This document shows, piece after piece, positions 1 to 36,044 of a stretch of 36,044 nt of DNA (position 1 is the first letter of the stretch; every line of letters starts with the position of its first letter). The translations under genes and the position numbers were made by a program. The stretch is from the IMG/VR virus record IMGVR_UViG_3300032286_000872, positions 1 through 36,044 of that record. The stretch is one strand, 5' to 3'. The notes beneath the pieces are model-generated. The model was given only the letters and a program-made list of their open reading frames with translations, did no database searches and had not been told where the DNA came from. This stretch comes from a virus.

Positions 1-267
1 ATAGATAGCAGCCTTATTGTTTTTTACTACGGCTTCCCTGTGGAGAACCACTGACCTAATAGGGTTACCGTCCTCAGTCCAGCAGGTCTGTTGGTCGGCT
101 AACTCACTGAGGCTGTGTATCGTCATGGGAACATCGCACTTGTCTCCGTAGACACTTTTACAATCAGCAACAAACTCATGAAGAACTCTGTTTGCTTTTA
201 CTTCGTCTGGAGTCTGAGGAGCGCCGCAACCAACCAAAAAAACAAATAAACTAAAATACTTAAACAT
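1..267 (-). CDS. Lipoprotein, N-terminal part (runs off left edge)
   Basis: Reading from the ATG at 267 gives 89 codons with no stop before the window edge. The protein starts MFKYFSLFVFLVGC, a short hydrophobic signal peptide ending in a lipobox with Cys14, so it is probably lipidated and exported in a Gram-negative host. The mature part has four more Cys (CKSVYGDKC, TCW) and no recognised domain. The SD (AAGGATGA) overlaps the stop codon of the HNH gene upstream, so the two genes are translationally coupled. The bases around its start (254-271) are identical to those at the start of the lipoprotein gene at 744-1004. Secreted phage lipoproteins can be metallopeptidases or surface-exclusion factors, but no catalytic motif lies in the visible part, so function is open. 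Confidence 0.7.
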   Translation of the reverse strand, partial: MFKYFSLFVFLVGCGAPQTPDEVKANRVLHEFVADCKSVYGDKCDVPMTIHSLSELADQQTCWTEDGNPIRSVVLHREAVVKNNKAAIY

Positions 268-270
268 AAA

Positions 271-576
271 TCATCCTTTAGTTAAACTTAAATTACTAAT
301 CCTATTGTCAGCTTTATTGCCATTCAGATGAAACACGGAAGTCTTAGGCATCTCACCGTAATGTAATAACCATATCAAATGATGAGCCATATAGCAACGG
401 CCTTTTATTCTGACTTCAATGTGGCCATTGACGTGTTTGCAGCCCGCTCTGTTTCCTGGCAAAATAAAAACAACTGGAGATTTTTTCCAACGCAAAATTC
501 CCTCTTCAGGGCTGTAAGTCAAATGTTCTCTAATTACTAATTCAGTTTCATTAATTTGTTTGTGGCGCTTTAGCAT
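271..576 (-). CDS. HNH endonuclease (homing type), degenerate motif
   Basis: A 101-aa protein. Its C-terminal half (residues about 50-98) follows the HNH_3 homing-endonuclease pattern: GHIEVRIKGRCYMAHHLIW, then FHLNGNKADNRISNL. These correspond to the usual AHRLAW and DHxNGDxxDNRxxNL. The likely catalytic His83 and the Asn residues 91 and 95 remain, but the Asp before the catalytic His is Phe82, the Arg after the first His is His66, and NLR is NLS. The enzyme may therefore be weak or decaying. The N-terminal half is a short lead with no separate DNA-binding motif visible. The SD is AAGGGGGAC, 2 bases before ATG. It stands alone between two lipoprotein genes with matching 5' ends, which fits a small mobile gene inserted there. 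Confidence 0.75.
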   Translation of the reverse strand: MLKRHKQINETELVIREHLTYSPEEGILRWKKSPVVFILPGNRAGCKHVNGHIEVRIKGRCYMAHHLIWLLHYGEMPKTSVFHLNGNKADNRISNLSLTKG

Positions 577-708
577 AAGTCCCCCTTAAATATGTTCTCC
601 AGCCTCTTCGCTAAAAATTGTGAAGATGAACGACATCAAAGCACAAGTTCAAGCTCTTAATGCTTATCGGAGGGTCAACATAAAACTTTATTGTTTTTTT
701 ATTTGAGT

Positions 709-729
709 TACTCTCTTTTTAAGAGAGTA
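709..729. other. Perfect hairpin in the 167-base gap between lipoprotein and HNH genes
   Basis: TACTCTCTT and AAGAGAGTA form a 9-bp stem with a 3-base loop. On neither strand is it followed directly by a T-run, so it is not a textbook terminator. It could be an operator, an RNA processing site or a weak terminator after the lipoprotein gene at 744-1004. The rest of the gap (577-743) holds no gene I believe in. A TTGACA hexamer on the minus strand at 742-747 lacks a matching -10 box. Confidence 0.5.
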
Positions 730-743
730 CGTTAAAAAGAATG

Positions 744-1004
744 TCAATTAAGGACTCTTCCGCACTCTGCTTTTTGCGAAATCAATGGGTTATGACCACG
801 CTCGACTAGAGTAGCGCGAAGCTTCTTAAGGGCAACACACTTGTTTGACCCGTGACCTGCAAATGTCGTACTGTCGATAGTAATGAGGCATAGGTGTGGG
901 TCATAGACAGTAGCACACGCTTTCTCTGTAGGAAAGGGCTGCGGCTGCGGAGCTGGAGTAGACTTACAGGCGACTAAAGTTAACAACATCAAATACTTAA
1001 ACAT
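744..1004 (-). CDS. Small lipoprotein, 86 aa
   Basis: The start MFKYLMLLTLVAC is a short signal peptide with lipobox LVAC and lipidation Cys13, followed by a Pro-rich linker (STPAPQPQPFPTE). The mature domain is about 60 aa with four Cys (AC, LC, KC, EC), which could form two disulfides in the periplasm. SD AGGAG lies 7 bases before the ATG and overlaps the end of the upstream 226-aa gene. The first four residues and an 18-base stretch around the start codon are identical to the lipoprotein at 1-267. No family is recognised. It could be an o-spanin-like or superinfection-exclusion lipoprotein, but nothing in the sequence decides that. Confidence 0.75.
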   Translation of the reverse strand: MFKYLMLLTLVACKSTPAPQPQPFPTEKACATVYDPHLCLITIDSTTFAGHGSNKCVALKKLRATLVERGHNPLISQKAECGRVLN

Positions 1005-1017
1005 AAATAACTCCTAA

Positions 1018-1698
1018 CTATTCTTTACTGTCTTCTTCTAAAGCTTTCAAAGCTTCAATGCGTTTTTCTGAAGTCTCTAATAACTCGACTGTTTGAGCGT
1101 CTGTAATTTGAGTCTGAGTTTGACTCTGACCGCCATTTAAAGTCAACGTCTGGTTACTAACATTTACTAACGGCTGCTTAGCTCCCAATCTCATAAAAGC
1201 ATCAATCTTATGAACTTCTCCAACAATCCCTAAGAAGTCTTTCATCTCTTTAATGTTTTTTGGAACAAAGCCAGAATCACCTGCCGCCATTTCTCCTGCC
1301 AAGACTTTCTTTAAGTCGTTCTCAATGGCAATTTTAGTCATAGTGAAGATTGTGTCAATAGCTTCTTTACCAAAGACCTCCAACACACTGCCATCTGCTT
1401 GTTGATTTGCCATCTGCATCCGAAGACACCAGTTATATCTAAGCATACTTAATACAATGGTTTCGGCCAAATGACCCGACTGCCTAGCAATCTGGACACA
1501 AGTCCTGCCCATAGCATATACGCCAAATAACGCAGCTTCTTGAGAAGGACTAACAACCAAAGTCTTTTGAGCGGCAAACGCCCTTTCGGCAATATTACGT
1601 TCTTCGTCATTTAGCCAAGCATAGTCGCGCTCGTATGCCTCTTGAAGCTCTCTCAAGAGTTTTTGTTGAACTAATTGTTGCTCGGTCACTTTAGTCAT
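1018..1698 (-). CDS. Hypothetical protein, 226 aa
   Basis: Predicted to be mostly alpha-helical. There is a Gln/Glu-rich amphipathic start (residues 5-30), a helix-turn-helix-like stretch around residues 68-90 (VQIARQSGHLAETIVLSML), a Gln/Thr-rich low-complexity segment (GGQSQTQTQITDAQT) and an acidic C-terminus. No family is recognised. The layout (internal HTH-like segment, Q-rich tail) is loosely like small terminase subunits, but that is only a guess. The ATG lies 4 bases after the stop of the 138-aa gene upstream and has no clear SD, so translation is probably coupled. It ends in TAG, just ahead of the SD of the lipoprotein gene that follows. Confidence 0.75.
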   Translation of the reverse strand: MTKVTEQQLVQQKLLRELQEAYERDYAWLNDEERNIAERAFAAQKTLVVSPSQEAALFGVYAMGRTCVQIARQSGHLAETIVLSMLRYNWCLRMQMANQQADGSVLEVFGKEAIDTIFTMTKIAIENDLKKVLAGEMAAGDSGFVPKNIKEMKDFLGIVGEVHKIDAFMRLGAKQPLVNVSNQTLTLNGGQSQTQTQITDAQTVELLETSEKRIEALKALEEDSKE

Positions 1699-1702
1699 AG
1701 TT

Positions 1703-2119
1703 TTACATCGAATAAGCCGGATTAATTTCCGGTAGTTGTGGCAATGTTCTCACAAACTCAATGTCTGCGTCAACTCCAGATGTTCTTTGAAGTAATGTTT
1801 TAAACTCATCTGAAGACGCTCTATGTTTACCAACTCTTTTAAACTTAACGTGACGGAGCCAAAACCAAGCCAAACGTCCAAAGTTTTCCCACTGCCCGCC
1901 GAGCAAGTCTCTATTGACGGGACACAACAAAACCTTAAAGTCATTTTCGTTTTTATGAACAACAACAATAGCATCGTCTGCGTCAAACCACAATGCTGTA
2001 CCTACACGTAATTTATAGATTTGATTTTGAGTAAGGTCTACGCCAAGAGTTTCTTGACGAACTATTGAGGCAAGTGTTTTTTGTCTAATTCTTTTGCCTA
2101 AATCAATAACATTGCTCAC
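1703..2119 (-). CDS. Hypothetical protein, 138 aa, GTG start
   Basis: The start is GTG (GTG AGC AAT), chosen because AAGGGGG lies 5 bases upstream. The protein has a basic N-terminus (residues 8-25) and a beta-rich middle (VGTALWFDADDAIVVVHKNENDFKVLLCPV). A Trp-rich segment follows (GGQWENFGRLAWFWLRHVKFKR). No domain is recognised. It is the first gene after the fibre-like gene and is separated from it by a strong hairpin, so it may begin a separately controlled group of small accessory genes. Confidence 0.7.
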   Translation of the reverse strand: MSNVIDLGKRIRQKTLASIVRQETLGVDLTQNQIYKLRVGTALWFDADDAIVVVHKNENDFKVLLCPVNRDLLGGQWENFGRLAWFWLRHVKFKRVGKHRASSDEFKTLLQRTSGVDADIEFVRTLPQLPEINPAYSM

Positions 2120-2134
2120 AAAACCCCCTTAAGT

Positions 2135-2163
2135 CAGTTATCTGAAATTTCCAGATAACTGAA
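2135..2163 (-). other. Strong hairpin after the tail fibre gene
   Basis: TCAGTTATCTG and CAGATAACTGA form an 11-bp perfect stem with a 7-base loop. It lies 4 bases past the stop of the fibre-like gene. On the minus strand the T-run comes before the stem rather than after it, so this is not a standard intrinsic terminator. A role as mRNA 3' protection, RNase processing site or weak terminator at the end of the tail operon is more likely. Confidence 0.6.
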
Positions 2164-2167
2164 AAAA

Positions 2168-4642
2168 TTAAACTAACTCCCAGTCCCCTGCCGCATTTGC
2201 AACAAAAACAAAAGAAGCTCCGTCTGACTGAATAACAAAAGAAGCTGCTCCGTCTACCGTATCGGCTCCGTTCGGATTAACTGTAATAATATTAGTATAA
2301 GAGTTGTTTGATTTATCTTTTACAATAACAGTATGTCCGTCGCCTACAGCACTAATAGCTGGCAGTGTCAGTGTAGCAGCAGAAGATGAGGTGTCAACAG
2401 AAAGAATATGGTCTGTACTGAGCACAACATATACACCTGAGACGTTAGCTCTTTTAACAGACTGAGCGCCCTCAATGCGAGTCACACTATTAGCCTGACC
2501 AACTTTGATTGACGTAGCGCTTTCAAATAGACGAGCTGCAGTAGCTGTTGAAGTTACGTCTACTTCTGTGTCATGAATCCAGACGTTTTCTACCTGGAGC
2601 CTTTGCGGAGTGGCGCGGCCCTTAGCACCAACAACAATTCCATCAAAGAAAACAACGTAAGAAGCCAAGCCAATAGTGACCTGCTTAGCCAACATAAAAA
2701 CTTGGCGGTTATCGTAATTTCTAAGAGGAGAGCTAGTTGGCTGTCTGACTTCAAACACGTTAGTTGCATTAACGTCGTCAACACTGCCTGAAGTCAGTAC
2801 ATATGGGCTTGCAGAATAACTGTCTGAAATTTTTACCCAAAGTTCTTGTCCAGAACCCAATGTGACGCTTCTGTCCATTTGGTAAGTAAATACACCTGGG
2901 TTTTGGGTCGAGTCTGAGTTAATTCGGTTGTTTGTCTTTCTTTTGTAGAAAGTCAAATAAACAGTGTTGTCTTGAGGCGACAGCAGAGTTGGATTAAAGC
3001 TAAGTACGTTTGAAACAAAAGCAACGTCTGGGTCTAGAGCCAATATAGGCTCTGCGCCAAAGTCGTTTTGATTTTCGTCTAACGACCCTGGGTCAACAAC
3101 TTCAATCTCTTCGCCTTCAGATAAATTGCCATAGTCTCTAAAATAAAATACAGAGCCAGTTCTACGGCCAATCCAATACCAATTTACATCATTAGCTGGA
3201 ATGTCGGCGGGGCCTCTAACTTGCAAATCAGCATTTGAGTATCTTGCCCTAAAGTATCTAAATGGCTCTGATGTCTGGGTAGGAATAACTCTGTCTAACT
3301 CTACAGCGCGGATAGTTGCGTCAGATACTGTGCCTTCCGTCGTAAAAACAGAAGTTCCGTCATAGAGCTTTTCTACTCTGTAATAAGAAAGAATACCGTC
3401 GGATTCTTTCTTAATATAGTCGCCAACAGCAACTCCTATAAATAACCCGTTTCCTTCGACTGACTTATTAGCAACTAAGCCTCCACCAGGGGGAGTTGTT
3501 GGTTTCCAGTCTACAGGACTATTAGTCAGACGGACTTCTCTTTGAAGAGTTAAGTAAAGAGAGTCGCCATCGTCAATAGACGGAGAAGTAAAGTTGATAT
3601 TATTGTAGACTCTGCCCGAAGAGTAAGTTCCGCCGAGCTGCCACTTAATGGGGTAGCCGTAGTTGGTCTGCCATTGAACAGTAGAAACACCTTCGCTACG
3701 AAGGATGTTGTCTGGAACACCTGCAGTTGTCTTGCCCCAAAAGACGGTAGCCGAAGGAATGGCAAGAATTGAGTGACCTGCCTGAGAGTCTAGAAAAAGA
3801 CTCAAAAGAGACAAGTTAATTGGATATCCACTTGAACTTGCAGCGTCTTGATACCAAGTTGGAGTTCCCTTGATTTCCTTCAAGACCGACATCGTTGCAT
3901 TAAGCCAATCTTTAAAAGACTTAATGCCCTTATCATTCAATACAGTGCCATTGATTGTATTGGCGTAGTAAACAGACGTTGGGTCTGTGCTCGATAACTG
4001 AGAAGGTATACTTGAAGATTGCGGTGGCTCTTGTCTTACAGTTGAGTCCCATGGATAGACATAAGCCGAGTCAGGAGCGGTGCCACCTGTTGCAAGTCTA
4101 AAGAACAACTCACGCGAATCTACAACATCTGTAATGTCAGACGGGCCAGTTGTAATCTTGGCAACTTTAATTGAGTTTGGTGTAAACCCGCCAAATCTTT
4201 GAACAAGTTTGGGGACAACGACCGTTTGGGCATCTACTGTTTCAGTATACTCGGAACCTGCAGAAGAGTCTGCAGTAATAGCTAATGAGTCCCAGAAGCC
4301 TTTCGACACGGGGCCCTTTGTTGTTGTTTCTAAAACTAGCTCTAAAAATATGTCAGAGTTTGACTGTAGGGCAATTGTGAGGTCTAGGTCGGCAGCGAGT
4401 CCCTTGTAGAATGGAGCCACTGGATTATTAGGACAAAATACAAGACTATCCGCAATTTTAACGCTGACTGTAAGTCCAGACCAACCAGTAACCTCAAGGC
4501 CCTTAACAGCAAACGAAGTGTCGCCCGTCAAACTCATCAAAAAGTTACGGATATCATTAATAGTATATGAATCAGTCGCAAGCAAATCGGGAAGGTCAAC
4601 TCTTTGACCACCTAACCAGTTAACTCTTGATTGGACTGCCAT
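2168..4642 (-). CDS. Tail fibre-like protein (H position), 824 aa
   Basis: This gene holds the place of P2 gene H, directly after the J- and I-like genes. The N-terminus (VNWLGGQRVDLPDLLATDS, then a region ending in DVVDSRELFFRL) resembles N-terminal attachment domains of phage tail proteins that bind the baseplate. The middle is a long series of beta-rich segments. The last 110 residues (TDHILSVDTSSSAATLTLP through ITVNPNGADTVDG to GDWELV) match a beta-stranded module common at the ends of phage fibre and spike proteins. It probably acts outside the virion baseplate in host binding. SD GGAG lies 6 bases before ATG. No collagen-like repeats, chaperone domain or diversity-generating template repeat is seen. 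Exact fibre class is uncertain. Confidence 0.75.
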   Translation of the reverse strand: MAVQSRVNWLGGQRVDLPDLLATDSYTINDIRNFLMSLTGDTSFAVKGLEVTGWSGLTVSVKIADSLVFCPNNPVAPFYKGLAADLDLTIALQSNSDIFLELVLETTTKGPVSKGFWDSLAITADSSAGSEYTETVDAQTVVVPKLVQRFGGFTPNSIKVAKITTGPSDITDVVDSRELFFRLATGGTAPDSAYVYPWDSTVRQEPPQSSSIPSQLSSTDPTSVYYANTINGTVLNDKGIKSFKDWLNATMSVLKEIKGTPTWYQDAASSSGYPINLSLLSLFLDSQAGHSILAIPSATVFWGKTTAGVPDNILRSEGVSTVQWQTNYGYPIKWQLGGTYSSGRVYNNINFTSPSIDDGDSLYLTLQREVRLTNSPVDWKPTTPPGGGLVANKSVEGNGLFIGVAVGDYIKKESDGILSYYRVEKLYDGTSVFTTEGTVSDATIRAVELDRVIPTQTSEPFRYFRARYSNADLQVRGPADIPANDVNWYWIGRRTGSVFYFRDYGNLSEGEEIEVVDPGSLDENQNDFGAEPILALDPDVAFVSNVLSFNPTLLSPQDNTVYLTFYKRKTNNRINSDSTQNPGVFTYQMDRSVTLGSGQELWVKISDSYSASPYVLTSGSVDDVNATNVFEVRQPTSSPLRNYDNRQVFMLAKQVTIGLASYVVFFDGIVVGAKGRATPQRLQVENVWIHDTEVDVTSTATAARLFESATSIKVGQANSVTRIEGAQSVKRANVSGVYVVLSTDHILSVDTSSSAATLTLPAISAVGDGHTVIVKDKSNNSYTNIITVNPNGADTVDGAASFVIQSDGASFVFVANAAGDWELV

Positions 4643-4688
4643 CTGTTACTCCATTAAAGCTCAATGGTCTGATTTTACTCTGACAATG

Positions 4689-7220
4689 TCATTCGTATGG
4701 AACGACGCTGTCGTCAGCAAAACGCAGCTCTGGGTACAATACATCTTCTGTTATGAAAACGCCAGCAGAAATTACTGTTTTAATTATTTCAAAGAAAGAA
4801 TCTCGCGCTTTTGATGTTCCTGTTAAAAAGGGCTGGAACATCTTGCCGTTAGCTGACGGACTAAAGGCCGTGAGCTGCTTGACTTGTCTAACCGTCGCTC
4901 CATTTTCATGGGAAAACTTAAAAGTATAAGCAGGGTCGATAACAATTTGATTACCTGAGAGAGCCAAATATGGAATTGGACCTTCTTGGATTGCCGTACC
5001 ATAATCAAACACGACATAGCCGCCCTCAAAGCTAAACTCAGCAGCCGAATCAACCAACGCAATAACGCCGCTTTCTCCTTTGAGAATGCGGGCTTGTGTA
5101 TTTGTTCCTATGTTTGAGGGCAAGTATTTATAGATAACCCCTTGTGGGTCATAAACATAAGACCCTAAGAACAAAGAACTTTCCGGCTTAACATAGTCAA
5201 CCGCAATCATTTCAAGACCATTTAACAGCATGGTCTGGTTGTTGAGTGCGGCCTTATCAAAGTAGTATGTAGCTGTTGCGCCGCCCCAGCGGGTATTTGT
5301 TGTCTGAATTTTGACGTTAGATGCAATAACTTGATTAGGGATGACTGACCAGTCATCAACAATCTCAAAGTCAACGCTATTTGTACCTACACTGTTGACA
5401 ACATGGGCTCGCGCCTTGAGCTGCTGCCAAGCGTAAGAGTTAAATACATTTGCCGTACCGTCTTCAAAAAGCCTAAACTTTTTACCCACAAAACCTAGCT
5501 TGGACAAGTTCAAAGCCGAAGTTGAAGAGTATTGGAGGCGATATCTTTTATTACCCAACGCATAAAGGATAGCTGTTGAAGTCGGTGGGTTTGACGTGTT
5601 CTTTTGATTAATCTTGAAGGAAACTTTAGTCGGCGAAATAACTTTACTGACAATCCAAGAGCCATTTAAGTTAATACCGTTAGCTGGATTTGTTGTGGAT
5701 GAGTTAATTACAATTTGAGTATTTTGAATAAGGCCATGGCGATACCCAAATTCCACTTCCACCATATCTGACTCAAAATCACAGAAGAAGGAGTTTGTGC
5801 CTCCAATCAAAGTTGGAGAGGTATACGGCAATACTGCGTACTCATCTGAAGTGTCAAGTGTTATTTGACCGTTCGTCGTGTTGATGTTTAATATTTTGTA
5901 CTTTTTGCCAGAGTAGTCAGCCGTCATCATAGGCGACTGAAGAACAAACGTCGTTCCTTGGGGCGGAAGCTGCACGCTCGTAGCTGTACTGATTTTGACT
6001 GAGTTTCTAGTAAAGTCTTGGATAGGATGTTTGATGCCATAGATATGCCACGCGCCTTCCAAGAAGCGTTTAACAATAGGTGGAACTGCCGGAACTGTAA
6101 TAGTTAGCTCATCGTCGGTCATTTCAGTAAGATAAGTAAAAGAAGACTGCTCGTAGACGCGATGAGGAACATTTTCTGTAAAAATAACATCTCTTGAAGA
6201 AAGTTGTAACAATTCTCCTTGGTTACTTAAAGGCAGTCTCAAATACTTGTTTCTAATCTTAAAGTAATCATAGCCCATCTCAATAATTTCATAAGTGCCA
6301 TTTAATACAGAATAATTACCTTGAACAAGGTTAACGGCAACTGTAACTAGGTTACCATTATTGTCAATAACATCGTCACCAAAGATGTCTTGAATAGGAA
6401 TAGTAACTGTACCGCTAGAGCCTACATCGAACTGATTTCTAATTGTAACAATGTCGCCTACTTTAGTTAAGTAAACTGACGGTAGAGGTCCACTTTGATA
6501 CGTAAATGTAATGATATCTGAGTAATCAGCTATCTTGGAGACAGCCCACCGTGTTTGTACCGTGTTAGTTGTAGGTACGACATTAGGGAATAGAAGGAGG
6601 TTTTGAAGAGTACCTCCCGTTACCTGAATGATTTCTCCTGGGCCTGAACCACTGGCAATCAATCTTATTTTATTCTTACCAATCGCTCTGTCGTAAAAAA
6701 CAGCAGCAATATAGTGGTCTTGTACTGAGTTAATATAGGTTGCTAGCTCAGAAGCTGTAATATTCTTAAGATTAGCAAACATTGTAGAGTCAATAGTCAA
6801 TCTGTGCTCAGCTTCACGGGTCTTAACAATAAGGTCATCGCCTTCTCTTAATCTATATGGCTCAGCTTGAGCGCAAATGATATTAGGACGAGACAAGGGC
6901 TGAGAGAAATAAATTTCAAGAATCTGAATCAAAAGGGCAAGAGTCGTTTTGGGCTGGTTAATCATGAGGGGGGCTAGTGGTTTAAGTCCCTCGACGTTTA
7001 GTCCAGCGTCTCTTGGCAAGTAGAAGCCATTGCGAGCAGCGAGCTTAAAGACGTATTCAGCGTCTGCAGTCGTAAAAAAGAATTGGTCTTGAGCGTATTC
7101 TGCATACTCTTCTAATTGCGTAACGATTTCATCAGCGCCGTCAAGAAATGCATTCAAGACGGGCGCTTGCTCTTCGTTGGGTTTAGCCACTAATGGCAAA
7201 TATTGACGAACATTTGACAT
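4689..7220 (-). CDS. Baseplate / tail protein I-like, 843 aa
   Basis: The position directly after baseplate J and before the fibre gene matches P2 gene I, the wedge protein linking baseplate and fibre. Residues about 20-110 (FLDGADEIVTQLEEY, FFTTADAEYVFKLAARNG, KTTLALLIQILEIYFS) follow the helical start of such proteins, with a tT...L..lA...G pattern. The rest is a string of beta-rich modules. The segment at roughly 5575-5785 (VEVEFGYRHGL, LNGSWIVSKV, SPTKVSFKI) looks like a diverged copy of the Ig-like repeat found in tandem in the J protein. P2 gpI is under 200 aa, so this is greatly enlarged. Its ATG is 2 bases after the J stop and has no clear SD, suggesting coupled translation and matched stoichiometry. 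Confidence 0.7.
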   Translation of the reverse strand: MSNVRQYLPLVAKPNEEQAPVLNAFLDGADEIVTQLEEYAEYAQDQFFFTTADAEYVFKLAARNGFYLPRDAGLNVEGLKPLAPLMINQPKTTLALLIQILEIYFSQPLSRPNIICAQAEPYRLREGDDLIVKTREAEHRLTIDSTMFANLKNITASELATYINSVQDHYIAAVFYDRAIGKNKIRLIASGSGPGEIIQVTGGTLQNLLLFPNVVPTTNTVQTRWAVSKIADYSDIITFTYQSGPLPSVYLTKVGDIVTIRNQFDVGSSGTVTIPIQDIFGDDVIDNNGNLVTVAVNLVQGNYSVLNGTYEIIEMGYDYFKIRNKYLRLPLSNQGELLQLSSRDVIFTENVPHRVYEQSSFTYLTEMTDDELTITVPAVPPIVKRFLEGAWHIYGIKHPIQDFTRNSVKISTATSVQLPPQGTTFVLQSPMMTADYSGKKYKILNINTTNGQITLDTSDEYAVLPYTSPTLIGGTNSFFCDFESDMVEVEFGYRHGLIQNTQIVINSSTTNPANGINLNGSWIVSKVISPTKVSFKINQKNTSNPPTSTAILYALGNKRYRLQYSSTSALNLSKLGFVGKKFRLFEDGTANVFNSYAWQQLKARAHVVNSVGTNSVDFEIVDDWSVIPNQVIASNVKIQTTNTRWGGATATYYFDKAALNNQTMLLNGLEMIAVDYVKPESSLFLGSYVYDPQGVIYKYLPSNIGTNTQARILKGESGVIALVDSAAEFSFEGGYVVFDYGTAIQEGPIPYLALSGNQIVIDPAYTFKFSHENGATVRQVKQLTAFSPSANGKMFQPFLTGTSKARDSFFEIIKTVISAGVFITEDVLYPELRFADDSVVPYE

Positions 7221-7222
7221 TT

Positions 7223-10200
7223 TTACTGTCCAACATTGATATTTGTTGCTGGGTCAATAACGACTGCCTTCTCATTATCTGCTACTGGGATTCTGCCGTC
7301 AACTGCAAGTGGCAGAGTCTCAATAATTTCTACCGAGTTTACTCCGGGAATATCTTGCACCAAGCCAATCAACTCAGAAAGAATAACAGCTTGACCAAGT
7401 CCCAAGCCACCAACGAATGAAGCCACTGCCGAACGAACAACCGCCGCAATCGTATTGATGGAGATACCATCACGAGTTCTGACTCGGAATGTCACTGCGA
7501 TTGAGCGCGGAATTGGCGGCAATACTGACACGTCTGTACCCGTGGCTTTAATGCCGGGGTAGCGGGAGATAGACGTAGGTACACCATCAACTGTTCTTTG
7601 CGCTTCGCGGATGAGGCCGCCGAAAATCTTATAGCCATCAACTCCAGTCTTGGGAGCAACTTCATACCCTAGCTTATGTACACAAGCAATTTCTGCGCCA
7701 AGTGCGTTTGAAATCTTTTGGTATGACTTAGCGGGAGTTAAATACAACTGAGAGTTTTCTGTATTCTTAGGGTCAATAGACCACCCTTGCACAAGCCTAA
7801 AAACAGAGAATGGAGTCTTTTCGATAAAGCCAATATTTTCTTCGTTTGCTGCAGAAACAATAATCTGTAGAGGAGCTGGAGAAGCACCGTTAGGCATCTC
7901 AAACTCAATGTACTGACAAATATTTGCAGACGGGCCATAAAAGCCAATTTCAGTTACGGTCCATGTGCCAACCAACGCAGTGGGGAACCAATTAGACGAG
8001 CCTTGTGCGCCTGAAGCAATTGAGAGCTTAGCTCCAACTACAACGGACTCAGCGTCAACAATACGGACTGGGCGCGGGTCAATAGTGTAGTCAAGAGGGT
8101 CTGTATCTGCGACCTCAACTTGTTTACCCCACCAGCCCTTACCAATCTCGTTTGTATTTCTTGTCTGAGTATCGTATACAACGTCTTCAATCGGAAGGAT
8201 TGAGCTATAGAGGATAGCTGTATTCTTGCCATCGTGGGCCACGAGCTGATATTGGCCGTCTGCACCTGAGCCAAAGCCGTTTAGGAAAACGTAGTCATCA
8301 GAGTTGACACCACATTGAGCCAGCAGCATTGTGTCTGTTGCGTAATCAGGAGCGGTCACGTTGTCTGAAGTGTTAGACAGCATGAGTGCCGAGAACCCAT
8401 CTGACAATCTTTTCAAAATGCCATAAGCGTAGACGCCTGAGATAGCTTCCGCATGAGTTCCTTGAGTTGCCACGTTGCCAAGAACTTCGACTCCTTGCGG
8501 GCCTGCCTTGTACTGAGTCTTAATGTTTTTCTCTGTGTAGACAGTAGGAACAAAGACAAGGTCTGTTGAGGCGGCAAGGGTGAGTGAATGGTTTTGGGTC
8601 AAGTTGGGAGCAATAACAACAATGCTTGTTGAGTTGTTTACCTGAACTACTGGGTAGCCTACATAGCCAGTCAATCCATAGGGGTTGCTATAGAGACTAC
8701 TATTCATAACTAGGCCGCTGTTGAGGGCGGGACAGTTCACTTCAGCGGGAAAGCCTGCCGAACGAACATACATCATATCGCCAATACGAGCCGATAGCGT
8801 TCCGCCTGCTGTACAGTCAATAGTTGCCAATCCTGCAGAGGGAGTATTGTAGGTAATATCTATGGTTGCCCCTATAGTCAACGGCTCAACTGATGAGACA
8901 GTAATACCAGCAATCGTACCTGACTGACCGTTTCTCATGAAATAGAGGCGACCGTGGGTTGAGTCAGCTTGCTGATAAATAATATTTGTGCCCACTCTAA
9001 ACCAAGTTTTTTCGTTAGCTGTGTTGGCTGCTGTTTGGTTAGCTAAAGGGGAAGCTACTCGGTATGGCCTGAGTAAGTCTGTTGTCAAAGCATTTGTGAC
9101 ACGAACAATAGCATCTTTGGGTAGTTGTTTTGTCTGTGCCGTCAAGAGGGGAAAGTACGCCGCTCCGTTCTCAGAAGACGCAGCATCAAGAACAACGGTT
9201 GAGTAGTTGTTTGCAAGGGTGTTCTTTGGATAAACAGCTCCGCTTGTACCCCTGAGTTTGGATGAGATTTGAATCTTGCTTGCGCCTTCAGCACGGGCAA
9301 TGTCTGCCTGAATGGGGAGCGAGGAAGCAGGAGCAAAATTAGCCCAACGACTAAAGGTGGCTGCGTTGGTAGGCATCAAGTAAACTTCTTCTCCGATTGA
9401 AGAGTAAGATGTTCCCAAGATAGAGTTGCCACTAGGGAAGACAGAATCTACAGACTGAGCCGTAGCTTTAATCTCTCCTAAAGTTGGGTTGTAGTCATAG
9501 ACTGAACATCCTTCTGAGCGATTAGCTGAGAAGACATGGAACAACAAGGCTGCTGCGGGAGTTGTGATGGATGCTGGCAAAGATGCCGTGTTTGTATAGT
9601 TAATATATGTCGAGCGAGGTGTCTCTGGTGCATTAGGAACAAGAACATCTGTTGTGTCTAATCCTAAAGTTGAGGCTGTGACAACAGGGGTGTCTGGCAA
9701 GTAAGCATTGATTGCATCAACCAAGTTTTTGAGAGTCTTAGGTGCTGTTGCAAATGACTGCACTTGATACTGAGATGCATTAAAGACCGTGCTTACAGCA
9801 CATGCCGTAGAAAGGTTGGTATAGTTAGGCACGCGGATAGTGAGTTCTGCCGCAGTAGGTTTAGCAACAATTGGCCACACTCCGACTGGCATTGAAGTTG
9901 CTGTCTGTGTTCCCAAGACTTGCAACAGACTATCTACTGTATATAAACCAGAGAAAGCACCGTCGGTTTGGTCTGCACCGCCGCTTGTGTAAATAATGTT
10001 TATCGTATACTTGCCGCCTGTAAAGAATATTTTGGCAAATGTTGCTAAGTAAATAGATGCGCTCGTTGAGTAGCTGGAACAAGTAATTGCTCCAGGAAGA
10101 GCCGACTCTAAAAGCGCAGGCAAGTTAGATAGTGCATAAGTTAAATTACCCAACAAGTTAACAGTGATTTCTCTTGTTGTGTAGTTGACTGAAACAGACG

Positions 10201-13200
10201 GAGAAGCCGCTGAGCCTGTGTTAATACAAACAATAGACCATACGTTACCTGCCTCGCCGCGAATAGCGGGACCGTAGTCAATTTGGTTCATAGCCAAAGT
10301 GATGACGTTAGCTCCTGGGTTGGTGACCTTAGCAGCAACTTCCAAAGAATAGTTATACGAGAACGGGTTAATAGAAAGACTGCCAGTTCCTGTCACTGTC
10401 TCAAGATATGTACTAACTGAAAGGGCGCTTGTAAGCTTGGTTGCATCTGGAGTTGTACCAAACAAGTCAATAGTGACTTTCTTGGTAGACTGAGCAATCA
10501 TCGTTACTAGGCCAGTTGATGTACCTGTGTTGGCAACAGAAGGAATATCTGCGCCTGTTTGAGCATAAGCAAAGGTTGTTGGAGTGACGCCTGTAATAGA
10601 AAATGTGCCGTTAACGGCTGTTGTTGGAGTCGCTGCAATGGTGACTCTTTGGCCGATTTTATAGCCATGGTTTTTATCGGTTGTAATCGTAACAACTTGA
10701 GCAGCTTTAGAAACATTGGTGATATTAGATATTTCCGTTGCTGAGTTAGCGAGCTGTACAGTGCCGCTGTCTGCAGAAGAGCCGATGTCTCCGCCTGCAA
10801 GAGCGTATGTAAAAGTCGTAGACGTAGGGGCGGTAGCAATAGTGAACGTGCCGTTCAGTGTTACTTGACTGCTTGATGCTACCGTAACTTTTTGTCCAGC
10901 GTAATAACCATGAGCAGATGCTGCTGTGACGGTTACAGTTCCCGAAGTCCTAGCAATTGTTGAGATTGTACGGGTTTGAGTGCTTGTTGGTACCTGGCGG
11001 CCACTATTCTGAATAGTGAGTTCAATGTTGTTACCAAGAACCCCTGGGAAGCCCGCCGTTCTAGCCGACACCACAAAGTTGTAGGCTGGTGATAGTGATT
11101 CGATATTGGCTACTGCTGTAATAGCTGGCTGGAACGTAGACAGAGTGATGTCTGTCAAGTTGTTTGTTGTCGTTAATCCAGTGACTGCGTATGTTCCTGT
11201 TGAGAGTAACGTACCAGGAATAACAGACTGAGACGCCATCTCTGCCGTAACAACGGTGTGAAGTTCAGCATTTTCATAAATATTCGCATGAGAAACAGTG
11301 ATGTCTGTTTTGTTTGGAGTCTGAGGATATACAACATTGAGTTTAATCTTGTTCGGGCCGCCAAACGACGTAGAACGAATAACAAGAGATGGCTCACTGC
11401 CACTAAGTCCTGCGCTATTGAGTTTATAAACGCCGACCGATTTACCAACAACCTTAAAGTCATTGAAGTCAAAGTTTTTGAATGGGCTTGTGACATCAAA
11501 GAACTCTTTATCAAAGTCTTCTGGGTCTTTTAAAGTAAAGTAATACTGTTGACCCTTACCGCCTGTTGCACTAATCAGGATTTCGTCAGAGATGACTGCT
11601 TTTTTGTAAAGAGGCAGAGTGACAGTTTTGTTAGCTGGGTCTAAATCCATCTCCACAACAAACTTGTCATACGGAGTCATAGACAAATCTTGAAGCCTGA
11701 AAGAGACGTTTGAGTATCTATTTAAAGTATCTGTTGTAACACCGATAGCACCAATAGGCTTAACGGCACTATCTGTTCTCATGAGTCCCAAAAACGGGGC
11801 TGATGTTTGGTTATTGTATACACGGCCAGTCCATCCTGACAACTTGCCTGTCACCCATGTCTCTTGGAATCCTAATGGGTAACTAACAACAAAGGAGGCC
11901 GCTTGAGCAATTGGATTGATAGATGTTTGAGTAACTTCTGTAAAGTTAGGGACAACCTTAAGATAGTCGCGTGCTCCGTAGCCTGCCGATGGAGCCGAAG
12001 GAAGTATAGTTTCTGTGACTATAGGGAAGCCTCCGTCTAGATAGACTGATGAAGACGAGCCAACGTGCGACTGAAGACTTGTTCCTTCGGCAGACGTAAA
12101 CAAGTTACCTGCTTTGCCAAAAGTTGCCACAATAGAAAGAGCACCATCAACGTAAGTATTTGTTCTTAAAAAGAAATACTGTCCTGTACTTCTTTCAGCA
12201 GAAGCACCAATTGTTTGAGAGTTAATCTCACTAACAACATCTTCAACGATAACAGAAGCTGAAGAAGTTAACGTGATGACTTGTGGGGTAACTTCAGATG
12301 TGAAAATCTTAAAAACAGGAGCGCCTTGATACGAGGTATCATACTCGTCTGCGAGCACAAAAACTGAAGACGCTTGGAAGGATGACACTTCAATAACAAT
12401 AGTGTCAACATTTGAGACACCGCGTACAATGTTCTTGATTCTGTAAAAACCAACGGCTCCGTCGGCAACTGACTTAAAGCCAGCTAGAGGGGTCGTTGCG
12501 TTTTCTTTTATATTAGTGAGGTAAACGTAATCACCAACCTCAGCGTTAATAAATAGTCCATTACCAAGTTGGTCTGTCAAAGAGACAGTCAGCTCATTAG
12601 AGTCAACATTGGTAACTTCAATGATGCCGCCTGTAATATTACCTGTCGTTTTAACATTTATGTTTCCATCTACCGCCATAATGAACTTAGATTGCCCAAA
12701 GCCGGGGTAGTCATTCGACAGGTCATATGTGCCGCTGGTTGTTGTCGTTGATTTAACAAAAGCACGAGTATTAATTGAAGCAATTTCAACAATATCGCCA
12801 GCTTGCAAACGAGACACAAAGCGAATATCGCCTGTATATCTATTAAATGTATAGTCTTTTGAAGCACCTACAGAAGTTCTATCAGCCAAGTCTGGAGAGA
12901 ACAGAGATGCTGCACCAATCCAATTACCCGCTGAGATAGTTACTTCACTTGATGAGTTATTTTCTTTATTTGATGTAATGATGAATCTGTTGTCTTGGAA
13001 GATAACAGTTACGCCTGGAATCTTAGACTGAAGAATCTCTCTCCAGTTATCGGCAGTAGCTACTGCCATAGTTACACCAAAGCGTGACAAAAAGTCTGTG
13101 TTTGTAATGTTGGCTACATTGACTGTTACACCGTCAACTATTGCCTGAAGGCCGGTGTACGGAGCACCTGTAATGGACCAACTTGAGAATGGATTAGACG

Positions 13201-14686
13201 ATATAGTTGCCGTCTGTCCCTTGAATGACTGAAGAATACCGTTCTTGTAAAGATAGATAGGTCTTTGTGATACCGTTGGGAATCCCAAAACAGCCTGCAA
13301 GTCACCTGAGATGACTCTAATTTCTTCTGCAGCATTTGTTCTGTCAATGGCAACAATACGACGACCGTTGTCAATAACGCGGAAGTCTAGGATGCCTTCT
13401 GCGTCAGAGTTAAGGTCACGAACAACTTCATAAGCGGTTGCCGCTGTAATATCTTTGTAGTTTGAAGGAGCTATGGTGTAAACATATGGAATATTGTCAA
13501 TCAAGAATGTAATCGACATTCCCGCTTGAATAACATAAGGAGCTAACTGCGCCGCTGTTACAATTGCTGGCGTGACAGGGGCTTGGGCTGTTCTAAAGCC
13601 TTGCTCTAAACCAGATGCCCTAGCCAGGAGAAGTTCATAATCTTGTCCCGCAAAGACTGGCTCAAGCAACGAACCGTCGTCGATATAAACTGTTGTAGGT
13701 TCGCCTCTCTCAAGTGGACGAATAACAGAAGCGGACACAACTTTTTTCTTAGTATCAGCATCAACAACTGATAGTAAAGCAGAGTTGATTGCTCCAATTG
13801 TACCGCGAGCTAGGGTGTTGGGGTAATCTTTAATACGAAGCCTTAGAGAAGCATCTGACTCAGTGTCGGCACCATTGACGAATGGCAGACTGTTGGCGAC
13901 AGTTGCTCCTGCAAAAGGGGGAGCTGAAAACTCAGAGATAGCCCCTGAAGCAATATTACCTAGTACACCAAACTGTGAACAAGTGACTGGCACTGTAACA
14001 GAGTCTTCTCCATCAGCCAAGATGATTGATGTATCAGTAGTGAACTGAATAGCAGGAGCGTCTGAGTACGCAGGAACTTGTACAACCGTAGAAGCGTTAA
14101 TGGTTCTGTCGCCGCCCTGGGCTAAGACAATTTCATCTGTGTAAGGATGGTCTTTTGTAAGGGGGTCAACTAGATTGATAATCCAATAAGTGCCTGTTGT
14201 TGTAATACTTGAATATGAAATTGGGCCTTCAAAGGAGTCTACAGTATTGCGGCCAATATAAATTTGGCCGTTGGTTGGAGTCTGAGCAAACATTTCAGAG
14301 GCATCTTGTACATAAAGAACGAGCGAGCCTGCGTATGGAGCTGGCTTACCTGCGTATGGACGAGTTGAAATTTTTGTAAAGGCAGAACCAATAGTAACCG
14401 AACCAGTTGCCTGAAGCGCTGACTGACGGCCCACTCCGCCTTGGCCGTTGGGGATTTTGAGAGATTCAGCTAGGTCGTCGAGTCTTACGTCTGTAAGGTT
14501 ATCTACTTCAGTAACTTCAAGGACTTTGAGAACAGAAAGCTGTGCCTGATAGACCTGCTGCGCAACGGCTTCCATCAATGTAACAAGAGCACCGCCTGCC
14601 TGAAAGTCAGTAATATCAGTGTTATTCTTGATTCTTCTGACCCAAGTGCCGAGTAGCTGCTCTTTAGATTTAATAGTAACTGTCAC
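7223..14686 (-). CDS. Giant baseplate J-like wedge protein, 2487 aa
   Basis: The first about 350 residues show the Baseplate_J pattern: a helical start, GNIASGAISEFSAPP, then GADTESDASLRLRIKDYPNTLARGT. The last about 180 residues give the matching C-terminal half: DGYKIFGGLIREAQRTVDG, YPGIKATGTDVSVLPPIPR, LGLGQAVILSELIGLVQDI and PGVNSVEII. P2 gpJ and Mu gp47 are about 300-380 aa, so some 1900 residues of beta-rich modules are inserted between the halves. Two tandem Ig-like repeats (HGYYAGQKVTV and HGYKIGQRVTI units) are among them. Role: the wedge that forms the baseplate ring around the hub, with the insert probably on the outside. The start is GTG with SD GAGGAG 8 bases upstream. The frame is intact over 7.4 kb with no sign of an intein. 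Confidence 0.88.
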   Translation of the reverse strand: MTVTIKSKEQLLGTWVRRIKNNTDITDFQAGGALVTLMEAVAQQVYQAQLSVLKVLEVTEVDNLTDVRLDDLAESLKIPNGQGGVGRQSALQATGSVTIGSAFTKISTRPYAGKPAPYAGSLVLYVQDASEMFAQTPTNGQIYIGRNTVDSFEGPISYSSITTTGTYWIINLVDPLTKDHPYTDEIVLAQGGDRTINASTVVQVPAYSDAPAIQFTTDTSIILADGEDSVTVPVTCSQFGVLGNIASGAISEFSAPPFAGATVANSLPFVNGADTESDASLRLRIKDYPNTLARGTIGAINSALLSVVDADTKKKVVSASVIRPLERGEPTTVYIDDGSLLEPVFAGQDYELLLARASGLEQGFRTAQAPVTPAIVTAAQLAPYVIQAGMSITFLIDNIPYVYTIAPSNYKDITAATAYEVVRDLNSDAEGILDFRVIDNGRRIVAIDRTNAAEEIRVISGDLQAVLGFPTVSQRPIYLYKNGILQSFKGQTATISSNPFSSWSITGAPYTGLQAIVDGVTVNVANITNTDFLSRFGVTMAVATADNWREILQSKIPGVTVIFQDNRFIITSNKENNSSSEVTISAGNWIGAASLFSPDLADRTSVGASKDYTFNRYTGDIRFVSRLQAGDIVEIASINTRAFVKSTTTTSGTYDLSNDYPGFGQSKFIMAVDGNINVKTTGNITGGIIEVTNVDSNELTVSLTDQLGNGLFINAEVGDYVYLTNIKENATTPLAGFKSVADGAVGFYRIKNIVRGVSNVDTIVIEVSSFQASSVFVLADEYDTSYQGAPVFKIFTSEVTPQVITLTSSASVIVEDVVSEINSQTIGASAERSTGQYFFLRTNTYVDGALSIVATFGKAGNLFTSAEGTSLQSHVGSSSSVYLDGGFPIVTETILPSAPSAGYGARDYLKVVPNFTEVTQTSINPIAQAASFVVSYPLGFQETWVTGKLSGWTGRVYNNQTSAPFLGLMRTDSAVKPIGAIGVTTDTLNRYSNVSFRLQDLSMTPYDKFVVEMDLDPANKTVTLPLYKKAVISDEILISATGGKGQQYYFTLKDPEDFDKEFFDVTSPFKNFDFNDFKVVGKSVGVYKLNSAGLSGSEPSLVIRSTSFGGPNKIKLNVVYPQTPNKTDITVSHANIYENAELHTVVTAEMASQSVIPGTLLSTGTYAVTGLTTTNNLTDITLSTFQPAITAVANIESLSPAYNFVVSARTAGFPGVLGNNIELTIQNSGRQVPTSTQTRTISTIARTSGTVTVTAASAHGYYAGQKVTVASSSQVTLNGTFTIATAPTSTTFTYALAGGDIGSSADSGTVQLANSATEISNITNVSKAAQVVTITTDKNHGYKIGQRVTIAATPTTAVNGTFSITGVTPTTFAYAQTGADIPSVANTGTSTGLVTMIAQSTKKVTIDLFGTTPDATKLTSALSVSTYLETVTGTGSLSINPFSYNYSLEVAAKVTNPGANVITLAMNQIDYGPAIRGEAGNVWSIVCINTGSAASPSVSVNYTTREITVNLLGNLTYALSNLPALLESALPGAITCSSYSTSASIYLATFAKIFFTGGKYTINIIYTSGGADQTDGAFSGLYTVDSLLQVLGTQTATSMPVGVWPIVAKPTAAELTIRVPNYTNLSTACAVSTVFNASQYQVQSFATAPKTLKNLVDAINAYLPDTPVVTASTLGLDTTDVLVPNAPETPRSTYINYTNTASLPASITTPAAALLFHVFSANRSEGCSVYDYNPTLGEIKATAQSVDSVFPSGNSILGTSYSSIGEEVYLMPTNAATFSRWANFAPASSLPIQADIARAEGASKIQISSKLRGTSGAVYPKNTLANNYSTVVLDAASSENGAAYFPLLTAQTKQLPKDAIVRVTNALTTDLLRPYRVASPLANQTAANTANEKTWFRVGTNIIYQQADSTHGRLYFMRNGQSGTIAGITVSSVEPLTIGATIDITYNTPSAGLATIDCTAGGTLSARIGDMMYVRSAGFPAEVNCPALNSGLVMNSSLYSNPYGLTGYVGYPVVQVNNSTSIVVIAPNLTQNHSLTLAASTDLVFVPTVYTEKNIKTQYKAGPQGVEVLGNVATQGTHAEAISGVYAYGILKRLSDGFSALMLSNTSDNVTAPDYATDTMLLAQCGVNSDDYVFLNGFGSGADGQYQLVAHDGKNTAILYSSILPIEDVVYDTQTRNTNEIGKGWWGKQVEVADTDPLDYTIDPRPVRIVDAESVVVGAKLSIASGAQGSSNWFPTALVGTWTVTEIGFYGPSANICQYIEFEMPNGASPAPLQIIVSAANEENIGFIEKTPFSVFRLVQGWSIDPKNTENSQLYLTPAKSYQKISNALGAEIACVHKLGYEVAPKTGVDGYKIFGGLIREAQRTVDGVPTSISRYPGIKATGTDVSVLPPIPRSIAVTFRVRTRDGISINTIAAVVRSAVASFVGGLGLGQAVILSELIGLVQDIPGVNSVEIIETLPLAVDGRIPVADNEKAVVIDPATNINVGQ
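10505..10965 (-). repeat. Tandem protein-level repeat (two Ig-like units) inside baseplate J
   Basis: Two units of about 70 codons are adjacent, at roughly 10745-10965 and 10505-10715. Each has the pattern VTVT..S.HGY..GQ.VT..., then NGTF.I....T.TTF.YA..G.DI. and a closing GT. They have diverged in DNA but align across the whole unit as protein. Such units are common add-on domains in phage structural proteins. Confidence 0.7.
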
Positions 14687-14756
14687 GCGCCCAACTCCTC
14701 AATAAGATTCAGGTGAGTTCATTTTAAGATGACTGGTGTTATTTTTCAAGAAGAAT

Positions 14757-16313
14757 TTAAGTCGAAACGAAGCTCAACGGAATTAATACATTGGAACCGT
14801 CAACAGTAACAATCATATTGATTGAGACAGAAGTTTCTGTTACGTCAAGATTCTGAATGACAACATTTGAATACCTGCCGTCAGATAGTATAACTTCTTG
14901 TAATATTTCAGAAAAAGCTGCTGCTAGTTCAATGTTTCCGTAAAAGCGCTCGCCAATGGCATTTGCAAAAGGGACGCCATAATTAGGGTGAAAAGACAAC
15001 TCATTGATATTAGTAGATAATAAAGAAAATATGGCCTGACGGACTGCTGGCATTCCATAAACAATATCAAAGTCACCATTCTTGCCAATTTGAATTTCGC
15101 CTGTTCTCTCGTCTCGACGAATGTCAACGCCAAAGTCTAGTAAGGCTTTATCAAGTCTTTTAAGAACATCGAGGGAAGGCTGCTTGCCTGCAATAAGAGG
15201 CGACTGAGCAACAACAGGGACTAGAAGGAGTGAATCTTCATTTGCTGTCTGAGGTTTATAGATTTTGACGTAGGCTTTTTCTGAAAGTTTTAGCTTAGCT
15301 AGGTCGGCTGTACCCGATAGAGAGACAATCATTGTTCCGTCATCAAACTTAACAATCTTTAAAACTGAACGAGTCTCTTCTCTTACAGTATACGAACCAA
15401 CTTTAACTTTTATTCCGACTTTAACTTCATTTGCTCTATTTGATGAAATTTTTACTGAGGACAAAGTTCCTGGTCCTAGCAAGTATTCCTTAGAGCCTGT
15501 CTTGTCTACGTAGGGCGGCTGAAGATTATTAAGGGAAGCAATATCAAACCATTGGTCTTTTGAGTTAAGATACTTTTCAGCCATTTCCTCTAATGAGCCA
15601 ACGAAAGGGACTGAGATAGCCGTTGTATAGGACTGGTCAAAAACGACTTGAGAACCTGGGTCTGTATTCCTGTTAGCAACAGCAAGGAGATTGGGCTGCT
15701 GAACAGTCTGTTGTTGCAGATAATAAATAACACCGTCAATTTCATCAGCTAAGTCCAAGACGTTGCTAATTTGCTCTAGCTCTTGTATAGCATAACCTCT
15801 TTGCTCTTCCGCAATAGAGAATCCCTGCACGATAGCCCCATCATCGTCACCGAGGCCAACGATTTGCGCAGCGGTTGATGCACTGCTACGCAAAAAGCGT
15901 GCCATATCTTTAAAATCAGAAATAGATAGGTCGGCCAGACGCTTTTGTTCTTCTTTGAGGATTAAAGCTTCTGAGGGGGTAAGTGAGATGTCAGATAATG
16001 AGACGTAAGATAAGATTGGCTTGTACTTAATAAATTTTGACAAGTTAATGAACGGATTGGTACTTGTTGAAGGGAATATTTTTTGCGTCGTAATTTCGTT
16101 ATTAAGGTCTTTAAGGAGTCTAATAAAAAAGTCAGACTTAGGAAGACTTTTATTAAACTCTGGCTTTAGTTTAAGTTCCCAGTTTTGAACAAACCAATTC
16201 CACCTGTTAATAGCAATGGTCTGTACGTTTGCCAAAGTAAACGGAGCATTCTTGGATACTTGGATATATCCGAGATAGTCAGTCATTACTTGGTCTAAAT
16301 ACGTGTAAGACAT
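14757..16313 (-). CDS. Baseplate wedge protein with LysM-like and gp25-like domains, 518 aa
   Basis: The C-terminal about 130 residues (385-515) are a gp25/GpW-type wedge domain: VYGMPAVRQAIFSLLSTN, then the signature ELSFHPNYGVPFANAIGE and a closing beta region. Residues about 235-290 (VGSLEEMAEKYLNSKDQWF, DIASLNNLQPPYV) look like a LysM fold, as in T4 gp53. The N-terminal 200 residues are helical and unassigned. One chain thus seems to combine gp53-like and gp25-like wedge parts that T4 encodes separately; P2 gpW and T4 gp25 are only about 115-135 aa. It would join the sheath's first ring to the J wedge. The order W-J-I-H is as in P2. SD AAGG overlaps the stop of the upstream gene. Confidence 0.8.
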   Translation of the reverse strand: MSYTYLDQVMTDYLGYIQVSKNAPFTLANVQTIAINRWNWFVQNWELKLKPEFNKSLPKSDFFIRLLKDLNNEITTQKIFPSTSTNPFINLSKFIKYKPILSYVSLSDISLTPSEALILKEEQKRLADLSISDFKDMARFLRSSASTAAQIVGLGDDDGAIVQGFSIAEEQRGYAIQELEQISNVLDLADEIDGVIYYLQQQTVQQPNLLAVANRNTDPGSQVVFDQSYTTAISVPFVGSLEEMAEKYLNSKDQWFDIASLNNLQPPYVDKTGSKEYLLGPGTLSSVKISSNRANEVKVGIKVKVGSYTVREETRSVLKIVKFDDGTMIVSLSGTADLAKLKLSEKAYVKIYKPQTANEDSLLLVPVVAQSPLIAGKQPSLDVLKRLDKALLDFGVDIRRDERTGEIQIGKNGDFDIVYGMPAVRQAIFSLLSTNINELSFHPNYGVPFANAIGERFYGNIELAAAFSEILQEVILSDGRYSNVVIQNLDVTETSVSINMIVTVDGSNVLIPLSFVST

Positions 16314-16321
16314 TGAAAACC

Positions 16322-17401
16322 TTAAATAATTGGTGGTTTAGATGAAATTAATCCGCCGTAATCGCTGACACTCTGAGCACCCTCAAGCTTTCTCTGAAAA
16401 GACTTGGCTCTTTGAAGTGCGCCGCTCAGCGTAAATGAGTTGACTCCTCCAAGGTCGCCATTAGGGCCGAATCTATCAACCGCTTTTCTATTATCCTTAC
16501 CTACTTCAGCCAAGTCAAACCCTTGTAGGACAATATTGTACTTGTATAAATACGGTTGGTTAGCATTCTTTTGAAATGCAAAATTTTTAACGATTACCTG
16601 CCACTGCATATTGTCTTTTTGTGATTCAAAATATAACTTAACGTCTTCTGGGCTATTTTCTTTAAGGTGGCCGTAAGCATTCAAGAAAGTGTGTAATAGA
16701 TGGATTTCAACGTAACCGTTTGTTGCATTTGGTTTGTTGCTAAAACGAGATAGGTCTACGCCGACAATATTTGCTAACTTAGATGCCGTACTATCTTCAG
16801 GAACATTGTTTCTAATGGCGGAAGAATTGTACCTTTGGGCTGTTGAGGCTAGACCTTCGAGCAATCCCATGGCTCCAACAGCCCCCTGGTCTGCAGCTCC
16901 AGAAACAGCCTCAAAAGCATTTGCTGCCTTATTAAAAGTATTGGCCAGCAATCCGCCTTTAAGTATTCTTCTAAAATTATTCTCTCCTGCTGCAGGGGCA
17001 TCGAGAGTGTCTGTTGTTAAATCTTTTGCATACTTACGGCTAATTCCTATTCCCGTAGTGCCTGAAAGGGCAACCTGCCAAAAGACCGTTGGAGAGGTTT
17101 CTTCTACGACTCCACCTAACGTGGGGATAAGCTGAGAAGCTGACACCATTTGATAGCTTAGGGCTTCTGGAGGGATAGGCAGTGAGTAATAAATCACTTT
17201 ATCTTTATTAACTATCTTAAATCTATATGGATAAGTCTTATACCAGTCTTCAGAAGAAACTGTATAGAACGGGCCTCTGCCTTCTGCTATACCCATTGAT
17301 TCAATAACTTCAGTAAACATACGGTTGAGAGAGTTTGCACCGTCTGTTTTTTCTTTTAACTTATTTGCGCCTAGTTGTACTAATGCTTTAAGATTAAACA
17401 T
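16322..17401 (-). CDS. Tail-tube initiator / baseplate hub-associated protein, 359 aa
   Basis: It lies between spike and gp25-like genes. Residues about 55-115 (YPYRFKIVNKDKVIYYSLPIP, PEALSYQ, PTLGGVVEETSPTVFWQV) resemble the first domain of tail or baseplate proteins that initiate the tube, where a P..PE.L motif and a conserved G..E segment are typical. A second beta domain lies around 225-300 (VEIHLLHTFLNAYG, WQVIVKNFAFQKNANQP, LYKYNIVLQGFDLAEVG). A helical, Ala-rich linker joins them (120-215). The C-terminus is basic and helical. SD GGGGAG lies 5 bases before the ATG. The role as tube initiator (like T4 gp48/gp54) is inferred from position and pattern; it could be another hub component. 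Confidence 0.6.
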   Translation of the reverse strand: MFNLKALVQLGANKLKEKTDGANSLNRMFTEVIESMGIAEGRGPFYTVSSEDWYKTYPYRFKIVNKDKVIYYSLPIPPEALSYQMVSASQLIPTLGGVVEETSPTVFWQVALSGTTGIGISRKYAKDLTTDTLDAPAAGENNFRRILKGGLLANTFNKAANAFEAVSGAADQGAVGAMGLLEGLASTAQRYNSSAIRNNVPEDSTASKLANIVGVDLSRFSNKPNATNGYVEIHLLHTFLNAYGHLKENSPEDVKLYFESQKDNMQWQVIVKNFAFQKNANQPYLYKYNIVLQGFDLAEVGKDNRKAVDRFGPNGDLGGVNSFTLSGALQRAKSFQRKLEGAQSVSDYGGLISSKPPII

Positions 17402-17435
17402 TGTTACTCCCCATATCTATTTTAAGAGACATGGC

Positions 17436-18308
17436 TCATTCCACTTTGCCCTTGATTTGGGCAAGGTTAGTCTTCATTTCTACTATTGCCGAGATAAGGT
17501 TTGGGTCCATAGCTCCAGGGCCTACCGCTGTCTGCACTAGCTGAGGAGCAGCCTTTTGAAGAGCTTCTAATAATTTATCAATTAAATCAAGTAATTCCGT
17601 CGAAGACGTACCCAGAGCTACTTTGGGAGCCTTAACAATAACTTGTTTAGAAGCCTCTACCTTGATTGTTCCTTTTTGGTCTATAGAGACTTTTTCTTTA
17701 TCTGATGTCAGTTCAATTTTTTTATTAGTTGAGTCAACCAAGATGCTTTGCTTGTTGGCATCAACAAACACAAAGCTAGAATCATCTTTAAACATCAAGG
17801 TTGAGACTTTTTTCTCGTCAATTTTGGGTACATCTGTGGGGCTGCTTGTAATTTTTGGAGCACCTGTGTGGGTAATTGTAAGCTGACCTTTGGTATCAAT
17901 ATCAAAAACCATACCAAGGTACTGAAACCTCATCTGGGGTTTTTTTTCTTCTGGCTCTGGGAGTTCAATTAAGTCTATGACTCTGTTGTATCCACCAATG
18001 ATTACACCACGGCGCATATCGTTATTGATGAAGGCAACGATGACTCTCTCGCCAACTCCAAAGGGAGTCTTGTCGTCTACAGCATATGGTTTATCGTCTA
18101 CAACCGTTGGTCTTCTATATACCTTTAGTCCGTCTGCAATACCACCAATTGCGGTTGACGAAACAACATTAGATACGAATGTACTTGTGCTGTTTGATGT
18201 CTCAATTCTAACAATATACTTCAATATAGTATCTGAGTCAGAAGTCGGCTCTTGAATAGCAACTATCTCACCTACAGAAATGGATGGAGTATAAGGAATA
18301 TTACTCAT
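17436..18308 (-). CDS. Baseplate spike protein (gpV/gp5-like, no lysozyme), 290 aa
   Basis: Residues about 10-110 are the OB-fold of gpV/gp5 spikes, ending in the typical GVGERVIVAFINNDMRRGVIIGGY. Residues about 165-232 form short repeating strands (KKIELTSDKEKVSIDQKG, TIKVEASKQVIVKAPKVALG), as in the trimeric beta-helix needle. The last 55 residues are helical. There is no lysozyme domain between OB-fold and helix, and no HxH metal-binding tip motif, so a separate tip protein may exist. Its ATG shares one base with the TGA of the hub gene (TGATG), so hub and spike are coupled; they form the central complex that pierces the outer membrane. Confidence 0.85.
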   Translation of the reverse strand: MSNIPYTPSISVGEIVAIQEPTSDSDTILKYIVRIETSNSTSTFVSNVVSSTAIGGIADGLKVYRRPTVVDDKPYAVDDKTPFGVGERVIVAFINNDMRRGVIIGGYNRVIDLIELPEPEEKKPQMRFQYLGMVFDIDTKGQLTITHTGAPKITSSPTDVPKIDEKKVSTLMFKDDSSFVFVDANKQSILVDSTNKKIELTSDKEKVSIDQKGTIKVEASKQVIVKAPKVALGTSSTELLDLIDKLLEALQKAAPQLVQTAVGPGAMDPNLISAIVEMKTNLAQIKGKVE

Positions 18309-20194
18309 CAGAAGGGTACTTTCGGTATTTTAGGTAAATTAAGCTTAGGCATAAGGTCTTGTAATTTTGGAATTTTTATTTTAAAATCTGGAAACTTAAA
18401 TACAGACCTAACGTCTTGGTCGGCAAGCTCTGGGTCAAACAAGTCTGTAAAGCCCGCTGGACCAATCAAAGTCAGCTCTCCGTCTTCTTTGACTTTGCAC
18501 AAGTAAGATAACTGTACGTTTGTTGATGTAGACGCTGCGCCATCCATACCAATACTAAAACTCCAACTGACTGATTCTACGTGGCCACACAAAACATTCT
18601 TACCCATAGGGAAAGACATATTACAACCAACCATAATTGGCAAGTCATTATCTTTCATGGCTATCTGAGCATTCCCAAAACGATAGCTAAGTGAGTGCCA
18701 ATAATACATAAGTTTTTTGGTATCTTCAAACCAAGGTATTGAGACAACATCGCCTGTCACTCCATTGACCTTGGCAATTGGAGCGCTGTAAACAGTATTC
18801 CAATAATGTTCAATAGTTCCAAATCTGTCAATAGCCCCTTCGTCTATAATACGATGAACTGCATTGGCAAAAACAGTTGTTGGGTCATCTGGCCTTGACG
18901 AACCCACGTTTCCAGACTGAATGTCAGGCATGATAAAGTTGGGACTTGTAAAAAATGTATTGGTTGTTGAAACAGCTTGAATATGAACATCATCAACAAA
19001 CACTCTGGGCAGGTCATCAAACGCCGTCCATTTAGTATGTTTGATTTGATTCTCTGGGTCGGTTAAAAATGCCTTTAAAGCAAATGGTTTATCTCTTAGT
19101 ATAACCATAGGCAAGGACTTTACTTCTCCTGATTCGGTCTTGAAGTACCAAATATCAGTGAAGGCTTCGTTAATTGTTGTATCAATGTGTTCCTGAATAA
19201 GACTCCAAGCTGATGAGCCTTGCCCTAAAGTAGAAAAGAAGTTTGTTTTTATTGGTCTATCTTTATAATTTGAAAACATTGATTTAAGTTGGTCGTAGCT
19301 TTTAAAGTATCCATTAAATGATTTAGGGTCGCGTTGTTGCTGCCCGTAATTCTCTAGCGCTCCTGCCTTAGACGCTTCAAAAGTTGTGCTGGCATACATA
19401 ACTCCTAGAAGAGTATTTGTAAATCCCGTAGCAAAAGCATTGTCTGTTTCCGTCGAATCTGGAAGTTTAAGGTAGTTTAAAAGCTGACGAGGAAGGCAAG
19501 GCATTCTAGATGTCAACTTAGACATGCTGATGATTTTTTCATATTCACCTAGGTCTGCACCTAAATCTGCGCCGGTTTGTGAATCTGTGTTTAGGCCACC
19601 AATAATAGCTAACACCATTGCTGCGCCCATAAAAGGGTCTACAAGCTGAAGAACCAACTGGGAAACATTTACGTCGGGTGTTTTTGTTATTCCGCCAATT
19701 AAGTTGGCTCTACCCAGCACTTCTTTTGTTTGATTAAAATAGCTGGAAAATGAGTGAGAGTCGATTCTGACGGGAATATTTAAAAGACTTGACCATTCTC
19801 TAATATGAACAGTCGCTCGTTTAGTCAAAAGGCCAGAACCCTGAACAGCGTATGTATTTTCAATTGTTGTAATTTGACCAATAAAACGAATGATACCCTC
19901 TTTGAGGGGGGAAACTTCTTTGTAGGTTTCGTCTTTTTCTGTAAATTTTCCAACTTTTGACTTAATAACTACCCAGTTGCCAATAGAGTAAGCTGGGTGC
20001 AAATCACCAACAACTTGAATGCTGGCGGTATTTTGAATGGAAGCTTTAGAGCGTGAAACACTAATAGAGACAACGCCCTTGTTGCCGCTGTAAACTTCTA
20101 CATCTGGATAACTTACAGGCTCTGGGACATCATCAACATAATCAAATAAGACTATGTCCCATCTAGTTGAATTATTTAAATACTTGACCTTCAT
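18308..20194 (-). CDS. Baseplate hub protein (gpD/gp27-like), 628 aa
   Basis: It lies directly between tape measure and spike, the place of P2 gene D. The N-terminal region (residues 30-130) has beta-rich segments such as GVVSISVSRSKASIQNTASI, YSIGNWVVIKS and IIRFIGQITTIE. This fits the first tube-like domain of hub proteins, where the chain crosses from sixfold tube to threefold spike. The middle is helical. A late beta domain (LSYRFGNAQIAMKDNDLPIMV, MGKNVLCGHVESVSWSF) contains the region that would contact the spike. The C-terminus is a basic, Pro-rich tail (KIPKLQDLMPKLNLPKIPKV). SD AGAGGA lies 6 bases before the ATG. Assignment rests on order and on the pattern of domains. Confidence 0.72.
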   Translation of the reverse strand: MKVKYLNNSTRWDIVLFDYVDDVPEPVSYPDVEVYSGNKGVVSISVSRSKASIQNTASIQVVGDLHPAYSIGNWVVIKSKVGKFTEKDETYKEVSPLKEGIIRFIGQITTIENTYAVQGSGLLTKRATVHIREWSSLLNIPVRIDSHSFSSYFNQTKEVLGRANLIGGITKTPDVNVSQLVLQLVDPFMGAAMVLAIIGGLNTDSQTGADLGADLGEYEKIISMSKLTSRMPCLPRQLLNYLKLPDSTETDNAFATGFTNTLLGVMYASTTFEASKAGALENYGQQQRDPKSFNGYFKSYDQLKSMFSNYKDRPIKTNFFSTLGQGSSAWSLIQEHIDTTINEAFTDIWYFKTESGEVKSLPMVILRDKPFALKAFLTDPENQIKHTKWTAFDDLPRVFVDDVHIQAVSTTNTFFTSPNFIMPDIQSGNVGSSRPDDPTTVFANAVHRIIDEGAIDRFGTIEHYWNTVYSAPIAKVNGVTGDVVSIPWFEDTKKLMYYWHSLSYRFGNAQIAMKDNDLPIMVGCNMSFPMGKNVLCGHVESVSWSFSIGMDGAASTSTNVQLSYLCKVKEDGELTLIGPAGFTDLFDPELADQDVRSVFKFPDFKIKIPKLQDLMPKLNLPKIPKVPF

Positions 20195-20215
20195 AAAATC
20201 CTCTATTGTTAAAAA

Positions 20216-23200
20216 TTAACCTGATTGTCCACGGCTAACCGTTGGTCGTTTTTCAGGTGTGCCTGATGCCCCAACGCCTGGTCTACCTTTTAACACTTCG
20301 TCCGATGCCTTGCCCTTCATTGCATTTGCAAGCTTATCAATAGCTTTATCACTAAAGTCTTGAATAACTGTATTCTGGGAGCGCACCCCTTCGGTATCCG
20401 ACAATAGCGACATTGCTGTTGATAACTTCGAGAACGTCATTTGCTCTCCTGACTTAACGCCAGCAGCGCCCTTAAGCTGTTGAATCAGTTCTTGGTCGGT
20501 TCCTTTAAGACCCATGCCCTTGGCCGTTGTAATTAATTCTTTATCTGTTACGTCTCTATTGATTCCCTTAGATGCATCGACTGCTGCACTATTTAACATT
20601 CTTTTGTAATTAACAGTAGTAAAGTCCGCTGCTGCAACTGCAGCCCCCTTGCCTTTTTCTTGAGCAAGTATATTTTTTCCGCGCTTAAAGTCTCCTGGGT
20701 CTACGCCGGACAACAGATAAGCTGCAGCAGAACCTTCTGCCTCAAGACCAGCCATTCCTGTTGTTAAATCCTTAAACCGCGACATTAAGTTCTTAAGACC
20801 TTCGGCATCTCCCTTTTTAAGAAGAGATTTTGCCTCTGCTTGCATTGTAGAAAAATCTTGTCCCGTTCTTCTTTTAAGTTCTGCGCCGAATGGAGACAAC
20901 TGAGCAGACGACTGAGCCTGCAATTGTCTACGAACATTTGCCGTAGCTGCCTCTGGTGACATTCCTGAAGCAATCTGAGCGCCAACCATTTCACGAGCAA
21001 GACCAGTCATTTTTTTATAATCACCGCCTGCGGACAGTTGCTGTAAAGCTTCTTGAACCTGGACAACATTAGAGCGACTGGCCAAACCAAGACCTGTGCC
21101 CATCGTTAAGCCAGCGCCAGCGCCCGCAAGAACTTTTAAAGTTCCCATAAGTCCAGTGGTGGCTCCTGTGGCACCCGCAAGTCCTGCTAAACCTGACTTA
21201 GCCTCTTCCATATACATCATGGCTGAGCCGCTTGAGCCTCTCATGGCTCCCGTTAACTGAGACAAAAACCCAGCCGCTCCTGATGCCGATTGAATTTTTA
21301 AAGCCTGAGACATTTCCATGGCAGCTTGCGAGAATCTCTGAATAGCTGGAGCACCTTTAAGACCAGCCTCAAATGCCTTGGCAAAAATGTTTTCTAGTTG
21401 TTTGGTGTCGCCTTGTTTGCCAGATACCGCAGAGATACCAAGCACATTTGATGCCATTTGTTCAACAGAGCCAACGCCTGCACGACTTAATCCTAAAAGT
21501 CTATTTGCTCCCTGAGTCGTGCCCGTCATGCCAGCATAAGTATTGTAAATTTGGCCAACTTCTGGGACTGAGTAGCCAAGCCTTGCGTATCTATCAGTTA
21601 TAGCGTTTGCTCTAGCTTCTGGCATATTTTTAAACATCTCAAAGCCAGAGACTGCTGCTCCACCCGCCATAGATGTAGCGGCTGTTCTCATTCTCATTGC
21701 AGCTAGATTTTCATCAATTCCCATTGACAATCTTCTGGCTTGAAATGTCGATAACTCTTCTTGTCTATATTGTTCTTTTAAGTGTTCAACTTCGGCCATT
21801 TTGGCAATTTGTTGACCACCAATTGCCATTTCAGGTGCGCCAGCAAAAGAGGTCCCGCCTTCTTCTAGGCCAGTACGAGTTGTAGCTGCCCTTTGTTGAG
21901 AAGTTTTATAAAGTTGATACCCCTGATATCCTGCATAAATGGCTGACCCTACAGCAAGAGTGCCTCCGACAGCACCACCAAGAAGATTACCAATCCCTGG
22001 AGCAACACTGCCAAGCAAAGTTCCTGCGCCGGCCTTAGCGGCTATTTTTGCCAATTGAGTTTGTATAAGTTGCCGACCGCCTTGACTTGCTAAAAATGTA
22101 CCTAATCCAGCAGCGCCTACGGCCCCTGCTGCGCCGCCAGCTCCTTTGTAAAACTCTTCGTCAACGCGAGCTTTTTCGGCTTGACGGTCTAAGTTGGCGT
22201 AATGAGCAGCTTCGGTTTGAAGTCTACCCCTATTAGCAACTCCAAGGTATTTAAATGTATTTTTTCCAGGAGTTAAAAGATTTCCGTAAGCCCGCAAGAA
22301 TTGTTCGCCAGTTGTTGGCGCAACCTGTGCCATATGTTCTTGATATCTTGCTTGATTTACAGCAACGATATCTCTAGATAAACCTGACCTAACAGAAACA
22401 TCCTGTTCCATTCCCAAGGCTTTAAATCCTTGGTATTCTCCATATCCTTTAAATCCTATTGAAGCTACTTTTGCTAAGCCGCCAACAATAGCTGAAGCTT
22501 TTTCTGACCCAGATAAACCGCCCCACATTTCGCGGAAAGATGGTGGTCCTCCACCAGGGCCACCGCCGCCTCCACCTGGACCGCCGCGTTTAATAAAATC
22601 ATCTAAAGTTTCAGAAAATTGTTCTGCTTTTTGATTAACTTTATTAAAGGTTTTAGCCGCTTGGTCTAATTCTTTAGCAAACTTAGCAAGGTCTTTAGCT
22701 CCTGCTTCTGATGCTTTACCGTATTCATCGGTTGCTCTTTTAAGTGTCTCAGACGCGGCTGCTCTTTCTTGTTCAAACTTTTTAGATACATCTAATAGAA
22801 TTTTTGCTGTAGTATTGGCACTACCAGACAAAATCTTTACGGCCTCTTCGCGCTCTCTCTTAGCTGCCAAATCATTTTGAAAACCAGCTTGACCTGCAAA
22901 TGCAGAGGCAATCCCAATTCCACCGCGAGATAACTGCCATTGGGCGCTAGGGAGCGGCGACCCTAATGGACTACCCATTGGGTTAATATTGGATGGCGGA
23001 ATAGGAGAGCCAGTTCCAATTGAATAGACATTAGACGTAGGGCCGCCGCGAGCTGCCATCAAATCTCTAATTTGAAGAGCTGCCCCTGCTGTAGTAGGGC
23101 CATAAGAATTAGCCGTTTGTCTTTGATGGGCAGCCATCTGTGCTTGCATTTGCACGGTTTGACGTAGCGCGTCATTCATCTTCTGAATTTCTTCGCGCAT

Positions 23201-23251
23201 CTGCCTAATCGGGGCTAATAATTCTGATAAGTCTACGTTTATACGACTCAA
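20216..23251 (-). CDS. Tail tape measure protein, 1011 aa, TTG start; 5' end probably lost to the tnpB insertion
   Basis: The features are typical of a tape measure: long helical, coiled-coil segments (residues 1-50, 125-222), a poly-Gly linker (223-237) and hydrophobic Gly/Ala-rich helices (about 370-390, 405-447 and near 690-730) that may cross the membrane on injection. The rest is Ala/Gln/Gly-rich helix. At about 1.5 A per residue it would set a tail of roughly 150 nm. The present start is TTG at 23251, preceded by GGAG; the frame upstream stays open for only seven codons (DWNGDIS) before a TAA. The tnpB stop is 25 bases before it. A strong SD and a 10-codon ORF lie upstream of tnpB (24471-24510), which suggests that the original start was there. 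Translation today must restart at the TTG. Confidence 0.82.
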   Translation of the reverse strand: MSRINVDLSELLAPIRQMREEIQKMNDALRQTVQMQAQMAAHQRQTANSYGPTTAGAALQIRDLMAARGGPTSNVYSIGTGSPIPPSNINPMGSPLGSPLPSAQWQLSRGGIGIASAFAGQAGFQNDLAAKREREEAVKILSGSANTTAKILLDVSKKFEQERAAASETLKRATDEYGKASEAGAKDLAKFAKELDQAAKTFNKVNQKAEQFSETLDDFIKRGGPGGGGGGPGGGPPSFREMWGGLSGSEKASAIVGGLAKVASIGFKGYGEYQGFKALGMEQDVSVRSGLSRDIVAVNQARYQEHMAQVAPTTGEQFLRAYGNLLTPGKNTFKYLGVANRGRLQTEAAHYANLDRQAEKARVDEEFYKGAGGAAGAVGAAGLGTFLASQGGRQLIQTQLAKIAAKAGAGTLLGSVAPGIGNLLGGAVGGTLAVGSAIYAGYQGYQLYKTSQQRAATTRTGLEEGGTSFAGAPEMAIGGQQIAKMAEVEHLKEQYRQEELSTFQARRLSMGIDENLAAMRMRTAATSMAGGAAVSGFEMFKNMPEARANAITDRYARLGYSVPEVGQIYNTYAGMTGTTQGANRLLGLSRAGVGSVEQMASNVLGISAVSGKQGDTKQLENIFAKAFEAGLKGAPAIQRFSQAAMEMSQALKIQSASGAAGFLSQLTGAMRGSSGSAMMYMEEAKSGLAGLAGATGATTGLMGTLKVLAGAGAGLTMGTGLGLASRSNVVQVQEALQQLSAGGDYKKMTGLAREMVGAQIASGMSPEAATANVRRQLQAQSSAQLSPFGAELKRRTGQDFSTMQAEAKSLLKKGDAEGLKNLMSRFKDLTTGMAGLEAEGSAAAYLLSGVDPGDFKRGKNILAQEKGKGAAVAAADFTTVNYKRMLNSAAVDASKGINRDVTDKELITTAKGMGLKGTDQELIQQLKGAAGVKSGEQMTFSKLSTAMSLLSDTEGVRSQNTVIQDFSDKAIDKLANAMKGKASDEVLKGRPGVGASGTPEKRPTVSRGQSG

Positions 23252-23276
23252 GCTGATGTCTCCGTTCCAATCTTAA

Positions 23277-23290
23277 TTAACAATTGTTAA
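23277..23290. repeat. 14-bp perfect palindrome at the tnpB stop codon
   Basis: TTAACAATTGTTAA overlaps the last codons and stop of tnpB. It could be the subterminal hairpin of the element's right end or part of the guide-RNA scaffold, which in this family comes from the 3' end of tnpB. Confidence 0.5.
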
Positions 23291-24449
23291 CAAAATCTTC
23301 CTGCTTCAACGGCTTGCTAACGCTTACCTCTGCAGGCATAACTTCGGGACAACAAGTCCCTAGCTTTTTCAAGTTTAGTGCAGCATTCAAGTCTCTATCT
23401 ATCGAGAATCCACAATCTTCACAATTGTAAGTTCTTTCAGAGAGCTTAAGCTCTTCCTTAATGCACCCACAATTGCTACAGGTCTTGGAACTAGGATAGA
23501 ATTTTCCTGCAACAATTAATTTTTTCCCATACATTTCGCATTTCTGCGACAAAATAGTCCTAAACATTCCCCATCCAATTTCAGATATGGCTCTGGACAG
23601 CTTCCTGTTCTTCACCATATTAGCTACAGATAGGTCTTCAATAACTAAGACATCGTAATTCTTCACAAGTTTGGTTGTCGCTTGCTGGATGATGTCTTTT
23701 CTCTTAAGTCTAATTTTTCTGTGTATTTTTGCTAACTTAACTCTTGCCTTTTCTCTATTCTTACTTTCTTTTTGTTTTCTAGCAAAGGCTCTTTGTTGCC
23801 TACGCAGTTTTTTAAGATTTTGCTTAAGCAACTTAGCGTTTTCTATAATAGTTCCGTCAGACATAACTGCTAAAGTCTTGATACCCAAGTCAATCCCAAC
23901 TGTCTTGCCTGTCTTAGGTAGCTCTTGAACCGCTGTATCTACTGAGACTGAGGCGTACCACCTGTCTACATCTTTAGATACTGTATAATTCATAATTTTG
24001 CCGAAAAACCTTAATTGTTCTGCCATCTTAATGCCAGATTTAAGATTAGGAACGTAAAATAGTCTCCCTTTAATGTGCTTTCCTGCGTTATCAATATAGA
24101 AAGACTGCTTAGAATCTCTCTTAGACTTAAATCTAGGCTTACCTACTTTTCTGCTGCTTTTTCTCTTCAGTGATTTAAAGTAAGAGCTATGAGCTTGTCC
24201 TGCATTCATAATTGCCGCTTGCGGCGCACACTTAGTAACTTCTAGCATCCAAGGGAATTGTTCTCTTTTTATGAAATTTAGTTGTTTTCTCAGCTTGCCT
24301 TCGTTGGGCTTAAGTCCTTCCTTGTATTGCTTTTCCCACTCATTGAGTGCCCAGTTCCAAGCAAAACGAGCCGTACCGGCTGCTTTGCTTAAAGCAACCT
24401 CCTGCTCTTTGGTTGGAAATAGTCTAATTTTGTGAGATTTAATAGTCAT
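23277..24449 (-). CDS. tnpB: TnpB, RNA-guided RuvC nuclease of IS200/IS605-type element, 390 aa
   Basis: The N-terminal part (KIRLFPTKEQEVALSKAAGT, then RFAWNWAL) and central region match TnpB of IS605/IS607 elements. The RuvC residues are present: Asp187 in TVGIDLGIKTLAV, Glu271 in VLVIEDLS, and Asp351/Asp353 in SIDRDLNAALN. The zinc ribbon has Cys324, 327, 343 and 346 (CSNC and CEDC). The C-terminal PLKQEDF resembles the usual KQE ending. It is full length for the family, so probably active. TnpB cuts DNA using an RNA made from the 3' end of its own gene plus flanking sequence; here that flank is the tape measure gene. No TnpA transposase is present, so the element cannot move alone. It breaks the tail operon between chaperone and tape measure genes. 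Confidence 0.93.
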   Translation of the reverse strand: MTIKSHKIRLFPTKEQEVALSKAAGTARFAWNWALNEWEKQYKEGLKPNEGKLRKQLNFIKREQFPWMLEVTKCAPQAAIMNAGQAHSSYFKSLKRKSSRKVGKPRFKSKRDSKQSFYIDNAGKHIKGRLFYVPNLKSGIKMAEQLRFFGKIMNYTVSKDVDRWYASVSVDTAVQELPKTGKTVGIDLGIKTLAVMSDGTIIENAKLLKQNLKKLRRQQRAFARKQKESKNREKARVKLAKIHRKIRLKRKDIIQQATTKLVKNYDVLVIEDLSVANMVKNRKLSRAISEIGWGMFRTILSQKCEMYGKKLIVAGKFYPSSKTCSNCGCIKEELKLSERTYNCEDCGFSIDRDLNAALNLKKLGTCCPEVMPAEVSVSKPLKQEDFVNNC

Positions 24450-24455
24450 ATTAGT

Positions 24456-24484
24456 ATTTTATATTATCCATTAAGATTTGCCAA
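24456..24484 (-). promoter_or_regulatory. Candidate promoter of tnpB
   Basis: On the minus strand, TTGGCA (24479-24484) and TAAAAT (24456-24461) are 17 bases apart; each matches five of six sigma70 consensus bases. The expected start of transcription is at or next to the tnpB ATG (24449), and no SD precedes that ATG, so a leaderless mRNA is possible. Read-through from the tail operon could also express the gene. Confidence 0.4.
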
Positions 24485-24503
24485 GTAATCGGCCACTAGT
24501 CAT
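24471..24503 (-). pseudogene. Ten-codon ORF with strong SD: probable severed 5' end of the tape measure gene
   Basis: The ORF ATG ACT AGT GGC CGA TTA CTT GGC AAA TCT TAA encodes MTSGRLLGKS. It has a strong SD (GAGGAG, 24505-24510) and starts 24 bases after the stop of the upstream chaperone gene, the usual spacing in this operon. A start this well formed would normally belong to a real gene, and the next one due is the tape measure. The tape measure frame beyond tnpB extends upstream of its TTG as DWNGDIS, which could be the other side of the break. Confidence 0.5.
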
Positions 24504-24527
24504 TCTCCTCAGCTCTTATTTTAAGGC

Positions 24528-25055
24528 TTACTCGTCTTTTTCTTCTTTAGTGGCAGGGCGTTGAGCCTCGGACAATTGACGGTTTAATTCTAGGATAGGG
24601 GTATAGTCAAGAAGGTTATATCCACCTAGCTCTTCGCTCTTAGGTTTCCACCAATCGGGAGCCTTAACAATATGGGCGTTAAGCACCGCAAGCATTTGAA
24701 TAAACTCAGCTTGTGGGTCAATGTCCTTAAGTTCAGGCAAAATACCTTCAATAACGCGGCGCACTGCTTCATCGCTAGCCACCAAGGTCACCTTATCTTT
24801 ATCATCAAGACCATTAGCTACCTCATCGTGGATGTTCTGTAGAGCATCCTTGATACCTGCTAAGAGGCTAGGTACACTGTAAGATGGTGGGCGGCGCAGG
24901 CCAGTTGAGAGTCTATTAGCTACGCGGGATGACTCAGTCATGTCTCTATGAGAAAGGAACTTCTTAAGCTCAAACACGCCTTGGTACTTTTCGCCTGTTG
25001 TCGTACCAACAACATCCAACTCAATAAAAATAACAGGATTAAGTGGACTGCTCAT
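24528..25055 (-). CDS. Tail assembly chaperone-like protein, 175 aa
   Basis: An upstream in-frame ATG at 25079 has no SD, while the ATG at 25055 has AGGGAG 6 bases upstream, so the start is placed at 25055 (MSSPLNPV). Features include a beta-rich start (VIFIELDVVGTTTGEKYQG, VFELKKFLSHRD), a helical middle and the segment VLNAHIVKAPDWWKPKSEELGG. That last pattern, a helix then aP.WW and an acidic/Gly turn, is seen in chaperones that coat tape measure proteins in large phages. It overlaps the end of the 127-aa gene by 17 bases in another frame, and the tape measure originally followed. It probably acts in the cytoplasm during tail assembly and is not kept in the virion. Confidence 0.6.
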   Translation of the reverse strand: MSSPLNPVIFIELDVVGTTTGEKYQGVFELKKFLSHRDMTESSRVANRLSTGLRRPPSYSVPSLLAGIKDALQNIHDEVANGLDDKDKVTLVASDEAVRRVIEGILPELKDIDPQAEFIQMLAVLNAHIVKAPDWWKPKSEELGGYNLLDYTPILELNRQLSEAQRPATKEEKDE

Positions 25056-25422
25056 CTGCGGCTCCCTTTCTTGCTGCAAAATCTTTCTTAGCTTGGTCTA
25101 AAAACTCATCATCGGTCTGCATGTCTAAATCTTCCCAATACTCGTCTTTGTTTGCCTCTTCTCTGATAAAGTCGGCAGCTTCTTCTTTAGCGAGGTCTGG
25201 GTCTGCTTTAACGGTGGCTTCTTTATGAAGATAGACTTCAAACATCAGTTCGTCAAGAGTTCTTTCTTCAAAGTAGGGCGAGAATATTGGTATATTGTAT
25301 CTTTGGCATAATACAAATTGAAAGACGAGTCTCAAATCATTCTCGTCATCAATTTTGCCATCAATAATTTGTTTGGCTTTTTTCTTAGCGGCCTCTATGC
25401 GTTCGGCCAAGTACGGTTCCAT
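25039..25422 (-). CDS. Tail assembly chaperone-like acidic protein, 127 aa
   Basis: A GTG at 25431 is possible, but the ATG at 25422 has AGGTG 6 bases upstream and is preferred (MEPYLAERIEAAKKKAKQII). The protein is helical and acidic toward the C-terminus. The central segment FQFVLCQRYNIPIFSPYFEE followed by RTLDELMFEVYL resembles the second chaperone of large phages, with a short fold then a T.DEL.fE helix. Position between tube genes and tape measure is where tail chaperones lie. The following gene is in the +1 (or -2) frame and overlaps by 17 bases. A run AAAGGGA at 25063-25069 could allow ribosomal slippage, though a -1 slip there would stop after a few codons. Confidence 0.55.
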   Translation of the reverse strand: MEPYLAERIEAAKKKAKQIIDGKIDDENDLRLVFQFVLCQRYNIPIFSPYFEERTLDELMFEVYLHKEATVKADPDLAKEEAADFIREEANKDEYWEDLDMQTDDEFLDQAKKDFAARKGAADEQST

Positions 25423-25446
25423 AATAGGCACCTACAAAATTAAAAA

Positions 25447-25971
25447 TCATTTTTTATAAGGAACAAAACTTTGAGTCACGTTGTGAGCGTATGCTGTTCC
25501 AACAAAATCAATACTTCTGTTAGACAAAGCTCCTATTGTCACGCTGCCTGAAACACGGGTAAACATTCCGCGAGCAAAAAACATTCTTTGACCTAGCTTA
25601 TCAAAAACTTCAAGTTCAATAAATGGCTGGTGAATAATAGCCGCCATGTTTGACCATAGTCCCTGAGATTCGGGCGAATCAGCGGGGTCTACAAGTTGTC
25701 TAAGAGATGCTCTAATAGAGACTTGTCCTACAGAAATATCCCATGGAACATGAGTGTCAATTGTTCTAGTTTCTTCGGGGGTAAACTCAACTGTGTAGTT
25801 AAAATCTTGACAGACAGCTACTAGTTCTCCTGAGACAGTTACGTATGCTCTTGCTCCTGAGAAATATTTAGGAAACACAACATTAACATCTTTACCTTGG
25901 CTAGCAGCTTGATTTTCAGCCAAGATTCTGTCGTCTAATGTTTTGTTTATATCTCTTCTGAACGAAGACAT
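25447..25971 (-). CDS. Tail tube-like protein, third paralogue, 174 aa
   Basis: The pattern is that of the tube fold: FSGARAYVTVSGELVAVCQDF, then NYTVEFTPEETRTIDTHVPWD, an outer loop, FIELEVFDKLGQRMFFARGM and FTRVSGSVTIGALSNRSIDF. The order of strands parallels the two tube-like proteins at 26377-27615, but it lies after the terminator and so should be made in lower amount. That suits a tube cap, initiator or terminator ring rather than the main tube. Its ATG shares one base with the stop of the 107-aa gene (TAATG), so they are translated together. Confidence 0.6.
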   Translation of the reverse strand: MSSFRRDINKTLDDRILAENQAASQGKDVNVVFPKYFSGARAYVTVSGELVAVCQDFNYTVEFTPEETRTIDTHVPWDISVGQVSIRASLRQLVDPADSPESQGLWSNMAAIIHQPFIELEVFDKLGQRMFFARGMFTRVSGSVTIGALSNRSIDFVGTAYAHNVTQSFVPYKK

Positions 25972-26294
25972 TACTTTTTAACTTTCTTGATTGGTTTACG
26001 AACAGCGCGTTTTTTGACCGTAACAGTCACTGCACCCTCTTCAGCAACGCTTTCTACCAGACTACGCTTGATTGCGTAAACAGCTATTGGCTCTTGAGCT
26101 TTCATACTCATTTTTGCAATTTCTTCTGGAGATTGCATATAGAAACAAATTTTGCCGTAGTCACCAACCAACCAACTGACTGCTTTTACGTGCAGTTCAG
26201 AGCCATCTACAAGATGAACTACAAATGTTTTGGGAGTTGTATCTGATGAAGAATATTTATTATTAATACTTACAGGCAGTTGTGCTAACTTCAT
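25971..26294 (-). CDS. Hypothetical basic protein, 107 aa
   Basis: The N-terminal 75 residues are beta-rich (KTFVVHLVDGSELHVKAVSW, then KICFYMQSPEEIAKMSMKAQE). The C-terminus is strongly basic (KKRAVRKPIKKVKK), which suggests contact with nucleic acid or an acidic partner such as the chaperone-like protein nearby. No family is recognised. The SD GGAG lies right after the U-run of the terminator at 26306-26342, so translation depends on read-through or a promoter hidden there. The gene is coupled to the tube-like gene that follows. Confidence 0.65.
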   Translation of the reverse strand: MKLAQLPVSINNKYSSSDTTPKTFVVHLVDGSELHVKAVSWLVGDYGKICFYMQSPEEIAKMSMKAQEPIAVYAIKRSLVESVAEEGAVTVTVKKRAVRKPIKKVKK

Positions 26295-26305
26295 GATATG
26301 ACTCC

Positions 26306-26342
26306 AAAAAAAGAATACCCTTAGAGGCTGTCTAAGGGTATT
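26306..26342 (-). terminator. Intrinsic terminator after the tube genes
   Basis: On the minus strand, AATACCCTTAGA and TCTAAGGGTATT form a perfect 12-bp stem with a 5-base loop, followed by CTTTTTTT. This is a textbook rho-independent terminator. It lies between the sheath/tube genes and the rest of the tail operon, so it would let sheath and tube be made in excess and pass only part of transcription on to the later genes. Confidence 0.88.
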
Positions 26343-26376
26343 TTAGCGTATTGAATACCAAAGAGTCAAGTAAAGA

Positions 26377-27051
26377 TTAGACAGCGGAACCAAAGCCTGA
26401 TACATCGGATTCATCTCTTGCTCCGCCGTTTCTGTCTTCAGATACTAATAGAGTACCTGTAAAGCTGAATGACTCAGTCAAAAGTTGGCCAGCCGAAATA
26501 CTAGCTGAGCGAGAGTTAAGTCTGCAATTTTGCACAGTAAAGTGTTTAACAAGAACACCTTGGTTGTTTAGCTTGGAATCTGTGCCAGCAACTGTATTGG
26601 TTGTTGGATACATCTGCCATACTTCAATATCAAAGGTTGAGGATGCCAAGACAGAAGCTGGGTCTAGGTGCTTCTTAAGGTTTTCTGTAGCCGTAATTAA
26701 AGAGTTAGCTGTTCCTGCTCCACCTGTTGTGTTTCCTGAGATGCCAGTCAACGCTGACTCAGGTAAAGACGAGAGAGGCGGGTTGGTATTTTGTTTGCCT
26801 GCTGTTGCAGCATTTGTTTCCTGAGCAGTGCGCGACTCGGAGTCAAGCAAACGAACAATCTGCATACTGCCTGATACACCGTTATACATAGTTGCCTGAA
26901 TGGCCACAGATGCAAAACTTCCGAGTGTATTAACAATCTGGACATTGCGGCTGACTCGAAGGTCTAGGCCAACAGCATATGCGACCTTAACATTGTCAAT
27001 CTTTAAAAGGAGGCGTGGGCCAGACATGAAAAATGGAGTTTGAGCTGCCAT
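26377..27051 (-). CDS. Tail tube-like protein (paralogue 2), 224 aa
   Basis: The start FFMSGPRLLLKIDNVKVAYAV aligns with FIDGARLVIKVDGKPFAFCE of the next gene, and both continue with GSFASVAIQ / GSYSPHTNE type segments. Later strands (ASSTFDIEVWQMYP, GVLVKHFTVQNCRLNSRSAS, ESFSFTGTLL) parallel ESTFDVEVYTRV and YVMKDCLITDLSIRF in that protein. The two are clearly related and have the tube order of strands. A Gly/Thr/Asn-rich insert (residues about 80-120) probably faces out. It lies after the sheath gene, as tube genes do, and before the terminator. Which of the two forms the main tube is not clear from sequence. Confidence 0.7.
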   Translation of the reverse strand: MAAQTPFFMSGPRLLLKIDNVKVAYAVGLDLRVSRNVQIVNTLGSFASVAIQATMYNGVSGSMQIVRLLDSESRTAQETNAATAGKQNTNPPLSSLPESALTGISGNTTGGAGTANSLITATENLKKHLDPASVLASSTFDIEVWQMYPTTNTVAGTDSKLNNQGVLVKHFTVQNCRLNSRSASISAGQLLTESFSFTGTLLVSEDRNGGARDESDVSGFGSAV

Positions 27052-27063
27052 TGTTAGTTACCT

Positions 27064-27615
27064 TTATACCTTGGTGATTCGTTCGTCTTTGTCTTCAATC
27101 ATACGGCAAAGCAAAGAAACGTCTTCCGATACCAACGACCCAACAGCAAAACGAATTGAAAGGTCTGTAATTAGGCAGTCTTTCATTACGTAAGTGGGTT
27201 TAGACGAAAGGGCATTCTTCTCGCCAACACGAGTATAGACTTCAACATCAAAGGTGGACTCAAGAAGCATTTTGACAGGAGAGAAGCTATTAATCATCAT
27301 CATGGAGTTACCATCGGAAGCTCTGTCTGCGGTCTGTCCTGTGGTCGAGTTAATTGCGTCTATTTTGCCTTTCATAGGAGAAATATTTTTAGACTCTCCT
27401 AGAGCAGATTTTGTATAGCGCAATATTCTCATCGAAGCCTGAGCGGAGTAAATCAATGGCTCGTTAGTATGGGGGCTGTATGAGCCAATTGCCATAGTCA
27501 ACTGAGAAGCCATATTGTCTGAAAAGCTAAGAGCCTCGCAGAAGGCAAACGGCTTACCGTCTACCTTGATGACGAGCCTGGCTCCGTCGATGAATGATGG
27601 TAATTTGTTTGCCAT
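27064..27615 (-). CDS. Tail tube-like protein (paralogue 1), 183 aa
   Basis: First gene after the sheath. Residues 5-60 (SFIDGARLVIKVDGKPFAFC, EALSFSDNMASQLTMAIGSY) and the later strand ESTFDVEVYTRV match the neighbouring 224-aa protein. A Met/Asn-rich loop lies in the middle (NSMMMINSF). The protein would form hexameric rings inside the sheath. SD GGAG is 6 bases before the ATG, and a 15-bp hairpin lies just upstream, between it and the sheath stop. Confidence 0.72.
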   Translation of the reverse strand: MANKLPSFIDGARLVIKVDGKPFAFCEALSFSDNMASQLTMAIGSYSPHTNEPLIYSAQASMRILRYTKSALGESKNISPMKGKIDAINSTTGQTADRASDGNSMMMINSFSPVKMLLESTFDVEVYTRVGEKNALSSKPTYVMKDCLITDLSIRFAVGSLVSEDVSLLCRMIEDKDERITKV

Positions 27616-27629
27616 TTAAAACTCCATTA

Positions 27630-27665
27630 TTAATACATAGAGAGATTTTACTCTCTATGTATTAA
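27630..27665 (-). other. Long hairpin between sheath and tube genes
   Basis: TTAATACATAGAGAG and CTCTCTATGTATTAA form a perfect 15-bp stem with a 6-base loop, overlapping the sheath stop codon. There is no U-run after it on the minus strand; the SD of the tube gene follows. It is likely an mRNA stability or processing element that lets sheath and tube levels differ. Confidence 0.7.
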
Positions 27666-30481
27666 AGATTTCTTGTTGCTGTTACATCAAGTGAAATAAA
27701 TTCGAGAGCTTCAGCAGGGCGCACTTGGACTTGAACTGCATAACCATTGCCAAGGTTTGTGACTAGAGGTGAGCGATTGAAAGAAACAATTGCTCCGCTG
27801 GTAACAAACGAACCAAGAACATTAACAACAGTCGATGCAACTTCAGCCGTAGTAACGTCTGTAGTACGCTCACCGATGTAGTTCTCAAGAACGCTTCTAA
27901 GGGTCTGAATCATTTCAATAAAGATGAATGATACGTTATTGCGCTCATAAACCCAAGCTTTCGGGTCATTGATGCGGCTACGGGTTGAGAGGTCTGGAGA
28001 CACAAGACGGAGTCCTGCACCTTCAACAACGCCCATAGACAATAGGCCAGCTTCAATAGCTTCGTCGAGCATAGCTTTACTTGCTGGGTCGAAATCGCGC
28101 ATAAGTGTGTCTGAGTAGATTGAAGACTCAGGAATATGCTTAACGTCGAGGACGTTAAATGACTTACGGAGCAAGGGAGTTCCAAGGATTGCTTGTGAAC
28201 GTCCTGCAGCCATACAGCACTGAAGCATCCATGGGAGGAACCACTGAGCATTGCCGTCTGCACCTGTAGCGCGGGCAAGCTGGAATGCCATAGAGACGTT
28301 TTCGTAGTTAAGAGCCTGAGCCTTAGCTTTAGAGTCTTCAAACGAGCCGAAGAATGAAGCTAGACCAAAGCGCTCACGACGGATAGAGCTTGACCATCCA
28401 GTAGCAACGTGTGCCCTAAGAGCCGCATGAACTGAATCAATAGAGTAGGTTGACTCTGGTTCAGTTAGACCGTCGGCAATGTCAAGATATGCGTCGCGTG
28501 AGAACAGCGGAAGAACTTGAACAGTTGGAATCTTAAGACCTACATCAAGAGCAGCTTGAATGTCTGCATTTGAAGTTGCGCCCTTAGCTCCGCCCGCCAA
28601 ATAGCTCTGCGATGCTTCACCTGCTGGCAAGCCTGCTTTAACAGCGCGAGCACCAGCAACAAAGTCAATAATAGAAACAGTTGCAGCAAAGAACGAAGTC
28701 CATGCTGAATAGTCATTTTTAAGGCGACCAGCAAAAGATTGCTCTGAAGTCAATGATTTACAAGCAACTTCATCAACCATATCAAGAACAGAAGGGGCTG
28801 CTGAGTTAAGGCCAGCGTCAACAACACGAGCAGACCATCCTGACTGAGCACTGATGTGGTCGGCAAGAGCAGCTAGCGTTGGATACTTGCCTGTTGGGAA
28901 TGAAATTTCTACTGTATCAGCAACAAGCTTCATGCGACGGTTAGAGTCAATAGAGACTTTAGCGACTGCCGCTGCTCCTGAATAACTAACTTCAAGAACA
29001 ACTTTACCGCCAACTTTGTCTGATGGGAATCTTTCGCCACTAACAGTATTGAGGGTGTTTAGTGAAACTTGAGCTTCTTTTGATGAAACTGTCTTCTTAG
29101 CAACAACTGATGAGCTGACTGCAGAAGGAACTGCTTGTAAAAGAGCCTCGTTGCCTGCAACAGCGACTGAAGAAACTGCAGCAGCGGAGCCGCCGTCAAG
29201 TCTCTTAAGAACTACTGAAGAGGGAGAAGCTGACATGACTACATGGAGGCCGACGTTGCCTTTAGAAGCACCTGCAAGTTGTGACCCAGGCGAGACGTAA
29301 ACAACATCACCAAGTTTTGGAACTGCAACCCAAACTGCATTAGCTCCTAGAGAGACAGATAATTGGTCTGAAGAAGCGCTAGCTGAAACTGTAGCGAACG
29401 AAGCATTAGCTGCATTGAGTAAGCTTGAGCGGGCTGACATGCGAGCAAGAGCCGAAACTCCTAGGAGAGAAGCTGATGCTGCGGCCAATTCAAGAGAAGC
29501 GCCTGCGCCTTCTTTAGCGGCTTCAACAACGGATACGCTAATAGGGTTAACAAAGATAACTTCGCCTGTAGCGTAAGTGAATGGAGCTGTACCAGCGGTG
29601 ACTGGAGTAGAGACTGCTTCAGGAGCAGCCCAAGCAACAGCGGCTGAACCAGCGTTGTCCATTTGACGGACTTTTTCAAGAGTTACAGTTGTTGGGGTAA
29701 CAGCCTTAATAAGATAAGTACCGATGTTTTTATCAGTAGCTCCGATAAGGCCAGAGCTATGAGGAATAACGGCGACTTCGCCTACTTTTGGTAGGTTACT
29801 CCAAGCTAGGTCACTGGAGACAACGACATCGTTGCCGGAGACGGATAGAGTCAAGTCAGCACCAGTTGGGACTACGTCTTGGAGACTTCCACCAGAGACA
29901 GAAGCCTTAGCGCCCAAGAGCGTTGACAAGTTAGAAGCAAAAGAAGCTACTCCCGCAAAAGAAAGAGCTGCTGTTCCAGCTTCTTTGACGCCGGAGACTG
30001 CTGCTTCCATATTGACAGAGACAGGAAGAACCTGAAATGAAAGCGAAGGAAGGACTTCAGCAGAAGCCACGATTTGCGACTTAACAAAGTTTCCTGATTC
30101 ACCAAACTTAGTGCCAACAACCTTACCGTAAGCAGCAGGAGAAGCGATTAGCTTTTCTGCACGGGTAGCTTGGTTGGTCTGTTGAACATAAACGCGGCCT
30201 ACTGAGCCAGTAAAGACAGCAGATGGCTGTACAGTAAAGAGCTGACGAGCGGCGTCAACGATAGGGCCAGACGTAAAGAACGCCTGCATTGTAGGGTAAT
30301 CACTAAAGAAAGCTGAGGTTGGGTCGAGCATATTGCCAGGAACGCCCTCAGAAGCCTCGCCAATAAGAAGAATATTACGAGCTGATGCAACTACATTGAG
30401 TAGTGAATCTTGCACTTTAAAGACTGAGTAAACACCGGGGGTGACAACTCTGCTACCGCCGACTGAAAAAGCTATTGTCAT
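27662..30481 (-). CDS. Contractile tail sheath protein, 939 aa
   Basis: The longer frame opens at 30571, but the ATG at 30481 has SD AGGAG and starts the sheath pattern MTIAFSVGGSRVVTPGVYSV, so it is chosen. Conserved parts: ASARNILLIGEASEGVPGN, SVGRVYVQQTNQATRAEK and FGESGNFVKSQIV. Near the C-terminus are VVNVLGSFVTSGAIVSFNRS and QVQVRPAEALEFISLDVTA, the handshake region linking subunits. Residues about 160-600 are a large Ala/Ser/Val-rich insert with two related beta modules (PKVGEVAVIPHSSGLIGATD and PKLGDVVYVSPGSQLAGASK). Typical sheaths are 380-700 aa (T4 gp18 is 659). The insert probably decorates the outer face. Sheath contraction drives the tube through the envelope. Confidence 0.9.
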   Translation of the reverse strand: MTIAFSVGGSRVVTPGVYSVFKVQDSLLNVVASARNILLIGEASEGVPGNMLDPTSAFFSDYPTMQAFFTSGPIVDAARQLFTVQPSAVFTGSVGRVYVQQTNQATRAEKLIASPAAYGKVVGTKFGESGNFVKSQIVASAEVLPSLSFQVLPVSVNMEAAVSGVKEAGTAALSFAGVASFASNLSTLLGAKASVSGGSLQDVVPTGADLTLSVSGNDVVVSSDLAWSNLPKVGEVAVIPHSSGLIGATDKNIGTYLIKAVTPTTVTLEKVRQMDNAGSAAVAWAAPEAVSTPVTAGTAPFTYATGEVIFVNPISVSVVEAAKEGAGASLELAAASASLLGVSALARMSARSSLLNAANASFATVSASASSDQLSVSLGANAVWVAVPKLGDVVYVSPGSQLAGASKGNVGLHVVMSASPSSVVLKRLDGGSAAAVSSVAVAGNEALLQAVPSAVSSSVVAKKTVSSKEAQVSLNTLNTVSGERFPSDKVGGKVVLEVSYSGAAAVAKVSIDSNRRMKLVADTVEISFPTGKYPTLAALADHISAQSGWSARVVDAGLNSAAPSVLDMVDEVACKSLTSEQSFAGRLKNDYSAWTSFFAATVSIIDFVAGARAVKAGLPAGEASQSYLAGGAKGATSNADIQAALDVGLKIPTVQVLPLFSRDAYLDIADGLTEPESTYSIDSVHAALRAHVATGWSSSIRRERFGLASFFGSFEDSKAKAQALNYENVSMAFQLARATGADGNAQWFLPWMLQCCMAAGRSQAILGTPLLRKSFNVLDVKHIPESSIYSDTLMRDFDPASKAMLDEAIEAGLLSMGVVEGAGLRLVSPDLSTRSRINDPKAWVYERNNVSFIFIEMIQTLRSVLENYIGERTTDVTTAEVASTVVNVLGSFVTSGAIVSFNRSPLVTNLGNGYAVQVQVRPAEALEFISLDVTATRNL
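29192..29869 (-). repeat. Two related beta modules inside the sheath protein
   Basis: Modules at about 29666-29869 and 29192-29398 share the pattern W..(L/V)PK(V/L)G(E/D)V..., then GA..(K)N(I/V)G...V..A.P..V.L(E/K)(K/R). They look like an ancient internal duplication; an Ala-rich helical segment separates them. Confidence 0.65.
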
Positions 30482-30519
30482 ATCTATGGCTCCTGAGTTT
30501 GTGGCCAATACGCTACAGA

Positions 30520-30550
30520 CGGATTTTATCAGATTTTTAACAAAAATCCG
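30520..30550 (-). other. Dyad in the sheath mRNA leader
   Basis: Between the upstream gene and the sheath ATG are 115 non-coding bases, by far the longest leader in the operon. CGGATTTT (30520-30527) and AAAATCCG (30543-30550) can pair over 8 bp, and an alternative GATTTTT/AAAAATC stem lies within the same stretch. I found no convincing -35/-10 pair. The leader may hold a phage-specific promoter or a translational control element for sheath. Confidence 0.4.
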
Positions 30551-30596
30551 AATCTTATTGAGTTGTAGCAATTTTGAGGTAGTTGTGCTAATAAAA

Positions 30597-30989
30597 TCAA
30601 GCTAGAATTGACTGAATTTCTTCTTTTTCAACTATTGTCTTGATAAGTGTCCATTTTTCAAGGGTTTTTTGACTATAATGAACAGAGCGAAACTTATTTT
30701 CCTTAGTTAAAACAAACAGATACTCTTCTTCTGACTTAACTCTTCTACGACCGCTATATTCTGTTTCAACAAGACCTTCGTAGTAAAGATTAGATGGGAT
30801 TGGACTATCTACGAGGGCATCGTATCCAACGATGTATTGAGTCGGTGCCGACCTATGAGACAACTTTTCCTCAAAGACATACAAGACTAGCTTCTTCCAT
30901 GAAGCGGGGACAGCGTTCTTCTCTCTTATTTCTGGTGAAACAAGATAAAGAGGTAGTCCTGAGTCTTTGGGGATTTTCTTAGTCTTCAT
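30597..30989 (-). CDS. Hypothetical protein, 130 aa
   Basis: A basic N-terminus is followed by mixed alpha/beta segments (WKKLVLYVFEEKLSH, QYIVGYDALVDS, YEGLVETEYSGRRRVKSEEE, YLFVLTKENKFRSVHYS). No family is recognised. Its ATG overlaps the dUTPase stop by 4 bases (ATGA), so it is translated together with dUTPase. It is the last gene before the sheath leader. Confidence 0.7.
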   Translation of the reverse strand: MKTKKIPKDSGLPLYLVSPEIREKNAVPASWKKLVLYVFEEKLSHRSAPTQYIVGYDALVDSPIPSNLYYEGLVETEYSGRRRVKSEEEYLFVLTKENKFRSVHYSQKTLEKWTLIKTIVEKEEIQSILA

Positions 30990-31546
30990 GTGTTTGTGCT
31001 TCCAAACCCGCCGGTACGTTTACGGTTTTTAGTTTCAAGAAAAGGGTCTTTAAGGACTAGCTCCCACTTTGCCTGACAGATTCTCTCTCCTGGCTTAACT
31101 GCAAATGGAATGTCAGAAAAGTTTCTAAGAATGACTTTGATTTCATTCTCTGGGTTATTTTCAAAAAGATAGTCTCTGTCGATTTCACCTGCCCCTAGGC
31201 CAATCCCTTTAGTTGCCAAGCCAGAGCGCTCTTTAAGAACTAGAGCCAGGTTCATGACTGCGGGGTTAAGGTTAATAAAATGAGCGGCGTCTTCCATAGT
31301 TAGGTATAAGCCTGTTCTAATAATTGCAGAAGACTCTGGAAGAACAAGTGCTGGCTCGTCTGCCAAGATATCAAAGCAACTTGACTGTTCTGTTTGGTAT
31401 GCTGGCAAAGGATTGGCGTTAAACCCTTTATAGATAAGCCTAGGCATTTGAATATGAGTTGCCATGAAGTATTCCTCTTCAGACAACTTTGTTGGGTCTA
31501 ACTGCAATGATTTTAAATGATTAAGGGCCTCTTCTGATACTTTCAT
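30986..31546 (-). CDS. dut: dUTP diphosphatase (dUTPase), 186 aa
   Basis: All five motifs of trimeric dUTPase are present in order: motif 1 SSCFDILA, motif 2 LKERSGLATKGIGLG, motif 3 GAGEIDRDYLFENN, motif 4 FAVKPGERICQAKW and motif 5 RKRTGGFGSTN. It hydrolyses dUTP to dUMP and pyrophosphate, keeping uracil out of phage DNA and supplying dUMP for dTTP. The N-terminal about 35 residues precede the usual start and could be an extra helix. Motif 3 is less usual (YLFENNPENE in place of Y.G.). SD GAGG precedes the ATG by 5 bases. A nucleotide-metabolism gene among late genes is common in large phages. Confidence 0.93.
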   Translation of the reverse strand: MKVSEEALNHLKSLQLDPTKLSEEEYFMATHIQMPRLIYKGFNANPLPAYQTEQSSCFDILADEPALVLPESSAIIRTGLYLTMEDAAHFINLNPAVMNLALVLKERSGLATKGIGLGAGEIDRDYLFENNPENEIKVILRNFSDIPFAVKPGERICQAKWELVLKDPFLETKNRKRTGGFGSTNT

Positions 31547-31553
31547 GCCATCC

Positions 31554-31958
31554 TCAGTTTAATAGTACATTTGGTTCGCGTTTAATAAGCTCTTCGTCTG
31601 GGTCTTCTTGACTAAAGGGTGATTCTGCTAAATCGTCATATCCCATATTACGGGCTACCGTCAATAGAGCCACCATAGCTTCAAAAGAAACATTCAGTAT
31701 GGTTTTATCTTCCGCGTCACTTTCTGCAAAAAGCATAGTAATAGTAAGGTTTAAGCAGTTATGTGAACAAGTGTAGTTCTTTTTATTTATGCCACCAACA
31801 TCAACTAAATCAACAAAATAGACATCATTCTTGTTTTCTAACTTATTAAGATGGATTGTCCTAATACTGGCAACATCTTCTAGTCGCAAGACTTCACCGT
31901 TTGGTCCCCTAAAATCAAAGTCATCTTCAGACATCTTCGCTAGACTCGATGCTTTCAT
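31554..31958 (-). CDS. Hypothetical acidic protein, 134 aa
   Basis: The frame opens at 31991, but the ATG at 31958 has SD GAGGGGG 6 bases upstream and is preferred (MKASSLAKMSEDDFDF). That SD lies in the last codons of the transglycosylase gene, which it overlaps by 32 bases. The protein is acidic and beta-rich (RLEDVASIRTIHLNK, NDVYFVDLVDVGGINKKNYT) with a helical second half. A CSHNC motif at about residues 65-69 could bind metal, but there is no matching partner. No family is recognised. Confidence 0.7.
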   Translation of the reverse strand: MKASSLAKMSEDDFDFRGPNGEVLRLEDVASIRTIHLNKLENKNDVYFVDLVDVGGINKKNYTCSHNCLNLTITMLFAESDAEDKTILNVSFEAMVALLTVARNMGYDDLAESPFSQEDPDEELIKREPNVLLN

Positions 31959-32796
31959 TTTCGACCCCCTCTTCTGTTTCTTCAGCCTCATCCTCTACAT
32001 GAGGGTTTAGCCGTTCTGTTACAGCTTTGTCAATAGCAAATAACTGAGCTACATAGTTTCTACTATAAAACTTATATCCCTTAATCTTTACGTCATTTTC
32101 GTCGAGATAGTTGAGTATTTCACAAATATCCTTTGAGTTTGCTATGTTAGATGCTTTGAGCAGTCTTCCTGTACCTGAGTGATAGGCATTGATAGCCAAA
32201 GTCCAGTCGCCTAACATTTCATAGTTAAACTTAAGAAGCTTGATGGCTACATCGGTGGCCACCTTGTTGTCCCTAAGTCTGACTCTTTTCTTAATTCCAA
32301 AAAGCCTCCCTGTTGCTGGCATGATTTGCCACATACCAACTGCCCCGACTGGACTAGTTGCCTTATGGGAATACGAAGACTCTACAAATGGCAGGAATGC
32401 TATTTGATGGGGCATACCTTGTTGCTCTAGCTTTTTGGCTATCTTGGGATAGTGCTCGTGCATCCTATTAAAGCCCTTCTCGAAAAAACCTTGTGCTCCT
32501 GACTTAGCTGCTATGTTCTTTCTTTCCTTGGGCATTAGCTTTACATATTTATTCAATAGCTGTTTCTTGTACCTTTTGACTGTTTTCTTGCTTCCCTTTG
32601 GCTTGGGGTAGACGTTGTAGACTTCCATTGTCTTTTGGTTATAGACGATAATGTCGTGACGTGTGTACTTAGTGTAAACGTCATACCAAAAGTCAATGTT
32701 TGACTGCAGACATTCTGGAGGAGTCAGCTCTACTGGCTCTTGTGCTGTAGCACCTAGAGATAAAGCTGATGCCGCCAAAGCAATAAATTTCATCAT
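31927..32796 (-). CDS. Secreted lytic transglycosylase (SLT/MltD-like), 289 aa
   Basis: Residues 1-19 are a Sec signal peptide (MMKFIALAASALSLGATAQ). The SLT domain covers about 115-265. It has catalytic Glu139 in LPFVESSYSHKATSPVGAVG, then MWQIMPATGRLFG and NAYHSGTGRLLKA. It cleaves peptidoglycan glycan strands to anhydromuramic ends. With a signal peptide it would reach the periplasm, so it may act in host lysis or in local wall opening during particle release. The C-terminus is a very acidic tail (EDEAEETEEGVENESIESSE). The ATG overlaps the stop of the upstream gene by 1 base (TAATG). A tail-borne role is less likely because of the signal peptide. Confidence 0.88.
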   Translation of the reverse strand: MMKFIALAASALSLGATAQEPVELTPPECLQSNIDFWYDVYTKYTRHDIIVYNQKTMEVYNVYPKPKGSKKTVKRYKKQLLNKYVKLMPKERKNIAAKSGAQGFFEKGFNRMHEHYPKIAKKLEQQGMPHQIAFLPFVESSYSHKATSPVGAVGMWQIMPATGRLFGIKKRVRLRDNKVATDVAIKLLKFNYEMLGDWTLAINAYHSGTGRLLKASNIANSKDICEILNYLDENDVKIKGYKFYSRNYVAQLFAIDKAVTERLNPHVEDEAEETEEGVENESIESSEDV

Positions 32797-33089
32797 TATT
32801 TTGACTTCCGTTCTGAAAGTGGAGTACGTTTGGATGGCTCTGTAGTCATTGTGCCCTTAGAGCAGCTTTTAACTACCTTGAGTTCTCCTTGGCGAACACA
32901 CTGAGCGCCCTTTGGGCAACGTGAGTCCTGTACTAGCTCGTTAACTGTCACAACTCTCTCTTGCTTGGGGTTAGAGCGAGTCGGAGCTGCCACACAATAT
33001 TGGGTGTTTTTGTTGTCTACCTCTGGCGTTTTATGAGAAATTCCAACAAAAAGAGTCAAGAGTCCTGCTGCAAAAAGTCCTTCAATCAT
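32796..33089 (-). CDS. Small signal-anchored Cys-rich protein, 97 aa
   Basis: The first 20 residues (MIEGLFAAGLLTLFVGISHK) form one hydrophobic segment, a signal anchor or uncleaved signal. The rest is hydrophilic with four Cys (YCVA, RCPKGAQC, KSC) and a basic end (PSKRTPLSERKSK). Placed directly before the transglycosylase and coupled to it, it may belong to the lysis functions, for example a spanin-like partner, but no family motif supports that. SD AGGAGG lies 10 bases upstream, and a promoter is just beyond. Confidence 0.7.
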   Translation of the reverse strand: MIEGLFAAGLLTLFVGISHKTPEVDNKNTQYCVAAPTRSNPKQERVVTVNELVQDSRCPKGAQCVRQGELKVVKSCSKGTMTTEPSKRTPLSERKSK

Positions 33090-33112
33090 AAACTATTTAC
33101 CTCCTACATAAA

Positions 33113-33141
33113 CTTATAGTTGATTTATATACACAAGTCAA
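33113..33141 (-). promoter_or_regulatory. Sigma70-type promoter for the lysis / dUTPase group
   Basis: On the minus strand, TTGACT (33136-33141) and TATAAG (33113-33118) are exactly 17 bases apart, each matching five of six consensus bases. It lies in one of the few real gaps of the minus-strand cluster, and its start point would fall about 10 bases before the SD of the 97-aa gene. Confidence 0.65.
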
Positions 33142-33154
33142 TTGTTTTTAATGC

Positions 33155-33436
33155 TTATTCGTCTAAGTTACTGAATTGATTAAGATTCAACATTTTAAGG
33201 TTCTTTGGAGTGTAGGTGTTGGGAATGTCCTGACCGTCAAGAAGTCTTCTAAGGCAATAATTAAAATAAACATCTGAAAAGATATTAGACATGTTATTGG
33301 TCTGATAGTTGGGATACAGGCTTTCGGCAATAGCTGCTACCTGCTCTGTTGTGTAGCCTGAAAAAAAGCCTACTGTTTCCTTAAGGGATGTTGCAGGCTG
33401 ACCATTGATTGTTTCTGTTGTGTAAGTAAAGCGCAT
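33155..33436 (-). CDS. Hypothetical protein, 93 aa
   Basis: A mixed alpha/beta small protein (RFTYTTETINGQPATSLKET, TTEQVAAIAESLYPNYQ, YFNYCLRRLLDGQDIPNT) with an acidic end. SD AAGGAG lies 6 bases before the ATG. No family is recognised. It is the last gene before the promoter at 33113-33141. Confidence 0.7.
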   Translation of the reverse strand: MRFTYTTETINGQPATSLKETVGFFSGYTTEQVAAIAESLYPNYQTNNMSNIFSDVYFNYCLRRLLDGQDIPNTYTPKNLKMLNLNQFSNLDE

Positions 33437-33445
33437 AACTTCTCC

Positions 33446-33577
33446 TTAAAACAAAATAAGAGCAATAATGATTGGAAGAGAGACATGGAACGGTGCGTAA
33501 ACACCCAAGGCTATCATAGCGGCAATCTGAGTCAAAATAGCCATAATTAACGCAAATGCTCCCAGTTTATGCAACAT
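33446..33577 (-). CDS. Small two-helix membrane protein, 43 aa
   Basis: A longer frame opens at 33763, but most of it lies under the 163-aa gene. The ATG at 33577 has SD AAGGGG at the right distance and gives MLHKLGAFALIMAILTQIAA followed by MIALGVYAPFHV and SLPIIIALILF. Two hydrophobic segments with a short polar turn make it a candidate holin or other small inner-membrane protein, close to the transglycosylase group. It overlaps the end of the 163-aa gene by 11 bases. Confidence 0.6.
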   Translation of the reverse strand: MLHKLGAFALIMAILTQIAAMIALGVYAPFHVSLPIIIALILF

Positions 33578-34058
33578 TTTCATCCCCTTGCAGGCGCTTT
33601 GGGTGGTCAAGGGCTGTTTGGACTGCTTTGATTTTGCCCTTGAGGGACTTGAGCTTGCTAATGCGCAGACGCTTACCTGCGCAATGTTCCCAAATTGAAT
33701 AGTCAATTCTCTTTCTGTTGGCAATCTGCTCTCTATAAGGACGGAGCAACTCACTATACTCACTCAAGAGGGTCTCAAGCTCTTTGGTCTGGAGGTGTTC
33801 TAGGTGAGCTTTCTTCTCAGCCTTGTTGCGCTCTTCAGCAGCCTTGACCTGGGCTTGGATGCCTTCCAATTGAACATAGTTGTCAATGCAATCAGAACCA
33901 AGCTGGACAGTGTGGCCTGCAGCAGCCACAGTGAAGATGTTTTTAATTGGGTGACCGCAAGCACAACTAGACTCACCCTCAGACTGTTCAACAAAAACAT
34001 AATCTTCAATAGGGTGCTCAAAAGCTGCTGCAAGTCGTTGTGCCCAGTTGTTTCTCAT
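33567..34058 (-). CDS. Small zinc-binding (CxC) protein with helical C-terminus, 163 aa
   Basis: The frame opens at 34070, but the ATG at 34058 sits behind the SD GGAGGTG and is preferred (MRNNWAQRLAAAFE). Cys32, Cys34, His36 and Cys57 (CACGHPI ... GSDCIDNYV) form a likely zinc site, a pattern found in several phage proteins of unknown role. Residues about 65-160 are charged and helical with coiled-coil character (KAAEERNKAEKKAHLEHLQ). The SD can pair with an ACCTCC upstream (see 34063-34089), so translation may be controlled. Confidence 0.7.
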   Translation of the reverse strand: MRNNWAQRLAAAFEHPIEDYVFVEQSEGESSCACGHPIKNIFTVAAAGHTVQLGSDCIDNYVQLEGIQAQVKAAEERNKAEKKAHLEHLQTKELETLLSEYSELLRPYREQIANRKRIDYSIWEHCAGKRLRISKLKSLKGKIKAVQTALDHPKRLQGDENVA

Positions 34059-34062
34059 AATC

Positions 34063-34089
34063 ACCTCCATTACTGTTCTTATCGGAGGT
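34063..34089 (-). promoter_or_regulatory. Hairpin that would hide the SD of the 163-aa gene
   Basis: On the minus strand, ACCTCC (34084-34089) is exactly complementary to GGAGGT (34063-34068), the SD of the gene starting at 34058, with a 15-base loop between. Pairing would block ribosome binding until opened by a ribosome on the upstream gene or by a factor. Confidence 0.5.
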
Positions 34090-34102
34090 CGCTCAAAAAC
34101 CT

Positions 34103-34318
34103 TTAGTCTTTTTTATAGCGCATGTTGTCGTCAAGACCATAGGCTTTTTTAACTAAGTCTATAAACTTTGGCTCTTGTTTTCTGTAGTCTTCGTATTTCT
34201 CTGGAGTAGAACACATTATACTTAAGACAATAAACATAAAACTAAAGAAAACTAACACGTTAAGGCCAAAAAACAAATAAACTAAATAAGCTGCTGCAGC
34301 TAAAAATAAAACTTTCAT
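34103..34318 (-). CDS. Small membrane protein, 71 aa
   Basis: Residues 3-36 hold two adjacent hydrophobic helices (VLFLAAAAYLVYLFFGL, NVLVFFSFMFIVLSIMC), then a charged cytoplasmic-type tail (PEKYEDYRKQEPKF...). The size and form fit a class II holin, but also many small phage membrane proteins. It overlaps the stop of the 100-aa gene by 4 bases (ATGA). Confidence 0.7.
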   Translation of the reverse strand: MKVLFLAAAAYLVYLFFGLNVLVFFSFMFIVLSIMCSTPEKYEDYRKQEPKFIDLVKKAYGLDDNMRYKKD

Positions 34319-34617
34319 AGAATCTTCCCTGGAGCAGTCGTTAAGCCAGTTCCTGGTCCCACAGTTGTCTGCGCAGCGGGGCTACCTGCTGTTGGAATAC
34401 CGGGGTTAACTGTAAGTGAAATACCTGCAGCAACTTCGGCGTCTTGTTGGATAGTTTGGACAATGTCTACGGCAATCTCGGCAATGGCTGCAGCCATCTT
34501 CTTCCACATCTCTTCTGCCTTGGGGTTGTCCTTAGAGTCTTTGGCAAATTGTTCTTTAAGACTCTTTTCGAGAGTAGACTGCATCTTACTCTTAAGTTTG
34601 TCTCCAACTAACGCCAT
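34315..34617 (-). CDS. Hypothetical phage protein, 100 aa
   Basis: The first 65 residues are a charged amphipathic helix pair (KLKSKMQSTLEKSLKEQFAK, WKKMAAAIAEIAVDIVQTIQ). The last 35 are Gly/Pro/Thr-rich (NPGIPTAGSPAAQTTVGPGT, then GLTTAPGKIL). Small proteins of this type, with a helical body and a G/P/T-rich end, occur near structural genes of many phages with unknown role. SD AAGGAT lies 7 bases before the ATG; it is 2 bases after the stop of the upstream gene. Confidence 0.7.
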   Translation of the reverse strand: MALVGDKLKSKMQSTLEKSLKEQFAKDSKDNPKAEEMWKKMAAAIAEIAVDIVQTIQQDAEVAAGISLTVNPGIPTAGSPAAQTTVGPGTGLTTAPGKIL

Positions 34618-34619
34618 AA

Positions 34620-34874
34620 TCAGTATCCTTCGTCATCGCTGTGGTTGTAGCTTGTATAACTATAAGTTGTTTTTGGCTTTTCTTTTCTATTGGGGCAATT
34701 TTTTGGTGTATGTGTCTTGTCGCACAGCAAACATCCGTAATTTAAAGGGTTTTCTTTTTTGGACAACTTAACGTAATGGTCTGCCATAAGCCATTTATCG
34801 TCTTGTGGATTATCTTGCTCTTCTAATAGTTTTTTTAGCTCTTGTTTCTCTTTATCTGTTAGCTTGCTCTTCAT
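34620..34874 (-). CDS. Small protein with zinc-knuckle-like motif, 84 aa
   Basis: A GTG at 34886 is possible, but the ATG at 34874 has GGAGG 5 bases upstream and is preferred (MKSKLTDKEKQELKKLLEEQ). The N-terminus is a charged helix. CLLCDKTHTPKNCPNRKEK gives a Cys-x2-Cys-x3-His-x4-Cys motif, one residue short of the standard CCHC zinc knuckle, followed by basic residues. It may bind single-stranded nucleic acid. The end is Tyr/Ser-rich and acidic. It is the first gene of the minus-strand cluster. Confidence 0.7.
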   Translation of the reverse strand: MKSKLTDKEKQELKKLLEEQDNPQDDKWLMADHYVKLSKKENPLNYGCLLCDKTHTPKNCPNRKEKPKTTYSYTSYNHSDDEGY

Positions 34875-34892
34875 GGAAACCTCCACTCATCT

Positions 34893-34921
34893 ATAGTAAA
34901 ACAATAGAGTCATTAACTCAA
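34893..34921 (-). promoter_or_regulatory. Candidate promoter in the divergent gap
   Basis: On the minus strand, TTGAGT (34916-34921) and TACTAT (34893-34898) are 17 bases apart, each with four of six consensus bases. It would serve the minus-strand cluster. The overlapping TATAGT (34892-34897) on the plus strand could be a -10 for the ClpX-like gene but lacks a good -35. Assignment is tentative. Confidence 0.35.
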
Positions 34922-34932
34922 GGAAAAAATCA

Positions 34933-35847
34933 ATGTTCACTCCTCAAGATGTCAAAAACTACTTAGATGCTTATGTTGTTGGCCAAGACAAAGCCAAGAA
35001 GGCACTTGCTGTTGCCGCCTACAATCACTACAAGAGAACCCGTCATAATGCCAAGATTAAGAAGTCTAACGTCTTAATGATTGGCCCTTCAGGAAGCGGC
35101 AAGACTTACACTGTTCAAAAACTAGCTGAGTTTCTTAATAGTAAGTTTATGATGGTAGACGCTACTCAATTTACAAGTGCTGGCTATGCAGGAAAAGATG
35201 TAACTGAAATCATTAGTGAATTGTCTGCGATGTGTGAGTTTAATGATGAAGTTGCATCAAAAGCTATTGTTTATATTGATGAAATTGACAAGATTAAAAG
35301 AAAGAGCAGCCATGATGGCTCTCCTGATGTCAATGGAGTTGGCGTGCAGCAGAGTCTATTAAAGTTATTAGAGGGAAGTGAGATTGGCTTTGAAATTAAT
35401 CATGTTGTTAAAAAGTTACACACGAAGGATATATTGTTTATTTGTTCTGGGGCTTTTGTTGGGCTGGAAGAGTGTAAGACAGATGCTTTGGTGAAGTACG
35501 GAATGATTCCTGAGTTTTTGGGGCGGTTTAGTGTTGTTGCTTCTTTAGAGGCGCTGAAGGCTGAAGACCTACAAAAGATATTAATGGAATCTAATGACAG
35601 TGTTTTGAAGAGTTACAGTGAATGGTTTAAGAGTGAAGGCGTTGAGTTGGTGATTGAAGAAAGTGCCGTAGAAGAAATTGTTAAGGGGGCTTTGGAGAAG
35701 GGATTGGGGGCACGAGGGCTGCAGAATGTATTGGATGATGTGTTTTTGATGGCTCAGTTTGATATCCCTAGCATGAGTGTCAAGCCTAGACAATTTATCT
35801 TAAATAATTGGACAGTTAGAACAGGTGCTCCTGAGTTGAGATTTTGA
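34933..35847 (+). CDS. clpX: ClpX-like AAA+ unfoldase without zinc domain or ClpP-docking loop, 304 aa
   Basis: The start TPQDVKNYLDAYVVGQDKAK and following AVAAYNHYKR are those of the ClpX AAA+ core. Motifs: Walker A GPSGSGKT (51-58), pore loop GYAG (84-87), Walker B IVYIDEID (112-119), GVGVQQSLLKLLEG, sensor 1 region ILFICSGAF, arginine finger in PEFLGRF (Arg198) and sensor 2 GARGL (259-263). E. coli ClpX is 424 aa; this lacks the N-terminal zinc-binding domain. Between GAF and PEFLGR there are only about 17 residues against about 45 in E. coli, so the loop carrying IGF, which docks ClpP, is gone; the RKH loop is also altered. It should unfold or remodel proteins but probably not feed ClpP. 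SD AAGG precedes the ATG. It is divergent from all other genes here. Confidence 0.88.
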   Translation: MFTPQDVKNYLDAYVVGQDKAKKALAVAAYNHYKRTRHNAKIKKSNVLMIGPSGSGKTYTVQKLAEFLNSKFMMVDATQFTSAGYAGKDVTEIISELSAMCEFNDEVASKAIVYIDEIDKIKRKSSHDGSPDVNGVGVQQSLLKLLEGSEIGFEINHVVKKLHTKDILFICSGAFVGLEECKTDALVKYGMIPEFLGRFSVVASLEALKAEDLQKILMESNDSVLKSYSEWFKSEGVELVIEESAVEEIVKGALEKGLGARGLQNVLDDVFLMAQFDIPSMSVKPRQFILNNWTVRTGAPELRF

Positions 35848-35871
35848 AGCGGTTCAGTGTTGCGCTGGTAA

Positions 35872-36044
35872 GGAAGATGGCCAGTGGGAGACTTCGTCTC
35901 CGTCGGCGGCCATCAAGGTGGTAAGACAGCTAAGAATGGGTTGGAGAATGCTGCGAGTAGTTTGAGCGGAAATACCGCAGGAATAAACAATAACCATGCT
36001 CACACAGCTATGCGAGCTGGTATTAACAATGGAGGCTGGATTGG
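35872..36044 (+). CDS. Unrecognised open frame, runs off right edge
   Basis: After a TAA at 35869-35871 a frame stays open to the window end. A GTG at about 35884 could be a start (GTG GGA GAC TTC), but it lies inside the hairpin at 35876-35914. The product would be Gly/Asn/Ala-rich (GGHQGGKTAKNGLENAASS, then NNNHAHTAMRAGINNGGW). I do not recognise it and the sequence does not show clearly that it is coding. Confidence 0.25.
35876..35914 (+). other. GC-rich hairpin after the ClpX-like gene
   Basis: GATGGCC (35876-35882) pairs with GGCCATC (35908-35914), and inside it GGAGAC pairs with GTCTCC around a TTC loop. The structure is strong and GC-richer than its surroundings. There is no T-run after it. 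It may be an mRNA 3' structure, a regulatory RNA or part of a coding region; it does not fold as a tRNA. Confidence 0.5.

What the first reader, a model, noticed from the sequence alone, without database searches (positions are those of the whole stretch)
23249..24510. A TnpB element appears to have split the 5' end of the tape measure gene
Seen: chaperone stop at 24528-24530, then a strong SD (GAGGAG) and ATG at 24503 opening a 10-codon ORF (MTSGRLLGKS). Then tnpB, and 25 bases after its stop a TTG start for the tape measure, whose frame extends back as DWNGDIS before a stop. A strong SD and ATG leading nowhere, with correct operon spacing, is what a broken gene start looks like. Inference: the phage survives because translation restarts at TTG, so the essential tail gene now depends on sequence at the element's edge. 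Because TnpB guide RNAs take their guide from flanking DNA, the guide here would match the tape measure 5' end. It could then cut element-free rival phages at this locus.
Basis: partly seen in the sequence, partly recalled or inferred. Interest (0 to 1): 0.75.

Follow-up and report, generated by a model that had tools for sequence, protein, structure and literature searches.

The report
TnpB element inside phage ribosome-binding site
A small RNA-guided nuclease element has landed in the ribosome-binding site just ahead of a phage tail gene, without breaking the protein, and related elements on many phages seem to favour the same kind of spot because the sequence they insert into looks like a ribosome-binding site.

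Summary
The sequence description is correct, except that the GAGGAG before ATG 24503 sits only 1 nt from it, which is too close for normal initiation. A TnpB element does sit between a small upstream gene and the putative tape measure gene. It did not split the coding sequence. The element split the ribosome-binding site.

Its right end is a conserved IS607-type guide-RNA scaffold ending exactly at GGAACGG (23262), found by a covariance model built without the window. IS607 elements insert at GG. The element's terminal GG plus the flanking AG restores GGAG 8 nt before TTG, with pairing strength inside the relatives' range. The predicted guide (23261-23242) spans the RBS spacer, the start codon and the first codons. 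No held relative carries a matching target, so cutting of rivals is unsupported.

Beyond the window, 9 of 50 viral IS607-type elements abut a start codon at +5 to +8, against 2.4% after random GG. Rebuilt targets are Shine-Dalgarno sequences. Named phages agree. The left boundary is probably 24507 but not settled.

The parts
23277..24449 (-). tnpB: 390-aa RNA-guided nuclease; RuvC D187, E271, D353 and zinc-ribbon C324/C327/C343/C346 intact
   Evidence: Pfam PF01385, PF07282, PF12323; NCBIfam guided_TnpB 315.8 bits, cut-off 100; alignment to ISDra2 TnpB 8bf8; residues read
23262..23352 (-). Right-end RNA (reRNA) scaffold, overlapping the tnpB 3' end, ending GGAACGG
   Evidence: Model R1 from 24 other IS607-type right ends: 26.3 bits, E 5.8e-6 in 2 kb, next best 4.2 bits, full model 1-135, ends at 23262
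23242..23261 (-). Predicted guide: AGACATCAGC-TTG-AGTCGTA (RBS spacer, start codon, first codons)
   Evidence: Begins right after the conserved scaffold end, where flanks of about 30 relatives stop being conserved; guide rule for IS607 from PMC10711439
23260..23263 (-). Restored Shine-Dalgarno GGAG: GG from the element, AG from the phage; 8 nt before TTG
   Evidence: Sequence; duplex energy with anti-SD -6.6 kcal/mol vs -5.9 to -9.2 in relatives
20216..23251 (-). Putative tape measure gene, native TTG start at 23251
   Evidence: Nine relatives start at the homologous TTG/GTG, none with an upstream in-frame start
24507..24510 (-). GAGG: left half of the split Shine-Dalgarno and probable target motif; favoured left boundary just after 24507
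   Evidence: Matches the GAGG left flanks of related elements; alignment to L001 best here
24493..24494 (-). Alternative left boundary (AGTGG)
   Evidence: Best against L017, worse left-end score
24451..24503 (-). Two tiny ORFs (10 and 6 codons) with overlapping or adjacent stop-start signals leading to tnpB
   Evidence: Sequence; function inferred

Best explanation
A TnpB-only element of IS607 type inserted at a GG inside the Shine-Dalgarno sequence ahead of the putative tape measure gene of an uncultured contractile-tailed phage (shown by comparison with element-free relatives and by the conserved right end). Serine TnpA, absent here and presumably supplied in trans when it moved, recombines at GG (known for IS607, PMC6188088; inferred here). 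Because the element itself ends in GG and the phage flank continues AG, the GGAG motif 8 nt before TTG is rebuilt and the protein keeps its native start (shown as sequence; translation itself inferred). The 3' part of the tnpB transcript carries a reRNA scaffold ending at the element border, so the guide is the RBS spacer, start codon and first codons of the gene (predicted). TnpB loaded with it would cut the same site in otherwise identical phages lacking the element and so favour the element when two phages share a cell, like a homing nuclease (inference from known TnpB biology, PMC11870625). The location follows from the target motif, GAGG, being a Shine-Dalgarno sequence; selection against damaging insertions would add to it.
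For: Empty sites in L001/2/4; all nine relatives lack any start upstream of the homologous TTG/GTG; no tnpB or reRNA elsewhere in their contigs. R1 model hit ending exactly at 23262. Right ends of some 30 IS607-type relatives, several with serine TnpA upstream, end in AACGG followed by unconserved flank. Left ends GG|NNNN|TAACAGTT with GAGG flanks. IS607 inserts at GG with no duplication (PMC6188088). SD pairing kept within the relatives' range. General habit: 9/50 elements with ATG at +5..+8, p 2e-6 against random GG, 9e-4 against random GAGG; rebuilt sites such as AGGAGG|GTTTTA-ATG and GAGGAGG|TGTTGACA-ATG, all ahead of different genes. Named phages: BE25 against element-free phiIPLA-C1C shows AAAAGG|ATGAAG split with right end CAACGG; in Twort the left flank AGGAGG and right flank GAATCAT-ATG are read directly.
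Against: The left end does not score as a known IS607 left end at either candidate GG (-6.9 and -13.3 against 6-16 for nearly all true ends; one true end scores -2.4). No tnpA is present. The exact empty allele of this lineage is not in IMG/VR. The five bases after the favoured GG (AGAAT) also match L001, a coincidence under this boundary. NCBIfam family cut-offs for IS607 or IS200 TnpB are not reached. The +5..+8 window was chosen after seeing the list, and the excess over AGGAGG sites is not significant (p 0.09).
Confidence: 0.82

Rival explanations
1. The element split the true 5' end: in this lineage the gene began at ATG 24503 as MTSGDISLSRIN..., and the insertion at AGTGG (24493) left the 10-codon ORF as the severed start.
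For: Joining flanks at 24493 gives ATG-ACT-AGT-GGA-GAC-ATC-AGC-TTG in frame; TAGTGGAG is also present in L017, and alignment to L017 is best here (101.5 against 95.0 for a cut at 24505).
Against: No relative has such an extension; ATG 24503 has a 1-nt SD spacer; the left-end score and flank motif are worse than at 24507; the intergenic stretch would be 48 nt against 33-41 in relatives.
Confidence: 0.15
2. An immobile, domesticated TnpB (regulator or defence nuclease) kept by the phage at this place rather than a recent selfish insertion.
For: No tnpA and no recognisable left end; catalytic residues intact.
Against: Absent from all nine relatives; scaffold and terminal GG intact; the guide matches only its own insertion site in the window.
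Confidence: 0.08
3. Insertion near start codons is only survivorship: elements land at any GG and those within genes are lost.
For: The excess shrinks as the comparison motif becomes more SD-like.
Against: Left flanks are GAGG-rich beyond GG alone, and known IS607 preference is (G)GG, with TAM AGGAG or GAGGG in one class.
Confidence: 0.3

Closest known systems
IS607-family elements with TnpB (IS607, ISXfa1; PMC6188088, PMC10711439)
   Same: GG at the right border, reRNA scaffold that includes the fixed border nucleotides, guide from the flank, TnpB with RuvC and zinc ribbon
   Different: No serine TnpA here; left end not recognisable; TnpB about 44% identical to those with tnpA
RAGATH-18-associated IS607 TnpBs (ISFba1; PMC11061315)
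   Same: IS607-type TnpB with a G-rich, SD-like target motif (AGGAG or GAGGG); also on phages (Staphylococcus phage 110)
   Different: Their reRNA lies wholly downstream of tnpB and matches RAGATH-18; here the scaffold overlaps the tnpB 3' end and Rfam finds no RAGATH-18
IS200/IS605 TnpB (ISDra2, PDB 8bf8)
   Same: Same protein fold family and catalytic residues
   Different: ISDra2-type elements use AT-rich motifs and Y1 TnpA; here the border is GG and relatives carry serine TnpA
TnpB gene drive in plasmids (PMC11870625)
   Same: Guide records the empty site; cutting favours element-bearing replicons
   Different: Shown for IS200/IS605 on plasmids; only inferred here for a phage

Membership tests
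RNA-guided TnpB nucleases | TnpB domains with RuvC D-E-D and zinc ribbon | tested here: met
RNA-guided TnpB nucleases | Guide RNA made from the 3' end, with nuclease activity | not testable with these tools
   Scaffold homology only
IS607 family | Right end / reRNA of IS607 type ending in AACGG | tested here: met
   R1 hit to 23262
IS607 family | Insertion at GG without target duplication | tested here: inconclusive
   GG at the right border; left border 24507 or 24493, no exact empty allele
IS607 family | IS607-type left end | tested here: not met
   Scores -6.9 and -13.3 against 6-16 for nearly all true ends
IS607 family | Serine transposase TnpA | tested here: not met
   No ORF between 24530 and 24449 or after tnpB; so filed as an IS607-type TnpB-only element, not a complete IS
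RAGATH-18 TnpB | RAGATH-18 RNA next to tnpB | tested here: not met
   Rfam scan of 22900-24900
Split-gene hypothesis | Element-free relatives with the MTSG N-terminus | tested here: not met

The most novel reading that the evidence does not exclude
IS607-type TnpB elements on phages use a target motif that is in effect the Shine-Dalgarno sequence, so they insert at translation starts across many gene types, and their guides systematically record start-codon regions of phage genes, letting them home between co-infecting phages at little or no cost to the target gene.
Probability: 0.4. Interest if true: 0.68.

Novelty: new variant of a known kind. Interest (0 to 1): 0.5.

Why it matters
It explains how a nuclease element can sit directly ahead of an essential phage tail gene without harm: its terminal GG becomes part of the rebuilt ribosome-binding site. 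If the Shine-Dalgarno habit holds, insertion-site choice, guide content and tolerance by the host phage of these TnpB elements follow from one short motif, and hundreds of phage tnpB loci become testable predictions of guide and target. No paper in the held library links TnpB or IS607 insertion to Shine-Dalgarno sites; the library is incomplete.

Tried and rejected
Rfam scan for a known RNA family: nothing. A right-end pattern scan of viral contigs gave mostly chance matches. Exact empty-allele pattern: no hit. IS605-type reading (AT-rich motif at the left edge) dropped once relatives showed serine TnpA and AACGG borders. RNA folding alone is weak (z -1.37), so the scaffold claim rests on the covariance model. 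Named-phage search for the tail gene: no match; the sheath has only remote matches, Myxococcus phage Mx1 at 31% best.

Full report
The observation. Every coordinate in the finding is right. One descriptive point is not: GAGGAG (24510-24505) is separated from ATG 24503 by a single base, too close for a normal start. The ATG does not end in nothing; MTSGRLLGKS ends in TAATG, which opens MDNIKY, whose stop TAA is one base before the tnpB ATG. This could carry ribosomes to tnpB, which has almost no Shine-Dalgarno of its own (-3.1 kcal/mol), but that is inference.

Was the gene split? Relatives of the 1011-aa protein were found in IMG/VR: L001/L002/L004 (85% identical, the same junction, one lineage), L003/L005 (63%) and L017/L018/L019/L189 (about 75% over the first 72 residues). 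None has tnpB at this site, and none has tnpB or its RNA elsewhere in the held contigs. The closest read ...GCTGAGGAGAATCAGC-TTG-AGTCGC. In all nine the gene starts at the homologous TTG or GTG, with an in-frame stop shortly upstream and no other start between. The insertion lies in the ribosome-binding region, not in the coding sequence.

What the element is. The tnpB product has all three catalytic residues and the zinc ribbon. Its closest relatives with a known companion gene sit behind a serine transposase, the mark of IS607. About thirty of them share a right end in which GAAGCAGGAA and a hairpin are followed by AACGG and then unconserved flank. A covariance model built from 24 such ends, the window left out, hits 23352-23262 with 26.3 bits (E 5.8e-6 in 2 kb; next best 4.2 bits) and ends exactly at GGAACGG. 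The same model hits right behind most of 75 viral tnpB genes. IS607 elements insert at GG without duplicating the target (PMC6188088), and the fixed border base belongs to the reRNA scaffold (PMC10711439). The guide should therefore start at 23261: AGACATCAGC-TTG-AGTCGTA.

The left border is less sure. Two GG sites fit. 24507 (TGAGG) has the family's flank motif, the better left-end score and the best alignment to L001; 24493 (AGTGG) aligns better with L017. Neither resembles a functional left end, so the element may now be unable to move. I put about 0.75 on 24507. Both give the same right flank, restored GGAG and guide.

How the tail gene survives. The element's terminal GG joins the flank's AG, giving GGAG 8 nt before TTG. 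Pairing with the anti-Shine-Dalgarno is -6.6 kcal/mol, against -9.2 in the presumed empty allele and -5.9 to -9.2 in relatives. In four of five other elements whose empty site could be rebuilt the motif falls to about -3, so the present case is unusually gentle, as expected ahead of an essential gene (inference).

Rivals. The best match of the guide in any relative has five mismatches, four of them at positions 1-4; single mismatches in positions 1-13 already impair an IS607 TnpB (PMC11061315). None of the known element-free relatives should be cut. Cutting of near-identical phages in a shared cell remains plausible, by analogy with the plasmid gene drive (PMC11870625).

A wider pattern. Among 50 distinct viral IS607-type elements, 9 have the ATG of a 60-codon or longer ORF 5-8 nt after the right end, six at exactly +7. 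The rate after random GG in the same contigs is 2.4%, after GAGG 5.2%, after AGGAGG 11%; the excess is strong against the first two and not significant against the last, as expected if the target motif is itself a Shine-Dalgarno sequence. The offset window was chosen after seeing the list. Rebuilt empty sites are textbook ribosome-binding sites ahead of different genes. In named phages, Sepunavirus BE25 against element-free phiIPLA-C1C shows an exact empty site at AAAAGG|ATGAAG, and Twort has AGGAGG on the left and GAATCAT-ATG on the right. In BE25 the next start codon lies about 12 nt downstream, so that insertion proves the GG border rather than the start-codon spacing. These staphylococcal elements belong to the RAGATH-18 class, whose measured motif is AGGAG or GAGGG.

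Verdict. A real insertion, correctly located and partly misread. The element is a new TnpB-only case of IS607 type; the interest lies in the Shine-Dalgarno site and its apparent generality.

Noticed in passing
L087:4633-4840 (minus): A degenerate tnpB 3' fragment with an intact IS607-type right end stops 9 nt before the ATG of a phage gene next to head genes (MAVERIA...), adding ATG-GAA-CGG in frame: a second element edge at a phage gene start, without a nuclease.
   Followed up: partly
L198, L199, L200 at about 2501-2551: Klebsiella phages FBKp34 and KP13-16 and Salmonella phage KE23 carry a stretch like the reRNA core upstream of their tnpB rather than downstream; model R1 does not report it.
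   Followed up: partly
L279 just upstream of 1501: A second right-end-like sequence (ATCAGTAACGG) directly precedes tnpB, as if one element had inserted behind another.
   Followed up: no
L286:1074-1085 and about 2483-2489; window 24508-24502 and 23263-23256: Bases after the GG resemble each other at both borders (GGATGAA twice in BE25; GGAGAAT and GGAGACAT in the window), more than a 2-base core would give; chance or a longer homology requirement is undecided.
   Followed up: no
window 27662-30571: Unusually long tail sheath ORF (969 aa); only its second half matches sheath families.
   Followed up: no
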